A stretch of DNA of 64,000 bases from Oricola indica (GTDB lineage: Bacteria > Pseudomonadota > Alphaproteobacteria > Rhizobiales > Rhizobiaceae), in contig NZ_JAINFJ010000005.1 of assembly GCF_019966595.1 (NCBI RefSeq), forward strand, positions 215,924 through 279,923, in the 5' to 3' direction. Below the pieces are notes generated by a model, which saw only the letters and a list, made by a program, of their open reading frames with translations, was not told the DNA's origin and made no database searches. Of this stretch, positions 1-64,000 are shown one piece after another. Both the position numbers and the translations under genes were made by a program. The stretch's first letter is position 1, and the number at the start of each line of letters is the position of its first letter.

Positions 1-1056
1 GTGCTGGAACAGGGTCGGGCCCGGCACCATGCCGTGCAACAGGAAGGCGCCCGCGATGATGCTGGAGATCACGTCGCCGGGAATGCCGAGCGTCAGGAGC
101 GGCACGAAGCTGGCGCCGTTGACGGCGTTGTTCGCGGCTTCGGGCGCAACGATACCTTCCTCGCAGCCCGTACCGAATATCTCGGGCGTGTCGGATTTGT
201 GCTTCGCCTCCGAATAGGCGAGGAACGCCGCCAGCGACTGACCGACGCCGGGCACGATCCCGACGATCGTTCCGATGATGCTGGAGCGCAGCAATGTCCG
301 GAAATGCTTCTTGAACATCGCCATCGTCGGGTAGCTGATGTGATAATTGGACCCGGCAGCCGTCTTCGCGATCTTCGGCCCGATCGTTCGCACGCCCTGA
401 TCCAGCACTTCCGAGATACCGAACAGGCCGATCAGCATCGGGATAAAGGATATACCGCCCTGAAGCTGGAATGTGTCGAACCAGAAGCGCGGCGTTCCAA
501 GAATGACGTCCGGACCGATCACTGCGAGCAGCATGCCCAGCGCACCCGACATCAGGCCCTTGACCATGTTGCCGGTGGAAACCGTCGCGATCACGGTCAG
601 CGCGAAGAGCGTAACGGCGAACATTTCGGGTGGGCCGAACTTCACCGCGACAGCGGCGAGCGGGGCCATGACGACGATCATCACGATATCGCTGAACGTA
701 TCGCCGAACACCGAGGCCGTATGCGCCAACGACAGCGCGCGGTTCGCCTCGCCGCGCTTCGTCATCGGATAACCGTCAAGCAGCGTCGCAGTGGAGGACG
801 CTGTCCCCGGCACGTTGATCAGGATCGCCGAGATCGACGCGCCGAACACGGCGCCCTTGTAGATGCCGACCAGAAAGACGATGGCCGCAACCGGTGAGAG
901 ATAGAATGTAAAGGGAATGAGGATGGCGACAGTCAGTGCGCCGCTCAATCCGGGTATCGCGCCGACAAGCGTTCCGACGAACACACCCGCCAGAATGTAG
1001 AGCAGGTTCTGCCACTGCGCGAAAAGAGCCAGACCTTCAAGGAATTGCGCGTACAT
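1..1056 (-). CDS. TctA-family large permease of a tripartite tricarboxylate-type transporter (partial, SlcG-like)
   Basis: This is the large membrane subunit of a TTT uptake system. It would move a substrate captured by the periplasmic TctC protein across the inner membrane. The reading frame opens with MYAQFLEGLALFAQ and runs off the window edge after 352 codons; family members are about 500 residues, so the C-terminal third is missing. Visible features are the N-terminal glycine-rich membrane motif GAIPGLSGAL, the conserved stretch INVPGTASSTATLLDG and a later GIVPGVGQSLAAFL repeat of the same type, within many hydrophobic segments. It begins 10 bases after the tctB stop, in the order tctC-tctB-tctA. 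Next to the suy/slc/com genes the likely substrate is sulfolactate, as for SlcG in Chromohalobacter salexigens. Family is certain; substrate is inferred from context. Confidence 0.9.
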   Translation of the reverse strand, partial: MYAQFLEGLALFAQWQNLLYILAGVFVGTLVGAIPGLSGALTVAILIPFTFYLSPVAAIVFLVGIYKGAVFGASISAILINVPGTASSTATLLDGYPMTKRGEANRALSLAHTASVFGDTFSDIVMIVVMAPLAAVAVKFGPPEMFAVTLFALTVIATVSTGNMVKGLMSGALGMLLAVIGPDVILGTPRFWFDTFQLQGGISFIPMLIGLFGISEVLDQGVRTIGPKIAKTAAGSNYHISYPTMAMFKKHFRTLLRSSIIGTIVGIVPGVGQSLAAFLAYSEAKHKSDTPEIFGTGCEEGIVAPEAANNAVNGASFVPLLTLGIPGDVISSIIAGAFLLHGMVPGPTLFQH

Positions 1057-1066
1057 CTCGAGAGCC

Positions 1067-1573
1067 CTACTGGAACAGCCGACCGAGCGGCAAAGGGATG
1101 TTCAGCAAGTCGCCAAACACGAAATAGAGAACCGCCATCAGCCCAGCCGTGACCAGAAAGGTCATCCACACGGACGCGCCGAGATAAAGCATGTACAGGA
1201 CGGCCACGATCGCCGTGGCGTAGATGTAGCCGATCCAGATCGTTCCGATCACGTAAAGCAGGATCAGCGCGATCGGGACGATTGCATTCAGCAGCGCATC
1301 CCTCGGCGTCGGTGCTTCATCGTCAGACGCGACCGGAAGCTCGTGGATCTCGTCCCCGCTGATGCGCCGCTTGAGCCAGAAGGCCGCAAGGAGCACGCAA
1401 AGGATCATCGAGAACAGGAGGACGACACGCGGGAAAAGCCAAGGCTGAATCCCGTCATCGTAAAGGCCGGGCGCTTCCTGCGGAGCGATGATGAAGAGCC
1501 AGAGCGCCAACGGGATCGCGACGATCGCAATGATCAGATCGAGATAGCCTTTGAGGGGGTTCTTGGAAAACAT
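1067..1573 (-). CDS. TctB-family small membrane subunit of the TTT transporter (SlcF-like)
   Basis: Small membrane subunit (about 168 residues) of the tripartite tricarboxylate-type transporter. I chose the ATG at 1573, giving MFSKNPLKGYLDL, because the first hydrophobic helix then begins about ten residues in. An in-frame upstream start would only add a basic tail unlike the family. Four hydrophobic segments are visible: around residues 12-30, 40-62, 90-125 (a double segment) and 135-160. This matches the TctB/DUF1468 plan. A charged loop rich in Asp and Glu lies near residues 65-85. The gene lies between tctC and tctA with short spacing, so the three should be co-transcribed. TctB proteins diverge quickly, so the assignment rests on position and topology as much as sequence. 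Confidence 0.85.
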   Translation of the reverse strand: MFSKNPLKGYLDLIIAIVAIPLALWLFIIAPQEAPGLYDDGIQPWLFPRVVLLFSMILCVLLAAFWLKRRISGDEIHELPVASDDEAPTPRDALLNAIVPIALILLYVIGTIWIGYIYATAIVAVLYMLYLGASVWMTFLVTAGLMAVLYFVFGDLLNIPLPLGRLFQ

Positions 1574-1738
1574 GAAAAACCTGTTTTTCGCGAAACACGA
1601 GACAAGCTGACGATACCCAAAAAGGGTACGCTTCCCTCGCAGACTTTGATTGGCTTCAACGCGCCCGCCGAGCGGCCATGCCGCCATCACGGGGTCCTTG
1701 GATCGCGTCCGCCCCGAAGAGCGGACGCGATGTCTTGC

Positions 1739-2707
1739 TTATTCCGAAGCGCCGAGCAGCTTGGAATACATCTCGAATTCGCGATCGACGCGCGCCTGGG
1801 TGTCTTCACGGGACATCCACTGCACAGAGACGCCAATTGCGCCCATGCGTTCCTGGAATTCCGGGTTTTTCACAACCTTCTCAAGCGCGTTTTCGAGCGT
1901 TTCCATGCGTTCTTCCGGCACGCCGACGGGAGCGTAAACCGCATACCAGGGGCTCAGTCCCGAAAATCCGACTTCGCTGAAGGTCGGCACGTCCGGAAAC
2001 TTCTCGAGGCGTTCGGCATTATCAACGACCAGAAGACGGGTCTTGCCGTCGGCACCGAGATCGCCGCGTACTTCCGTACCCGCAAGCTGAACCTGTTTGC
2101 CGTGAAGGGCCGCGATCACATTACCCGAACCGCCCATCGGCACGTGGCGGATTTTAAACCCGGCCTGATCGGAAATTCCCTTCATCGTCAGGTGGGCGAC
2201 GCTGTTCTCGCCGCTGGTCGCATAGGTGATCGACCCATCGGAAGCCTTAGCCGCCTCCAGGAAATCATCGAAGGTCTGCCACGGAGAATCCTTCGGCACG
2301 ACGAGTGCCGTGAAGAACGTGCCCACATGGCCGACCGGCGCGAGATCGCCCACATCATACGGCAAATCCTGAAGAATCGGCTTGGGGAGAACGGGACCCG
2401 CCGGCACCATGCCGAGCACATAGCCATCAGGACGCTGCGACACCATCCAGGCCGTACCGATCGTACCGCCGCCGCCGCTCGTATAGTTCGGCACGAGCGA
2501 AACGCCGAGTTCTTCCTGATAGAATGGAATGAGCGCCTGCGTCGCCACATTGGTGGAGCTGTTCGCACCGAACGGCACGTTGATCTGGATCGGCTTGGTC
2601 GGGAAATCGTCGGCCTGCGAGGGCGTCGCGGCGACCGACAGTCCGGCAATCGCGCCAACCGCCGCCATCAGCATCGGACGGTTCAGTTTCCGTAAGTAGT
2701 TCAGCAT
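1739..2707 (-). CDS. TctC-family periplasmic solute-binding protein of the TTT transporter (SlcH-like)
   Basis: Extracytoplasmic binding receptor (322 residues) for the TTT transporter. The start at 2707 (MLNYLRKLNRPM) has a strong ribosome-binding site, GGGAGG, just upstream. It places a signal peptide at residues 1-30, with a basic N-terminus, a hydrophobic core AAVGAIAGLSVAA and cleavage near SQADD. The mature start DDFPTKPIQINVPFG and the later GTIGTAWMVSQRPDGY and YAVYAPVGVPEE stretches are typical Bug/TctC features. Upstream lies a 256-base gap with the palindrome at 2870-2881, so this gene probably heads its own transcription unit (tctCBA). The family binds small carboxylates; the neighbours argue for sulfolactate. 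Confidence 0.92.
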   Translation of the reverse strand: MLNYLRKLNRPMLMAAVGAIAGLSVAATPSQADDFPTKPIQINVPFGANSSTNVATQALIPFYQEELGVSLVPNYTSGGGGTIGTAWMVSQRPDGYVLGMVPAGPVLPKPILQDLPYDVGDLAPVGHVGTFFTALVVPKDSPWQTFDDFLEAAKASDGSITYATSGENSVAHLTMKGISDQAGFKIRHVPMGGSGNVIAALHGKQVQLAGTEVRGDLGADGKTRLLVVDNAERLEKFPDVPTFSEVGFSGLSPWYAVYAPVGVPEERMETLENALEKVVKNPEFQERMGAIGVSVQWMSREDTQARVDREFEMYSKLLGASE

Positions 2708-2869
2708 GCGTTTTCCTCCCTTTGAAAACTCACCGAGCCAGACGCTCATCGCCTGTCCGGTAAAGACCGAAAGAGCGAACCGAAGACCGGTAACATGAGC
2801 GAAGCCTTCTCCGACGCCCACATGAGTTCTTCGGCAGTCCGTTCGGCATTCGATGCACCAGATAATGCA

Positions 2870-2881
2870 TCTTATATAAGA
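2870..2881. promoter_or_regulatory. Candidate GntR operator upstream of tctCBA
   Basis: The sequence TCTTATATAAGA is a perfect 12-bp palindrome, 163 bases upstream of the tctC start. The identical palindrome occurs at 6481-6492 in front of suyA and the GntR gene. Similarity continues past the palindrome on one side (CATAC here, TATAC there). An AT-rich palindrome repeated only at the two promoters of one pathway is what a shared regulator site would look like. The role as operator is inference. The TATAAG inside it could also serve as a -10 element on the minus strand. Confidence 0.65.
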
Positions 2882-2963
2882 CATACTAATTTGCCCCTGA
2901 ATGTGTGTCAACTGCCTACCGCCCCTGTAACCGGCTTTGCGAAACGTGGAATGAAGAACGAAA

Positions 2964-3959
2964 TCACTGGCCGAGCGCGGAAATCTGCGCCAGCAGATCG
3001 TCGTCGATCGAAATGCCTTTCTGCATGATCTCGGCCTTCAGTGACTGACGCCTGCGGCCCGGAACGCGCGCGCCGGGCATCGCGTCGATGAGCCCGGCCA
3101 ACACCGCGAATCGGCTCACCGCACTGCCTCCGAAAACCTCGGGATCGATCGCGATGATCAATTGTCCGGTACCCGGCGCCGCTCCCTCTCCGTCGAAGAA
3201 GGAAGTCGCTTCATAGCCGTAATTGGCGCCAGTCAGGCCCGCACACAGCATCTCGACCATGAGCGCGAGCGCTGTGCCCTTCGCATCGCCCATGGGCACC
3301 ATCGTGCCGTCGAGGGCAGCCTGCGCGTCGGTCGTCGGATTGCCCTCGCGATCAAGCGCCCACCCCTCCGGTATGGCGATGTCTTGCTGTTTGGCCGCCA
3401 TGATTTTCCCGCGCGCCACCTTGGACAGCGAGATATCGACCACCACGGGTCCGTGCTCGCCGGCGGGAGCCGCGAATGCGATCGGGTCCGTACCGTAAAG
3501 CGGTGTCTTGCCGCCCCAGGGCGCCATCGCGCTCGGCGCATTGGCGAACAGAATCCCGACGAGGTTCTTCTCCGCCAACCGCTCGACGATCGTGCCGGCG
3601 ACACCGCAATGATGCGACCGGCGAATGCCCGCCATGGCGATTCCCTGCAGCGTGGCCGCCTCGGGCAGGTTCTCCAGCGCAAGGTCGATCGCCGGATAGG
3701 CGAAGCCGTTTGCCGCATCCACCGCGAACGCGCCCGGCCGCTTCCTTTCAATCGTGGGAATGGCTTTCGCATCGACCTTGCCGGAAAGCGCCTGCGCGCA
3801 GTAGGACGGCATCCGGCGCAGCCCGTGACCGGACTGACCGGCCAGTTCGGCGGCGATCAGGGCGCGTGCGACCGACCCGGCATTCGCTTCGGACGCACCG
3901 CACCGAGCGAGCGTCTCGACGATGAGTGTTGTCGCTTCGGCGACCCCAAGCAGTTTCAC
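2964..3959 (-). CDS. comC: (R)-sulfolactate dehydrogenase, ComC-like (malate/L-lactate dehydrogenase family 2)
   Basis: NAD(P)H-linked oxidoreductase of the Ldh_2 family (331 residues), the family of malate, ureidoglycolate and sulfolactate dehydrogenases. In this setting it would reduce 3-sulfopyruvate to (R)-sulfolactate, the form cleaved by SuyAB. Visible family motifs are GHGLRRMPSY near residue 42, the RRSHHCGVAG segment near residue 112 with the expected active-site His, and the KGTALALMVEMLCAGLTG helix. The start is a GTG overlapping the slcC stop in the arrangement GTGA, so translation is probably coupled. From sequence alone the substrate could be another 2-hydroxy acid. The assignment depends on its position with SlcC-like and SuyAB-like genes, an arrangement known from Chromohalobacter salexigens. 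Confidence 0.85.
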   Translation of the reverse strand: MKLLGVAEATTLIVETLARCGASEANAGSVARALIAAELAGQSGHGLRRMPSYCAQALSGKVDAKAIPTIERKRPGAFAVDAANGFAYPAIDLALENLPEAATLQGIAMAGIRRSHHCGVAGTIVERLAEKNLVGILFANAPSAMAPWGGKTPLYGTDPIAFAAPAGEHGPVVVDISLSKVARGKIMAAKQQDIAIPEGWALDREGNPTTDAQAALDGTMVPMGDAKGTALALMVEMLCAGLTGANYGYEATSFFDGEGAAPGTGQLIIAIDPEVFGGSAVSRFAVLAGLIDAMPGARVPGRRRQSLKAEIMQKGISIDDDLLAQISALGQ

Positions 3960-4891
3960 GACGCGCTTTCCTTCAGATGTTTTGCAACGGTGTCCGCGGT
4001 CAGACGGCTCACCCGCACGTTCGATTCGTCCGTGACGCCCGCGATATGCGGCGTCAGAATGACATTCGACAAGCCGGCGAACATCGCGCCACGCTCTTCG
4101 GTCAGCGGCTCCTCTTCGAACACGTCAAGCGCCGCGCCGGAGATCTTGCCGGCCTTCAGCGCCGCCTGAAGCGCGAATTCGTCAACCGTCCCGCCGCGCG
4201 CGGCGTTGATCAGGACCGCACCCTTCTTCATTCTCGCGAAGGCTTCCGTTTCGATGATGTGCCGCGTTTGCGTCGTAAGCGGGATATGAAGGCTCACGAC
4301 ATCCGAAATAGATAGCAGTTCGTCGAGTGAGACGCGCCCCACATGTTTCCAGGCCGGATCGTCCGCCGCAACGAAAGGATCGCTCGCGACCACCGACATG
4401 CCGAGCGCGGCGGCCCGGCGCGCGACCTCGCGCGCGATCGAGCCGAAGCCGACGAGCCCCATCGTCTTGCCCGATATTTCGCGGCCGATAAGCGCCTGTC
4501 GCGGCCATTCGCCTGCGGCAACTGAGACGGTCGAAAGGTAGGCGCCGCGCAGCAGCATCAGCGCCGTTGTGATGACATATTCCGCCACCGAAAGATCGTT
4601 TGCGCCGGTCGCCGGAAAAACCGCGACGCCCCTCGCCTTGCAAGCATCGACATCAATGTTGTCGAGCCCGACACCGAGACGCCCGACGCATTGCAGCGCC
4701 GGTGCGGCTGCCAGGAGATCGTCTCGCACCTGCGTGCGATTGCGGACGAGAATCGCCTTGGCAACCCCAAGCGACGCCAACAGTTCCTCCGGGCGATCGA
4801 CCAGCGTGGGATCGAAGAGTACCGAGAAATCCTGGCGCAGCGTATCGACGGCAGCCTCCTCCATGAACTCGCTTATGACAATGTCATGCAT
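3956..4891 (-). CDS. slcC: (S)-sulfolactate dehydrogenase, SlcC-like (D-isomer-specific 2-hydroxyacid dehydrogenase family)
   Basis: NAD-dependent 2-hydroxyacid dehydrogenase (311 residues). In the sulfolactate pathway SlcC oxidises (S)-sulfolactate to 3-sulfopyruvate; with ComC this acts as a two-enzyme racemase. The Rossmann fingerprint GLVGFGSIAREVA lies near residues 145-157. The catalytic Arg is in NAARGGTVDE, the Glu in DVFEEEP and the His in LTPHIAGVT, all in the expected order. The gene starts about 75 bases downstream of suyB, with a 9-bp hairpin in that gap (4925-4948). It overlaps comC by four bases. The family also contains phosphoglycerate and hydroxypyruvate enzymes, so the substrate is inferred from the neighbours. 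Confidence 0.85.
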   Translation of the reverse strand: MHDIVISEFMEEAAVDTLRQDFSVLFDPTLVDRPEELLASLGVAKAILVRNRTQVRDDLLAAAPALQCVGRLGVGLDNIDVDACKARGVAVFPATGANDLSVAEYVITTALMLLRGAYLSTVSVAAGEWPRQALIGREISGKTMGLVGFGSIAREVARRAAALGMSVVASDPFVAADDPAWKHVGRVSLDELLSISDVVSLHIPLTTQTRHIIETEAFARMKKGAVLINAARGGTVDEFALQAALKAGKISGAALDVFEEEPLTEERGAMFAGLSNVILTPHIAGVTDESNVRVSRLTADTVAKHLKESAS

Positions 4892-4924
4892 GGCGTTTGC
4901 CTGTCCGATGGCTTGAAATGAAAC

Positions 4925-4948
4925 GGACCCGGCGATGATGCCGGGTCC
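4925..4948 (-). terminator. 9-bp hairpin between suyB and slcC (attenuator or weak terminator)
   Basis: The arms GGACCCGGC and GCCGGGTCC are perfectly complementary around a six-base loop (GATGAT). Reading on the minus strand the hairpin follows the suyB stop by about 20 bases and is followed by GTTTCATTTC, a poor U-tract. It may reduce readthrough into slcC-comC or protect the suyAB message from 3' decay, rather than stop transcription completely. Confidence 0.5.
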
Positions 4949-4966
4949 GGAATTGGCAGGGCCTAA

Positions 4967-6148
4967 TCAGGCGCTCCGGTAGAGTTTCGTCATGACGAAC
5001 TCGCGGTGACCGAGCGCCTCGGCCGCCGTGCTTCGCCCATTCGACGTGCGGACGATCATATCGATCAGGGCATCGCCCGCCTCGTCGATCGTCATCTCGC
5101 GCCGCAGGATGCCCGAAACATCGACATCGACATGCTCGCCCATTGTCCGGATCGTCCGGGGATTGGCCGATATTTTGATCACGGGCACGATCGGGTTGCC
5201 GATAACATTGCCCTGTCCCGTCGGGAATGTGTGTACCACATATCCGGCGGCCGCCATGAGCGTCACGCATTCGGCCGCGGCCGACGACGTGTCCATGAAA
5301 TAGAGACCTTTTCCGGCTACCGGCGCCTCCGCCGGCTCGAGGATATCGATATAGCGCGATTCGCGGCCGATCTTCTCGAGATTGCCAAGCGCCTTTTCCT
5401 CGATCGTGGTCAGGCCACCCTCGATGTTGCCCTTCGTGGGCTGGCTTTCCGACAGGTCGTCCGTCTGGTGCGCGAAGATCACGTCATCCTGGTAGGCCTT
5501 CCACATCTTGTACCAGCGCTCGCCGACTTCCTCGTTGATCGCGCGCGCCTTGCAGATGTGCTCGGCACCGGTGATCTCGGAGGTTTCTCCGAAACAGCCA
5601 TAGATACCTTCCGGCAGCAGCTTGTCATACATATTGCCGACGGTCGGGCAGGATCCCAGTCCGGTCGTCGTGTCGCTCTCGCCGCATTTGGTGGAGACCC
5701 AGAGATCGGAGATCGGGCATTCGACGCGCTGCAGTTCGGACGCGTAATGCACGAAGCCCTTGGCCGCGCGCGACGCATCCATGATGGTCTTGAGATCACC
5801 GTTCTGCTCGATGGAGAAGGCCGCCACCGGCTTGCCGGTTTCGGCAATCCCGTCCGCGATCTTCTGTGTCCAGCCCGGCTCGATACCGATCACGACCACG
5901 GCGGCGACATTCGGGTTCGCGCCCGTGCCGATCATGGTGCGGAAATGCAGATCGAGATCCTCGCCGAACTGAAGACGCCCATAAGCGTGCGGAAGCGCGA
6001 GTGTGCCCTTGATATTGTTGGCCACCGCCTCGCATGCCGCATTGGAAATGTCGTCGACGGGAAGGATTACCACATGGTTGCGCACGCCGACGCGACCGTT
6101 GTCGCGGCGATACGCCATGATGGTAAGATTTGAATATTGCGATGCCAT
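4967..6148 (-). CDS. suyB: (2R)-sulfolactate sulfo-lyase, large (beta) subunit
   Basis: Catalytic large subunit (393 residues) of sulfolactate sulfo-lyase, which cleaves (R)-sulfolactate to pyruvate and sulfite in the cytoplasm. It belongs to the altronate/galactarate dehydratase (UxaA C-terminal) superfamily. The start [15 protein letters not shown] at 6148 fits the family; a longer in-frame extension overlaps suyA and is discarded. Family-like blocks are [16 protein letters not shown] at the N-terminus, [17 protein letters not shown] near residue 165 with conserved Cys and Ser/Thr, and [18 protein letters not shown] near residue 320. It lies 17 bases after suyA, as separate subunits of one enzyme. 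SuyAB is distinguished from sugar-acid dehydratases mainly by this overall sequence and by the adjoining SlcC/ComC genes. Confidence 0.9.
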
Positions 6149-6165
6149 TCGACAGCCCTCCCCGG

Positions 6166-6453
6166 CTACCAGCGCTTGGTTTTCAGATTGTGGACGTGGA
6201 CGTGGCCGCCTTTTTTCACATCGGCGGTGAATTTCCCGATGTCCTCGCCATATTTGATTGCGGTCTCGCCCGCCTTCAGGTCGCGCAAAGCCACCTTGTG
6301 CCCGATCGGCACGTCGTCTCCGACCCCCAGATTGAAACTGGAATTGTCGGCCGTGACGACGCAAAGCATGTCGGTTCCAGCCTCGAGATTCTCCACCACG
6401 ACCACGCCGACATTGTCGGCATGTTCATGGACTAGCAATTGTGGTGCGGTCAT
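6166..6453 (-). CDS. suyA: (2R)-sulfolactate sulfo-lyase, small (alpha) subunit, SAF domain
   Basis: Small subunit (95 residues) of sulfolactate sulfo-lyase. It consists of one SAF-type domain, the same fold as the N-terminus of altronate dehydratase. Recognisable parts are the histidine-rich start [14 protein letters not shown], the [17 protein letters not shown] segment (the usual hinge of UxaA N-terminal domains) and the C-terminal [16 protein letters not shown]. The start ATG at 6453 has a good ribosome-binding site, GGAAGGAG. The gene heads the suyAB unit, and the palindrome at 6481-6492 lies 28 bases upstream in the core promoter. Confidence 0.9.
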
Positions 6454-6480
6454 TCAGTGCTCCTTCCCTACTCCGCTAAC

Positions 6481-6492
6481 TCTTATATAAGA
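6481..6492. promoter_or_regulatory. Candidate GntR operator in the suyA / regulator divergent promoter
   Basis: Second copy of the perfect palindrome TCTTATATAAGA, in the 55-73 base gap between the divergent suyA and GntR genes. Its position suits both repression of suyAB and autoregulation. GntR proteins bind short AT-rich palindromes close to promoters, so this is the best operator candidate, though no binding is shown by the sequence itself. Confidence 0.7.
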
Positions 6493-6508
6493 TATACGAT
6501 ACATAATA

Positions 6509-7300
6509 GTGGAACTGTCAAGCGCGATGCACTATTATCAGGCACCGAAATTGCGAAGGAGCGCCGGCCCGTTGTCCGCAGAACACGAAGCACTGGACTA
6601 CAAACCGCTTTACGCCCGCATCCGTGACCGCCTTGTCGGCCGCCTCGTCGATGGCCAATGGACGCCGGGCATGCTGATTCCCAGCGAGATGGAACTCGCC
6701 CGCCAACTCGGCGTGAGCCAGGGAACCGTCAGAAAGGCGCTGGACGTTATGGCCTCGGAAAACCTGCTCGTGCGCAGGCAGGGGCGCGGCACCTATGTCG
6801 CGGTACCCGAGGAAGGTCCGCAGCAGTTCAAGTTTTTCCGGCTTCTGCCCGACGACGGAAGCCGCGTGCTTCCGGAATCGGAGGTCGTGCGCCGTCGCTC
6901 GGCGAAAGCGTCCGCAATGGAAGCCAAGATGCTGAAAGTGCCACCAGACAGCCAGCTCTGGACCGTCGAGCGCGTCCGGTTTCTCGGTGAGGAACCGCTT
7001 CTGGTCGAAACCATCATCTTGCCGGCGGCGCGGTTTCCCGGTTTCGACGAGGTCAACGACCTGCCGAACAATATCTATGGCCTTTACGCGGAACGATGGG
7101 GCGTCACTATCTCGGCAGCCTCCGAAAAGCTCAAGGCGGTCGCAGCGGAAAAGAACGACGCTGAGCTTCTCGGTTGCGCGTTGGGAGACCCGCTCATCCA
7201 GATCGAGCGCATCGGCTACGACCTGGAAAACACACCCAGCGAAATCCGCGTCTCGCGATGCAATACACGCAACGCGCATTATGTTTCTGTGGTGCGATAG
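6509..7300 (+). CDS. GntR-family transcriptional regulator with UTRA domain (probable sulfolactate regulator)
   Basis: Regulator of about 260 residues. An N-terminal winged helix (residues 30-97) shows the GntR pattern: LYARIRDRLVGRLVDGQW, IPSEMELARQLGVSQGTVRKAL and the wing RRQGRGTYV. The C-terminal part (about 115-260) is a UTRA ligand-binding domain with PLLVETIILPAARFPG and the final GDPLIQIERIGYD. The frame opens with GTG at 6509; an ATG at 6527 (MHYYQAPKL) is an equally possible start, and neither has a strong ribosome-binding site. It is divergent from suyA and shares its promoter region, which holds the palindrome 6481-6492. The effector is likely sulfolactate or a pathway intermediate; this is inference. 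Confidence 0.88.
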   Translation: MELSSAMHYYQAPKLRRSAGPLSAEHEALDYKPLYARIRDRLVGRLVDGQWTPGMLIPSEMELARQLGVSQGTVRKALDVMASENLLVRRQGRGTYVAVPEEGPQQFKFFRLLPDDGSRVLPESEVVRRRSAKASAMEAKMLKVPPDSQLWTVERVRFLGEEPLLVETIILPAARFPGFDEVNDLPNNIYGLYAERWGVTISAASEKLKAVAAEKNDAELLGCALGDPLIQIERIGYDLENTPSEIRVSRCNTRNAHYVSVVR

Positions 7301-7439
7301 CGCCTAGAGCCCAGCAAAAGAACCGCCGCTTTCCGCAAGGCGCTTCAGTAAAGGCCCCGGCTCCCGGAAAATGTCTGGAATTGGTCCGCTCCTGAGGGCC
7401 GGAGCCACGGGAACGCGAATATGTGGCATTAAAAATTGC

Positions 7440-7515
7440 TGGTGCCCCCGGAGAGACTCGAACTCCCGACCCTCTGATTACAAATCAGATGCTCTACCAA
7501 CTGAGCTACAAGGGC
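7440..7515 (-). tRNA. tRNA-Thr (anticodon TGT)
   Basis: On the minus strand the gene folds as a full cloverleaf of 76 bases with CCA encoded. The acceptor arms GCCCTTG and CGGGGGC pair with two G-U pairs. The D arm starts GCTCAGTTGGTAGAGC. The anticodon stem TCTGA/TCAGA encloses TTTGTAA, giving anticodon TGT for ACA codons. The T loop is TTCGAGT between GGGAG and CTCTC. Confidence 0.97.
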
Positions 7516-7613
7516 ACGCGTTGCCGATAGCATATACACCAAAGCTGTAAAGAGACTATTTCCAAGCTGTGTGCTAAGCGCACCGGGTTAATGTGATTGC
7601 GAGCCCTGCCCTC

Positions 7614-8381
7614 ATGAACAATGAGTCCATCGCCTTCCTGTCGTCGGATACGCCGGAGTCGCGCGAATCGGCCAAGTTGCTATCCGCGCTCTACGGTCAG
7701 GAATCGATCGAGGAAGCCGAGACGATCGTCGCGCTCGGCGGCGACGGTTTCATGCTGCAGACGCTTCACCAGTTCATCAACACCGGCAAGCGGATCTACG
7801 GCATGAACCGCGGGTCTGTCGGCTTCCTGATGAACGATTTCCGCGAGGACGGCCTGCGCGAACGCATCGCCGCCGCCATTCCGGAAACGATCCGGCCGCT
7901 GCGGATGCGCACCGAAAACATGGATGGAGAAAAAACCGAGGCCTTCGCCATCAACGAGGTTTCGCTGTTTCGCCAATCCTACCAGGCCGCCAAGATCGCC
8001 ATCCACGTCGATGGCAAGGAACGGCTCGCAGAACTGATCTGCGACGGCGTGATGCTCGCGACACCGGCCGGGTCGACCGCCTACAACCTGTCGGCGCAAG
8101 GCCCGATTATCCCCATCGACGCACCGCTTCTCGCGCTGACGCCGGTCAGCCCGTTCCGTCCGCGACGCTGGCGCGGGGCGCTCCTGCCCAACCAGGTTTC
8201 GGTCACCTTCACCGTGCTGGAGGCGGAGAAGCGACCGGTCAACGCCGTGGCGGACCATTCGGAGGTCAAGTCGGTGCGCAGCGTTCGCATCGAGGAAGCG
8301 CGCGACGCGACCGCGACGCTTCTGTTCGACGAGAGCCACTCCTGGGACGAACGAATCCTTGCCGAACAGTTCCGCTACTGA
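7614..8381 (+). CDS. nadK: NAD kinase
   Basis: Phosphorylates NAD to NADP in the cytoplasm (about 255 residues). The NAD kinase signature GGDG is in [15 protein letters not shown] near residue 45. [12 protein letters not shown] and the later INEVSLFRQ and [23 protein letters not shown] blocks match the family in order. I prefer the ATG at 7614 ([14 protein letters not shown]), because the family starts with this strand; an in-frame GTG at 7593 would add seven residues. It stands alone between tRNA-Thr and the helicase gene. Confidence 0.93.
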
Positions 8382-8502
8382 CGCAAGGGTCGGCGCGAGA
8401 AGAGCACGATCAGGCCCTTTTGGGCTCGCAAAACGCGGGAATTCCGGGCTTTCGGTTGACTCTGAGGCCACAAACGCCTAGTTCCGAGCCGGAACGCGGC
8501 AT

Positions 8503-9993
<1,491 letters not shown>

Positions 9994-10011
9994 TTTTTCT
10001 GACATGAAACG

Positions 10012-10041
10012 AAAAACGCCCGGCATCGACCGGGCGTTTTT
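10012..10041. terminator. Rho-independent terminator, bidirectional
   Basis: Arms AAAAACGCCCGG and CCGGGCGTTTTT pair perfectly around a six-base loop. It works for the helicase gene on the plus strand and, through its A-rich arm, for the suf operon ending at 10062 on the minus strand. Confidence 0.92.
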
Positions 10042-10061
10042 GATTCAGGATGCCGTGCGGG

Positions 10062-10445
10062 TCAGACAGCGCCGCGCGCTTCGGCCAGTTGCTTTAGATC
10101 GGCTGGTTTCAGTTCGACGGATTCACCGCACCCGCAGGCTGATGATTCGTTCGGGTTCTTGAAGACGAAACCGGTGCGCAGCTTGGTCACCTCGAAATCC
10201 ATCTCGGTGCCCAGCAAATAGAGCATCGCCGCCGGATCGACCCAAAGATGCGCGCCGCCATGTTCGATATGGTCATCTCTGGAATCGGGCTCCGTCACGA
10301 GATCGACGGTGTATTCCATACCCGCGCAGCCGCCCTTCTTGATTCCCACGCGTACGCCCTTCGCGTCGTCGCCGGCGCGCGCCGAGACGATTTCCTTCAC
10401 GCGGTCAGCCGCCGCATCGGTCATTGTCATGATGGCAAATGGCAT
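10062..10445 (-). CDS. sufA: A-type Fe-S carrier protein, SufA/IscA/HesB family
   Basis: Fe-S cluster carrier of 127 residues. It would accept clusters from SufBCD and pass them to target proteins. The three conserved ligands are seen: the Cys in GGCAGMEY near residue 42 and the pair in SACGCGES near residue 107. The ATG at 10445 (MPFAIMTMTDAA) is chosen over an upstream in-frame start that adds unrelated residues. It is the last gene of the suf operon, about 70 bases after the DUF59 gene, before the terminator at 10012-10041. Confidence 0.92.
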   Translation of the reverse strand: MPFAIMTMTDAAADRVKEIVSARAGDDAKGVRVGIKKGGCAGMEYTVDLVTEPDSRDDHIEHGGAHLWVDPAAMLYLLGTEMDFEVTKLRTGFVFKNPNESSACGCGESVELKPADLKQLAEARGAV

Positions 10446-10516
10446 GTTTTCATTCCCGGGTCTGCGTTCCATACGAATCTAGGCATGAAGTCCGTGCCTC
10501 GCAAGCACGGACCGGT

Positions 10517-10918
10517 TCAGTACCATCCGACCGCGATTTGCGCCTCTTCCGACATGCGATCCGGCGTCCAGGGCGGGTCGAACACCATGTCGACCTCGAC
10601 ATCCATCACGCCTTCAACCGTGCGCACGGCGTTTTCGACCCAGCCCGGCATCTCGCCGGCGACCGGGCAACCTGGCGCGGTCAGGGTCATGTCGATCTTC
10701 ACCTTGCGGTCGTCCTCGATATCGACCTTGTAGATCAGGCCGAGTTCATAGATGTCGGCCGGAATTTCCGGATCGTAGACGGTTTTCAGCGCCGAGACGA
10801 TGTCGTCAGTCATCCGCGCCAATTCCTCGCGCGGAAGCGTGGAGGCCTTCTCTCCGGCCTCCTCCGGTGCATCCGCATCGGTGATCGATGTTTCGTCTGT
10901 TTTGTGCTCTTCGCTCAT
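10517..10918 (-). CDS. SufT-type DUF59 / MIP18-family Fe-S maturation protein
   Basis: Small protein of 133 residues with an acidic N-terminal tail (residues 1-35) and a DUF59 domain. The family pattern YDPEIPADIYELGLIYKV is followed by MTLTAPGCPVAGEM, with the conserved Cys, and by VFDPPWTPDRMSEEA. It starts at 10918, about 10 bases after the sufS stop. In agrobacteria the gene in this place is called sufX; DUF59 proteins help mature Fe-S proteins, though the exact step is not settled. The longer in-frame extension overlaps sufS and is rejected. Confidence 0.88.
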   Translation of the reverse strand: MSEEHKTDETSITDADAPEEAGEKASTLPREELARMTDDIVSALKTVYDPEIPADIYELGLIYKVDIEDDRKVKIDMTLTAPGCPVAGEMPGWVENAVRTVEGVMDVEVDMVFDPPWTPDRMSEEAQIAVGWY

Positions 10919-10928
10919 CACTACCTCG

Positions 10929-12176
10929 TCAGCCGAAGAATGAGCGCGCCTTTTCAAGCGCCTCGGCCAGGATGTCGATTTCAGCCTTTGTATTATACAT
11001 GCCGAACGATGCGCGGCAGGTCGATGTCGCACCGAAGCGCTGCAGCAACGGCTGCGCGCAATGTGTGCCGGCCCGAACCGCGACGCCCGAACGGTCGATC
11101 AGCATCGAAACGTCATGGGCATGGATGCCTTCCATCTCGAAGGACACGATGGCTCCCTTGTCGGGCGCGTTGCCGATGATCCGCAGCGAATTGATACGGC
11201 CGAGCCTCTCATGCGCATAGGCGCGCAATTCGGCCTCATGCGCCGCGATCGCTTCGCGGCCGATCGTTTCCATGTAATCGAGCGCGTGGCCGAGCCCGAT
11301 CGCCTGGACGATCGGCGGCGTGCCTGCCTCGAAACGATGCGGCGGATCGTTGTAAGTGATGGTATCGACGGTGACTTCGCCGATCATCTCGCCGCCGCCC
11401 TGGAAGGGTTGCATGGCGGAGAGCCGATCCTTTTTGCCGTAGAGAACGCCGATACCGGACGGCCCGTAGACCTTGTGGCCGGTGAAGACGTACCAGTCGC
11501 AATCGATATCCTGTACGTCGACGGGCATGTGCACCGCGCCCTGGCTTCCATCGATCAGGACCGGGATGCCGCGCGCACGGGCGATCCGGCATACGTCCTT
11601 GACCGGAACGACGGTGCCGAGAACATTCGACATATGCGTGATTGCAACAAGCTTCGTGCGGTCCGTCAGGCACGCCTCGAACCGTTCAAGATCGAATACG
11701 CCCTCATCGTCGACCGGCGCGAAAACCAGCTTGGCGCCCTGCCGTTCGCGCAGGAAGTGCCATGGAACGATGTTGGAGTGATGCTCCATGATCGAGATGA
11801 CGATCTCGTCGCCTTCTCCGATATTCGGTACGCCCCAGCCATAGGCAACCGTATTGATCGCCTCGGTGGCCGACTTGGTGAAGACGACCTCGTCAGCCGA
11901 CGACGCGTTCAGGAAGGTCTTGACCTTGGCGCGCGCGCCCTCATAGGCGTCCGTCGCCGCATTCGACAGGAAATGCAGCCCGCGATGGACGTTGGAGTAC
12001 TCGTTCTCGTAAGCGTGCGTGACCGCGTCGATCACCTGCCTCGGCTTTTGAGCGGAAGCGCCATTGTCCAGATAGACAAGAGGCTTGCCGTGCACCTGCC
12101 GCGCGAGGATTGGAAAATCCGCGCGGATCGCCTCGACGTCATAGGCCAGTGCCCCGGTGTCCGTTGTGGCGTCCAT
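10929..12176 (-). CDS. sufS: Cysteine desulfurase SufS
   Basis: PLP enzyme (415 residues) that takes sulfur from cysteine for cluster assembly by SufBCD. The start MDATTDTGALAYDVEAIR at 12176 lies two bases after the sufD stop; a longer in-frame extension overlaps sufD and is a shadow. LVYLDNGASAQKP is the N-terminal family pattern. The PLP lysine is in FTGHKVYGPSG and the catalytic Cys in RAGTHCAQPLLQRFG, the group II (SufS) arrangement. It is the second desulfurase of this operon; the first (16400-17575) is IscS-type. Confidence 0.95.
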   Translation of the reverse strand: MDATTDTGALAYDVEAIRADFPILARQVHGKPLVYLDNGASAQKPRQVIDAVTHAYENEYSNVHRGLHFLSNAATDAYEGARAKVKTFLNASSADEVVFTKSATEAINTVAYGWGVPNIGEGDEIVISIMEHHSNIVPWHFLRERQGAKLVFAPVDDEGVFDLERFEACLTDRTKLVAITHMSNVLGTVVPVKDVCRIARARGIPVLIDGSQGAVHMPVDVQDIDCDWYVFTGHKVYGPSGIGVLYGKKDRLSAMQPFQGGGEMIGEVTVDTITYNDPPHRFEAGTPPIVQAIGLGHALDYMETIGREAIAAHEAELRAYAHERLGRINSLRIIGNAPDKGAIVSFEMEGIHAHDVSMLIDRSGVAVRAGTHCAQPLLQRFGATSTCRASFGMYNTKAEIDILAEALEKARSFFG

Positions 12177-12178
12177 CG

Positions 12179-13450
12179 TCAACCGTTCATCTCCAACCAG
12201 TGGTCGAGGCGCGTCTCCAGCACCCCGATCAACCGCTCGTCGCCCAGTTCCTCGATGATCTCGGCGACGAAGGCCTTGATCAGCAGACCCTGCGCGATCT
12301 TCTCCGGGATACCGCGCGCCATCAAGTAGAACAGGTGCTTGTGGTCGATCTCGGCGACGGTCGCGCCATGCGCGCAAATCACGTCGTCCGCGAAGATCTC
12401 CAGTTCCGGCTTGGTGGAGAACCCGGCATCGTCGGATAGCAGCAGCGTGTTGCACGCCATCTGCGCATCGGTCTTCTGGGCGATCTGGTCGACACGGATC
12501 TGGCCCTGGAAAACGCCCTGCGCCTTGCCGGTGACAACGCTGCGCACCGTCTCGGTCGATGTCGTGTTCGGCACCAGATGGCCGAGCGACAGCGTGATGT
12601 CGCAATGCTGGGAATCGCCCAGCAGGTTGACGGCCCGGAACTGAAGGTCGGCGCCCTCGCCCAGCACATCGGCATTGATTTCCTGACGGACGAGTTTGCC
12701 GGAAAGATTGACGATGAAGAGTGTCAGCCGGGCGTCTTCCTCCAGCGTGATGTTGAGCTGTGCAAGGTGGTCCGACGCATCGCCGGTTTCCTGAACCGTG
12801 ACCCAGGTCGCTTGTGCGCCCTTTCCCAGCTTCAGATCCGTTACCACGGTGCCAAGGGCTTCGGCGTCCGAACCGGCCTGGCGGTCATGGAAGGTCGCGG
12901 TCGCGCCCTCGCCCACGGTGACGGAATTGCGTACGTGAAGCTGGCCGCCATCATGCAGCGTTTGAAATTCAATCGGCTCGGCAATTTCCGCGCCGTCATC
13001 GACCTTGACCACGAACCCGTCGGTGACGAAAGCCGAGTTGATAAGGCCGATCGCATCATGAACGCCGTGATCGGCAATCGTCACGCCGGAAACATCAGCG
13101 CGCAGCGCGTCGGCCATGGCGCTGATCGACACGCCTTCCGGAGCCGCGATCGTGTCGATGCTCCCGTTCTTGATGACCTGACGCCACGATCCCATGACGA
13201 GACTTTCGAGATCGGCGACGTCTCCGGCTGCGTTATTGGTCGGCAGACGGGTCAGCAGACGGCGAAGGTCGGTATAGTGCCACGCTTCCACCCGTCGGGT
13301 CGGCAATCCGCTTTCCTTGATCGACTGGATCGCTCGGTCACGCAACTGCACCATTTCGGCATTGCCGGGAAGCGACCCGACAAGTGTGCCGAACTGCTCC
13401 ACGAGCGCAGTCTCGGCCGCGGTGAGCGGCAGTTTCGACTGGACATTCAT
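12179..13450 (-). CDS. sufD: Fe-S assembly scaffold protein SufD
   Basis: Scaffold subunit of the SufBC2D complex (423 residues). The C-terminal beta-helix region has the SufBD family blocks VDQIAQKTDAQMACNTLLLS and CAHGATVAEIDHKHLFYLMARGIP. The N-terminal part is helical and includes TRRVEAWHYTDLRRLL, typical of SufD. It lies between sufC and sufS with tight spacing, so the three are one transcript. Confidence 0.94.
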   Translation of the reverse strand: MNVQSKLPLTAAETALVEQFGTLVGSLPGNAEMVQLRDRAIQSIKESGLPTRRVEAWHYTDLRRLLTRLPTNNAAGDVADLESLVMGSWRQVIKNGSIDTIAAPEGVSISAMADALRADVSGVTIADHGVHDAIGLINSAFVTDGFVVKVDDGAEIAEPIEFQTLHDGGQLHVRNSVTVGEGATATFHDRQAGSDAEALGTVVTDLKLGKGAQATWVTVQETGDASDHLAQLNITLEEDARLTLFIVNLSGKLVRQEINADVLGEGADLQFRAVNLLGDSQHCDITLSLGHLVPNTTSTETVRSVVTGKAQGVFQGQIRVDQIAQKTDAQMACNTLLLSDDAGFSTKPELEIFADDVICAHGATVAEIDHKHLFYLMARGIPEKIAQGLLIKAFVAEIIEELGDERLIGVLETRLDHWLEMNG

Positions 13451-13473
13451 TCCGTCGTCTCCTTCCGCCTGCC

Positions 13474-14229
13474 TCAGGCCGCTTCGTTGATGATGTCGGC
13501 GTAGCCATTGGCCTCGAGTTCGTGCGCCAGAGACTTGTCGCCGGTCTTGACGATGCGCCCCTTCGACAGGACATGCACCGTATCCGGAACGATATAGTCG
13601 AGCAGGCGCTGATAGTGCGTGATCACGATGGTGGCGCGATCCGGCGAGCGAAGCGAGTTCACGCCGTCGGAGACGATCTTCAGCGCATCGATGTCGAGGC
13701 CGGAATCGGTCTCGTCGAGCACGCAGAGCTTCGGCTCCAGCAGCTTCATCTGGAGGATTTCCGCGCGCTTCTTCTCGCCGCCCGAAAAGCCGACATTGAG
13801 CGGGCGCTTCAGCATTTCCATGGAGATGTCCAGGCTGCCGGCGGCTTCCTTGACCACACGAATGAAATCCGGCGTCGTCAGTTCGCCCTCGCCGCGCGCC
13901 TTGCGCTGCTCGTTCATCGCGACCTTCAGGAACTGCATGGTCGCCACGCCCGGAATTTCCATCGGATACTGGAACGCCAGGAAAATGCCGGCGGCGGCGC
14001 GTTCGGCCGGATCCATTTCGAGAATGCTCTCGCCGTTGTAGAGGATCTCGCCTTCGGTCACCTCGTAATCCTCGCGCCCTGCAAGGATGTAGGAAAGCGT
14101 CGACTTTCCGGAGCCGTTCGGACCCATGATCGCGGCAACTTCGCCAGCCTTCACGGACAGGTTCAGGCCGCGGATGATCTCGGTGCCGTCCTCGGCGATG
14201 CGTGCGTGCAGGTTCTTGATCTCAAGCAT
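13474..14229 (-). CDS. sufC: Fe-S assembly ATPase SufC
   Basis: ABC-type ATPase of the SufBCD complex (251 residues). Walker A is GPNGSGKST, the signature is FSGGEKKR and Walker B is LCVLDETDSGLD, all at family positions. The ATG at 14229 (MLEIKNLHARI) is preferred over the frame opening four codons earlier. There is no transmembrane part, as expected. It is separated from sufB by two membrane-protein genes (14242-14795), which is unusual. Confidence 0.95.
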   Translation of the reverse strand: MLEIKNLHARIAEDGTEIIRGLNLSVKAGEVAAIMGPNGSGKSTLSYILAGREDYEVTEGEILYNGESILEMDPAERAAAGIFLAFQYPMEIPGVATMQFLKVAMNEQRKARGEGELTTPDFIRVVKEAAGSLDISMEMLKRPLNVGFSGGEKKRAEILQMKLLEPKLCVLDETDSGLDIDALKIVSDGVNSLRSPDRATIVITHYQRLLDYIVPDTVHVLSKGRIVKTGDKSLAHELEANGYADIINEAA

Positions 14230-14241
14230 GTCTTCTCTCAC

Positions 14242-14409
14242 TCATAGTCCCGTCGCCGATCGCAGGACCGGCAGTAATATCGCAGCCACAATCCCCACGA
14301 CAGCGCCGATCAGCGCGCGGCGGGGGCGTGTACCCAACAGGGGCGCGAATGCGGCGAGTGCGCCGCAGACAAGCCCGTAGAAAACCAGACCAACCGGATC
14401 GGCCAACAT
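14242..14409 (-). CDS. Small membrane protein of 55 residues inside the suf operon
   Basis: An open frame starts [14 protein letters not shown] and ends LLPVLRSATGL. It has two hydrophobic stretches, roughly residues 5-24 and 34-50, separated by the basic turn GTRPRR, so it looks like a two-helix membrane hairpin. Its ATG overlaps the stop of the DoxX gene by one base (TGATG), a typical coupled start, and it ends 12 bases before sufC. No family is recognised. Coupling, topology and fit between two real genes support it as a true gene. It may work with the DoxX-like protein. Confidence 0.65.
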   Translation of the reverse strand: MLADPVGLVFYGLVCGALAAFAPLLGTRPRRALIGAVVGIVAAILLPVLRSATGL

Positions 14410-14787
14410 CAGACCGTCCTCCTTCGTCCCGAGGCGTCACCGCCCGCGACCGACAACAAGCCGGCCATGATTCCCAAGTTCTTGGTGAAGAGCTGGAATT
14501 GAATCGCAGCCTCTTCACCGCTCAGCACCCAGAACGGGTGCAAATACCAGTTCACGACCGCCACATAGGCGATCAATCCAAATGCAGCCGGAACAACCAG
14601 CTTGCCGAGGATGAGAGCCCCGCCCCCGGCTATCTGCGCCGCCATCGCGATGTAAACGAATGGCAGCGGTACGCTGAAACCGGCTTCCGCCAGCATCCCG
14701 ACCATGTAATCGGTCTCCGCCATCTTCAGAATGGCCGAACCGACAAAGAAAACTCCGAACGCGATCCGGGCGATCGCGAGCAAAGTG

Positions 14788-14795
<8 letters not shown>
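14409..14795 (-). CDS. DoxX-family membrane protein inside the suf operon
   Basis: Membrane protein of 128 residues with about four helices. The start [21 protein letters not shown], the [15 protein letters not shown] block and the [16 protein letters not shown] end fit the DoxX/DoxD-like family. Members are linked to redox and thiol handling at the membrane, but no reaction is firmly known for this subgroup. It overlaps the sufB end by eight bases and the next small gene by one base, so it belongs to the suf transcript. A role in sulfur or redox supply for cluster assembly is only a guess. Confidence 0.82.
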
Positions 14796-16257
<1,462 letters not shown>

Positions 16258-16332
16258 TGCCGTCTCCGTTCATTCATTCCAGTTCCGGGCCGAACCCGGC
16301 TGCGTCCTCTATCACTCAAACTAGGTGATAAG

Positions 16333-16357
16333 CCACTTTTGAAAAGTTCTAAAGTGG
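16333..16357. promoter_or_regulatory. Irr-box-like (ICE) inverted repeat upstream of sufB
   Basis: The arms CCACTTTTGAA and TTCTAAAGTGG are inverted repeats with one mismatch in 11 bases, separated by AAG. The core, TTTTGAA-N3-TTCTAAA, resembles the iron control element bound by the haem-responsive regulator Irr in rhizobia. Irr and RirA are known to control suf genes in relatives. It lies about 75 bases before the sufB start. No T-run follows on the minus strand, so a terminator is less likely. Confidence 0.55.
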
Positions 16358-16399
16358 AAAATATGACTCTTCCGTATATGTTTTAGCCGACTCGGAATC

Positions 16400-17575
16400 T
16401 CAAGCCCTCGCGAGTCGCTTTTCCGGCCTTGCGCGTTCGACGATTTTACCGAGTTCCCCGGCAAGGCGCGTGACCGCGTCCTCGCCCGTTCCCGGCGCAA
16501 AGGAAATGCGGATAGCGCCCTCATCGGATTCGACGCCCATCGCCGTCAGCACATGGCTGCGCCCCACCTTGCCGGAAGAGCAGGCAGACCCCGCCGAGAC
16601 GGCGATTTTTGCAAGATCGAGCGCAATCTGGATCGTTTCGGCCTTTAGTCCCGGAACCGAGAAAAACACCGTGTTGGGCAGCCGCTCCACCGTGCCGCCG
16701 TGGATGACGGCGTCGGGTGCGATTTCGAGGATTGCCGCCTCGAATGCATCGCGGACGGGCATGCATGACGCAAACCGGTCCTGGCCGGCCATCGCGACAT
16801 CGGCGGCCGCACCGAAACCCGCGATATTGGCGACAGCCTCGGTGCCGCCACGATGACCGCGCTCCTGCCCGCCACCGGAAATCAGCGGCATCGGCATCAT
16901 CAGGTCGGACTGCGCGACAAGCGCGCCGGCGCCCTTCGGCCCGCCGATCTTGTGCGAAGACAGGATGAGGAAGTCACCGCAAGCATCGGCAATATCGATC
17001 GGAAGCCGGCCAAGTGCCTGCACGGCATCGACGACCAGAACCCCGCCATTCGCCTTGACCATGGCCGCGATTTCGCGCACCGGCTGGATCACACCTGTCT
17101 CGTTATTCGCCCAGTGAACAGCCACAAGCGGCAGACCCGTTGCCTTGTCGTGGCCGGCCAGCATGCGCTCCAAGGCATCCAGTTCCATCAAACCGGAGGG
17201 CTGGACAGGAAGTTTGACAACGTCCTCCGGTGCAAACTGTCCGCCTGCGAGAACGCAAGGGTGGTCCGCCGCGCACACATAGAGCTTCGAGAATTTGAGC
17301 GGGGAGCGGCCGAAAGAGAAGCGTGGTGTCAGCACGGTCGACGCCGCCTCGGTCGCACCGGAAGTAAAGACGACGTGGTCCGGCTTGGCGTTTACCAGCG
17401 CGGCCACGCTGCGTCGCGCTTTCTGGACAATCGCCTTCGCTGCGCGGCCGGCCGCATGGACCGAAGACGGGTTGGCCTCGATCTCGAGCGCGGCAAGCAT
17501 GGCGTCGCGCGCCTGAGGCAGAAGCGGCGCCGACGCATTGTAGTCGAGATAAATCGCCTGCTTTCCCATAGCCAT
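16400..17575 (-). CDS. Cysteine desulfurase, IscS/NifS type (first gene of the suf cluster)
   Basis: PLP-dependent desulfurase (391 residues). The N-terminal IYLDYNASAPLLPQARDAM, the PLP lysine in SSHKIGGPKGAG and the catalytic Cys in SAGSACSSGKVGRSHVL mark group I. Starts at 17575 (MAMGKQ) and 17569 (MGKQ) are both possible. In agrobacteria a second desulfurase (sufS2) stands in the same position ahead of sufBCDS. The two desulfurases in this cluster belong to different groups, so they may serve different acceptors or conditions. A second Irr-box-like repeat is upstream at 17659-17675. Confidence 0.92.
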   Translation of the reverse strand: MAMGKQAIYLDYNASAPLLPQARDAMLAALEIEANPSSVHAAGRAAKAIVQKARRSVAALVNAKPDHVVFTSGATEAASTVLTPRFSFGRSPLKFSKLYVCAADHPCVLAGGQFAPEDVVKLPVQPSGLMELDALERMLAGHDKATGLPLVAVHWANNETGVIQPVREIAAMVKANGGVLVVDAVQALGRLPIDIADACGDFLILSSHKIGGPKGAGALVAQSDLMMPMPLISGGGQERGHRGGTEAVANIAGFGAAADVAMAGQDRFASCMPVRDAFEAAILEIAPDAVIHGGTVERLPNTVFFSVPGLKAETIQIALDLAKIAVSAGSACSSGKVGRSHVLTAMGVESDEGAIRISFAPGTGEDAVTRLAGELGKIVERARPEKRLARA

Positions 17576-17658
17576 GGCCCGAAGAAACGATCAATTTCCT
17601 TGAATTTCGTGTTCCAAAAGCCGTATGACAGCGGCTTCGCGCGAACCAACGCCGATAG

Positions 17659-17675
17659 ATTGGAACGTTTCTAAT
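17659..17675. promoter_or_regulatory. Irr-box-like inverted repeat upstream of the desulfurase gene
   Basis: ATTGGAA-CGT-TTCTAAT is an inverted repeat with one mismatch in seven and a three-base spacer, the same plan as 16333-16357. It lies in the divergent gap between the desulfurase and the hydrolase at 17771. Together the two sites suggest iron control at both ends of the cluster; the regulator is inferred. Confidence 0.45.
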
Positions 17676-17770
17676 ATTGTCATAGTGATGCCGCCTCCAA
17701 CCGTCAACAGACCGGAAAAAGCGCGAATGCGCAGCCGGCGGCGCGCGGTCCGCACTGTCATGGAGTACTG

Positions 17771-18445
17771 ATGCCAGAAGTTATTTTCACAGGCCCTGCC
17801 GGCCGGCTCGAAGGCCGTTACCAGCCTTCGCAGGAAAAAAACGCCCCCATCGCGATGGTCCTTCATCCGCATCCGCAATTCGGCGGCACGATGAACAACC
17901 AGATCATCTACAATCTTTTCTACATGTTCCAGAAGCGCGGGTTCACCACCCTGCGCTTCAACTTCCGAAGCATTGGCCGCAGCCAGGGCGAATTCGATCA
18001 CGGCGCGGGTGAGTTGTCCGATGCCGCCGCCGCGCTCGACTGGGTGCAGTCGCTGCATCCGGACTCCAAGTCGTGCTGGATTGCCGGCTACTCCTTTGGC
18101 GCGTGGATCGGCATGCAACTGCTGATGCGCCGCCCGGAGATCGAGGGTTTCATTTCAGTTGCCCCGCAGCCGAACACCTACGACTTTTCGTTCCTGGCGC
18201 CCTGCCCTTCTTCCGGGCTGATCATCCACGGCTCCGAGGACAAGGTCGCCCCGCCGAAAGATGTTCAGGGACTGGTCGACAAGCTGCACACGCAGAAGGG
18301 AATCCTGATCACCCAGAAGACCCTGGAAGGCGCGAACCATTTCTTCGGAGATCACATGGAAACGCTGATGGCGGAATGCTCCGACTATCTTGATGCGCGC
18401 CTGCGCGGCGAACTGGTTCCCGAGACCGTCAAGCGGATCAAGTGA
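17771..18445 (+). CDS. Alpha/beta hydrolase
   Basis: Serine hydrolase of 224 residues, cytoplasmic, with no signal peptide. The oxyanion strand has HPHPQFGGTMNN near residue 32, a mark of a hydrolase group common in alphaproteobacteria. The nucleophile elbow is GYSFGAW with Ser108. The Asp is likely in IIHGSEDKVAPP and the His in GANHFFGDH. The ATG has GGAG five bases upstream. The substrate is unknown. It is divergent from the desulfurase gene and 43 bases ahead of the glycosyltransferase gene. Confidence 0.88.
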   Translation: MPEVIFTGPAGRLEGRYQPSQEKNAPIAMVLHPHPQFGGTMNNQIIYNLFYMFQKRGFTTLRFNFRSIGRSQGEFDHGAGELSDAAAALDWVQSLHPDSKSCWIAGYSFGAWIGMQLLMRRPEIEGFISVAPQPNTYDFSFLAPCPSSGLIIHGSEDKVAPPKDVQGLVDKLHTQKGILITQKTLEGANHFFGDHMETLMAECSDYLDARLRGELVPETVKRIK

Positions 18446-18488
18446 CGCCGCGCGGACGATCCGCGCGCAGGCAGGGGCAACGCCAAGC

Positions 18489-20222
18489 ATGACATCGACC
18501 GGCACCGTGCCAGTTTCGAAATCGGGCCTGGGCACGGCTATCCTGATCGCCGCTGCGGCGTTTCTCTTTTTTGCCGCGCTGACGCCCGCTATGCAGTTGT
18601 GGGACCGCGACGAAACTTATTACGCGCGCACTGCGCTGGAAATGCTGCGAACCGGAGATTGGCTTCTGCCGCGCTTCAACGGCACGGTCTTCGCCCACAA
18701 GCCGCCGCTGATGTTCTGGTTTATCGCGGAATCCGTATCGATTTTTGGCGAAAACGAGTTTGCCTATCGCCTGCCGTCTGTTCTGGGCCAGACGTTGACG
18801 CTGCTCTTTACATTTTTGATCGGGCGCCACCTTTTCTCCGCGCGGGTCGGGCACTGGTCGATGATCATTCTGGCGACCGCACTGATGCCGGCTTATCTCG
18901 CGGCCTCGGCGCAGATCGATTCGCTGCTGCTCGCCACTATCACCATGTCGATCTGGTGCTGGCTCGCCTTGCGGGAGGCCCCCGGCCGCGGAACTGCTCT
19001 TGTCTGGACAACGCTTCTTGCTCTTGCGGTGGGTCTGATGCTGCTTGCCAAGGGACCTGTCGGGCCGGCAATACTCAGCGCAACCATTCTCTGCACCTGG
19101 ATTTTCGGCCCTGCACCGGCGCGCCCGACGCTGACCGAGTTCACGGGTCTCGTCGCGGCCGCGGTAACCGGCATCGCGCTGTTTCTCGTCTGGGCCATCC
19201 CCGCCAATGCCGCAAGCGGCGGCGAAATGCTGGACAAGGGCGTCGGCATTCATATTCTCGGGCGCGCATTCACGCCCATGGAAGGCCACGGCGGCAGTGG
19301 CGTTATCGGTTATCTTGCCACCTTACCGGTCTATCTTCCGGTGCTGTTCATCGGCTTCATACCCTGGGCGATCGATTTGCCCGGCGTGCTGGCATCGGCT
19401 ACAAGCACAGCCACAGGCAAGCCAGCACGCGACCGCCGCTTCGCCCGCGCTGTGCTATTCGGATGGGCGGGCTCGACATTCATCTTGTTCACGCTGGTTG
19501 CTACCAAGCTGCCGCACTACATCCTGCCAATGTTCCCGCCGATTGCGATCCTGCTCGCTGCGCTGCATGTCAGCCGCTCCAAGGCACCGCCGCATAGCCA
19601 ATTTTCTGCTGGCTTCTGGAGCAAGGCGACAGCGGCAGCCTTGGTTGCAATGCAGACCGGCACCGCAATAGCACTTGTTGCCCTCGCGTTTTTCCTGCCG
19701 ACCATCGCGGCTAAACTGGCAAGCGCAACCGCGGCCGTCCTGATCATGGGTAGCCTCTATTTCTTCCTGCGTTTGCGCGCCAATGGCAAGTTCGAGCGCG
19801 CGCATCACGTCGCGGCCGCCAGCATGGCGGCATTCCTCGCTATTTTCTATTGGGGTGTCGCGCCGGAAATCGAGAAATTCGTCAAGCCGATGCCGGCCGT
19901 CGAGGCCGCGATCGCCGCCCATCAGCTCGGAGAGCTACCGATCTATGTTTCCGGCAGGATTGAGCCTTCGGTGATCCTCGCCGTAGATCCGCCGGCTTTC
20001 GAGGCCGCCAAAAAAATCGCCGACCCGCAGGCCGGGATTGTCGAACTCGCCGCCCGCGGGGAGGAAGCGGTCGTCCTCGTCATCCAGCGCGCATCAAAGA
20101 AACTCCGTCCCGAACAACTCGGCAATCACGCAAAAATCGTGTCTCAGCAGGAGTTTTTCGATATCAACGGCGGCGGCAGACGAAGCCAGGTTCAAATTGT
20201 GCACGTGACCGATGGACGCTGA
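18489..20222 (+). CDS. GT39/ArnT-like lipid-linked glycosyltransferase
   Basis: Integral membrane glycosyltransferase of 577 residues. The first periplasmic loop has the catalytic pattern WDRDETYYARTALEML, with the expected acidic residues after the first helix. FAHKPPLMFWF and AYRLPSVLGQ follow as in ArnT and related PMT enzymes. About 11-12 hydrophobic helices are followed by a smaller soluble C-terminal part from around residue 480. The start at 18489 (MTSTGTVPVSK) is preferred over an in-frame start inside the hydrolase gene. It overlaps the next gene, a GT2 enzyme that probably makes its polyprenyl-phosphate sugar donor, by 11 bases. The sugar and acceptor (lipid A, or another glycan or protein) cannot be read from the sequence. 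Confidence 0.9.
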   Translation: MTSTGTVPVSKSGLGTAILIAAAAFLFFAALTPAMQLWDRDETYYARTALEMLRTGDWLLPRFNGTVFAHKPPLMFWFIAESVSIFGENEFAYRLPSVLGQTLTLLFTFLIGRHLFSARVGHWSMIILATALMPAYLAASAQIDSLLLATITMSIWCWLALREAPGRGTALVWTTLLALAVGLMLLAKGPVGPAILSATILCTWIFGPAPARPTLTEFTGLVAAAVTGIALFLVWAIPANAASGGEMLDKGVGIHILGRAFTPMEGHGGSGVIGYLATLPVYLPVLFIGFIPWAIDLPGVLASATSTATGKPARDRRFARAVLFGWAGSTFILFTLVATKLPHYILPMFPPIAILLAALHVSRSKAPPHSQFSAGFWSKATAAALVAMQTGTAIALVALAFFLPTIAAKLASATAAVLIMGSLYFFLRLRANGKFERAHHVAAASMAAFLAIFYWGVAPEIEKFVKPMPAVEAAIAAHQLGELPIYVSGRIEPSVILAVDPPAFEAAKKIADPQAGIVELAARGEEAVVLVIQRASKKLRPEQLGNHAKIVSQQEFFDINGGGRRSQVQIVHVTDGR

Positions 20223-21222
20223 CACCAAAGAAGTGCACCGGTTGATCCAGATCCTGGTCCCGGTGTTTAACGAGGAAGGGTCGATCGACACGTTCTTCCG
20301 CGGCATTGCGCCGACGATCGCGGCAGTCACGGACCGCTATTCCGGTCTGCGGTTCGAATTCCTTTTCGTCAATGACGGGAGCCGCGACAGGACTGTCGAT
20401 GCGATCCTCAACTCCGCCGAGCGTACCGTACCGGCGCAGGTCCTGACGCTGTCGCGAAATTTCGGCAAGGAAGCCGCGATCACGGCCGGGCTCGCCGAAG
20501 CCAACGCGGATTGCGCCATTATCATCGATGTCGATCTGCAGGATCCGCCCGAGGTGATCTCCGAAATGGTCGACCGCTGGGTAGCCGGCGCCAAGGTCGT
20601 CGTTGGAAAGCGCGTCGATCGCAGGGAAGACACGCTCGCCAAACGGTTGACGGCGCGTTGGTTCTACGGCCTTCACAACTCGATTTCCAACGTGAAGATC
20701 CCGACCGATGTTGGCGATTTTCGCTTGATCGATCGCGCCGTCATCGATGCCTTGAACGAATTGAAGGAAAACGGCCGCTTCATGAAGGGCTTGTTTGCCT
20801 GGGTCGGCTTTCCAACGGAAACCGTCGAATACAAGCGCCGCAAACGCGCAGTCGGCGAAAGTCGCTTCTCGGCATGGAAACTCTGGAGCTTTGCGATCGA
20901 CGGGATCACCTCGTTTTCAAACGCGCCGCTCGTCATGTGGAGCTATATCGGAGCATTCATTTCCGCCACTTCGATCGCCTACGCCGCCTATATCGTCATC
21001 CGTACCCTCGTCTTCGGCATCGATGTACCGGGCTATGCGTCACTGCTCGTCGGGATGCTTTTCCTGGGCGGAATCCAACTCCTGGGGATCGGCATCATCG
21101 GCGAGTATGTCGGACGCATCTATTCTGAGGCGAAACGGCGGCCGCCCTACATCATCTCCGAGAAACACGAAACCAGAGCGGTTACCGACAAGGAAACCAA
21201 ATCGCGTAGCAAGGCGACCTAG
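20212..21222 (+). CDS. GT2 polyprenyl-phosphate sugar transferase (GtrB/ArnC/DPM1-like)
   Basis: Family 2 glycosyltransferase (336 residues). The cytoplasmic GT-A domain has ILVPVFNEEGSI, LFVNDGSRDRT, LSRNFGKEAAITAGL and the DXD-type DVDLQDPPEV. Two hydrophobic helices near residues 240-265 and 277-303 anchor the C-terminus, as in GtrB. It should transfer a sugar from a nucleotide donor to undecaprenyl phosphate for use by the overlapping GT39 enzyme. The short basic tail after the last helix is cytoplasmic. Confidence 0.92.
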   Translation: MDADTKEVHRLIQILVPVFNEEGSIDTFFRGIAPTIAAVTDRYSGLRFEFLFVNDGSRDRTVDAILNSAERTVPAQVLTLSRNFGKEAAITAGLAEANADCAIIIDVDLQDPPEVISEMVDRWVAGAKVVVGKRVDRREDTLAKRLTARWFYGLHNSISNVKIPTDVGDFRLIDRAVIDALNELKENGRFMKGLFAWVGFPTETVEYKRRKRAVGESRFSAWKLWSFAIDGITSFSNAPLVMWSYIGAFISATSIAYAAYIVIRTLVFGIDVPGYASLLVGMLFLGGIQLLGIGIIGEYVGRIYSEAKRRPPYIISEKHETRAVTDKETKSRSKAT

Positions 21223-21228
21223 TAGCCT

Positions 21229-22353
21229 TTACGGCAAGGCGAGAACGCCGCCGGTCGCCGGCTCGCGGCATCCCGTAGTCGTCGGGAGGGTCAGCGCCAG
21301 TCCCTTGCGGGACCGCACGGCGAGATAGGCCCAGGCCTCCGCCTCCATCATGTCGGCGTCGAATTCGGCCTCCCGAGCGGTCACGATCCGCGCCGCTCCG
21401 CCCGCCAATTCCTGCAGCCGCCCGATGATGGCGTTGTTGCGCGCTCCGCCGCCTGAGACGATCCAAAGCGACGGAGGCACGGATAGCCTTTCGGCAGCCT
21501 TGTGAATGGTAGCCGCGGAAAGAGCGGCAAGCGTGGCCGCACCGTCGGAAAGCTCCATGCCATCGACATGGCCCAGCGTGAAGTCGTTCCGGTCGAGCGA
21601 TTTCGCGCCTCCTCGGGCGAAGAACGGATTGGCCAGATAGCGCTCCACAACCGCCATGTCCGCCGCGCCTTCACTGGCGATGCGCCCGCCATCGTCATAG
21701 GGGATGCCCGCATGTCGCTCGACCCACTGGTCGATCAGCGCATTGCCCGGCCCGCTGTCGAAGGCGGTTGGCGGCTGTCCGGGCGCCACGAAGGTGACAT
21801 TGGAAATACCGCCGATATTGACGAAAGCGACCGCACCGAAACCCGGCTCCAGTGCGGAAGGGAGCTGAGACGCTAGCGCCGCGTGGTAAGCAGGCACAAG
21901 CGGCGCGCCCTGCCCGCCTTGTTCCATGTCACAAGCGCGCATATCGAAGACCGTCGCGATACCTGTCTCTCGTGCAAGAAGGCCGCCGTCGCCGATCTGC
22001 ACCGTCAGGGCGCGCTCCGGACGATGCAGCACGGTCTGGCCGTGAAAGCCGATCAAATCGACATGTTCGCGCGCGATACCGTTTTCGGCGAGAAAATCCT
22101 TTACGGCCCTGGCGTGACGCATGGTGAGCTCGGTTTCGAGATCTTTCAGGCGACCGGGCCGTTGCGAACGCTCGTCTATTGCCCGCGCATCCTCCAGCCC
22201 CGCTTCGAGTTCGCGTCTGAAGGCAGGATCATAGGCAATCGCCATGGACGGCCCCCGCGAAACGACGCGAATGCCGTCGGTCTCGACGAGCGCGATGTCG
22301 ATGCCGTCCATCGACGTTCCGCTCATCAATCCGATCGCCCGCATGACCTCCAT
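21229..22353 (-). CDS. anmK: Anhydro-N-acetylmuramic acid kinase
   Basis: Murein recycling enzyme that phosphorylates and opens 1,6-anhydro-MurNAc to MurNAc-6-phosphate. The family start AIGLMSGTSMDGIDIALVE, then GFHGQTVLHRP, FVNIGGISNVTF, FDSGPGNALIDQWV and SGGGARNNAIIGRLQ are all in order. I took the ATG at 22353 because AGAGG lies six bases upstream; starts at 22374 and 22344 are also in frame. The protein is about 374 residues, normal for AnmK. It is convergent with the GT2 gene and divergent from tyrS, so it has its own promoter in the short gap. Confidence 0.94.
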   Translation of the reverse strand: MEVMRAIGLMSGTSMDGIDIALVETDGIRVVSRGPSMAIAYDPAFRRELEAGLEDARAIDERSQRPGRLKDLETELTMRHARAVKDFLAENGIAREHVDLIGFHGQTVLHRPERALTVQIGDGGLLARETGIATVFDMRACDMEQGGQGAPLVPAYHAALASQLPSALEPGFGAVAFVNIGGISNVTFVAPGQPPTAFDSGPGNALIDQWVERHAGIPYDDGGRIASEGAADMAVVERYLANPFFARGGAKSLDRNDFTLGHVDGMELSDGAATLAALSAATIHKAAERLSVPPSLWIVSGGGARNNAIIGRLQELAGGAARIVTAREAEFDADMMEAEAWAYLAVRSRKGLALTLPTTTGCREPATGGVLALP

Positions 22354-22449
22354 CACCGCCCTCTTCTTGTCCATTCCGGCTGAATAGTGTTAAAGCCGCG
22401 CGGCCCCGAACACCACGGGTGCCGTTTCCCATCCACGCAGGCAAGCATT

Positions 22450-23700
22450 ATGTCCGGTTACAAGTCCGATTTCCTTCGCACTCTGAACGAGCGCGGCTTC
22501 ATTCATCAGCTTTCCGATGAATCGGGGCTCGACGAACTCCTCTGCAAGGAAACCGTTACCGCCTATATCGGCTTCGACCCGACCGCAGCCAGTCTGCACG
22601 CCGGCTCGCTCATCCAGATCATGATGCTGCACTGGTTCCAGCAAACCGGACACCGCGCGATCTCCCTTATGGGCGGCGGTACCGGCATGGTCGGCGATCC
22701 GTCCTTCAAGGACGAGGCGCGCCAGCTCATGACGGTGGAGAAGATCGAGGACAACATCGCGTCGCTGAAGCGCGTCTTCTCGAATTATCTCGACTACGAT
22801 GCCGGCGAGAATGCCGCTCTGATGATCAACAATGCCGACTGGCTGCGTTCGATCAACTATCTCGAATTCCTGCGCGATGTCGGCCGCCACTTCTCGGTCA
22901 ACCGCATGCTGTCCTTCGACAGCGTGAAGATGCGCCTCGACCGGGAGCAGTCGCTGTCCTTCCTGGAATTCAATTACATGATCCTCCAGGCCTACGATTT
23001 CGTCGTGCTGAACGAACGCTATGACTGCCGGCTTCAGATGGGCGGGTCCGACCAGTGGGGCAACATCGTCAACGGGATCGATCTCGGCCACAGGCTGGGC
23101 ACGCCGCAGCTCTATGCCCTCACCTCGCCTCTCCTCACGACCTCGTCCGGCGCCAAGATGGGCAAGTCGGCGACGGGTGCGATCTGGCTCAATCCGGAAA
23201 TGCTGCCGGCCTATGATTTCTGGCAGTACTGGCGCAACACTGAGGACGCCGACGTCGGGCGCTTCCTCAAGCTCTACACGATCCTGCCGATGGACGAGAT
23301 CGCACGCCTGTCGGCGCTGGGCGGGTCCGAGATCAACGAGGTCAAGAAGATCCTAGCCACCGAGGTAACCGCCATCCTGCATGGCAGGCAGGCGGCCGAG
23401 CAGGCGGCCGAAACAGCGCGCAAGACGTTCGAGGAAGGCGCCCTCTCGGAGAACCTGCCGACTATCGAGGTCCCTGCGTCAGATCTCGGTGCCGGTATCG
23501 GGGTGCTCTCGGCATTCGTGCAGGCGGGGCTGGCCGCGTCCAACGGCGAAATGCGCCGCCACGTCAAAGGCGGAGCGGTGCGCGTGAACGACGAGCAGGT
23601 CTCGGACGAGCGCATGACACTGGACGAAACGACGCTGCGGGACGGCGTCATCAAGCTTTCGCTCGGCAAGAAGAAACACGTTCTCGTCAAGCCCGTCTGA
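22450..23700 (+). CDS. tyrS: Tyrosyl-tRNA synthetase
   Basis: Charges tRNA-Tyr (416 residues). The HIGH-type motif appears as [13 protein letters not shown] near residue 43 and the KMSKS-type motif as [10 protein letters not shown] near residue 237. [25 protein letters not shown] is the tyrosine/tRNA site region, of which only the second half is quoted by families as the signature. A C-terminal S4 RNA-binding domain covers about residues 350-416, with [17 protein letters not shown]. The start [16 protein letters not shown] at 22450 matches family N-termini. Confidence 0.96.
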
Positions 23701-23704
23701 AGGC

Positions 23705-26700
23705 TCAGCGAAACTCGAAAATCTGGCGGAAGACGCCGGGGGCGATAACCGACAGCGGATTGACGGTGATCTTCGGCTTCTTCATGTCACCTTCCAGCAT
23801 GTAGGTGACGCCGATCAATCCGCGGTCGCGCCCGTTGCCGAGAACCAGGCCGACGATGGGAATACCGGCCAGCAGGCTGTTGACCGCATAGGCCGGCATG
23901 AAGGTTCCCGTAATCCGCATCCGATCGTTCTTGTCGTACAACGTGCCCCGGAAGGTCGATCCGACCAGCGGCCCGCGGATGACGCCCTGGCGGATCTGAA
24001 GTGAGTTGGGCGAGATGATGAGGGTCGCCTCGGCGCGATCGAACTTGATCTCTCTCGTGTCGATATCCTGCTTGATCGCCTCCTTGAGGCTCTCTGACCC
24101 TCCTGATTTCGACGAAACCAGTGCATTCAGCCGCGGTTCGTTGAAAATGCGGAAATCCGTGACTTCGGCGGAGCCGCTCAGCACTTTCTCGCCGGTTGCC
24201 TTGAGCGCGCCCGTCATGATCCCGCCGCGCACCTGACCGTAGATATCGAGGAAGCGAAGCGCCTCGCCCGCATCGAGCGACTCGAACTGGATCGTCCGCT
24301 TCGCAGCCGCGCCCTTGAGCGTTGCGGATATGGGAAATCCGCTGGCGGTCAGGCAATTGGCGACAACCGAGACCACATCCTTCCCGTCATAGCGCATCTC
24401 CAGCCTGAGATTGCGCACATACTCGTCGCCGAACCCGGTCACCTTGGCGATGGAGGCCGTCACGTCGACGGGGACGCCTTCCTCCGAGGTCTTGGCTTTC
24501 AATTGTTCGCGGACATGGCGGATGAGCGAGCGCGCATCGAACGACTTACCGGTAATGGAAACGGCAAATCCTTTTCCCTTCGCCGTCACATCGACGGAAA
24601 TGTCGTCGGTCTCGTTCAGTCTCACCTTCCCGAAACGCGCACTCTGCAACCCGTCATCGGACACGGTAATATCGCCATTCGCGAAGAAGGAACCGCCATC
24701 CAGCTGAAAATTGCTGATCCGGGTTTCCTTGTCGGCAAGAACGAGATCGAAGACGGTTTTGGCAGGTATTCCGGTCCCCTTGGCCCAACCGATCCAGGGC
24801 AAGGACAGCTTGGCTTGCGAGAGGTCGGCCTCCACCTCCATGGATTCCTCTTCGTCGGCCGTCTTCACGTTGACCGAAGTGATCCCATCGACGAGCGTTT
24901 CGAGACCGGGCGCGATGCGCGTGCGATCGGCATCGTTGAGATTAAGGATAATGTCCCGTGACGAGCCGGCGGCTTTGCCGCCGAAAGGCTGGATCATCGA
25001 GATATTCGCCGGCACGCCGTCGATCTCGCCCGTGACATCGATCTGGGCGCGCAGCTGGTTGATGTTTATCCGGCCGGTCATGTCCGCCAGCATCCGCCCC
25101 TCGAAGGGGGTCGAGATGGCCGCGTCCTGAATTTCCAGTTCCACCTCCCATTGCGGAGGCGGAGCCGACTCCTGCGGATTGAGCGCAAAACGCATGATCA
25201 CCCGCGCGTCGGCCTCGCCGGACAGTTCTTCCGGCTTGTAGGGTCTGAACCGTTGCGCGTTGATCGGCCGGAAGGAAATGAGCTCGCCGAGCGCGTCGGC
25301 GGTCCCGGAAACATCGACATCGAGATCGGCATAGATGACGCCGTTTTCATCGACCTGGTGGATGATCAAAACGCCCGATGACGCCTCCGCCGTGCGGCCG
25401 CTCGGCATGTAGGTCGTTCCGCTTTCAAGCGTGATCACCGTGTCGCCGCCCTTGACGTCGATCCGGCCTATCGCATCGCGAACCGGCGGAATACCACCGG
25501 TAACGTCGAAGCGGACACCCTCGACCTGCAACGACAGCTCAGTGTCGCCCTGCAACGTCTTGTCGGTGCCAGGAATGCGCCGGCGCAGCGGCTCCGCGAT
25601 CAGGAACTCGCCTTCGGTAACCCGGCCGCCCGCGAGATTGGAAAGCACCCATCGGCGCGCGCCCCGCGCGACCGGCGCGGGCCAGAACTGCTTGACGCCG
25701 GCCAATGCGAAATCCTCCACGGAGATCGCGAAGATCGCCGTCGGCGTAGCGGACGAAAAATCAAACGTTCCCGCCCCCTCCATCGACCCCGCTTCGGATT
25801 CGAGTTCGATATGCGAGATGTCGGCGACACCGTCGCGCGGCGTCCAGGTGCCGATCGCACGTGCCGCGAACTGGACCGCACGTTCTGGCGAATCGATCGG
25901 ATTGCTCACCCCGTTATTGGCGATCAGTTCGAACTGATAGGCGCGCTCCCGCACCGATCCGTCCGCACCTGGGGCATCGCGAACGCCGCCGGTCAGGACA
26001 GCCGAGGAGCGGCCATACCGGATCCGCGATTCGCGCAGAGAGAAAACCTTGGTCTCCGGGGTCCATGCGAGATTGAAACGCCCTGTCACCGGAACGAGAT
26101 CGCCGTCATCGAGCTTGAAGGTGAAATCGGTCGGTTCGACGCTCACCGTTAACTGGTCCGGTGCGTCGCCGCGTGTTCTGCGCGCGGTGAAAACGACATT
26201 GGCTCGCACGGGTTCGTGTTTCGCGCCCGGCAGATGATCTTCGGGATTGTCGGAGAACAGGGTGCGCACGCGTGCGAACGGCAACGCTATGTCGTCGAGA
26301 CGAAACCGGGCGATCAGCGCACCGCCAATACTCCTGCGCACCATCCCGGACAGCTGGCTCGTTCGTCCGTCGATCTCGATTTCGGCCTCGATCGCTCTCT
26401 GCCCCGGACTCGCGATCACCACCGCGTTCCTGACGAAAATATCGGACCCGTGGCCGGTCACCGTCATGTCGCCGATCTTGATGTCTATCGCCGAGCCATT
26501 CACCGAACTGCCTTCGATCAGCATGTCGGAGAAATCGAGCAGCCGGTCCAGACCGGTCTCCACGGCCGCGATTGCCGGAAGTTCGCCTGATCCGCTTCGG
26601 GCATTGGCCAGGTTCAGCCGTATGCCTGACACTTCAATATTCTGCAGTTGCGGCTTGCCTCGAAGAGCGCTCAGGGTCGTCACGCCGATCCGCGTTCGAT

Positions 26701-27067
26701 CGACCTCCAGCACGTCCTTCCCGGTGGCCCTGTCCTTCATGACGAACTGGCCGAGCGATACGCCGACGCCCTGCAGTCCTTCCACGATGACGTCGGCGTC
26801 ACCGATATCCACGGAAAGACTCTCCGGCAACGCGCCGCTGAGCGCGGCCACGGCTTCGTCCTCGATGAGTGGCGAAATCAGGCCCGATTTAACGAACGCG
26901 GCCAGCAGCACAGGCAATGACAGGACTATGAGCAGAACGATGAGAATGCGTCGGCGCAGTTTTCTGCGCGGACGCGGCGCAGCCGGATCCGATGCCGGAG
27001 GAACCGGCCGTTCGGCGTTCGACGGCATGTCATGCAGCAGTCGCTGCGCGCCAGAGCCGAACTTCAC
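23705..27067 (-). CDS. Large AsmA/YhdP-like membrane-anchored protein (DUF3971 type)
   Basis: Protein of about 1120 residues with one N-terminal membrane helix (a run of Ile/Leu/Val following RRKLRRR, around residues 40-60) and a long periplasmic region rich in beta-strand. The C-terminal part has the AsmA_2/YhdP features, including NSLLAGIPIVGLVLGNGRDRGLIGVTYML. Such proteins are believed to bridge the envelope and move phospholipid to the outer membrane. I favour the GTG at 27067 (MKFGSGAQRLLHD) because GGAGA lies just upstream; the frame opens with a TTG at 27091, and an ATG at 27028 is another choice. It converges on tyrS with a four-base gap. Confidence 0.87.
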   Translation of the reverse strand: MKFGSGAQRLLHDMPSNAERPVPPASDPAAPRPRRKLRRRILIVLLIVLSLPVLLAAFVKSGLISPLIEDEAVAALSGALPESLSVDIGDADVIVEGLQGVGVSLGQFVMKDRATGKDVLEVDRTRIGVTTLSALRGKPQLQNIEVSGIRLNLANARSGSGELPAIAAVETGLDRLLDFSDMLIEGSSVNGSAIDIKIGDMTVTGHGSDIFVRNAVVIASPGQRAIEAEIEIDGRTSQLSGMVRRSIGGALIARFRLDDIALPFARVRTLFSDNPEDHLPGAKHEPVRANVVFTARRTRGDAPDQLTVSVEPTDFTFKLDDGDLVPVTGRFNLAWTPETKVFSLRESRIRYGRSSAVLTGGVRDAPGADGSVRERAYQFELIANNGVSNPIDSPERAVQFAARAIGTWTPRDGVADISHIELESEAGSMEGAGTFDFSSATPTAIFAISVEDFALAGVKQFWPAPVARGARRWVLSNLAGGRVTEGEFLIAEPLRRRIPGTDKTLQGDTELSLQVEGVRFDVTGGIPPVRDAIGRIDVKGGDTVITLESGTTYMPSGRTAEASSGVLIIHQVDENGVIYADLDVDVSGTADALGELISFRPINAQRFRPYKPEELSGEADARVIMRFALNPQESAPPPQWEVELEIQDAAISTPFEGRMLADMTGRININQLRAQIDVTGEIDGVPANISMIQPFGGKAAGSSRDIILNLNDADRTRIAPGLETLVDGITSVNVKTADEEESMEVEADLSQAKLSLPWIGWAKGTGIPAKTVFDLVLADKETRISNFQLDGGSFFANGDITVSDDGLQSARFGKVRLNETDDISVDVTAKGKGFAVSITGKSFDARSLIRHVREQLKAKTSEEGVPVDVTASIAKVTGFGDEYVRNLRLEMRYDGKDVVSVVANCLTASGFPISATLKGAAAKRTIQFESLDAGEALRFLDIYGQVRGGIMTGALKATGEKVLSGSAEVTDFRIFNEPRLNALVSSKSGGSESLKEAIKQDIDTREIKFDRAEATLIISPNSLQIRQGVIRGPLVGSTFRGTLYDKNDRMRITGTFMPAYAVNSLLAGIPIVGLVLGNGRDRGLIGVTYMLEGDMKKPKITVNPLSVIAPGVFRQIFEFR

Positions 27068-27218
27068 CTTTTCTCCGCGTTGTATTCTCAAACTTGTCGT
27101 CAGCCTCCCGCCGCGCAGATTCGCTTATAATCGCGCCTCTGCGGCTTGGACAGATTCACAATGCACCATATACCGCAGGATGTCGCTTCAAGCGCCCTAA
27201 AAACGAAGGAAACCAACA

Positions 27219-27689
27219 ATGAACCAACCCGCCGAAGGATCAATCGCACCGGATTTCGAATTGCCTGCCGATGGCGGAGTTTCGATCAGGCTTTCACAAT
27301 TGAAAGGCAAGATTGTGGTGCTCTACTTCTACCCGAAGGACGACACGAGCGGCTGCACGACGGAAGCGATCGATTTCACGCGCTTCCTCCCGGAATTCGA
27401 AGCGATCGGCGCCACCGTCATCGGCATGTCACCCGACAGCGCCGCAAAGCACGACAAGTTCAAGGCCAAGCACGATCTGGCGGTAACGCTGGTCGCCGAC
27501 GAGGACAGGAACGCGCTCGAAGCATATGGCGTGTGGGTCGAAAAGAGCATGTATGGCCGCAAATACATGGGCGTGGAACGCTCCACGTTCCTCATCGATT
27601 CGACGGGAAAGATCGCGCGCATCTGGCGCAAGGTGAAGGTCAAGGGCCACGCCGAAGACGTGCTGGAAGCAGCCCGCGAACTTGCCTGA
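27219..27689 (+). CDS. bcp: Thioredoxin-dependent thiol peroxidase (BCP/PrxQ family), apparently 1-Cys
   Basis: Peroxiredoxin of 156 residues that reduces hydroperoxides. The peroxidatic Cys46 is in YPKDDTSGCTTEA. In E. coli BCP the resolving Cys is five residues later; here that place is Ile (AIDF), so this is a 1-Cys form or uses another partner thiol. No other Cys is present. The family regions SIRLSQLKGKIVVLYFYPK and GVERSTFLID are normal. It is followed after 15 bases by a ferritin-like gene, which suggests a shared oxidative-stress role. Confidence 0.94.
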   Translation: MNQPAEGSIAPDFELPADGGVSIRLSQLKGKIVVLYFYPKDDTSGCTTEAIDFTRFLPEFEAIGATVIGMSPDSAAKHDKFKAKHDLAVTLVADEDRNALEAYGVWVEKSMYGRKYMGVERSTFLIDSTGKIARIWRKVKVKGHAEDVLEAARELA

Positions 27690-27704
27690 GCGACGGTAGA
27701 AGCA

Positions 27705-28520
27705 ATGCCCGATTCGCTGCGCGCCGCCGCCATCGACGCCCTCTCGGCAGCCGATCTCGACCGCAAGGTTCTGGTCACCCGGTCGGCTGCCGGCGCATGG
27801 CGAACCCGAACCCTGTCGCTGCGCGCGCCGGCCGATCCGGCAACGCCGACACGGCCCGGCCGGCCGGAAAAACCGGACCTTGTTGCGCCGCGCCTGCTCA
27901 AGAAGCGCAACCTGAACAGCGAAAGCGGCCGGATCGCGCTCATCCACGCGCTCGCCCATATCGAACTGAACGCCATCGATCTCGCGCTCGACATCGTCGC
28001 CCGGTTCGCCACGCAAAACATCCCGCTCAGTTTCTTCGACAACTGGATGCAAGTAGCCGATGACGAGGCGCGGCATTTCACGCTTCTGCGCGACCGTTTG
28101 CGCGAGATGGGCGCCGATTATGGCGACCTGCCCGCCCATGACGGCCTCTGGCAGGCCGCCACCGATACCAGCGGGGATTTGACGGCGCGGCTCGCCATCG
28201 TGCCGCTCGTCCTCGAGGCGCGCGGCCTCGACGTGACGCCCGGCCTCGCCACAACGCTCCGCGATCTCGGCGACACGCAGACCGCCGCCATCCTCGACGT
28301 GATCTATAATGACGAGAAAACCCACGTGGCGGTCGGCGCGAAGTGGTTCCGTTTCTTCTGCGCCCGCGAAGGGGCACATGCCGCCGACCGTTTCCGAGTG
28401 CTTGTCCGCAAGCATTTCCACGGCCAGGTCAAACCGCCATTCAATGACCGCGCACGGTCCGCTGCCGGCCTCACGCCGCTGTTCTATCGCGCCCTGTCTT
28501 CCGCATCGATGTCCCGCTGA
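27705..28520 (+). CDS. DUF455 ferritin-like protein
   Basis: Protein of 271 residues from the DUF455 ferritin-like superfamily. Helical metal-binding candidates are HALAHIELNAIDLALD (E and H near residue 90), MQVADDEARHFTLL (E-x-x-H near residue 124) and YNDEKTHVAVGAKWF (E-x-x-H near residue 207), the usual di-iron pattern. Its role is unknown; relatives resemble the tRNA hydroxylase MiaE in fold. It follows bcp closely and precedes the M23 peptidase, as an apparent operon with bcp. Confidence 0.87.
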   Translation: MPDSLRAAAIDALSAADLDRKVLVTRSAAGAWRTRTLSLRAPADPATPTRPGRPEKPDLVAPRLLKKRNLNSESGRIALIHALAHIELNAIDLALDIVARFATQNIPLSFFDNWMQVADDEARHFTLLRDRLREMGADYGDLPAHDGLWQAATDTSGDLTARLAIVPLVLEARGLDVTPGLATTLRDLGDTQTAAILDVIYNDEKTHVAVGAKWFRFFCAREGAHAADRFRVLVRKHFHGQVKPPFNDRARSAAGLTPLFYRALSSASMSR

Positions 28521-28608
28521 TCAAAGCTGCACGATGCGCTAAGGGCTTTATTAACCCTAATGAAGTGTAATTCCACCACGCCAAGTTTTATCGTTACGGT
28601 GGATTGCC

Positions 28609-29883
28609 TTGAGTAACACAGCGGTCTTCGGAAAACGCAAAGAGCCCCACACGATCATTATCGCGAAGGGCGATCGCATCTCCCATTTCACGGTCCGGCC
28701 CTGGATGGCCGCACTCGGTGCGTCCGTATTGGCCGCCGTCGCCGTCGGATATCTTCTCGCCACCAGCTACCTGATGCTGCGCGACGATATTCTGAACGCG
28801 GCGATCGCGCGGCAGGCACGCATGCAGCACGCCTATGAGGACCGCATCGCCGCGTTGCGCTCGCAGGTCGACAGGATCACGTCCTATCGCCTCCTCGACC
28901 AGCAGATCATGGAGACAAAGGTCGCCGAACTGCTCGATCGCCAGACCGTCCTGGCCAGCCGGAGCGGCCGCCTCGCGCCACTCCTCCAAAGAGCGGAACT
29001 CAATGGCATCACGCCGGCAGCGAAACGACTTGACGCCGATGAGGTGCCGGTTCCGGCCAGCCGGTCGGGCGGCAAGCAAACAACGCGGGTTCTGTTCGAG
29101 GTCCAGCAACCGCTTCGAGCAGGGCTGCAGGAAGCCTTCGCAAAGACCGAAGACCTGAAGGGCGATATGGACGCGATGCCGATCGTCACGCTCTCTCGCC
29201 TCGGCAACTCGCTCAACCATCTGGAAATCGACCAGATCAGCCATGTCAGCGCTCTTGTCGATTCCGCGCGCGATATGCGCGAACAGATGGTCGCCGACGC
29301 CCGCAATGCGGGACTTCCGCTCAAAGCGCCCCAGCTTGAAGATACCGGCACGGGCGGCCCCTTCATTCCGGCAAATCCCGAAGTGGCGGACGATGCTTTC
29401 GAGAACGAAATCGACGCGCTCAATCGCGAGCTCGAAGCGCTGGACAAGGTGCGCGGCACGATCCGCAGCTTCCCGATTGCCAATCCGGCTCCGGGCCGCC
29501 GGATAAGCAGCCGTTTCGGCAACAGGCGCGACCCGATCATCAAGCGCTCGGCCTTTCATTCGGGCATTGATTTCGCGGTCACGACCGGCACGCCAATCCG
29601 CGCCACCGGCGCCGGCACGGTCATTCACGCAGGTCGCAACGGCGGCTACGGCCGCATGGTCGAGGTGCGCCACGCAAACGGCTTGACGACCCGCTACGCC
29701 CATCTCAGCCGGGTTCTGGTCAGCAAGGGCCAGAAGGTCACGCCCGGCGCCGTGATCGGCAAATCGGGCAGCACGGGCCGCTCCACCGGGCCTCATCTGC
29801 ACTACGAGGTCCGCCAGAACGGCAAAGCCGTCAATCCGATGAGCTACATCTCCGCCGGCAAGCGCCTCGGAAAATATCTCTAG
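28609..29883 (+). CDS. M23-family peptidoglycan endopeptidase with coiled-coil region
   Basis: Envelope protein of 424 residues. One membrane helix near residues 30-50 is followed by a helical, coiled-coil-prone part (about 55-130 and 190-280). The C-terminal LytM/M23 domain (about 295-420) has the zinc ligands in FHSGIDFAV (H and D) and HLHYEV (second His), with GNRRDPI before it. Members cut peptide cross-links in murein or activate amidases. It starts with TTG at 28609, with GGTGGA just upstream. The complete zinc set suggests an active enzyme. Confidence 0.9.
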   Translation: MSNTAVFGKRKEPHTIIIAKGDRISHFTVRPWMAALGASVLAAVAVGYLLATSYLMLRDDILNAAIARQARMQHAYEDRIAALRSQVDRITSYRLLDQQIMETKVAELLDRQTVLASRSGRLAPLLQRAELNGITPAAKRLDADEVPVPASRSGGKQTTRVLFEVQQPLRAGLQEAFAKTEDLKGDMDAMPIVTLSRLGNSLNHLEIDQISHVSALVDSARDMREQMVADARNAGLPLKAPQLEDTGTGGPFIPANPEVADDAFENEIDALNRELEALDKVRGTIRSFPIANPAPGRRISSRFGNRRDPIIKRSAFHSGIDFAVTTGTPIRATGAGTVIHAGRNGGYGRMVEVRHANGLTTRYAHLSRVLVSKGQKVTPGAVIGKSGSTGRSTGPHLHYEVRQNGKAVNPMSYISAGKRLGKYL

Positions 29884-29892
29884 GCACGTCGC

Positions 29893-31671
29893 TCAGACGG
29901 GCTCGGCCGCATCGATAATTCGCATTTGCGGCGTCTGCCGGCCGTTCCAGTGATTGACCGACAGCGTCCCGGCCACATGGACCGGCCGCCCCGCCCTGCC
30001 CGACAGGAATTGGCCGAGTTCACTGTCTGCCGCACGAAACGCGATGGCGTCGATTTGCGATCGGTCTTCCGCCTGCAGCCTAACCTTCAGATGCCCGTTG
30101 CCGACGACCGCGCTCGATGCGACACGGTGGTTCGGCAACACGAAGACCGGTTCGGAATTGCCCGTGCCGAAAGGCCCGGCCTTCTCGATTTCCGAAATCA
30201 ACATGAGGTTCGCGCCGCGCGCCGATAGCGCGCCGTCGATCTTTTGCGTTTCGTTTTCGATAATCGACGAAACGGCCGAAGCCGCCTTTTCCTCGAAGAA
30301 ATCGCGCAGATCGCCGAGTTTCGCGCGTTCAACGGTGATACCCGCCGCCATGGCGTGACCGCCGCCCTTGACCAGGAGCCCCTCTTCCACCGCCGCCCTG
30401 ACGAGTTTGCCCAGATCGAAGCCCGGTATGGAGCGGCCCGATCCGGTGCCCTTCCCCGACCCGTCGAGCGCCACCGCGAAGGCCGGCCTGCGGGTATGTT
30501 CCTTCAGGCGCGCCGCGATCAGGCCGACAATGCCCGGATGCCATTCCGTGCTCGATGTCAGCACAACCGCCGGCGGCGTGCCTGTCGCCATATCCCGATC
30601 CGCCTCCGCGCGCGCCTGAGCGACCATCTCGGTCTCTATTGCCTGGCGTTCCTTGTTCAGCCGGTCGAGCTCCGCGGCAATCTCACCGGCGCGGTTAGCG
30701 TCTTCCTCGACAAGCGCCATGGAACCCAGCGCCGCATTGCCGATCCGCCCGCCCGCATTGATCCGCGGTCCGATCAGGAAACCAAGGTGAAACGGATTGA
30801 GCGGCTCGCCGATGGAGGACACCCGCGCAAGTGCGCTGAGACCCGGATTGCTGAGGTGGCGGGCGGCAACGAGACCCTTGGTGACAAAGGCCCGGTTCAG
30901 CCCGACAAGCGGCACGACATCGCAGACCGTGCCGAGCGCCACCAGATCGAGCATCGAGAGAAGGTCCGGCAATCTGTTGATCCCATGGGCGCGCAACTGC
31001 CGCGACACATCGACGAGCGTCATGAACACCACGCCGACGGCACACAGATAGCCGAGACCGGACAAGTCGTCATCGCGGTTCGGATTGACCACGGCGCGCA
31101 CGTCGGGGAGCGCTCCGCCGACCTGGTGATGGTCGAGAACCACGATATCGGAGCCGTTTTCCCGCACCGCATCGAACGCTTCGGCGCTGTTCGTTCCGCA
31201 ATCGACAGTCACGATCAGCGACGCCTGCGCCGAGAGCTCCCGCATCGCCGCGGGATTGGGCCCGTATCCTTCGAAAATGCGATCGGGGATATAGATCCGC
31301 GCCTCGATTCCGAAAAAGCGCAGGTAACGCGCCAGAAGCGCGGATGACGAAGCGCCATCCACGTCATAGTCGCCGAAAATCGCTACGTTTTCGCGGTTTC
31401 GAACGGCATCCGCGATCCGCTTTGCCGCTGCCTCGAGATCGGTGATCGAGCGCGGGTCGGGCATCAATGCCTTGAGGGTTGGATCGAGGAAACCCGCCGC
31501 CTGGTCCGCGCTCACGCCACGCCCGGCAAGCACCCGTGCGAGAATGTCGGGAATGCCGTGGCGCTGCGCGATATCAAGCGCCACCTGCGTCTGCGCGGGC
31601 GACATCCTGTCGATCCACTTCCGTCCTTTGACGGAGCGATCGATTCCCAGAAAGGACGAGGTTTGGACCAT
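29893..31671 (-). CDS. recJ: Single-stranded-DNA-specific exonuclease RecJ
   Basis: 5'-3' exonuclease for recombination and repair (592 residues). DHH-family motifs are FGDYDVDGASSSALL near residue 98, IVTVDCGTN, VVLDHHQVGG and, in the DHHA1 part, KGGGHAMAAG. GFLIGPRINAGGRIG lies between them. The C-terminal OB-like domain is about 460-590. The gene ends a four-gene run, aminotransferase-hom-glpX-recJ, that is conserved in related genomes, and converges with the M23 gene. Confidence 0.95.
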   Translation of the reverse strand: MVQTSSFLGIDRSVKGRKWIDRMSPAQTQVALDIAQRHGIPDILARVLAGRGVSADQAAGFLDPTLKALMPDPRSITDLEAAAKRIADAVRNRENVAIFGDYDVDGASSSALLARYLRFFGIEARIYIPDRIFEGYGPNPAAMRELSAQASLIVTVDCGTNSAEAFDAVRENGSDIVVLDHHQVGGALPDVRAVVNPNRDDDLSGLGYLCAVGVVFMTLVDVSRQLRAHGINRLPDLLSMLDLVALGTVCDVVPLVGLNRAFVTKGLVAARHLSNPGLSALARVSSIGEPLNPFHLGFLIGPRINAGGRIGNAALGSMALVEEDANRAGEIAAELDRLNKERQAIETEMVAQARAEADRDMATGTPPAVVLTSSTEWHPGIVGLIAARLKEHTRRPAFAVALDGSGKGTGSGRSIPGFDLGKLVRAAVEEGLLVKGGGHAMAAGITVERAKLGDLRDFFEEKAASAVSSIIENETQKIDGALSARGANLMLISEIEKAGPFGTGNSEPVFVLPNHRVASSAVVGNGHLKVRLQAEDRSQIDAIAFRAADSELGQFLSGRAGRPVHVAGTLSVNHWNGRQTPQMRIIDAAEPV

Positions 31672-31723
31672 GCCGGTTTGTCGCCCCGCGTGCCGGCCCC
31701 GTCAAGCGGGCCGGCCAAACGGG

Positions 31724-32716
31724 TCAGAACTTGTCCATGTCCTGATGGCGCGCCTTGATCTCGCGAACGGTCTTCGACGACGAGCGCATGACGATCGTTT
31801 CCGTCTGGAGATAGTTCTTCATGAAACGAACGCCGCCCAGCATGTTGCCGTCGGTCACGCCCGTCGCGGCGAAGATCACCTCGCCATGCGCCATTTCCAT
31901 GTGGGAATAGATCTTCTTCGGATCGGAAACGCCCATCTTCGCCGCCCGGGCGATCTTTTCCTCGGTATCGAGGATCAGGCGGCCCTGCATCTGTCCGCCA
32001 ACGCAGCGCAAGGCGGACGCCGCCAGCACGCCCTCGGGCGCGCCGCCGCTGCCAATATAGATATCGATGCCCGTCTCTTCCGGTGCCGTCGTGTCGATCA
32101 CGCCGGCAACGTCGCCGTCGCCGATCAGGCGGATCGCAGCGCCCGTCTTGCGCACCGCCTCGATCAGCGAGGCATGGCGCGGACGGTCGAGGATACAGGC
32201 GGCGATCTCGGTCACCGGGACGCCCTTGGCCTTGGCGACCGCATGGATGTTGTCTTCGGGCGACGCATCGATATCGATCAGCCCAACCGGATAGCCCGGT
32301 CCGACGGCGATCTTTTCCATGTAGACGTCCGGCGCGAACAGCAGCGCGCCCTTTTCGGCGATGGAAATGACGGCCAGCGAGTTGGGCAGGTTCTTCGCGC
32401 ACAGCGTCGTGCCTTCGAGCGGATCGAGCGCGATATCCACTTCCGGGCCTTTGCCGTTGCCGACCTTCTCGCCGATATAGAGCATCGGCGCTTCATCGCG
32501 CTCGCCCTCGCCGATGACGACAGTGCCGCGAATGGCGAGACGGTTCAGTTCGGAACGCATCGCATCGACGGCGGCCTGGTCGGCGGCTTTCTCGTCGCCG
32601 CGTCCGCGCAGCCGGGCTGCGGCCACCGCCGCTCTCTCGGTTACACGCGCCAGTTCCAGCGACAATTCCCTTGTCAGGCCGACTTGCTCGTCGCCGGATT
32701 TTGCCATCGAATTCAT
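31724..32716 (-). CDS. glpX: Class II fructose-1,6-bisphosphatase
   Basis: Gluconeogenic phosphatase (330 residues) of the GlpX family. Metal and phosphate motifs are VIGEGERDEAPMLYIGE near residue 60, ALDPLEGTTLCA near residue 88 and IGSGGAPEGVLAA near residue 190. The start MNSMAKSGDEQVG at 32716 is chosen; the frame extends upstream without family similarity. It lies 52 bases before recJ and 126 bases after hom in the same direction. Confidence 0.95.
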   Translation of the reverse strand: MNSMAKSGDEQVGLTRELSLELARVTERAAVAAARLRGRGDEKAADQAAVDAMRSELNRLAIRGTVVIGEGERDEAPMLYIGEKVGNGKGPEVDIALDPLEGTTLCAKNLPNSLAVISIAEKGALLFAPDVYMEKIAVGPGYPVGLIDIDASPEDNIHAVAKAKGVPVTEIAACILDRPRHASLIEAVRKTGAAIRLIGDGDVAGVIDTTAPEETGIDIYIGSGGAPEGVLAASALRCVGGQMQGRLILDTEEKIARAAKMGVSDPKKIYSHMEMAHGEVIFAATGVTDGNMLGGVRFMKNYLQTETIVMRSSSKTVREIKARHQDMDKF

Positions 32717-32842
32717 GCGGTTGTCCTCGCTTTGTGCTTTGCGGATCGGTTTAGACGCAGTCTCGCCACCCGCGCAACACCGGTACGGCAAGGTTTCGGG
32801 GGACCAACCGCGATCTAATCGATTTTGATGACAGAAGCTTCG

Positions 32843-34159
32843 TCAGCCAGCCGGTTCTATGCGGATAACCTGCGGCTTTGAAACGAGATGACCATCGGCA
32901 AGCACGGCCTCCAGGGCGGTACGGATATCCGCTTCGGTCGTCTCGTGCGTGACGAGCACCACCGTCTTCTGGGTATCCTCGCCACCCTTGACGCCGCCAT
33001 GCTGAACGATCGATGCGAGCGAAATATCGTTGCGGGCCATGTGTCCGGCGAGAGAGGCAAAAACACCGATACGGTCATGCACCGTCAGACGAATGAAATA
33101 ACCGCCGGCATGAGCGGCAATCTCGGCCTGCTGATACGGCTCCAGCTCTTTTGCCGGACGACCGAACACGGGCGCTTCCTGATGACCGGGCAGCGATTTG
33201 GCGATATCGGCGACATCGCCGATCACGGCCGAGGCCGTCGCGTCTCCGCCTGCGCCAGGTCCCGACAAGAGGAGCGAACCGACCGTGTCCGCCTCGATGC
33301 CCACCGCATTCGTCACGCTGTCGACCTGCCCGATCATCGAGCCGAGCGGCACCATCGTCGGATGGACACGCTGCTCGATCCCGGTGGCCGTGCGAAGCGC
33401 AACGCCCAGAAGCTTGATCCGGTAGCCCAACTCACGCGCGGCATGGATATCCGCCAGCGTGATGTTGCTGATTCCCTCGACATAGATTTCATCGGCGGCG
33501 ACCCGGGTGCCGAACGCGATGCTGGTGAGGATGGCGAGCTTGTGCGCGGTATCGAAACCTTCCACGTCGAAGGTCGGGTCGGCCTCGGCATAACCGAGGC
33601 GCTGGGCGTCGGCGAGGCAGTCCTCGAACGAAATCTCGTCGCGCTCCATCCGCGTCAGGATGTAATTCGCGGTGCCGTTGAGGATGCCGTAGACTCGGCT
33701 CACATCGTTGGCAGCGAGCGACTCGCGCATCGTCTTGATGACGGGGATACCGCCCGCCACGGCCGCCTCGTAGTTGAGGATAAGGCCCTTTTCCTCGGCC
33801 AGCAGCGCCAGTTCCACGCCATGCTTGGCCAGCAGCGCCTTGTTGGCGGTTACGACATGATGGCCGGAACGGAGCGCCGTGCGGATGCTGTCGAGCGCAG
33901 CGCCGCTGTCGCCGCCGACCAGCTCGACAAAAACATCGATATCCGAAGAAGCAGCAAGCGCCTCGGGCGTATCGAACCACTCGATGCCGGCAAGATCGAC
34001 GCCGCGATCCTTCGTCCGGTCACGCGCCGTGACCCCGGTCACCTCGATGGGCCGCCCGCATCTGTGCGTGAGCGAATTCGATTTGGATTTGAGAATACGG
34101 GCAACGGACGCGCCGACCGTGCCCAGACCCGCGATGCCGATGCGCAGCGGCTCGTTCAT
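32843..34159 (-). CDS. hom: Homoserine dehydrogenase
   Basis: NAD(P)-linked enzyme making homoserine from aspartate semialdehyde, for threonine and methionine synthesis (438 residues). The nucleotide fold has GIAGLGTVGASVARIL, and the catalytic domain has NYEAAVAGGIPVIKTM, GILNGTANYILT and YAEADPTFDVEGFDTAHKLA. The C-terminal ACT domain (about 350-430) suggests feedback control by an amino acid, commonly threonine. The start has AAAGGTGG just upstream. A hairpin (34197-34216) lies between the aminotransferase and this gene. Confidence 0.96.
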   Translation of the reverse strand: MNEPLRIGIAGLGTVGASVARILKSKSNSLTHRCGRPIEVTGVTARDRTKDRGVDLAGIEWFDTPEALAASSDIDVFVELVGGDSGAALDSIRTALRSGHHVVTANKALLAKHGVELALLAEEKGLILNYEAAVAGGIPVIKTMRESLAANDVSRVYGILNGTANYILTRMERDEISFEDCLADAQRLGYAEADPTFDVEGFDTAHKLAILTSIAFGTRVAADEIYVEGISNITLADIHAARELGYRIKLLGVALRTATGIEQRVHPTMVPLGSMIGQVDSVTNAVGIEADTVGSLLLSGPGAGGDATASAVIGDVADIAKSLPGHQEAPVFGRPAKELEPYQQAEIAAHAGGYFIRLTVHDRIGVFASLAGHMARNDISLASIVQHGGVKGGEDTQKTVVLVTHETTEADIRTALEAVLADGHLVSKPQVIRIEPAG

Positions 34160-34196
34160 GAGTCCACCTTTCGAAACGAGGTGTTATCGGTTGATT

Positions 34197-34216
34197 GCCC
34201 GCCGTCAGCGGCGGGC
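34197..34216 (-). promoter_or_regulatory. 8-bp hairpin overlapping the aminotransferase stop
   Basis: GCCCGCCG and CGGCGGGC pair perfectly around TCAG. The hairpin overlaps the last codons of the aminotransferase gene and lies about 40 bases before hom on the same transcript. No T-run follows, so it is not a standard terminator; an RNA-stability or partial attenuation role is possible. The complementarity could also be a by-product of GC-rich C-terminal codons. Confidence 0.3.
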
Positions 34217-35422
34217 GTTGAGTGCGACGACGTTGTGCAGATTTCCACGTGTCGATGCAAGGAAGCGTTTGATGTTCCGCGCGGCCTGACGAATGCGGTG
34301 CTCGTTTTCCACGAGCGCGATCCTCACGTGATCGTCGCCATGTTCGCCGAAACCGACGCCCGGCGCGACGGCGACGTCCGCCTTCTCGATCAGCAGCTTG
34401 GAGAATTCCAGCGACCCCATCTCGCGAAACGGCTCGGGGACTGGCGCCCAGGCGAACATCGTCGCCTCAGGCGCCGGCACGTCGAACCCGGCTTGGTGAA
34501 AGCTGTCGACCAGCACATCGCGCCGCTTGCGATAGACATCGCGAACCTCGGTGATGTCGGAACCGTCGCCGTTGAGCGCAGCGGTCGCCGCCACCTGGAT
34601 CGGCGTGAAGGCGCCGTAATCGAGATAGGACTTCACCCGCGCCAGCGCCGCGATCAGGCGCTCGTTACCGACCGCGAACCCCATGCGCCAGCCGGGCATG
34701 GAGAAGGTCTTGGACATCGAGGTGAACTCGACGCAGACATCCATTGCGCCCGGCACTTCCAGGACGGAAGGCGGCGGCGTGTCGCCGAAATAGATCTCGG
34801 AATAGGCGAGATCCGACAGCACGATGATGTCGTGCTTGCGGGCATAGGCAATCACGTCCTTGTAGAAATCGAGCGTCGCCACGAAGGCCGTCGGATTCGA
34901 AGGATAGTTCAGGATCAGCGCCAGCGGCTTCGGGATGGAATGCTTCACCGCCCGCTCAAGCGCCGGGATGAAGCCGTCATCGGGCGCCACCGGCATCGAC
35001 CGGATGACGCCGCCCGACATGATGAAGCCGAAGGCGTGGATCGGATAGGTCGGATCGGGACACAGCACCACGTCGCCGGGCGCGGTGATCGCCTGCGCCA
35101 TGTTGGCGAAGCCTTCCTTCGAGCCAAGCGTCGCGATCACCTGGCGTTCCGGATCGAGCTTCACGCCGAAACGGCGCGCGTAATAAGCCGCTTGCGCCTT
35201 GCGCAGCCCGGGAATGCCCTTCGACGACGAATATCGGTGCGTGCGCGGATCACGAACGGTCTCGACCAGCTTGTCGACGATCGCCTTCGGCGTCGGCAGG
35301 TCCGGATTGCCCATGCCGAGGTCGATGATGTCCCGGCCTTCCGCTCGCGCGCTCGCCTTCAGGCGATTGACCTGTTCGAAAACGTAAGGGGGCAGACGGC
35401 GGACTTTGTGGAATTCTTCCAT
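34205..35422 (-). CDS. Class I/II aminotransferase, alanine transaminase AlaC-like
   Basis: PLP-dependent aminotransferase (405 residues) of the group that includes E. coli AlaC and LL-diaminopimelate aminotransferases. Family motifs are IIDLGMGNPDLPTP, YSSSKGIPGLRKA, LNYPSNPTA, LSDLAYSEI and the PLP lysine in SMSKTFSMPGWRMGF. It is the gene usually found ahead of hom in relatives, where it is annotated as an alanine or aspartate-type transaminase; the exact substrate pair cannot be fixed here. Confidence 0.9.
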   Translation of the reverse strand: MEEFHKVRRLPPYVFEQVNRLKASARAEGRDIIDLGMGNPDLPTPKAIVDKLVETVRDPRTHRYSSSKGIPGLRKAQAAYYARRFGVKLDPERQVIATLGSKEGFANMAQAITAPGDVVLCPDPTYPIHAFGFIMSGGVIRSMPVAPDDGFIPALERAVKHSIPKPLALILNYPSNPTAFVATLDFYKDVIAYARKHDIIVLSDLAYSEIYFGDTPPPSVLEVPGAMDVCVEFTSMSKTFSMPGWRMGFAVGNERLIAALARVKSYLDYGAFTPIQVAATAALNGDGSDITEVRDVYRKRRDVLVDSFHQAGFDVPAPEATMFAWAPVPEPFREMGSLEFSKLLIEKADVAVAPGVGFGEHGDDHVRIALVENEHRIRQAARNIKRFLASTRGNLHNVVALNARR

Positions 35423-35494
35423 GGCATTTCCTCGGGATATGCGCGCGCTATAGCGCGTTCGTGACTGGAAATCGAGACAAACTGCGAACCAACG

Positions 35495-36016
35495 CTATTC
35501 CTCGATCTTCCTGATCGCTTCATTGGAGTGCGTTGCCGCGAGACGGCGCAGGAGCGCAAGCCGCCGATTGTATTCCGCTGTCGAGACCTGTCCACGCGAA
35601 TGAGCTTGCGCCAGGGCCTGCATTTGGGCCAGCAAGACATCGCGCTGGGCGTCGCTCATCTGCTGCAAGGACCTGGCCGGCTCGTCATTTATGTTTGGAT
35701 AGGTTCCGGTTACCGAAGCCTGCCCCGACCCAGCGGCCAGCGGGTCGCGAGACCCGGTTTGGGCAGCGGATTTCACGCGCCGAGGCGCAGGTTCCGGTAT
35801 CCGAATAGTGGTCGAAACTCGTCCGGGCGCCTGTTCCGCCGTCTGCGATTCCGTTTCAGAACCTGCTGATTCGTCGGGCCTTTCCGCCGGCGGCAACGGC
35901 GGACCGGCGGTGTCGAAGGCTGCCTGCGGCACGCCCTGATCGATCGCGTTTCCGCCCGCGCATCCGGCAAGGAGCACGAAATTGAAGATCAGTAACGCAA
36001 TGCCAAGTCTATTCAT
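35495..36016 (-). CDS. Predicted lipoprotein of unknown function
   Basis: Protein of 173 residues. The start at 36016 (MNRLGIALLIFNFVLLAGC) gives a lipoprotein signal peptide with lipobox LLAGC and lipidated Cys19. Residues 20-105 are low complexity, rich in Pro, Glu and Ser. The C-terminal 60 residues are helical (SLQQMSDAQRDVLLAQMQ and AEYNRRLALLRRLAATH), resembling the SHOCT-like short tails found in rhizobial lipoproteins. No function is assigned. It has the same direction as the aminotransferase gene but is 72 bases upstream, and its own start region lies opposite phaC. Confidence 0.75.
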   Translation of the reverse strand: MNRLGIALLIFNFVLLAGCAGGNAIDQGVPQAAFDTAGPPLPPAERPDESAGSETESQTAEQAPGRVSTTIRIPEPAPRRVKSAAQTGSRDPLAAGSGQASVTGTYPNINDEPARSLQQMSDAQRDVLLAQMQALAQAHSRGQVSTAEYNRRLALLRRLAATHSNEAIRKIEE

Positions 36017-36188
36017 GTTACCTTGAGGCAGCGGTGGTGCCGCCATCGATTGACGAAGTCGGTGCGCCGATCGCAACCAATGGGTCAATGACATGCGCCT
36101 TGTCCTGTGTCATCAACGCTCAATAATATGGCAGCACAAAGAACGCCGAGAATGACGTCGCAAAGAACACCCGCAGAGCGGAAAAGCA

Positions 36189-38024
36189 ATGGCTGAGAAG
36201 AAGGAAGCCGACGCCGGCAAGGCGGTGGACCGGACCTCGATCGACGCCTATGTCATCAAGGATCCCGAGGCATTCGCGCGCAATCTTGCCCAGGTAATCG
36301 AGGCGGCGGGCCACGCAGCTTCGGCATGGATCGGCCCGCGCGAGTCCGGTGAACACACCGACAGCGTCGCCGAACCGATGACGGATGTCGTCAAGACGTT
36401 TTCCAAAGTGTCCGAATACTGGCTCTCGGAGCCCCAGCGCGCGATCGAGGCGCAAACCCGGCTGTTTTCCGCCTATATGGACATCTGGTCCAACTCGATC
36501 CGCCGCCTCGGCGACACGGATCTGGCGGAAGCCGTCGAGCCCGACCGCGGCGACCGGCGATTCTCGGACGTCGACTGGAAGGAGAACGCATTTTTCTCGT
36601 TCCTGAAACAGACCTATCTCGTCACGTCGAAATGGGCTGCCGATCTCGTCGAAAACGCCGAGACGCTCGACGAGCACACCCGACACAAGGCGAGCTTCTA
36701 CGTCAAGCAGCTCAGCAATGCCGTCTCACCGACGAACTTCATGATTTCCAATCCGGAGATCTTCAAGGAGACGATCGCCTCGAACGGCGCGAACCTCGTC
36801 GCCGGCATGAAGATGCTCGCCGAAGACATAGAGGCCGGACACGGCGACCTGAAGGTCCGCCAGGCCGATTATTCCAAGTTCAAGCTCGGCGAAAACATCG
36901 CGGTCACGCCCGGCAAGGTCATCGCGCGCAACGAACTGGTCGAAATCATCCAGTATGCGCCGGAGACGGAAGATGTCCTGAAACGGCCCTTGCTGATCTG
37001 CCCGCCATGGATCAACAAGTTCTATATCCTCGATCTCAATCCGGATAAGTCCTTCGTGCGCTGGGCTGTCGAGCAGGGTCACACGGTTTTCGTGATTTCC
37101 TGGGTCAACCCGGACGAGCGCCACGCCAAGCTCGACTGGAACGACTACATCGACCGGGGCATCTCGTTTGCGCTCGATGCCGTCGAGAAGGCGACCGGCG
37201 AGAAGCAGGTCAATGCGATTGGATATTGCGTTGGCGGCACGCTGCTGTCGGCCGCACTGGCGCTGTTCGCACGCGAAGAAAACGATCGTATCGCCTCGGC
37301 GACGCTGTTCACGACCCAGGTCGATTTCGTCAATGCCGGAGACCTGAAGGTATTCGTGGATGACGATCAGCTGGAGACGCTGGAGAAGCAGATCCGCCAG
37401 CAAGGCTACCTCGACGGCTCAAAGATGGCGACGGCCTTCAACCTGCTGCGGTCCGGCGACCTGATCTGGCCCTATGTCGTCAACAACTACATGAAGGGCA
37501 AGGAACCGATGCCCTTCGACCTGCTGTACTGGAATGCGGATTCGACCCGCATGCCGGCGGCCAACCACCTGTTCTACCTGCGCAATTGCTACCACGAAAA
37601 CAAGCTCGCCCATGCCAAGATGGAGCTGAAGGGCGCGCCGGTGTCGCTCGCGGACGTCAAGATCCCGATCTACAATCTCGCCGCCAAGGAGGACCATATC
37701 GCGCCCGCCATATCGGTTTTCGAGGGCTCGAAATGTTTCGGCGGCAAGGTCACCTACGTAATGGGCGGTTCGGGACATATCGCCGGCGTCATCAACCCGC
37801 CGGCCAAGAAGAAATATCAGTTCTGGTCCGGTCCGAAAGTGGCCGGCGAATTCAACAAATGGGTTGAAAAGGCAAAGGTCACCGAAGGATCGTGGTGGCC
37901 GCACTGGCAGGCCTGGATCGAGAAACTCGACGACTCCCGCGTTCCCGCTCGCAAGAAACTCGGCGGTGGAAAGCTCAAGCCGCTTGACGACGCCCCCGGT
38001 ACCTTCGTCCGCGAACGCGTGTGA
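36189..38024 (+). CDS. phaC: Class I poly(3-hydroxyalkanoate) polymerase
   Basis: PHA synthase (611 residues) that polymerises hydroxyacyl-CoA into storage granules. The lipase-like box is [10 protein letters not shown] with catalytic Cys347. The other catalytic residues are Asp502 in AAKEDHIAP and His530 in [13 protein letters not shown]. The N-terminal PhaC_N domain (about 110-280) has [16 protein letters not shown]. Length and the absence of a partner PhaE or PhaR gene nearby mark class I. No phaA, phaB or phasin gene is in the window, so they are elsewhere. The next gene, sfsA, overlaps it by four bases. Confidence 0.96.
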
Positions 38025-38722
38025 AATTCTCGCCTGCCCTTGTCTCCGGGCGTCTCGTCAGGCGCTACAAACGGTTCCTCGCAGACGTCATCCTCGACAG
38101 TGGCGAGGCGATCACCTGCGCCGTGCCCAACACCGGCTCCATGATGGGCCTGACCGATCCGGACTCGCGCGTGTGGCTGTCCACCTCCGACAACCCGAAA
38201 CGCAAATACCGCCACACGCTTGAAATCGTCGAGGCCGACGGCGGACTCGTCGGCGTCAATACAGGCCTTCCGAACAAGCTCGCCGAGGAAGCGATCCGCG
38301 CCGGAATGATCGGCGACCTCGCCGATTACGCGGACCTCAAGCGCGAACAGAAATACGGCCAAAAGTCACGCATCGACATCCTGCTCGGCGACCCTGAAAA
38401 GGGGCTGGCCTATGTCGAGGTGAAGAACGTGCACTTCATGCGCACGCCGGGACTCGCCGAATTTCCCGACACCGTGACCGACCGCGGGGCCCGCCATCTC
38501 GACGAAATGGCCGACATGGTGCGCGCCGGACATCGCGCCGTCATGGTCTATGTCGTCCAGCGCGGCGACTGCGAAACATTCTCGCTCTGCCACGATATGG
38601 ACCCCGCCTATTGCGCCGCCTTCGACCGTGCGACAGCCTGCGGGGTTGAAGCTTTCGCCGTTCAATGCCAAATCTCGCCGGAAGAAATCACACCCGTCCG
38701 GACAATCCGTATTTTGGAATGA
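38021..38722 (+). CDS. sfsA: DNA/RNA nuclease SfsA
   Basis: Sugar fermentation stimulation protein A family (233 residues). The order [36 protein letters not shown]-like [20 protein letters not shown] and [11 protein letters not shown] follows the family, whose nuclease core uses D and E-x-K residues (RIDILL, VEVKN). It starts with GTG overlapping the phaC stop (GTGA), so translation is probably coupled. Early work linked SfsA to sugar metabolism; the fold is that of a nuclease. Confidence 0.93.
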
Positions 38723-38748
38723 CCGGTATCGCGGACCGGAGCCAAGCC

Positions 38749-39576
38749 ATGGTCACCTATCTCGAAGCCGAAACGGCACCGCTCAAGAACACCGGCCAGA
38801 TCCGCCTGCATGGCGAGGAAGGCTTCGAGGGCATGCGCCGCGCGTCACGCCTGACCGCCATGGCGCTCGACGAAATGGTCGATATCGTCAAGCCGGGAAC
38901 CACCACCAACGAGATCGACAAGTTCGTCTTCGAATTCGGCATGGACCACGGCGCCATACCGGCGACGCTCAACTATCGCGGCTACACGAAATCCTCCTGT
39001 ACGTCGATCAACCACGTCGTCTGTCACGGCATTCCGAACGACAAGCCGCTGCGCGAAGGCGAAGTCGTCAATATCGACATCACCTATGTGCTCGACGGAT
39101 GGCATGGCGACTCGTCGCGCATGTATCCGGTCGGTGAGATCAAGCGCGCCGCCGAACGCCTGCTGGAAGTCACCCACGAATGCCTGATGCTCGGCATCGA
39201 AGCGGTGAAGCCCGGCGCGCGGATGGGCGCCATCGGCGAGGCAATCCAGAAACACGCCGAGGCCGAGCGCTGCTCGGTCGTGCGCGATTTCTGCGGCCAC
39301 GGCGTCGGCCGGCTCTTCCACGACGCGCCGAACGTGCTGCATTACGGTCGCGCCGACGAGGGCGCCGAGATGCGCAAGGGCATGATCTTCACCATCGAGC
39401 CGATGATCAATCTCGGCCGGCCGCATGTGAAGGTGTTGTCCGACGGCTGGACGGCGGTCACACGCGATCGCAGCCTTTCGGCTCAATATGAGCACACGAT
39501 CGGCGTCACCGACGACGGCTGCGAGATCTTCACCCTCTCGCCCAAGGGGCTCGACCGGCCCGGCCTGGCCGGCTAA
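38749..39576 (+). CDS. map: Methionine aminopeptidase type I
   Basis: Removes the N-terminal Met from new proteins (275 residues). Metal ligands are in the blocks VVNIDITYVLDGWHGDSSRM (two Asp), FCGHGVGRLFHDAP (His), IFTIEPMINLG (Glu) and SAQYEHTIGV (Glu). I took the ATG at 38749 (MVTYLEAETAPLKNTG) because relatives begin this way and GGAG lies about 10 bases ahead. A start at 38719 forms ATGA with the sfsA stop and is also possible, adding ten residues. Confidence 0.95.
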   Translation: MVTYLEAETAPLKNTGQIRLHGEEGFEGMRRASRLTAMALDEMVDIVKPGTTTNEIDKFVFEFGMDHGAIPATLNYRGYTKSSCTSINHVVCHGIPNDKPLREGEVVNIDITYVLDGWHGDSSRMYPVGEIKRAAERLLEVTHECLMLGIEAVKPGARMGAIGEAIQKHAEAERCSVVRDFCGHGVGRLFHDAPNVLHYGRADEGAEMRKGMIFTIEPMINLGRPHVKVLSDGWTAVTRDRSLSAQYEHTIGVTDDGCEIFTLSPKGLDRPGLAG

Positions 39577-39600
39577 TCTCGCACCCGAATGGGGGCGACC

Positions 39601-40377
39601 ATGGCCGACGAGCCGGACGAAAGGCAGGTATTTCTCGCGGAATTCCCGCAACCTGCCAACCTGACTCCGAAACCCACGAAAAAGCGCGCCGTTAGCGAAA
39701 AAGCGCCCTCGCCCCACGCCGGCCACCGCGACCGGTTGCGCGCGCGTCTTGCCGACGCCGGGCCCGATGCGCTTGCGGATTACGAATTGCTCGAACTGCT
39801 GCTGTTCCGCTCCATCCCCCGCCGCGACACCAAGCCCCTCGCCAAGGCACTGATCGCCCGCTTCGGATCGTTCGGCGCAGTCCTCGGCGCCGACCCGAAG
39901 CGCCTGGCGGAGGTTCCCGGCGTCAAAGATGCAGTCGCGGCTGACCTGAAGGCCGTCGCCGCCGCCGCGCAGCGCATGCTCAAGGGCGAGATCGCAGCGC
40001 GCGAAGTCCTGTCCTCCTGGAACGCCGTCATCGACTACTGCAACGCCGCCATGGCGCATGAGAGCCGCGAACAATTCCGCATTCTCTTCCTCGACAAGAA
40101 AAACGTCCTGATCGCCGACGAGGTGCAGCAGGTCGGCACCGTCGACCACACGCCCGTCTATCCGCGTGAGGTGATGCGCCGCGCGCTCGAACTGTCGGCC
40201 ACCGCGCTCATCCTGGTACACAACCACCCGTCGGGCGACCCCACGCCCTCGCGCGCGGACATCGAGATGACCCACAAGATCGCCGAGACCGGCAAGACAC
40301 TGAACATCGCCGTCCACGACCACGTCATCATCGGCAAGACCGGCCATGTGAGTTTGAAGGGATTGGGGCTGTTTTAG
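39601..40377 (+). CDS. radC: RadC-family JAB-domain protein
   Basis: Protein of 258 residues. A helix-hairpin-helix region (about 65-115, with [20 protein letters not shown]) precedes a RadC JAB/MPN domain. The JAMM-like metal site is in [17 protein letters not shown], with [17 protein letters not shown] before it. The ATG at 39601 has GGGGG upstream; an ATG at 39589 is in frame. Early reports of a DNA-repair role were not upheld, and its function is open. It is the last gene of the map-side run before the accessory patch. Confidence 0.92.
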
Positions 40378-40732
40378 GGGCCCGCACTTGTACGTCCCAG
40401 TAAAAACCCCGGGTTATGTGGCTTGCGTTGATAAGACCGCGCTCGACCCATCGCGACCATTCCGTATGATCGGGGCGAAAGTCCGCTTCGAGCCCAAGGT
40501 CGTAATTCATCCCAACAATACGAACGGCAGTTTCGCGCCCCCATCTCAGCCATTCAGATTGCCGCGGAGCATCCTGGAAGCAGCCATTCGGCTGGATCTG
40601 ATCGAAGGCCCCGAAGGACGGAGAACTGACGTTCTCTGCGTTCGGGATCAAGGTCCGCTATGCCGGTGTTTTGGACCTGTGGCTCAGATGCAAGGCGGAT
40701 TGCCCGGAACACGTACTGTTGCGGCCTTGACT
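40378..40732. other. Gene-poor stretch between radC and the LysR gene
   Basis: About 355 bases with no convincing gene. Open frames of about 100-120 residues exist on both strands but lack ribosome-binding sites, family motifs and normal composition. The stretch contains GTCCGCTTCGAGCCCAAGG at 40481-40499, similar to two copies at 43141-43156 and 43177-43194 on the other side of the patch. It may be decayed DNA at an insertion boundary. Confidence 0.5.
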
Positions 40733-41704
40733 TTACGGTTCGACACTTGGTGAGGGCTGAAGTAGGTTATCTGAACAAAGCGTCGCTTCTGCCTCGGTAT
40801 GGAGACGGCGATAGGCCTCGATCACGATGGACCGGATCCAACTCCCGCCGGCATCATTGGCAAGCCGCGAACTCCAGAAGAAACGAACCAGGACCGAGCC
40901 GAGATCGACCGGTGGCCTCATCGCGCGAAGCCCGAAGGCCTCCATGTCCCAGGCCAGCAGTATGGCCGGGAAGGTTGCCAGGAAGTCCGACTTCGCGAGA
41001 AGCGACGCGACTCCCGCCGAATCCCCGATCATCGCGCTCACACGGCGTGCACCGGCATCGCCCCGAGGGGCAGCTGGGAACGGATTCTGCATCGACCGCG
41101 TGACGTTGACCATCAGGTGCGGGTAGCTACGCCAAGCGTCAATCCCCCAGGCTTCACAAGCGGGGTGATCCCGCCGCGCGAAAGTCACCCACGAGAACGG
41201 ATCCATCACCTGCTCCTCTAGACCGTCCGGAAGGCGCGGCTCGCCGCCAAGGTGTGCAAGGTCGATGAGCCCTTCGCTCAGGGCGGCGTAGACATCGTGA
41301 TGCGCGGGCAGCCATTCGATCTTCGCGTTGGGTGCCTCCGTCTCGACTCGGGCAGAGACTTCCGCGATGACCTTCGTGAGCGTCGGCATGGCGATCCGGA
41401 AGACGCGGTCGCTCGTTGCCGGATCGAACAGGCTCCTCGGCGCGATGACCCGGCGTATGCTCCGAAGGATCGGACGCACGTCCTCGATGATCATTTCGGC
41501 GAACGGGCTCGGCTGCATGGTCCCGCCGACGCGGACGAGCAACGGATCCTGGAGCTGATCTCTCAGCCGGGCAAGCGAATGGCTTACAGCCGACTGCGTG
41601 CGCCCGATCTTTTCGGCGGTCGCGGTGACGCTCCGCGTCTCCATGAGCACCTCGAAAACCACAAGGAGATTGAGATCGACACTATGTAAATCGATTTCAT
41701 TCAT
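40733..41704 (-). CDS. LysR-family transcriptional regulator
   Basis: Regulator of 323 residues. The N-terminal winged helix (residues 7-66) has LNLLVVFEVLMETRSVTATAEKIG in two quoted halves of the usual LTTR pattern, then RTQSAVSHSLARLRDQL. The ligand-binding part (about 95-300) has the two-lobed periplasmic-binding-like plan. The DNA-recognition region resembles the NodD/NahR-like branch. It is divergent from the sulfotransferase-like gene with a 113-base gap, the classical arrangement for control of that neighbour. The C-terminal end runs into the gene-poor stretch. Confidence 0.9.
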   Translation of the reverse strand: MNEIDLHSVDLNLLVVFEVLMETRSVTATAEKIGRTQSAVSHSLARLRDQLQDPLLVRVGGTMQPSPFAEMIIEDVRPILRSIRRVIAPRSLFDPATSDRVFRIAMPTLTKVIAEVSARVETEAPNAKIEWLPAHHDVYAALSEGLIDLAHLGGEPRLPDGLEEQVMDPFSWVTFARRDHPACEAWGIDAWRSYPHLMVNVTRSMQNPFPAAPRGDAGARRVSAMIGDSAGVASLLAKSDFLATFPAILLAWDMEAFGLRAMRPPVDLGSVLVRFFWSSRLANDAGGSWIRSIVIEAYRRLHTEAEATLCSDNLLQPSPSVEP

Positions 41705-41817
41705 GACGCATGAAAACGTTTCGTTCGACTGCTGGGCTTGTTTGAAGCCATCATCACTCCATCAAAGGCAAAATAAACAATATCGATAGATTGTGTTCAT
41801 ACAGGAGAACAGAGGTC

Positions 41818-42453
41818 ATGGCACTCGAAATCATCGGCGCAGGGTTCGGACGGACCGGCACCTACTCATTGAAGGCGGCGCTCGAGCGTCTGGGCTTCGG
41901 CCCCTGCCATCACATGTCCGAGGTGATCGGCGATCCCGAGCAGATCCGGCTCTGGAAGGAGGCGGCGGAGGGCCGCCCGGACTACGCGCGCATCTTCGCC
42001 GGCTTCCGCTCGGCGGTTGACTTTCCGGTCTCAGCCTTCTGGCAAGAGGTCCTGGCGGCGACCCCCGGTGCGAAGGTCATTCTGTCCGACCGCGATCCCG
42101 AGGACTGGTACGGGAGTTTCTCGCAGACCATCCTGCCACTCATCCTCGATAAAACATCGTGGCCGGAAGACCGCCGTGCCTGGTTCGAGATGATCGATAG
42201 AGTGATCATCGGAAAGGCTCTTGGCGGGCGGAGGGATCGCGACGGCATCCTCGCCGCCTACCGCGCGAACGCGGCAGCGGCAGGCGCGCTCGTCGCCGAG
42301 GGACGAGCGCTGGTGTTCCGCGCGCGCGACGGCTGGGAGCCGCTCTGCAGGTTCCTTGGCCTCGAAGTGCCGGACGAACCCTATCCAGTGACCAATCCGC
42401 GTGCCGAGTTCTTCGCTTCGGTGAAGTCTGGCATCGAAGAAGCCGCCAGATGA
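41818..42453 (+). CDS. Sulfotransferase-family protein (Sulfotransfer_4 type)
   Basis: Protein of 211 residues similar to P-loop sulfotransferases. The N-terminal IIGAGFGRTGTYSLKAALE is the phosphosulfate-binding loop, with the conserved R-T-G-T pattern. VILSDRDPEDWYGSF near residue 90 matches the second (3'-phosphate) region. The ATG at 41818 is preceded by a GAGG-type ribosome site. Substrate is unknown; this subfamily is widespread and poorly studied. It is divergent from the LysR gene and 86 bases ahead of the SnoaL-like gene. No link to the sulfolactate locus 35 kb away is implied. Confidence 0.88.
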   Translation: MALEIIGAGFGRTGTYSLKAALERLGFGPCHHMSEVIGDPEQIRLWKEAAEGRPDYARIFAGFRSAVDFPVSAFWQEVLAATPGAKVILSDRDPEDWYGSFSQTILPLILDKTSWPEDRRAWFEMIDRVIIGKALGGRRDRDGILAAYRANAAAAGALVAEGRALVFRARDGWEPLCRFLGLEVPDEPYPVTNPRAEFFASVKSGIEEAAR

Positions 42454-42539
42454 ACGCCTTCCCCATCACTTCAACCTGAGGGCGAACCCCGGCGTGTACC
42501 GGGAACGGCTCTTCTCACCCTGAAGAAAGGAGACACATC

Positions 42540-42971
42540 ATGTCTGCAAAGAACGAAGTCCTTGCCGCATCGGCGAAATTCTATGAAGCACTGAACCGTA
42601 TGGCCACGGGCGATGCAGCGCCCATGGCCGATATCTGGTCGCGAAGTGACGACGTGTCCGCACAGCATCCGATCGGCGGCCGCGACGAGGGGTACGACAC
42701 CGTCGTCGCCAGCTTCGCGAAGGTTGCCGAACTTGCCGGCGGCGGCGAGATCAGGCTCCTCGACCAGAAGATCGACGCGGGATCCGACATGGCGGTCGAG
42801 ACCGGCGTCGAAACCGGAACGCTGGTTATCGCCGGCCATGAGGCGAGCCTTCATCAACGCGTGACCAATGTCTACCGGCGCACGGACGGAGACTGGAAGC
42901 TGGCACACCACCACACGGATCTGTCCGATTCCATGATGGAGATTCTGAAGCTTCTGAACGCGGCCGCCTGA
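42540..42971 (+). CDS. SnoaL-like / NTF2-fold protein
   Basis: Protein of 143 residues with the NTF2-like fold of the SnoaL_3/DUF4440 group. It has an N-terminal helix KFYEALNRMATGD, ADIWSRSDDVSAQHPIGGR and the final strands RVTNVYRRTDGDWKLAHHHTDLS. AGGAG stands before the ATG. Members range from polyketide cyclases to ketosteroid-isomerase-like and stress proteins, so no reaction is claimed. It follows the sulfotransferase-like gene in the same direction. Confidence 0.85.
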   Translation: MSAKNEVLAASAKFYEALNRMATGDAAPMADIWSRSDDVSAQHPIGGRDEGYDTVVASFAKVAELAGGGEIRLLDQKIDAGSDMAVETGVETGTLVIAGHEASLHQRVTNVYRRTDGDWKLAHHHTDLSDSMMEILKLLNAAA

Positions 42972-43372
42972 CGGTTTCCCATCGCGCGGACTGCGGGCGG
43001 CTCGCGCCGTCCGCTTTCCCGTTTTGACGAGGTCCATCGGCTGGCAGACAAGGGCCGCGCGGGCTCCAAGCGATCCTATTTCATCGGAGCCACCAATGGC
43101 AGATTTGGGTCATTCATCCAAGTTCGCATAGCTAGTTCAATGTCCGCTTGGGCCGGTCGGCGACCGATACCTGCCAGTCCGCTTCCGGCCCCAATCAAGA
43201 CATTTGCTCATCGCTGGGAGACGGCAGCTTTGTCCCGCACCGCCGCCGTTCCAGATCAGGCGCTACTGTAGTGACTTTCGCCAAGCTTCAGACAATCAGG
43301 GTCGGCGGTGGTTGCTGCATCATTCCAAAGAAAACTTATCCACCGTTCTGCCCCCTCCCTTACCCTTGCCCG
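42972..43372. other. Gene-poor stretch downstream of the SnoaL-like gene
   Basis: About 400 bases without a convincing gene. The first 50 bases hold a possible terminator (42986-43024). Two copies of the short motif GTCCGCTT(N2-3)GGCC lie at 43141-43156 and 43177-43194. The last 60 bases should carry the promoter for the hypothetical gene at 43373. Frames crossing this stretch only extend that gene upstream and look non-coding. Confidence 0.5.
42986..43024 (+). terminator. Possible terminator after the SnoaL-like gene
   Basis: Outer arms GCGGAC and GTCCGC, with an inner GGCG/CGCC pairing, are followed by TTTCCCGTTTT. The stem is interrupted and the T-tract is broken, so this is only a moderate candidate. 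Confidence 0.4.
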
Positions 43373-44107
43373 ATGGCACACGCGCAAGCACATACCGCCA
43401 ACTGGCAGCCTGCGATCGAACGCCATCGCGCCGGCCTCCTGCGCCTCGTCGCGGTGCTGTTTTTCATGGTCGGCATGGACGATGGCGGCGCGAATTTTGT
43501 TCCACGCCGGGTCTGGCGGCGGATCCTGCGTTTGCTGCGTCCGGCCGAATCCGCCGTCCGCCGGCTGATCGTCGTCGCAGCGCAAGGAATCGTGGTCGAG
43601 GCTCCGAAGCCCCGCGCCCCAAGACCGCCCTCTTCGACCGAGCGGCTGCAGGCGCTTGGGCTTCTCGTCGTCCACAAGGGCGTCAATCTCGGTCTCGCCC
43701 GCGCGTATTGGCCGGCGCCCGTCGCGCCGGACAAACCGGAGCCGCGCATTCCCGCGTTCCCACTTGTCGATCCACCGCGCCGCTTCGACGTTCGGGACTG
43801 GGACGGCAAGCGCCCCTTCCCGACCGACGGGTTCGAACTGGCCGACGGGGACCAGGACGTGCCCGCGCGCCATCTCTGCCGGCGTCTGTTGTCACTGAAA
43901 CACGCGCTCGACGATATCGAGACGCAGGCAAAGCGCCTCGCCCGCTGGAAGGCGCGTCAAGAGCGTCTCGCTGTCGGGAACAGGCGGGTCTCGCCGATAC
44001 GCCGAGGCCACCCACCAGGCCGCCGCAGCCGCCCGTCCTTCGAGGTCGACGATATCCTGCGCGAGTTGCACGCGCTGGCGCGCACCGTCTCGGCGGATAC
44101 GTCGTAA
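43373..44107 (+). CDS. Conserved hypothetical protein
   Basis: Frame of 244 residues starting MAHAQAHTANWQPAIERHR. A hydrophobic segment at about residues 22-36 (LRLVAVLFFMVGM) could be a membrane helix or a buried core. The middle is rich in Pro and Arg. The C-terminal quarter is basic and helical (LKHALDDIETQAKRLARW). The composition and codon use match the neighbouring core genes, and proteins of this kind are seen next to ATP12-type genes in relatives, as far as I recall. No function is known. The longer in-frame upstream extension is rejected because it covers the gene-poor stretch. Confidence 0.65.
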   Translation: MAHAQAHTANWQPAIERHRAGLLRLVAVLFFMVGMDDGGANFVPRRVWRRILRLLRPAESAVRRLIVVAAQGIVVEAPKPRAPRPPSSTERLQALGLLVVHKGVNLGLARAYWPAPVAPDKPEPRIPAFPLVDPPRRFDVRDWDGKRPFPTDGFELADGDQDVPARHLCRRLLSLKHALDDIETQAKRLARWKARQERLAVGNRRVSPIRRGHPPGRRSRPSFEVDDILRELHALARTVSADTS

Positions 44108-44120
44108 TCAGTGGGTTCGA

Positions 44121-44909
44121 CTAGTCTTCCAGCGCCTCTATCAGCCTGTCGGCGGCGTCCATCTCGGCGCGGCGCGCGGTGCGTCGTGCCTTGGCTTCGG
44201 CGTCCTCGCCCCATTGCGCGATGTTCCAGTCCTCGTCGACATGCGCCGCCTCCCATGCCTGCCCCGCGTCGATCTCGCCTTTCCAGACGGCCAGCGCCAG
44301 CAATCCCGAACCGGTCAGCGAGGTCATCGAATGCAACCCCGCGAGGATCACCGGGTCGGTGACGGTTTTCAGGTGAATACCGAGGCCGGCAATCGCCTCG
44401 CGCGGTTGCGCGACGTGCATGACGCCCTCGGCGAGCGTGAAGCGCGCGCCGGCCACCCGCTCGGCCCAGTCGACCACCGGGTCCCAGGCTTCTCGCTGCC
44501 GGTCGGTCAGGCCCGGAGGTCCGTCGGCGCGATAGAAAAGAAGATCGGTGCCGCAATAGCGCAAGATGTCTTCGAGAACGGCCTGCATGTCGGCCGCCAC
44601 GCCGTCCAGCGCGGTATTGGCGAGCCGGTAGCACGGCATGGCCGCGGGATTGATCTCTTCGCCCTGTGCGTCGAATTCGCCGGCAATCAGCGAAGCGGCC
44701 GCGGCCGTCGATAGTGCAAGCGGCGTCTGGCCAGGCGTTTTGACGGCCCGGCCGTCGAGCAGGATGTGATGCAGACCGTCGCGCTCACCCGTTTCCACGC
44801 TCTTGTAGAAGCGTTTCGGCAACTGGCGGCGCATGTTTGCCTGCGCGCTTTCCATGGGATCGCGCTTTTCGCCCTCGGCGGGGTCGGAAAATGAAAGGAT
44901 GTCACGCAC
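44121..44909 (-). CDS. ATP12-family F1-ATPase assembly chaperone
   Basis: Homologue of mitochondrial Atp12 (262 residues), which helps assemble the alpha subunit of F1-ATPase. Family blocks are LPKRFYKSV, LLDGRAVKTPGQTPLAL, RLANTALDG, ILRYCGTDLLFYRADGP and the C-terminal AWEAAHVDEDWNIAQWGED. It starts with GTG at 44909 (MRDILSFSDPAEG), as family N-termini suggest. Presence of Atp12 is typical of alphaproteobacteria. It ends close to the convergent hypothetical gene at 43373-44107. Confidence 0.93.
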   Translation of the reverse strand: MRDILSFSDPAEGEKRDPMESAQANMRRQLPKRFYKSVETGERDGLHHILLDGRAVKTPGQTPLALSTAAAASLIAGEFDAQGEEINPAAMPCYRLANTALDGVAADMQAVLEDILRYCGTDLLFYRADGPPGLTDRQREAWDPVVDWAERVAGARFTLAEGVMHVAQPREAIAGLGIHLKTVTDPVILAGLHSMTSLTGSGLLALAVWKGEIDAGQAWEAAHVDEDWNIAQWGEDAEAKARRTARRAEMDAADRLIEALED

Positions 44910-44991
44910 GGGATGGCTCGTCCGGCTCGTTTCAGTCGCGCCGGATAGACCATGTCATTCGGGCCAATGCAAGGCGGCGGGTGCTTCGCGC

Positions 44992-45465
44992 TCAGCCGGC
45001 AGCGAGCTTCCAGTTGCCTTCGATGATGGCGTTGTCGGGCGCCAATGCGCGCGCGTCGGCCAGCACCTTGCGCGCCTTCTTCATGTCGCCGCGAAGAATG
45101 TAGGAAAAACCCTGATTGTTCAGGACGGACGCCTTCGGCCCTTCCAGCTTCAGGAGCTGTGTATAGGCGCGGTCCGCAAGATCGAAGCGTCCAAGCTGAT
45201 CGTAGGCCGCCGCAAGCCCCAGCCACGCCGTGCCGTTCGCCGGTGTCGCCTCGACCGCCAGACGGAAGTTCTTTTCCGCCAGACCGTAATTCCCGGCGGC
45301 GAACTGTTTCTGCCCGGCCAAGATCTTGCGTTCGGCGAGACTGCCCTGCCCGTTCGTCTGGAAAGCCGATGTCAGGGCCGTATCGATCGTGGACGCGCTC
45401 TGGCAGCCGGCGAGCCCGCCGGCCACAAGGCCGATTGCGATGAAACGAAAGATCCGGTCTTTCAT
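44992..45465 (-). CDS. tadD: TPR lipoprotein, TadD-like pilus assembly protein
   Basis: Protein of 157 residues. The start at 45465 (MKDRIFRFIAIGL) gives a signal peptide ending in the lipobox GLAGC. Tetratricopeptide repeats follow, for example AAGNYGLAEKNFRLAVEATP, GLAAAYDQLGRFDLADRAY and the next pair to about residue 140. In Tad systems TadD is a TPR lipoprotein needed for secretin function. It is placed after tadC in the same direction with a 134-base gap. It is shorter than many TadD proteins (about 200-250), so the name is likely but not certain. Confidence 0.78.
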   Translation of the reverse strand: MKDRIFRFIAIGLVAGGLAGCQSASTIDTALTSAFQTNGQGSLAERKILAGQKQFAAGNYGLAEKNFRLAVEATPANGTAWLGLAAAYDQLGRFDLADRAYTQLLKLEGPKASVLNNQGFSYILRGDMKKARKVLADARALAPDNAIIEGNWKLAAG

Positions 45466-45599
45466 GACGCTGTCCCCAAGTAACGCCCGGTTTTCCGGGT
45501 CTGTTGAGGTCAGGCTAGCCGATAACTGTAAAGATGTGGTCGGCAAACGGGGCTAATGTTTGGCAAACGGCCTCGGTTAAGAAAGCCCGAAGCCGACCG

Positions 45600-46538
45600 C
45601 TACATGTTGAACCGTACGATGATCGGGATAATGGCGATCATCACCACGACGGGAAGAATGCAGAGCGTCACCGGAATGGACATCTTGGCCGGCAATGCAT
45701 GCGCCTTTTCCTCGGCCACCGACATGCGCTTGTGGCGCATTTCGTCACTGAAGACCCTGAGCGCGCCCGAAAGGCTCGTGCCCAGTTCCTTCGACTGCTG
45801 GAGCAGCGTCGCGAAAGCGCGCACTTCATCAACCCCCAGCCGGTCGGCCAGCGCCTTCAGGGCTTCGTTGATACTGCGCCCGGCACGCAGTTCCAGCGAA
45901 ACCAGAACGAGGTTCTGGCTCAGCATCGGATAGGTCACGCGGATTTCCTTGGACACGCGTTCGATCGATGCCTCCAGGCTCATGCCCGCATCGGCACAGA
46001 CGATCATCAGATCCATGAAATCGGGAAATCCGTTGCGGTATTCCAGAACCCGCTGGTTGACCTTCTGCTTCAGGACGAAAGCCGGTGCGAAATAACCCGC
46101 GACCGCGAAACCGGCGAGACAGATGATCCCGCGTTGCGAAAGCGGAGCGATATGCATCAGCAGGATCACGGCGATCGCGAGAAGAAACCCCGCGCCCATC
46201 GCCACGAAACGCACAAGGAAGAATTTTCCGACGGCATCAGGCCCGAGATAGCCCGCGCGCATAAGGGTCTGGCGAAGGCGCACGACGTTTTCAGGATCGG
46301 CGGATGCATAGAACTCCGCGGCACGGCGCGCGGCCTTGTCAGCCAATTCCGCGTCCCGGCGCTTTTTATCGTCCTCGACGACGGAAGCCCCGGTCCCCGG
46401 TTCCTCGAAACTCAGGTGGAGACGGCTTCGCAAATGCGTCTGACGCCGCTTGTCCTGCGAAAGCGAGTAAATCACCCCGCCAATGCCGAGCACGATGATG
46501 AAGACGCCCGCGGGAAGCAACAGAGAGGACAGGTCCAT
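45600..46538 (-). CDS. tadC: Tad pilus inner-membrane platform protein TadC
   Basis: Type II/IV secretion platform (GspF) domain protein, 312 residues. Hydrophobic segments lie near the N-terminus, around residues 105-150 and at the C-terminus (SIPVTLCILPVVVMIAIIP). The F domain (about 155-285) has FPDFMDLMIVCADAGMSLE and AFATLLQQSKELGTSLSGAL. The ATG at 46538 has AGGGG in front; the frame opens with TTG at 46553. It pairs with TadB directly upstream. Confidence 0.92.
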   Translation of the reverse strand: MDLSSLLLPAGVFIIVLGIGGVIYSLSQDKRRQTHLRSRLHLSFEEPGTGASVVEDDKKRRDAELADKAARRAAEFYASADPENVVRLRQTLMRAGYLGPDAVGKFFLVRFVAMGAGFLLAIAVILLMHIAPLSQRGIICLAGFAVAGYFAPAFVLKQKVNQRVLEYRNGFPDFMDLMIVCADAGMSLEASIERVSKEIRVTYPMLSQNLVLVSLELRAGRSINEALKALADRLGVDEVRAFATLLQQSKELGTSLSGALRVFSDEMRHKRMSVAEEKAHALPAKMSIPVTLCILPVVVMIAIIPIIVRFNM

Positions 46539-46549
46539 GACGTTTCCCC

Positions 46550-47518
46550 TCAAAACCTGAACGATGCCATCTTGAACATGATGGCATTACCGAGCACCAG
46601 CCAAAAGAAGGCTCCGCCGACGAGATACCAGGTCAGGCTTTCCGCAACGACATCGCCGTAATAGGTCGGCATCAGGACCATGACAGCCGCCACCAGCAGC
46701 ACCGGCACGGCCGTCAGGATATAGGCCGACATGCGACCCTCCACCGAAATCGCCTTGACCTTGCGCCGCAATTTGCCGCGCTCGCGAATGACGCCCGACA
46801 AGCCTTCGAGGATTTCCCGCAAATTGCCGCCGGTCGTGGACTGGATCGACACCGCCGTCACGAAGAGCGGCAAATCCTCGTGGCCGACGCGTTCGTAGAG
46901 ATTGCGCAGCGCGGACACCATGTCCGACCCGTAGGTGATCTCGTCGGAAACGATGCCGAATTCCGTACCGATCGGGTCGGACATTTCGCGCGAGACCATC
47001 GAGACCGCCACGGGCACTGGATGACCGGCCTTCAGACCGCGTGTGATCAGGTCAAGCGCCTCGGGAAGCTGCATGCCGAAGCGCTTGTGGCGCTTCTTGC
47101 GCAGCCATTTCAAGGACATGAACGGCAAGACCGGGGTCAGCGCAATGGCGAGCAGAATTCCGAATTGCAGCCGATTGACATAAAATCCCAGCCCGATGCC
47201 GATCGAAACCGCGATCGCCGTGGTGACCATCAGAAACGTCGCCAGCGGCATCACCATGCCGGACTGGATGCGCAGGTCGCGTAGGGCCGCCATCGGTGAA
47301 AATCGGCTATTCTCCCCGTCGAGCCCGCGCTCCTTGCGCAGCTGGACGAGCACTTCCTTCTGGTTGACGTTATGCTGCTGCAACCGCATGCGCCGGTTGA
47401 CCGCCTTGCGGGACTCGGCGCCGCTGGAAAGCAGCATATAGGCCGCCTCCGCGAGCATGATGCCCGCGCCGCCCGCAAAGGCGTAGACGATGTAGATCGT
47501 GACGTCGTCGAGTTGCAT
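46550..47518 (-). CDS. tadB: Tad pilus inner-membrane platform protein TadB
   Basis: GspF-domain protein of 322 residues, partner of TadC in the membrane platform driven by CpaF. PEALDLITRGLKAGHPVPVAVSMV and FVTAVSIQSTTGGNLREIL are the typical F-domain repeats. Membrane segments are at the N-terminus, about 95-135 and the C-terminus. Its ATG overlaps the cpaF stop by one base (TGATG), so translation is probably coupled. Confidence 0.93.
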   Translation of the reverse strand: MQLDDVTIYIVYAFAGGAGIMLAEAAYMLLSSGAESRKAVNRRMRLQQHNVNQKEVLVQLRKERGLDGENSRFSPMAALRDLRIQSGMVMPLATFLMVTTAIAVSIGIGLGFYVNRLQFGILLAIALTPVLPFMSLKWLRKKRHKRFGMQLPEALDLITRGLKAGHPVPVAVSMVSREMSDPIGTEFGIVSDEITYGSDMVSALRNLYERVGHEDLPLFVTAVSIQSTTGGNLREILEGLSGVIRERGKLRRKVKAISVEGRMSAYILTAVPVLLVAAVMVLMPTYYGDVVAESLTWYLVGGAFFWLVLGNAIMFKMASFRF

Positions 47519-48939
47519 CAGCCGGCCTGCTTGTTCGACGGATCGAAATAGTCGCCCGGAAACTCGACGCCCATGGCGTGCAGTTCCTCAAGGAAGCGCG
47601 GACGGATGCCAGTCGCCTCGAAATGGCCGATGATATCGCCCTCGGCCGTCATTCCGGTGCGCCGGAACGTGAAGATCTCCTGCATCTGGATGACATCCCC
47701 CTCCATGCCGGTCACCTCGGCGACGCTGGTCACCTTGCGCTTGCCGTCCGAAAGGCGCGTCAGCTGGACGATCAGCCCGATGGCGCTGGATATCTGACTG
47801 CGGATCGAAGCGACCGTCATCGGCATGCCGGTCATGCCGAGCATCTGTTCCAGGCGCGAAATCGCGTCGCGCGGCGTGTTGGCGTGGATGGTCGCCATCG
47901 ACCCTTCGTGGCCGGTGTTCATCGCCTGCAGCATGTCGAAGGCTTCCTCGCCGCGACACTCGCCGAGGATCACGCGGTCGGGACGCATGCGCAGTGCGTT
48001 CTTGACGAGGTCGCGCTGGCGGACCTCGCCGACGCCTTCGGAGTTGGCAGGCCGCGTCTCCATGCGCGCGACATGCGGCTGCTGCAATTGCAGCTCCGCC
48101 GCGTCCTCGATGGTAATCAGGCGCTCGTCTTCGGAAATGAACGCCGACAGCGCATTCAGCATTGTGGTCTTGCCAGTGCCCGTGCCGCCCGAAATGATTG
48201 TCGTCACCCGCGCGAACACCGCAGCCGCCAGGACTTCCGCCATCGGCTGCGTCAATGCGCCGAACTCGACGAGTTTGTGCAGACCGAGCTTGTTCTTGGA
48301 GAATTTTCGGATCGAGACGAGCGGGCCGTCCACTCCGATCGGCCGGATCGCCGCGTTGAAACGCGACCCGTCGAGCATGCGTGCGTCGCACATCGGCTGG
48401 GATTCGTCGATGCGCCGGCCGACTGCGGCGACGATCTTGTTGATCACGCGAAGCAGATGCGCCTCGTCCTTGAACGGGATTGTCTCCTGGACCAGCTTTC
48501 CCGCCCGTTCAACGAAGCAGTTCTCGTGTCCGTTGATCAGGATGTCGCTGACGGTCGGATCCTTGAGAAGCGGCTCCAGCGGACCGAGACCGACCATCTC
48601 GTCAACGAGATCGTCGATCAGGGCCTCCACCTCCGCCACGTTGAGCGCAAGGCGTTCGGTGCGGACATAGTCCGATACGAAGCTCTGCACCTCCTGGCGC
48701 ATCCGGTCCGGCGGAAGGGCCTCCAGTGCGACGAGGTTGATTTCCTCGATCAGCTTGCGATGCAGCTTCACGCGGGCGTCGAGCGTGCGTTCCTGCGACT
48801 TCGGCGCCGCCCTTGCCTGCATTGGCTTGGACGAGCGCTTGTTGGGAATGACGATCGGCTTTTCTTCATGAGCGGGAATCGGCGACGCCTTGGCGGTCGC
48901 GTCGCGTGCCGAAAGTTGCGTGAACCTGCTGTTCGTCAT
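47518..48939 (-). CDS. cpaF: Tad pilus secretion ATPase CpaF/TadA
   Basis: Hexameric secretion ATPase (473 residues) that powers pilin polymerisation. Walker A is SGGTGTGKTTMLNAL, the Asp box is LITIEDAAELQL and Walker B is PDRVILGECRGEEAFD, followed by GHEGSMATIHANTPRD with the His box. The first 100 residues are a basic, variable tail. It lies between cpaE and tadB as in Caulobacter and Agrobacterium. Confidence 0.96.
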   Translation of the reverse strand: MTNSRFTQLSARDATAKASPIPAHEEKPIVIPNKRSSKPMQARAAPKSQERTLDARVKLHRKLIEEINLVALEALPPDRMRQEVQSFVSDYVRTERLALNVAEVEALIDDLVDEMVGLGPLEPLLKDPTVSDILINGHENCFVERAGKLVQETIPFKDEAHLLRVINKIVAAVGRRIDESQPMCDARMLDGSRFNAAIRPIGVDGPLVSIRKFSKNKLGLHKLVEFGALTQPMAEVLAAAVFARVTTIISGGTGTGKTTMLNALSAFISEDERLITIEDAAELQLQQPHVARMETRPANSEGVGEVRQRDLVKNALRMRPDRVILGECRGEEAFDMLQAMNTGHEGSMATIHANTPRDAISRLEQMLGMTGMPMTVASIRSQISSAIGLIVQLTRLSDGKRKVTSVAEVTGMEGDVIQMQEIFTFRRTGMTAEGDIIGHFEATGIRPRFLEELHAMGVEFPGDYFDPSNKQAG

Positions 48940-49000
48940 TGTCGCACCGATTTCCCTGTCATGTCCGGTTCTTCGCCGGTTCTCGTTCTGCGTGCCCGTT

Positions 49001-50215
49001 TCAGCCTGCTTTCTGGATCAGGCCCTTCCCAAGGCCGAACAGGCCGCGTTTCCGCCCGACTTCCAGCTGCATTTCCTCGGGCAGAATGATGCGCTTCAGA
49101 TCGCGGATCACATTGGCGTTCGGATCGATCTCGTGCAGCGGCACGCCCCGGTCGACCGCTTCGCGCACCAGCTTGTAATTATTGGAGATGCCACCGGCGA
49201 AGCGCTCGCCAAGCAGGTCCTCGACATCGCTGGACTTGATCCCGCCATCCTGACCCTTGGGCGAATAGCGGTTGATGATCACACGCGGTTTCACCTCCTT
49301 GCCGACATCGGTTTCGATCGCGTTGATCAGTCGCTGCGCATGACGCAGACACGGAACCGTCAGTTCCGCCGTCAGATAGACGTGGTTCGACCCACGCAGA
49401 ACCGTTTCGGTCCATGGGAACCACGTTCGCGGAAGGTCGATGACGACATTGTCGAAATAGGCCGAGACGAGATCGAGAACGCGGACGACGACATCCGTGT
49501 CGAAGGACCGCATTTCCGTCGGCATGTTCGGCGCAGCCAGTACCGCCAGCCCCGACGAGTGCTTCGACAGCAGCGCATCGAGCAATTGCCGGTCCAGGCG
49601 TTCGACCTGATGTTCCACCTCGGTAATGTCGAAGCGCGGTTCAAGATCGAGATATTCGGCGCAGGATCCGTTCTGGAAGTTCAGATCGACCACGCAGGTC
49701 GAGGCCGCACGCGTCGCGGAGCGATGCAAGAGAAAGGCCGATTGCAGCGCCAGCGTCGTGTTGCCCACGCCGCCGGCCGCCGGCATGAAGGCGCTGATAT
49801 AGGCCTCACCGGTATCGTTCTTCTCCACACCCTTCAGCGCGCGGATACACGAGCGCACCAGATCGGCCGTCGTCACCGGCTTGACCAGGAAATCGGCGAC
49901 GTGAAGCTGTACGATGATGCGCACCATCGCCGCGTCGCAGCCCTTGGTCACGACGATCACGGGCACACGCTCGGTCAGACGCCGCGTAACGCGCTGCAAG
50001 GCTTCGAGCCGTTCGAGGTCTGCGTCGTCGAGATCGATGATCACCGCGCCCGCCTCGGCCTCCTGGATATCGCCATGCAGTTCCGTCACCGCCTTTTCGA
50101 TGGTGATCAGCTTGATCGCGTCGGACACCGAAAACGCCGTGCGTGTCGTGGCAAGGAATTCCTTGTCGGTCGACACCAGCACGATCTTGTTGTTCTGTTC
50201 CTTTTCGTCGGACAT
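49001..50215 (-). CDS. cpaE: Tad pilus localisation ATPase-like protein CpaE/TadZ
   Basis: CpaE-type protein of 404 residues. The N-terminal receiver-like domain (about 8-125) has AGAVIIDLDDADLE and VPVIVVTKG but lacks a clear full phosphorylation set. The C-terminal ParA/MinD-like domain (about 135-400) carries the deviant Walker A AAGGVGNTTLAL, with Asn where ParA has Lys. VVDLNFQNGSCAEYLDL and NVVIDLPRTW are the Walker A' and B areas. CpaE positions the pilus machine at the pole. ATG at 50215 is used; a GTG two codons earlier is in frame. Confidence 0.92.
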   Translation of the reverse strand: MSDEKEQNNKIVLVSTDKEFLATTRTAFSVSDAIKLITIEKAVTELHGDIQEAEAGAVIIDLDDADLERLEALQRVTRRLTERVPVIVVTKGCDAAMVRIIVQLHVADFLVKPVTTADLVRSCIRALKGVEKNDTGEAYISAFMPAAGGVGNTTLALQSAFLLHRSATRAASTCVVDLNFQNGSCAEYLDLEPRFDITEVEHQVERLDRQLLDALLSKHSSGLAVLAAPNMPTEMRSFDTDVVVRVLDLVSAYFDNVVIDLPRTWFPWTETVLRGSNHVYLTAELTVPCLRHAQRLINAIETDVGKEVKPRVIINRYSPKGQDGGIKSSDVEDLLGERFAGGISNNYKLVREAVDRGVPLHEIDPNANVIRDLKRIILPEEMQLEVGRKRGLFGLGKGLIQKAG

Positions 50216-50260
50216 TTTCACATCGATACAGTCGGTTGAACGGATTTGTTGAAGTGAGGC

Positions 50261-50509
50261 CTAGATCGTTGGTGCGGCGACGGCGACGCCATTATCCGCC
50301 TCGTCGCCATCGCGATCCGCCGGCACGACGAGGTCATTGTCCTGCACGCCGGGCGGCCATGGATCGATGATCTGCAGCGCGGAGTTGTGGGCAACGGCAT
50401 TTCCGCCGTCGAGCGCGATGCCCTCCAGCGACGGATCGTCGGAAAGCATGCATCCCGTGAGCGAGGCCAGACCCGCTCCGAGAGCCAGAAGGGTTGTGGT
50501 AAAGCGCAT
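50261..50509 (-). CDS. Short CpaD-like pilus lipoprotein (82 residues)
   Basis: Lipoprotein with a signal peptide (MRFTTTLLALGAGLASLTGC) and lipobox SLTGC. The remaining 62 residues include GNAVAHNSALQIIDPWPP, which resembles the end region of CpaD, where a similar G-x-A-V-x-x-N pattern is found. Normal CpaD is over 200 residues. It is in the CpaD slot between cpaC and cpaE, three bases after the cpaC stop, with GGGG upstream. No frameshift remnants were seen around it, so it appears to be a short native form. Confidence 0.75.
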   Translation of the reverse strand: MRFTTTLLALGAGLASLTGCMLSDDPSLEGIALDGGNAVAHNSALQIIDPWPPGVQDNDLVVPADRDGDEADNGVAVAAPTI

Positions 50510-50511
50510 TC

Positions 50512-51882
50512 TCAGCCCCCTATGTCGAGCGTCAGGATATGGCCGGAGGTCCGCCGGGGCATCCCTGCCCCCGCGCCCATCGCGGATGTCCGCATTTCAT
50601 CGACGCCGAGGACGACGGCTTCCTCTGTGGTCGCCGGCCGCGAGGCGTCCAGAGGGGTCGCAGTCGGTGTTCCCGGCTGGATCGGCCGAACCAGATGCGG
50701 CGTAACGATCATCACGAGGTCCGTTTCCCGGCGCTGGAATTCCCTGCTGGCGAAGAGAGCGCCAATGACGGGTAATTTTCGCGCCCCTGGAACAGTCGCA
50801 TTCGATTTGTCGTTATTGGCCTGATAAAGCCCTGCCATCATGAAGCTCTGGCCGCTTTTGAGGTCGACCGATGTCTTTGCACGACGGACGGACAGGACCG
50901 GAAAGCCATTGGAAAGCGTCCGGTCCAAGCTGGATACTTCCGGCTCAATCTCCAGCGAGATCAGACCGTCCTTCAGGACCTTCGGCGTGAATTCGAGACC
51001 AACGCCGAATTTCTTGTACTGGACTGAAACGTCGCCATCCTTGCCGACAACCGAAATGGGAAATTCTCCACCGGCAAGAAAACTCGCGGTTTCACCAGAC
51101 CGCGCAATCAGGTTCGGCTCGGCAAGCCGCCGGGCCACGCCACGGTCTTCCATCGCCTTGATTGCTACATCGACATTCAGGCCGCCCGAAACGAGGCGAC
51201 CGACAAAATTGCCGACAGATGAATAGCCGGCCGAGCCGGAATCCGGACTGTTACGGTTGCTGATGTAGCTCAGGTCATTGATCTTGACGCCCAGTTCCTG
51301 CCCGGCATTCCTGTTCACCTCCACGAAGCGGACATTGAGCTGGACCTGCTGCGAGGAGGTCACATCGACCGAGTTGATGATGTCCTCGTCCTCGCCCGCG
51401 AATTTCGAGGCGATCTTCTTGGCGCGGTCGGCCGAAACCTGATCCGGCGCCGATCCGGAAAGCACGACCTGTCCATTCGTCGTCGTGACCTTGATGTCGG
51501 CATCCGGAACATTCTCGCGGATCGCCGTTTTCAGGCGCGTCGTGTCGACCGAAACCTCGACATCGACGGAGCCGATCAGCCGCTTGTTCTCGTCGAACAG
51601 CGCGATGCCGGTCGTCCCCGCCGTTATGCCGAGAACGTAGAAGGACCGGTTGGTCAGCGGCTGCACATTGGCGATCTCCGGATCGCCGACGACTATTTCA
51701 TAGAAAGAGCTCTGCGTCCGAAGCGTCTTCGGCTTGCCCTTCTCGACCGTGATCAGATGCGTGCGCGACGTCGAGATGTTGAGCACGTTCGGCTGCGCCT
51801 GCGCAGCGTGATACGGGAGCCCGCCGAGGGTCGGCACGGCAAGGGCGCAGGCAAGTATGAAATTGCGGCCGCGATTGGTCAT
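50512..51882 (-). CDS. cpaC: Tad pilus outer-membrane secretin CpaC/RcpA
   Basis: Secretin of 456 residues, forming the outer-membrane pore. A signal peptide ends near HAAQAQ. The pilus N-terminal domain (about 35-110) has LITVEKGKPKTLRT, and a BON-like part around 115-170 has VTTTNGQVVLSGSAP. The secretin domain (about 220-415) has VAGG-like ASFLAGGEFPIS, GVGLEFTPKVL and ETDLVMIVTPHLVRPI. Its start overlaps the cpaB stop by one base. Confidence 0.95.
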   Translation of the reverse strand: MTNRGRNFILACALAVPTLGGLPYHAAQAQPNVLNISTSRTHLITVEKGKPKTLRTQSSFYEIVVGDPEIANVQPLTNRSFYVLGITAGTTGIALFDENKRLIGSVDVEVSVDTTRLKTAIRENVPDADIKVTTTNGQVVLSGSAPDQVSADRAKKIASKFAGEDEDIINSVDVTSSQQVQLNVRFVEVNRNAGQELGVKINDLSYISNRNSPDSGSAGYSSVGNFVGRLVSGGLNVDVAIKAMEDRGVARRLAEPNLIARSGETASFLAGGEFPISVVGKDGDVSVQYKKFGVGLEFTPKVLKDGLISLEIEPEVSSLDRTLSNGFPVLSVRRAKTSVDLKSGQSFMMAGLYQANNDKSNATVPGARKLPVIGALFASREFQRRETDLVMIVTPHLVRPIQPGTPTATPLDASRPATTEEAVVLGVDEMRTSAMGAGAGMPRRTSGHILTLDIGG

Positions 51883-52847
51883 CAGTTCGCTCCTTCGTCG
51901 CGGACATCGTAGGTCTCGACCTCGGTCCTGCGGCGTACGGTGACCTTCGCCAGCGCGGAGGCTGCCGGGATAACCTCGCTCGGTTCGAAGGCCGATGTCA
52001 TTTCTTGGTCGATGCCGTGCGGCGGCATGTTGAATTCGCCTGTCGCGACATCGCCGGCACGGCGCAATTGCAGCGACAGGCTGCCTGCCGACTGCGCGGT
52101 GGCGAGCGCCTTCGCGCCCGGCGCATTGACCTCAAGGGTCACCGCGCGCACGATCACGGGATCGGACTGGCGTTCGTCAGCGATCTGGTCGATCGAAAGC
52201 ACCTTCACATTCGCCAGCACAACGGTGGTGGCGACGAAGCTGTCCGGTTCGCCGGTGAACGTCCGGTCGCCGGCGGGCGATGTTTCGATGGGCGCGATGT
52301 CTTCCTTGCCCTCGCCGCCCTTCTTTCCGATCGTGAAAGTCCGAGTCAGCGCGACATCGACCCGGTCGCCGGGAACCACGAAGCCCGCCACACCGGTGAT
52401 GTCGTCGACGCGGATCGTGACCGCGCGCATGCCGTCCTCGATCCGGCGCGAAAGCGTCGCCTGTTCGTCGGGATCGGTAACCTTGGAGACAAGCACCGGT
52501 TCGTTCGCGTCGATTGCCGCCAGTGCAACCCGTTCGCCGCCCTCCAGCAATTCCTCGGTTGTCCGGAAGGCGCCCGTGGGCAGATCATCTTTCGGCCAAG
52601 GCAGTTCCTTGAGCATGCCGGCATCGATCAGCGCCCCGTAACGCATCGGTTCCGCCGCGACGACAATGGTCGAAAACTCTGCCAAAGGCGCGCCGCCGGC
52701 AGGCACCTCGACAGTCTCGACGACCGTCTGGACGTTGTTCTTCAGCCAGAAGTCCGCAGCGACGATCGACAGTCCGCCGAAGACAATGGCGATACCGCCC
52801 ATTATCAGGAATTTCTTGTTCACCTTTGCCCAGCCTCGATCCGCCAT
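51882..52847 (-). CDS. cpaB: Tad pilus assembly protein CpaB/RcpC
   Basis: Periplasmic pilus protein of about 321 residues. One membrane helix near residues 12-32 (IMGGIAIVFGGLSIVAA) is followed by an SAF domain with FVVPGDRVDVALTRTF and by a RcpC-type C-terminal region. I chose the ATG at 52847 (MADRGWAKVNKKF) because the start at 52904 lies inside a perfect inverted repeat (52896-52909) that looks like a regulatory site. It is the first gene of the cpa/tad run in this window. The pilin genes and cpaA are not upstream of it; parE is divergent there. Confidence 0.9.
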   Translation of the reverse strand: MADRGWAKVNKKFLIMGGIAIVFGGLSIVAADFWLKNNVQTVVETVEVPAGGAPLAEFSTIVVAAEPMRYGALIDAGMLKELPWPKDDLPTGAFRTTEELLEGGERVALAAIDANEPVLVSKVTDPDEQATLSRRIEDGMRAVTIRVDDITGVAGFVVPGDRVDVALTRTFTIGKKGGEGKEDIAPIETSPAGDRTFTGEPDSFVATTVVLANVKVLSIDQIADERQSDPVIVRAVTLEVNAPGAKALATAQSAGSLSLQLRRAGDVATGEFNMPPHGIDQEMTSAFEPSEVIPAASALAKVTVRRRTEVETYDVRDEGAN

Positions 52848-52895
52848 GCGGATGCCCGTTTTCCCCGGTTTTGTTGGCTGACGATGACGCTCAAG

Positions 52896-52909
52896 CGTGA
52901 ACATTCACG
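52896..52909. promoter_or_regulatory. Perfect inverted repeat upstream of cpaB
   Basis: CGTGAA and TTCACG are inverted repeats separated by CA. The site lies about 50 bases ahead of the preferred cpaB start and about 150 bases from the parE start on the other strand. It may be an operator for the pilus operon. If the cpaB start is at 52904, it would instead be coding and the symmetry accidental. Confidence 0.4.
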
Positions 52910-53055
52910 TAACATGGCTTTTCAAACTGTCGGCTTTCCCCGATGTGGTTAAATCGCCGTAAATACAGGGCATGGCATGGCGTGCCTGTTCGCGTTTGGT
53001 GAAAGCGGATGCATTATTGGAAGTGATTCGGTTTTCCGACCGAAACGATTGACGG

Positions 53056-55107
53056 ATGGCCATGGACGACAACAGCGATCTCTTCTCCACTGTTCAGGAC
53101 GCACCCGAACCGAACCGCTCGCGATCGGCGCCGCCGGAACGCGCCGCGAAGCGCGCCAAGCAGGCCCCCGACACGTCGGGCGATTACGACGCATCGGCCA
53201 TCGAGATCCTCGAAGGCCTCGAACCTGTGCGCCGCCGGCCCGGCATGTATATCGGCGGTACCGACGACAAGGCGCTTCACCATCTCTTCGCGGAAGTGAT
53301 CGACAACTCGATGGACGAGGCCGTAGCCGGCCACGCCACCTTCATCGAGGTCGCGCTCGACACCGAGGGCTACATTACCGTCACTGACAACGGTCGCGGC
53401 ATTCCCGTCGATCCGCATCCCAAGCACAAGGACAAGTCGGCGCTCGAAGTCATCATGACCACGCTGCATGCCGGCGGTAAATTCGATTCAAAGGTCTACG
53501 AAACGTCGGGCGGCCTGCACGGCGTCGGCGTCTCGGTCGTGAACGCGCTTTCCGACGATCTCGAGGTCGAGGTCGCCCGCAATCGCAAGCTCTACCGCCA
53601 GCGCTTTTCTCGCGGCCAACCTGTCACCGGGCTGGAGGATCTTGGCGAAGTGCAGAACCGGCGCGGTACCAGGACGCGCTTCCACCCGGACCCCGAGATT
53701 TTCGGCAAGTCCGCGAAGTTCGAGCCTGCGCGCCTCTACAAGATGGCGCGTTCCAAAGCCTATCTGTTCGGCGGTGTCGAAATCCGCTGGCAATGCGCGC
53801 CTGAATTGCTCGGCGAGAAGGACCAGACACCGCCCAAGGCCGTGTTCCACTTCCCCGGCGGACTGAAGGACTATCTGGAAGCGAGCCTCGGCAGCGAACA
53901 GAAGGTCACTGCCAACATCTTTTCCGGCAAGAGCGAGCGGCCCGGTGGCCACGGGTCGGTCGAGTGGGCCATCACCTGGCATGGCGGCGACGGATTCGTG
54001 CACTCCTACTGCAACACGATCCCGACACCGGAGGGCGGCACGCACGAGGCCGGCCTGCGTATCGTATTAACGCGCGGCCTGAAGGCTTATGCGGAACTCG
54101 TCGGCAACAAGCGCGGCTCCGTCATCACCACCGACGATGTCATGATCTCGGCCGCGGCCATGCTGTCGGTCTTCGTGCGCGAACCGGAATTCGTCGGCCA
54201 GACCAAGGACAAGCTCGCGACCACCGAAGCGCAGCGTATCGTAGAGCAGGCTTTGCGCGATGCATTCGACCACTGGCTCGCCGCCTCGCCACAGGAAGCG
54301 AACGCACTCCTCGAATGGGTGGTCGATCGCGCGGACGAACGGCTGAAGCGTCGCCAGGAACGGGAAGTCAACCGCAAGACGGCGGTGCGCAAGCTGCGCC
54401 TGCCCGGCAAGCTCGCCGATTGCAGCCAGAACTCAGCCGCAGGCGCGGAACTGTTCATCGTGGAGGGTGATTCCGCCGGCGGATCAGCCAAACAGGCGCG
54501 CGACCGCAAGACCCAGGCGATCCTTCCGCTGCGCGGCAAGATCCTCAACGTCGCCAGCGCCGGTCGCGACAAGCTGGTCGCCAACCAGCAGATTTCCGAT
54601 CTCGTCCAGGCGCTGGGCAGCGGCACGCGGTCGAAATACCGCGAGAACGACCTGCGTTACGAGCGCGTCATCATCATGACCGACGCCGATGTCGACGGCG
54701 CTCATATCGCATCGCTGCTGATCACCTTCTTCTATCAGGAGATGCCGGAACTGATCCGCAACGAACATCTCTTCCTGGCCGTTCCACCGCTTTACAAGCT
54801 GACCCAAGGCGGCAAGACGCTTTATGCGCGCGACGACGCCCACAAGGACGAACTCATCGCCTCGGAATTCACCGGGCGCGGCAAGATCGAGATCAGCCGG
54901 TTCAAGGGCCTCGGCGAAATGTCGGCGAACCAGCTCAAGGAAACCACCATGGATCCGTCCGTACGCACGCTGCTGCGCGTCGAGACCCTGGAGGACCGAG
55001 TCGAGGCGACGAAGACCGCCATCGAGGACCTGATGGGCACGAAGGCGGAGACCCGGTTCCGTTTCATCCAGGAGAACGCGGCCTTCGCGAAAGATCTCGA
55101 TATCTAG
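53056..55107 (+). CDS. parE: DNA topoisomerase IV subunit B
   Basis: ATPase subunit of topoisomerase IV, which decatenates chromosomes (683 residues). The GHKL part has EVIDNSMDEAVAGHA and VTDNGRGIPVDPH, then TSGGLHGVGVSVVNAL. The Toprim part has EGDSAGGSAKQARDR and MTDADVDGAHIASLLITFF. ParE rather than GyrB is indicated by QAILPLRGKILNV, by the length below 700 and by the KHKDKSALEVI stretch. The first 40 residues are a basic, variable leader. Start at 53056 or 53062. Confidence 0.93.
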   Translation: MAMDDNSDLFSTVQDAPEPNRSRSAPPERAAKRAKQAPDTSGDYDASAIEILEGLEPVRRRPGMYIGGTDDKALHHLFAEVIDNSMDEAVAGHATFIEVALDTEGYITVTDNGRGIPVDPHPKHKDKSALEVIMTTLHAGGKFDSKVYETSGGLHGVGVSVVNALSDDLEVEVARNRKLYRQRFSRGQPVTGLEDLGEVQNRRGTRTRFHPDPEIFGKSAKFEPARLYKMARSKAYLFGGVEIRWQCAPELLGEKDQTPPKAVFHFPGGLKDYLEASLGSEQKVTANIFSGKSERPGGHGSVEWAITWHGGDGFVHSYCNTIPTPEGGTHEAGLRIVLTRGLKAYAELVGNKRGSVITTDDVMISAAAMLSVFVREPEFVGQTKDKLATTEAQRIVEQALRDAFDHWLAASPQEANALLEWVVDRADERLKRRQEREVNRKTAVRKLRLPGKLADCSQNSAAGAELFIVEGDSAGGSAKQARDRKTQAILPLRGKILNVASAGRDKLVANQQISDLVQALGSGTRSKYRENDLRYERVIIMTDADVDGAHIASLLITFFYQEMPELIRNEHLFLAVPPLYKLTQGGKTLYARDDAHKDELIASEFTGRGKIEISRFKGLGEMSANQLKETTMDPSVRTLLRVETLEDRVEATKTAIEDLMGTKAETRFRFIQENAAFAKDLDI

Positions 55108-55116
55108 TGTCTTCGC

Positions 55117-56256
55117 CTAGGCAGCGGCGAGATCCGCCGCGTGCCGCCGGGCGTTCTGACGGATCATGTCAAGATAGATCGTCCGCAAAAGCGCGAGAAT
55201 GTCGTCATTGTCGTGATGCGGCCGGGCGTCGTTTTCGGCCTCGAAATCCTCCATCACGATCCGGGTGACCTCCTGTGCGCCGATAGACAGGCGTCCGTTG
55301 GCAACATCGCGCCAGATCCGGATTGCGGTGGAGAAAAGCGCGTGCACGCTGCGCGCCAGACCCGCCGCATCGAGGAGAGCGCGAAGCTGGGTTTCCCGCT
55401 CTCCGACCAGAATGGCCGTAACCCGCGCGTAGGTCTGTCCTGAAAGGTCGGACAGGACGCGCGCAACGAAATCGATCTTGCCGGCGCAGACCGCACGGAT
55501 CAGAAGCCGCGTATTGAGGGCGCCGGTTTCGCGCAGTTCTCCGATCAGGTCATGCACGCCATCATCGATCCGGCCCGATGCCAGAAGAACCAGCGCGTTG
55601 GCAGCCGCGTCGCCGCTGACGCGTTTCGCGCTCGCCTCACCCAGAATGCGCGTCACGAAAGTGGAGGATGCAATCGCCTGACGCGACGCTTCAAGCACCT
55701 TGTAGCGATGGACAGGCGACAGTTTCGGGTCATTCAGCAATGCGCCGCGCACATTCGCGTCGGCCAGGTGCGTTTCGACGATCCGCTCTCGTACGGCATC
55801 GTCGACCGCCGCATTCGGATTGTCGAGCAGCGCCAAAATGGCGCCGGCGTGCCCGTGTTCGACGACAGCATGCGCCAACGCGTTCGGAACTTCCGGCCGG
55901 CCGGCAATCAGGGTCTGCAGCCGCGGTTCGGCGATGGCCACCCGTGTGACAAGGTCGCTCTCGCGCAACAACGGCGACCGCGCGATGACGAGACTGGCGA
56001 TCTCGTATTGGTCGCCCGCCAGCGCGGCGACAATCTGCGGCGGAGCATGGCAACTCCAAGCGACGGCTTCGGCCAATGCGTAGCGGACTTTCGGCGAAGG
56101 ATCGTCGAGCAGCAGCGTCATCGCCGCATCCGCGCCGCAGCGTTCCTCGAAGCTCATGTCGGACAGCAGGTAGGCCCGGGCGAGCGCGGACGCGGCCGCT
56201 GCACGCTTGGAGACATCCGCGGACTGGCTCCATTTCAGGAAATGCTGAACGATCAT
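55117..56256 (-). CDS. DUF2336 HEAT-repeat-like protein
   Basis: Protein of 379 residues built of helical repeats, from the DUF2336 family found in alphaproteobacteria. LSDMSFEERCGADAAMTLLLDDPSPKVRYALAEAV is the family start (seen in two overlapping parts), followed by repeats such as DPKLSPVHRYKVLEASRQ. The start MIVQHFLKWSQSADV at 56256 has GGGAG nine bases upstream and matches relatives; a GTG at 56292 is in frame. Function is unknown; the repeats suggest protein binding. It converges with parE. Confidence 0.87.
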   Translation of the reverse strand: MIVQHFLKWSQSADVSKRAAAASALARAYLLSDMSFEERCGADAAMTLLLDDPSPKVRYALAEAVAWSCHAPPQIVAALAGDQYEIASLVIARSPLLRESDLVTRVAIAEPRLQTLIAGRPEVPNALAHAVVEHGHAGAILALLDNPNAAVDDAVRERIVETHLADANVRGALLNDPKLSPVHRYKVLEASRQAIASSTFVTRILGEASAKRVSGDAAANALVLLASGRIDDGVHDLIGELRETGALNTRLLIRAVCAGKIDFVARVLSDLSGQTYARVTAILVGERETQLRALLDAAGLARSVHALFSTAIRIWRDVANGRLSIGAQEVTRIVMEDFEAENDARPHHDNDDILALLRTIYLDMIRQNARRHAADLAAA

Positions 56257-56352
56257 AACGCGTTGCTCCCGACTCGGCTTTCGGGGACTCACGCTATTGG
56301 GAAATGGTTTACGTTCCGTTCACCATGTTTGTTAGGACAAACAGCCCCGGCC

Positions 56353-56952
56353 CTATTTCGGGCGCGCGAGCGTGACCACCGGCGGCGCCATGCCGTAGTC
56401 GAGATAGCCGAGCCGCGTGACCGGCTTTGCCTTCTCGAAGTCGAAACGGCCCTCATCCGTCAGCATCGCGTCGTCGATATGCACGCCCACGACCTCGCCG
56501 AAGACAACCCAATTGTCGCAATGCCGGCCTTCGCGGTCACGCGGCCGAATGATCTCGGTGACGACACATTCCAGCGCCGCCGGAGCACCGGCCACACGCG
56601 GCGCCCGAACAACCCGGCAATCCGCCTCTTCAAGCCCGGAGGCGGCAAACTCGGAAACGCCTGATTCGTAAGCGTAGGAGGTCTGGCTCATCGCCTTGAA
56701 TTGCGCCTCGCTCACATGATTGCAGACGAACTCTCCCGTTTCCTCGGCATTGTGCAGGCTGTCCTTTCGCCCGCTCGACGAGAACATGACGATCGGCGGC
56801 GTGTCGGAAACGGCGTTGAAAAACGAATAGGGAGCGAGGTTGGCGATACCCTCGGCGGACCGCGTAGAAATCCAGCCGATCGGACGCGGCGCGACGATGG
56901 CCTTGAACGGATTGTGAGGCAGCCCGTGCCCGCTCGCCGGTTCGTAAAACAC
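56353..56952 (-). CDS. Flavin reductase-like (flavoredoxin family) protein
   Basis: FMN-binding split-barrel protein of 199 residues. NPFKAIVAPRPIGWISTRS and NLAPYSFFNAVSDTPPIVMF are the classic flavin reductase-like start blocks, and ALECVVTEIIRP follows. It starts with GTG at 56952, only five bases after the nitroreductase stop, so both are probably translated from one message. The substrate is unknown; this group reduces or binds flavin for partner enzymes. Confidence 0.88.
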   Translation of the reverse strand: MFYEPASGHGLPHNPFKAIVAPRPIGWISTRSAEGIANLAPYSFFNAVSDTPPIVMFSSSGRKDSLHNAEETGEFVCNHVSEAQFKAMSQTSYAYESGVSEFAASGLEEADCRVVRAPRVAGAPAALECVVTEIIRPRDREGRHCDNWVVFGEVVGVHIDDAMLTDEGRFDFEKAKPVTRLGYLDYGMAPPVVTLARPK

Positions 56953-56957
56953 GCCGC

Positions 56958-57548
56958 TCAGCCCCCGTGCTCGCCCGCATAGTCAGAGATCATCGCATCG
57001 ATATCCGGCCGCGGGCGATCGGGCACTTCGCGGTCGCAGGAACCGATATGGACAACGCCGGCCATGCGCTCATGCGGCGCGAGACCGAGGATGGCACGGC
57101 CCCTTTCGTCGTCGCTGTACCATCCGGTGACCCAGTTCGCGCGGAAGCCATGCGCATGAACCGCATGGACGAGATTCATGGCGACAGCGCCGGCGGCCAG
57201 GAACTGCTCCCATTCAGGGATGGTTTCATGTTCGCGCGGGACGAAGACGACACCGATGGCAACCGGCGCGCGCAGCAGCCGGTTGCGCTCGCGCTGCATC
57301 TGCTCTTCCGCCATCGAGCCGTTCCGTTCGACGGCCCTCGCCGCAAGCTTCTCTCCGATTTCCCGTCCGGCGTCCTCGCCGTAAACGATGAACCGCCAGG
57401 GCTCGAGCCGCCCGTGATCGGGCGACCGGGCGGCGATCTCGAGGAGAGAGCGCAAGACGTCCCTGTCCGGTCCCGGCCCGGACATCATCGTCAGCGGCAC
57501 GGACCTGCGTGTTTTCAGGTATTCGACTACGGGATTGTTCATGGTCAT
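56958..57548 (-). CDS. Nitroreductase-family flavoprotein (YdjA-like)
   Basis: FMN-dependent oxidoreductase of 196 residues. TRRSVPLTMMSGPGPD (the RRS motif), ARSPDHGRLEPWRFIV and FLAAGAVAMNLVHAVHAHGF are typical of the YdjA branch of minimal nitroreductases. The C-terminal GWYSDDERGRAILGL fits as well. It may reduce nitro compounds or quinones. ATG at 57548 or 57542. It forms a pair with the downstream flavin reductase-like gene. Confidence 0.9.
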   Translation of the reverse strand: MTMNNPVVEYLKTRRSVPLTMMSGPGPDRDVLRSLLEIAARSPDHGRLEPWRFIVYGEDAGREIGEKLAARAVERNGSMAEEQMQRERNRLLRAPVAIGVVFVPREHETIPEWEQFLAAGAVAMNLVHAVHAHGFRANWVTGWYSDDERGRAILGLAPHERMAGVVHIGSCDREVPDRPRPDIDAMISDYAGEHGG

Positions 57549-57656
57549 GAAAATGCTCGAATTCTACAGTGTTGTCGAAATCGGATATGGCGTGCAAGAC
57601 TTGTAATTGCCAGCGTCTTGGGGTTCATCGCCGGGAAAGAAACACACAGTTCACAG

Positions 57657-58604
57657 ATGCGCTCCGTAATTGATCGAACAAGAAGCCTGACATTCGCCAT
57701 CGTGGCTGTTTTCGCGACGGGCGCACAGGCGCAGGATACGCCGTTCCTCGGCGATCTCGATCTGCCGGGCGTCATCAACTACGCGCCGGCAACCCTGCAA
57801 ACCGGGATTTCAGGCGAAGGCCCCGCCGTCGATCTCTTCCTCGATGCCCTGCTGACCGAAGAGTCCGAAGCCATCAAGACCGGCCTCGTATGGCGAATCT
57901 TCGGCTCCGAACCGGACATCGACGGCCAGCTACCGCTTCTGGCATCGGCGAAAGGCGGTTCGACGCGGCTGCAGCTCCCGCCCGGCAGCTATCTGGTTCA
58001 CGCAGCTTTCGGTCGCGCCGGCGCCACCACGCGGATCGCGCTCGGCGACGAGGCACGGCATGAGACGATGGTGCTCAACGCCGGAGGCCTGAAACTCGAA
58101 GGGGTCCTTCCCGACGGCATTCCGATGCGCGACCAGAAACTGCGCTTCAACATCTATGAGGCGGGCGACGCCGAGGAAGGCGAACGCCGCCTGATCCTGC
58201 CCAATGTCAGGCCGGGGCGCACCGTCAGGCTGAATGCGGGCACCTATCACGTCGTTTCCAACTACGGGGCGGTGAACGCCACCATCCGTGCCGACATCCA
58301 GGTCGAGGCCGGCAAGACCACGACGGCGCAGGTCGAACACCGTGCGGCCCAGGTCACGCTCAACCTCGTACGCGGCAAGAACGGCTTCCCGCTCGCCGAT
58401 ACCGCCTGGTCCGTTCTCGGCGCTTCCGGCGATATCATCGCGGAAAACGTCGGCGCCTTCCCGACGATGATCCTCGCTGCCGGCGACTACACGGTCATCG
58501 CGAAGAACAAGAACCGCGTCTACCAGCGCGACCTTACCATCCAGCCGGGCCGCGATATCGTGATCAAGGTCGACACAGAGACCGCAGAACAGATCAATCA
58601 GTAG
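57657..58604 (+). CDS. Secreted protein with three beta-sandwich-like repeats
   Basis: Protein of 315 residues with a signal peptide (cleavage near GAQAQDTPF). No family is named with confidence, but it contains three similar segments: LPPGSYLVHAAFGRAGATT, LNAGTYHVVSNYGAVNATI and LAAGDYTVIAKNKNRVYQ. Each has the pattern L-x-x-G-x-Y-x-V followed by strands and a hydrophobic return (RIALGDEA, RADIQVEAG, RDLTIQPG). This is like carboxypeptidase-regulatory or CNA-B-like sandwiches. The stop overlaps the acyltransferase gene by seven bases on the opposite strand. The frame upstream of 57657 is non-coding. Confidence 0.75.
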   Translation: MRSVIDRTRSLTFAIVAVFATGAQAQDTPFLGDLDLPGVINYAPATLQTGISGEGPAVDLFLDALLTEESEAIKTGLVWRIFGSEPDIDGQLPLLASAKGGSTRLQLPPGSYLVHAAFGRAGATTRIALGDEARHETMVLNAGGLKLEGVLPDGIPMRDQKLRFNIYEAGDAEEGERRLILPNVRPGRTVRLNAGTYHVVSNYGAVNATIRADIQVEAGKTTTAQVEHRAAQVTLNLVRGKNGFPLADTAWSVLGASGDIIAENVGAFPTMILAAGDYTVIAKNKNRVYQRDLTIQPGRDIVIKVDTETAEQINQ

Positions 58605-59467
58605 CGGTTCGTCACGGTCGTCGGCACGCGGCGTCGCCGAGGCGACGGATCGAGCGAGAACACGGCATCGTGGACGCGATAGAGCAATAGTTTCCGATCC
58701 TCGATACGGGACAGCTGGTCCCACGTCATGGTCGTGCCGATCCACGCCCTGATCTGCTTGCCATAGAGCCGCTGGAACTCCCGGATCAGAAGCGAAGTGC
58801 GCAGCGTCAGCGAGAACTGGCTGACAAGATGGAAGAGCCGGCCGTTCTGACCGTCGAAATAGACCGGGATCACCGATGCGTGCGCCGACTGGATCAGCCG
58901 CGCGGTAAACATCTTCCAGGGCAGATCCTCGGCTCGGCCAAGCCCCTTGCGCGCCGTTGCGACACCGCCGGCCGGGAAGATGATGATTGTCACGCCCTCC
59001 TTGAGCAGCCGTACCGCTTCCTTGCGCGTCTGGAGATTGAGCGCCACCGCCTCCTTTGTCTCTTCAAAGGAAATCGGCAGCGAATAGGGCCGGATTTCCG
59101 GCACTTTCAGCAGGTCGTTGTTGATGATGACGCGAAACGGCCTGCCCAGTTTTTCAGCCAGGGAAAGGAATGCGATACCATCGCCGATCCCGTAGGGATG
59201 ATTGGCGACCATCACGAGCGGCGTGTCGGGCAGATCGGCCGGCGGCCATTGCCCGTCGGCCTGCAGCCGGACCTCGATCAAATTCAGCATCTCGGTGAAG
59301 ACGCTGTCGCTCTTCCCGAAAATCTCATGGCGCCAATAGTCGTAAAGGTCTGCGAGACGGTCGCGACCGGACAGGTTCTCGATCGTACGTATCATCCACC
59401 GCTTGAAAGGCGGATCATCCGGACGTGCGTAAGACAATTCCGAAAAACGGACGGTTCTGATCATCAT
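58598..59467 (-). CDS. Lysophospholipid acyltransferase-family protein
   Basis: Acyltransferase of about 289 residues related to PlsC-type enzymes. The acyl-CoA/ACP site has VMVANHPYGIGDGIAFL with the catalytic His-Asp pair, RVIINNDLLKVPEIRP and the glycerophosphate-binding block IIFPAGGVATARKGLG. It resembles the hemolysin/OlsA-like branch found in rhizobia. Starts at 59467 and 59464 are both ATG. It follows thrS on the same strand but is separated from it by a terminator. The lipid acceptor is unknown. Confidence 0.85.
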   Translation of the reverse strand: MMIRTVRFSELSYARPDDPPFKRWMIRTIENLSGRDRLADLYDYWRHEIFGKSDSVFTEMLNLIEVRLQADGQWPPADLPDTPLVMVANHPYGIGDGIAFLSLAEKLGRPFRVIINNDLLKVPEIRPYSLPISFEETKEAVALNLQTRKEAVRLLKEGVTIIIFPAGGVATARKGLGRAEDLPWKMFTARLIQSAHASVIPVYFDGQNGRLFHLVSQFSLTLRTSLLIREFQRLYGKQIRAWIGTTMTWDQLSRIEDRKLLLYRVHDAVFSLDPSPRRRRVPTTVTNRY

Positions 59468-59532
59468 CCGCGAGTCTTCTCCACCCTCGACCGATCTTAA
59501 CGTTTCGCCCGGTTGAAGTCGAGTTGCACAAG

Positions 59533-59557
59533 AAAAACCGGCGGCCATGGCCGCCGG
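59533..59557 (-). terminator. Rho-independent terminator of thrS
   Basis: CCGGCGGCCATGGCCGCCGG (59538-59557) is a perfect 20-base palindrome. On the minus strand it is followed directly by TTTTTCTT. It sits 15 bases after the thrS stop. Confidence 0.88.
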
Positions 59558-59571
59558 ATTTCATCGATCTG

Positions 59572-61560
59572 TCACATACCGCGCTTGCGCCGGATATCGG
59601 GCGGGGTCGCCTCGTCCGTCAGCGACACCAGGATCTCGTCGATCGTTTTCGATTCCTGGTCCCGCGAACCGAGACGGCGAACATTGACCGTCCCCTCCTC
59701 CGCCTCGCGGCGGCCGCAAACGAGGATGACCGGAACCTTGGCGACCGAATGTTCGCGCACCTTGTAATTGATCTTCTCGTTGCGCAGATCGGTTTCGACA
59801 TGCAGGCCCGCATCCTTCAGCCGCTTGGCCACTTCGAGAGCGTAGCCATCGGCGTCCTGGGTGATCGTCGCGATGACAACCTGAACCGGCGCGAACCACA
59901 GCGGGAAATGTCCCGCATGGCTTTCGATCAGGATACCGAGGAACCGCTCCAGCGAGCCCACGATGGCGCGGTGGATCATCACCGGCTGCTTCTTCTCGGA
60001 ATCCTTGTCGATGTAGAACGCACCGAAGCGTTCTGGCAGGTTGAAATCGACCTGCGTCGTGCCGCATTGCCACTCGCGTCCGATCGCATCCTTGAGCGTG
60101 TACTCGAACTTCGGCCCGTAGAACGTGCCCTCGCCCTCGTTGATACCGGTCTTGATCCGGCTGTCTTCCCGCGCCATGCGTTCCAGCGAGCTCTTGAGGA
60201 TGCCTTCCGCATGATCCCAGGACTCATCGCTGCCGACGCGCTTTTCCGGACGCGTGGCAAGCTTGACCAGAACCTCGTCGAAACCGAAATCCTTGTAGAC
60301 CGACATCATGAGATCGTTGATCTTCAGGATCTCCGCCTCGAGCTGCTCCTCGGTGCAGAACACATGCGCATCGTCCTGCGTGAAGCCGCGAACGCGCATC
60401 AACCCATGCAGCGCACCCGACGGTTCATAGCGGTGCACGGCGCCGAATTCGGCGAGCCGAATCGGCAGTTCGCGGTAGGACTTCAGCCCGTGCTTGAACA
60501 GTTGCACGTGGCCGGGGCAGTTCATCGGCTTGAGCGCAAAGACGCGGCTGTCCTCCGCCTCCTCGTCGGCGCAGGTCACCGCGAACATGTTCTCGCGGTA
60601 CCAGCCCCAGTGCCCGGACGTTTGCCACAAGGCGTTGTCGAGCACCTGCGGCGCATTCACCTCGTCATAATCGTCCGCGATCTGGCGGCGCATATAGGAG
60701 AGCAGATTCTGGAACATGCGCCAGCCCTTGGCGTGCCAGAACACGACGCCCGGTCCCTCTTCCTGGAAATGGAACAGGTCCATCTCGCGCCCGAGCCGGC
60801 GATGGTCGCGTTTCTCCGCTTCCTCCAGCATGTGCAGGTACGCGTCGAGCTCGCTCTGGTTGGCCCATGCGGTGCCATAGATGCGCGTCAGCATCGGCTT
60901 CGTGGAGTCGCCACGCCAATAGGCGCCCGCAACCTTCATGAGCTTGAAGGCGGTACCGATACGGCCGGTGGCATCCATGTGCGGACCGCGGCAGAGATCG
61001 AACCAGTCGCCCTGCTTGTAGATGCGGATTTCCTGGTCTTCCGGAATCGCGTCGACGAGATCCACCTTGTAGGCCTCGCCCATGTCGGCAAAGACGTCCT
61101 TCGTGCGCTGGCGATCCCAAAGCTCTTTCGTAAAGGGAGCGTTGCGCTGAATGATCTCGCGCATCTTCTTCTCGATCACCGGCAAATCGTCCGGCGTGAA
61201 CGGCCAGTCCTCGCGGGTATCCGGGTGGACGCGCTTGAAGTCGTAATAGAAGCCGTTCTCGATGACGGGGCCGATCGTGACCTGCGTTCCGGGCCACAGT
61301 TCCTGCACGGCCTCGGCCATCACATGGGCGGCATCGTGACGGATCAGTTCGAGCGCACGCGGATCGTCGCGCGTCACGATCTCGATGGCGCCGTCGGTGA
61401 CCGGATCGGAAAGGTCGCGCAAATCGCCGTCCAGCGCGATCGCGACAGCTTTCTTGGCGAGCGATTTTGAGATCGATTCCGCGACGTCACGGCCGGTCGT
61501 ACCGGCATCGAACGCTTTCACGGATCCATCGGGAAATGTAAGGGAAACGGCCGCAGCCAT
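59572..61560 (-). CDS. thrS: Threonyl-tRNA synthetase
   Basis: Charges tRNA-Thr (662 residues). An N-terminal TGS domain (about 1-65) starts [19 protein letters not shown]. The editing domain (about 70-225) has [19 protein letters not shown] with the HxxxH-type site. The catalytic core has [36 protein letters not shown]-type zinc site residues (Cys in NCPGH) and [20 protein letters not shown] (motif 2). The anticodon domain follows from about 560. AGGAG stands before the ATG. The terminator follows at 59533-59557. Confidence 0.97.
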
Positions 61561-61660
61561 GGTCTGGTCTCCTTTTCCAGTCCCGCCAACGAACGCGGGT
61601 GGTGAACAATGGGCGCGTCATAGGCAAAGCCCAACCGCAAGTAAAGCCGCCGGCAACCCG

Positions 61661-61855
61661 TCAGATCGCGAATACGATCAACGCGCCGATAGCGGCCACG
61701 ACCAGCAACCACAATGGCAGGAAACGCAGGCGCCGGGGCGCACCGCTCGCGCCGGTGCGCGTCCGATACCGCGAAAAGCGACGCCTGAGGTCGGCAGCCC
61801 GCTCATCCGGGTCATACGGCCTGTTGAGCTTCCAGGGTGTTTCCTTTCCGGGCAT
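61661..61855 (-). CDS. Small single-pass membrane protein
   Basis: Protein of 64 residues starting MPGKETPWKLNRPYDPDE, with an excellent ribosome site GGAAGGA four bases upstream. An arginine-rich cytoplasmic part (residues 15-45, with RRRFSRYRTRT) is followed by one helix LPLWLLVVAAIGALIVFAI at the C-terminus, a tail-anchor layout. No function is known. It is upstream of thrS in the same direction. Confidence 0.7.
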   Translation of the reverse strand: MPGKETPWKLNRPYDPDERAADLRRRFSRYRTRTGASGAPRRLRFLPLWLLVVAAIGALIVFAI

Positions 61856-62033
61856 CGGTCCTTCCACGAAATCCGGCCTTCGCGCCCGATATGGGGATGA
61901 CCGCGGCGGATTTCACGCCCGGTAGCGCCGTGTGACCGGATGCACACCGGCGCGGATCGATCTGGCCTACCTCTCCACCATAATCGTCGGATCCCGGTCC
62001 AGGGGACAGACGCCATCTGGAAAGGAATACCGC

Positions 62034-62876
62034 ATGAAACGCATGATTGTCCTTGCAGCCGCGATGATCGCCGCCGCTGTTTCGTTCCCCTCTCAGTCTT
62101 CGGCGGAGACGGTTTATCTCAAATCGGCCCATTCCGGGCTCTTCGTCGGCACGAGCAATGGCCGGCTGGCGGCCAATGTCTCCGCCGATCGCGCCGCAGC
62201 CTTCGACATCCTCGACATGGATTCGCAGCGGATCGCATTCCGCACGGTCAATGGTGGCCGTTACGTACGGGCCGGAGACGGCGCATTCCTCGAGAGCGCA
62301 AGCCAGAACGTGCGCACAAGCGAGACGTTCTACCTGTCGCGCCTGCCTGGCGGCACCTACGCGATACGATCGGCCCTAAACGGCAAGCTGGTGCGTGCCG
62401 GCGTCGGCCGTGGTTCGCTGCTGGCGGCTGTTTCCGTCGGGAAGCCGCAAGCCTGGGAACGCTTCGAAATCATTCCGGCATCCGCTTCCGGCCAATCCGG
62501 CAACCGCCGACCCGGCGTTTCGCACGCAATCACCGGCGTGTGGAAAGTGAAACAGGTCGCCGCACACCAGACCGGATACCTGACCGACCTCGCACCGCAT
62601 CTCTTCGCGGCCTCGCGCGTCGAAATCCAGTCGGGCGGCAACCTGAATGCGATGGTCGGCTGCAATCGCATGAACGCGACGGTCTCGCAGAATGGCGCGT
62701 CCTGGAACGGCGGGCGCTTCATGTCCACGAAGATACTCTGCCGGGACCGCGCAGCGGCGGCCGTCGAGCGCTCCTTCACGAAGGCCGCGCAAGATGCTGT
62801 GCGCGTCGCCCTGAGCGGCAATCGCCTGACCTTGCGCAACAGCGCCGGCGATCTCGTCCTCGTGATGGTGCGCTAA
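62034..62876 (+). CDS. Secreted beta-trefoil (fascin-like) plus META-domain protein
   Basis: Protein of 280 residues with a signal peptide ending near QSSAETV. Residues 25-155 have the repeated pattern of a fascin/actin-cross-linking-like beta-trefoil: TVYLKSAHSGLFVG, NGGRYVRAGDGAFLE and LNGKLVRAGVGRGSLL. Residues 170-280 are a META domain (HslJ type), with ITGVWKVKQV, MVGCNRMNATV and NRLTLRNSAGDLVLVM. META domains occur in outer-membrane or secreted stress proteins. AAGGAA precedes the ATG. The combination is not one I recognise as common. Confidence 0.8.
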   Translation: MKRMIVLAAAMIAAAVSFPSQSSAETVYLKSAHSGLFVGTSNGRLAANVSADRAAAFDILDMDSQRIAFRTVNGGRYVRAGDGAFLESASQNVRTSETFYLSRLPGGTYAIRSALNGKLVRAGVGRGSLLAAVSVGKPQAWERFEIIPASASGQSGNRRPGVSHAITGVWKVKQVAAHQTGYLTDLAPHLFAASRVEIQSGGNLNAMVGCNRMNATVSQNGASWNGGRFMSTKILCRDRAAAAVERSFTKAAQDAVRVALSGNRLTLRNSAGDLVLVMVR

Positions 62877-62906
62877 TCGCCATCGCCTCCACGAACACGA
62901 TATTCC

Positions 62907-62935
62907 GGCGCCGGGCTATCCGGCGCCATTTCGGT
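62907..62935 (+). terminator. Terminator after the META-domain gene
   Basis: GGCGCCGG and CCGGCGCC pair perfectly around GCTAT, followed on the plus strand by ATTTCGGTTTG. It overlaps the last codons of the convergent hydrolase gene. The T-tract is imperfect. Confidence 0.6.
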
Positions 62936-63839
62936 TTGTTTCCAGGCCGGCAATGAAGTCGAGCACATGGCCGGCGATCTCGGCCGCCGGCTCGCGCTCC
63001 ATGTGGAAATGGTGATGACCTTCGACCGTTGCGCGGGTCAAATCATCGATCAGCGCTTCCGACACATCGACCAGATCGGCGACCCACCCGCGCTTCACGA
63101 GCCCTTCGGTTGCCCACACATTGAGAACCGGCACAGAGAGCGACCGCAACACAGACTCGATCTGTTGCGCATTCAGTTTGACGGCTGACGGGCTCTGCAG
63201 GCGTTGATCATTGCGCAGACGAAAACCGTCTCCGGTTTCCTCCAACGCCCGCGTGGCGAGCAAGGCCGCAATCTCGCGGCTGACGCCATAGCGCTGACGG
63301 CGTTCGACATAATCCTCGACCGACGAAAAATGCCGCTGCGCCCGTGTCGCGATTCGCGCCGCATACCGGAGACCGTCCCGTAACTGGTGAACGAACTCCC
63401 CGTCGTCATGCGGCTCGGGCATCAACCCGTCCAGCGTGACAAGCGCCCGCACGTGTTCCGGCATCGCGGCAGCGAGAAGCGTGCCGATCATCGCGCCGCG
63501 CGAATGGCCGAGGATCGTGCAATCCTTCCAGCCCTGCCGTTCGATGACTTTCAGGATCTGCGGAATGTCGTCCCAAATCAGATAGGCCGCGTCGTCCGAG
63601 CGATGATCGCTGTGTCCATGACCGGTCAGGTCGAGCGCAACGACACGACATCCGCTCAGGAGCGGCGCGAGGACAGCGAAACTCGCTGCGTTGTCCAGCC
63701 ATCCATGCAAGGCAATCACGGGAAACCCGTCCGTCGGTCCCCACGCCATGGCGCTGAGATTCAGACCGTCGACGATCCAGTTCAGGTGTTCGGGAGCGGA
63801 AGGCAAGTCCTTCCGTTTGGTTGTTCCGGATATTTCCAT
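62916..63839 (-). CDS. Alpha/beta hydrolase
   Basis: Hydrolase-fold protein of 307 residues. ALHGWLDNAASF is the oxyanion region. LDLTGHGHSDH follows, the nucleophile elbow is LGHSRGAMIG with Ser near residue 113, and the final His is likely in EGHHHFHME. The N-terminal 20 residues are basic and variable. It resembles epoxide-hydrolase/MEST-like alpha/beta hydrolases; the substrate is unknown. It ends on the plus-strand terminator at 62907-62935. Confidence 0.88.
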   Translation of the reverse strand: MEISGTTKRKDLPSAPEHLNWIVDGLNLSAMAWGPTDGFPVIALHGWLDNAASFAVLAPLLSGCRVVALDLTGHGHSDHRSDDAAYLIWDDIPQILKVIERQGWKDCTILGHSRGAMIGTLLAAAMPEHVRALVTLDGLMPEPHDDGEFVHQLRDGLRYAARIATRAQRHFSSVEDYVERRQRYGVSREIAALLATRALEETGDGFRLRNDQRLQSPSAVKLNAQQIESVLRSLSVPVLNVWATEGLVKRGWVADLVDVSEALIDDLTRATVEGHHHFHMEREPAAEIAGHVLDFIAGLETNRNGAG

Positions 63840-63872
63840 GGTCAGGCACAGGCGATACCGGAAAGAGGAACC

Positions 63873-64000
63873 GTGTGCAACGAACGCGATATCGCTAAAA
63901 AAGCGATTGCGCAGGCTTGTGCGGCCATAGGCGATTTGCTAAGTGCGCCGGGCCGGTTTTACCGGTTTTCGTCTTTGGCTTGCGGTCGTGGCGGAATTGG
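63873..64000 (+). CDS. Possible start of a gene cut by the window end
   Basis: A frame opens at GTG 63873 (V-C-N-E-R-D-I-A-K-K-A-I-A-Q-A) and stays open to the window edge, 42 codons. GAGGAA lies just ahead, though very close. No family is recognised in so short a piece, and it may be chance. It is divergent from the alpha/beta hydrolase. Confidence 0.3.
   Translation, partial: MCNERDIAKKAIAQACAAIGDLLSAPGRFYRFSSLACGRGGI

Follow-up and report, generated by a model that had tools for sequence, protein, structure and literature searches.

The eight genes at the left end of the window (the whole stretch of 64,000 nucleotides of Oricola indica DNA analysed here) very probably form a sulfolactate cassette of the Chromohalobacter/Paracoccus type, in which a predicted racemase pair, a putative importer and a predicted repressor with two sites accompany the sulfo-lyase, and sulfite is handled elsewhere. 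Cassettes of this kind are already known; this one has an importer that by tree is not SlcHFG, and a predicted two-site operator. An earlier note had proposed sulfolactate catabolism for this DNA, and the proposal is well supported, by sequence rather than by assay. It had also called the locus complete, which holds for catabolism and regulation but not for the transporter, which is not of the known sulfolactate type, nor for sulfite handling, which does not lie in the locus.

Gene order and proposed pathway

The arrangement described earlier, eight genes side by side, is borne out by the open frames and their Pfam matches, which place seven genes on the minus strand and the GntR/UTRA regulator alone on the plus strand. 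Transcription on the minus strand runs suyA-suyB-slcC-comC and, after a gap of 256 bp, tctC-tctB-tctA. The features are as follows.

1..1056, minus strand: tctA, large membrane subunit of the TTT transporter (PF01970, 394 bits)
1067..1573, minus strand: tctB, small membrane subunit (PF07331, 53.5 bits; frame open, start codon picked by eye)
1739..2707, minus strand: tctC, substrate-binding protein (PF03401, 151.7 bits; not in the SlcH group of the tree)
2870..2881, no strand: palindrome TCTTATATAAGA, predicted operator upstream of tctC (motif search)
2964..3959, minus strand: comC, predicted (R)-sulfolactate dehydrogenase of the Ldh_2 family (PF02615, 325.5 bits)
3956..4891, minus strand: slcC, predicted (S)-sulfolactate dehydrogenase of the D-2-hydroxyacid dehydrogenase family (PF02826, PF00389)
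4967..6148, minus strand: suyB, predicted large subunit of (R)-sulfolactate sulfo-lyase (PF20629 and PF04295, the second and C-terminal GD_AH domains)
6166..6453, minus strand: suyA, predicted small SAF-domain subunit (PF08666, 21 bits, exactly at the cut-off)
6481..6492, no strand: palindrome TCTTATATAAGA, predicted operator in the intergenic region between suyA and the regulator gene (motif search)
6527..7300, plus strand: SuyR-like GntR/UTRA (HutC-type) regulator (PF00392, PF07702)

The comC and slcC frames share four bases. The gene tctA is truncated by the left end of the window, and its whole length, 512 aa, is found on the same contig (L005 11442-12980); the other seven frames have start and stop codons and no internal stops.

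The analysis shows which genes are present, to which families they belong, what surrounds them and how the palindrome is conserved; from this we infer all the reactions, what is transported, how repression works and is lifted, and what becomes of the sulfite. Uptake of sulfolactate or a close relative is probably the task of the neighbouring TTT transporter, which is of another lineage than SlcHFG. SlcC would oxidise (S)-sulfolactate to sulfopyruvate and ComC would reduce sulfopyruvate to (R)-sulfolactate, so that the pair would act as a racemase, and SuyAB would split (R)-sulfolactate into pyruvate and sulfite. Two units, suyAB-slcC-comC and tctCBA, are probably under the control of the GntR/UTRA regulator, which would repress them via TCTTATATAAGA at each promoter and leave the DNA on binding the substrate or an intermediate. 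Genes elsewhere in the genome probably deal with the sulfite, through a Sox system that oxidises it or TauE-type proteins that export it.

The closest model is the sulfolactate cluster of Chromohalobacter salexigens, reportedly described by Denger and Cook in 2010, which we take to consist of SuyR, SlcHFG, SlcC, ComC and SuyAB. By gene list, not by sequence, the function set is the same (lyase, two dehydrogenases, TTT-type transporter and regulator); however, the window's transporter belongs to another TTT lineage and has the order C-B-A. Cluster 2 of Paracoccus wurundjeri, as far as an excerpt of PMC12421959 goes, has SuyA, SuyB, SlcC and ComC in this order by locus number, but is tied to sulfofucose breakdown and carries an ABC transporter.

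The predicted sulfo-lyase and dehydrogenase pair

Trees, diagnostic columns and gene neighbourhoods all support reading the lyase as SuyAB, the predicted sulfo-lyase of this locus. Pfam finds a separate small SAF subunit beside a large one, as expected of SuyAB, and the window's suyA is 40-80% identical to suyA copies beside suyB. The earlier note had named firm branching of the large subunit with altronate or galactarate dehydratases as an outcome that would speak against a sulfo-lyase; such co-branching was looked for and is absent, and SuyB falls in a separate clade with 100/100 support. In a tree of 79 rows, a single branch (100/100, and present in 100% of 200 bootstrap trees) splits 47 SuyB rows, the window included, from 32 UxaA/GarD-like rows. 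The window's clade-mates include SuyB of the Cupriavidus DHPS locus, of Paracoccus and of Halomonadaceae, and the opposite side holds UxaA and GarD of E. coli together with three paralogues from the window's own genome. A long-branch warning applies to this tree, including the own paralogue of 34% identity (L002) that adjoins the SuyB clade. The rows were drawn from 14 of 80 genome-contig loci, 5 of 316 plasmid records and further complete loci, with L020, L022 and L053 left out and reading strands chosen by similarity. The anchors of the SuyB, SlcC and ComC trees are relatives of characterised strains plus the annotated Cupriavidus locus, none itself experimentally characterised, since Chromohalobacter was absent from the 80 loci returned by the gammaproteobacterial query.

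The columns of GarD C144, C179 and C215 hold cysteine in 30/32, 24/32 and 30/32 of the UxaA-like rows and in 0/47 SuyB rows, and the column of C288 holds it in all rows of both sides (47/47 and 32/32). These columns presumably correspond to the published iron-ligand positions: according to an excerpt of PMC6336799, UxaA/GarD enzymes share four conserved cysteines that serve as iron ligands, sulfolactate sulfo-lyase being the exception. Furthermore, identities to SuyB fall into separate ranges. When the window's SuyB itself is set aside, its matches in 61 genomes, the own genome among them, are either 79-90% or at most 35% identical to it; among the best 60 of 316 plasmid records, 13 lie at 59-90% and the remainder at no more than 38%; and of the four UxaA-like matches in the own genome, the three besides SuyB have 30-34% identity to it.

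Galactarate/altronate dehydratase is the only name that Pfam and NCBIfam give SuyB, and one might therefore read the two-subunit lyase as a sugar-acid dehydratase (for altronate, galactarate or a similar compound) and the dehydrogenases as serving sugar-acid metabolism. We consider this extremely improbable. SuyB reaches 132 bits against the NCBIfam galactarate model, whose cut-off is 731, and the separate clade and the lack of cysteine at three UxaA/GarD columns speak against this identity for SuyB; moreover, lyase genes of the clade stand beside, among others, hpsN/O/P-like genes, slcC, comC and genes annotated as sulfate exporters. The clade copy of Cupriavidus pinatubonensis comes from an annotated hpsN-hpsO locus, and those of Paracoccus versutus and Rhodobacteraceae SC52 adjoin an annotated 'putative sulfate exporter'. 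The Cupriavidus pinatubonensis locus, of DHPS type, resembles the window's in having SuyA and SuyB of the same clade but differs in carrying hpsN, hpsO, an alcohol dehydrogenase (which we take to be HpsP) and an MFS transporter, and no slcC or comC match occurs in its 25 kb stretch.

A second locus in the own genome (L203 7507-12760 onward; G000:C22, about 558-564 kb) has TctC-, TctA- and SuyB-like genes and a separate SuyA-like gene, the latter two at 34%. Although L002, the SuyB-like protein of this locus, is not a member of the SuyB clade, it too lacks cysteine at the three UxaA columns.

The predicted sulfolactate dehydrogenases, as assigned in the earlier note, are likewise supported by trees and by suyAB neighbourhoods. 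The window's SlcC falls in a group with support 97/99, together with all of the 29 cassette copies but the one from Rhodococcus; the very distant own paralogue L190, on a branch of 8.43, falls there as well. Identity of the window's slcC to these 28 copies is 54-66% (57-61% for Halomonadaceae copies), versus 42% to the Rhodococcus copy and at most 43% to own-genome paralogues. ComC groups, with support 85/93, with 32 of 35 copies from suyAB loci, to which it is 40-68% identical (nearest copy 68%, Halomonadaceae copies 46-50%); the three copies outside stand at 33-36%, and the single further comC match in the own genome at 24-27%. Against the NCBIfam L-sulfolactate dehydrogenase model NF040650 the window's ComC scores 208 bits, below the cut-off of 500; this curated name model was probably built on another branch.

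Among the 80 genome-contig suyAB loci, comC-type genes occur in 45 and slcC-type genes in 37, and in the 46 loci of at least 19 kb the counts are 34 and 26. Regulator, suyA, suyB, slcH, slcG, slcC and comC stand together in the Halomonadaceae loci L081, L082 and L083, and hpsN/O/P-like genes take the place of slcC and comC in L080 and L085. As many suyAB loci have no slcC or comC, suyAB alone does not imply a racemase. The racemase role of the sulfolactate dehydrogenase pair was reportedly established by Denger and Cook in 2010. That paper is cited in the excerpts of PMC12421959, PMC9594981, PMC6018796 (racemase role) and PMC5812351, and SlcC of C. salexigens, in an excerpt of PMC6303947, is placed in or beside the SerA clade and does not accept 3-phosphoglycerate.

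The transporter and its shared palindrome

The suggestion that the TTT transporter is SlcHFG is not supported. The window's TctC stands outside the SlcH group at 28-33% identity, and the subunit order is C-B-A. Nine SlcH rows group at 100/99 without it (Halomonadaceae, the gammaproteobacterial assembly L145 and the order genomes L161, L162, L166 and L167); its own branch measures 1.73, and by path length two TctC proteins of the own genome come closest to it. The deeper nodes of this tree are weakly supported (73/70), and two of six own paralogues (L180, L181) are absent from it for lack of a tblastn match at E 1e-3. In the TctA tree, too, nine SlcG rows group (98/99) with the window outside, at a place made unsure by long branches. 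In known slcHFG systems tctB lies downstream of tctA, as stated in an excerpt of PMC5812351, and so it does in locus L082, of C-A-B type; the window's order is different. In L166 (10835-12805), an SlcHFG-type TctA and TctB are apparently fused in one frame of 656 aa.

Since the transporter is not SlcHFG, its substrate can only be inferred, and tctCBA might be a mere neighbour importing another compound, with only the lyase and the dehydrogenases forming a sulfolactate module. In keeping with this, the window's TctC, besides lying outside the SlcH group with an unlike subunit order, matches no genome but its own at E<=1e-60 in an even 397-genome sample from this order (up to five candidates were scored in each), and in plasmids no match of at least 60% was found for TctC (884 records; best among the matches listed 33.6%) or for TctA (812 records; best among the matches listed 47%). 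Nevertheless, the same rare palindrome precedes both tctC and suyA, and tctC lies on the same strand as comC, 256 bp downstream of it, which makes an unrelated neighbour rather unlikely. Quite possibly, though we put this forward tentatively, tctCBA is a further, separate lineage of sulfolactate importers that was recruited in place of SlcHFG under the same operator. The locus would then show a conserved sulfolactate core (SuyAB, SlcC, ComC and regulator) with an exchanged importer. In the tree, seven further TctC proteins from suyAB loci also lie apart from the SlcH group, and therefore importer exchange would not be unique to this genome.

The palindrome TCTTATATAAGA occurs exactly twice in the window, before suyA (6481-6492) and before tctC (2870-2881), and in 0/100 shuffles, with up to one mismatch allowed. 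Its 13-base form, again with up to one mismatch, is found at three places in the 5.09 Mb genome, two of them at this locus, and the reversed control at none. A TTGACA hexamer precedes the three genomic sites by 23, 24 and 17 bases; this spacing would put the palindrome across the -10 region or behind it, as expected of a repressor site.

The GntR-family gene is divergent from suyA, as expected of SuyR and as in many relatives, and the palindrome follows the kind of this regulator. The count covered 107 loci of the SuyB clade in which at least 400 bp precede suyA, the window and known duplicates of one locus being left out. If one mismatch is allowed, the palindrome stands upstream of suyA in 17/22 loci whose divergent GntR is at least 41% identical to the window's regulator, in 4/4 with a Paracoccus-type GntR, in 0/42 with a more distant GntR and in 3/39 where no divergent GntR was found, the 41% boundary having been set after the data were seen and related loci not being independent. 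The reversed palindrome is found in 0/107. Of the five misses among the 22, four are from Halomonadaceae, where the palindrome has two or three mismatches, and the fifth (L173) duplicates one of these four, L082. We thus predict that TCTTATATAAGA is the operator of the adjacent GntR/UTRA regulator.

The type of motif is already known, since an excerpt of PMC4494728 prints TCTTATGTCTTATATAAGACATAAGA, a palindrome containing TCTTATATAAGA, as the motif of the HutC-type regulator SdhR; the operators share the palindromic core, but the published one is reported for SdhR and not for a sulfolactate regulator. Among the literature matches listed, that paper alone prints the motif, and none assigns TCTTATATAAGA to a sulfolactate regulator. 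One could accordingly ascribe the palindrome to a different, SdhR-like regulator, all the more as the third genomic site precedes a TRAP operon with no match to the window's regulator within the fetched 16 kb. That it tracks the kind of adjacent regulator across the 107 loci, and that the genome has just three sites, argues against this ascription, which we hold to be distinctly unlikely, and for the adjacent regulator as the predicted owner of the site.

The third genomic palindrome (L200 8125-8136; G000:C11:578123-578136), 17 bases after TTGACA, is upstream of a TRAP operon with DctP and DctM (Pfam) beside a GMC oxidoreductase, an amidohydrolase and a cupin protein, and may be a further target of the window's regulator or of another. 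On a Sinorhizobium mexicanum plasmid, an extra palindrome lies about 2.7 kb from suyA (L037 6008); this species is among those with candidate sulfofucose pathways in an excerpt of PMC12421959. Many plasmid records, among the matches listed, annotate the lyase just as 'UxaA family hydrolase', and for such cases the predicted operator could offer a sequence handle on sulfolactate regulons.

Sulfite handling and DHPS-type loci

The earlier note had placed sulfite handling beyond the left end of the window or elsewhere. For the first alternative, the 11.9 kb to the left yielded no exporter or sulfite oxidase among ten proteins scanned, the leftmost, cut, SDR-like frame of L005 not being one of them; the ten comprise oxidoreductase-type enzymes (some of them CoA-linked), a beta-propeller protein and a weak TetR-like match. 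For the second, candidates lie elsewhere in the genome. TauE has ten own-genome matches over the cut-off, and PF00174 has two, one MsrP and one SoxC (649 bits vs a cut-off of 420), the latter adjoining a SoxB frame (564 vs 550 bits) away from the sulfolactate locus. The SuyZ-type family PF03601 was not found in the own genome by a search whose control detected it in 6/14 known genomes.

Feed-in of DHPS via HpsN was also considered and rejected: the sole own-genome match to the Cupriavidus HpsN scores as histidinol dehydrogenase. In a genome of the window's genus (G002), a locus where the palindrome is absent at up to one mismatch (L163) represents the other type of SuyAB locus, with a TRAP transporter, hpsN-, hpsO- and hpsP-like genes, suyA, suyB and an exporter of SuyZ type.
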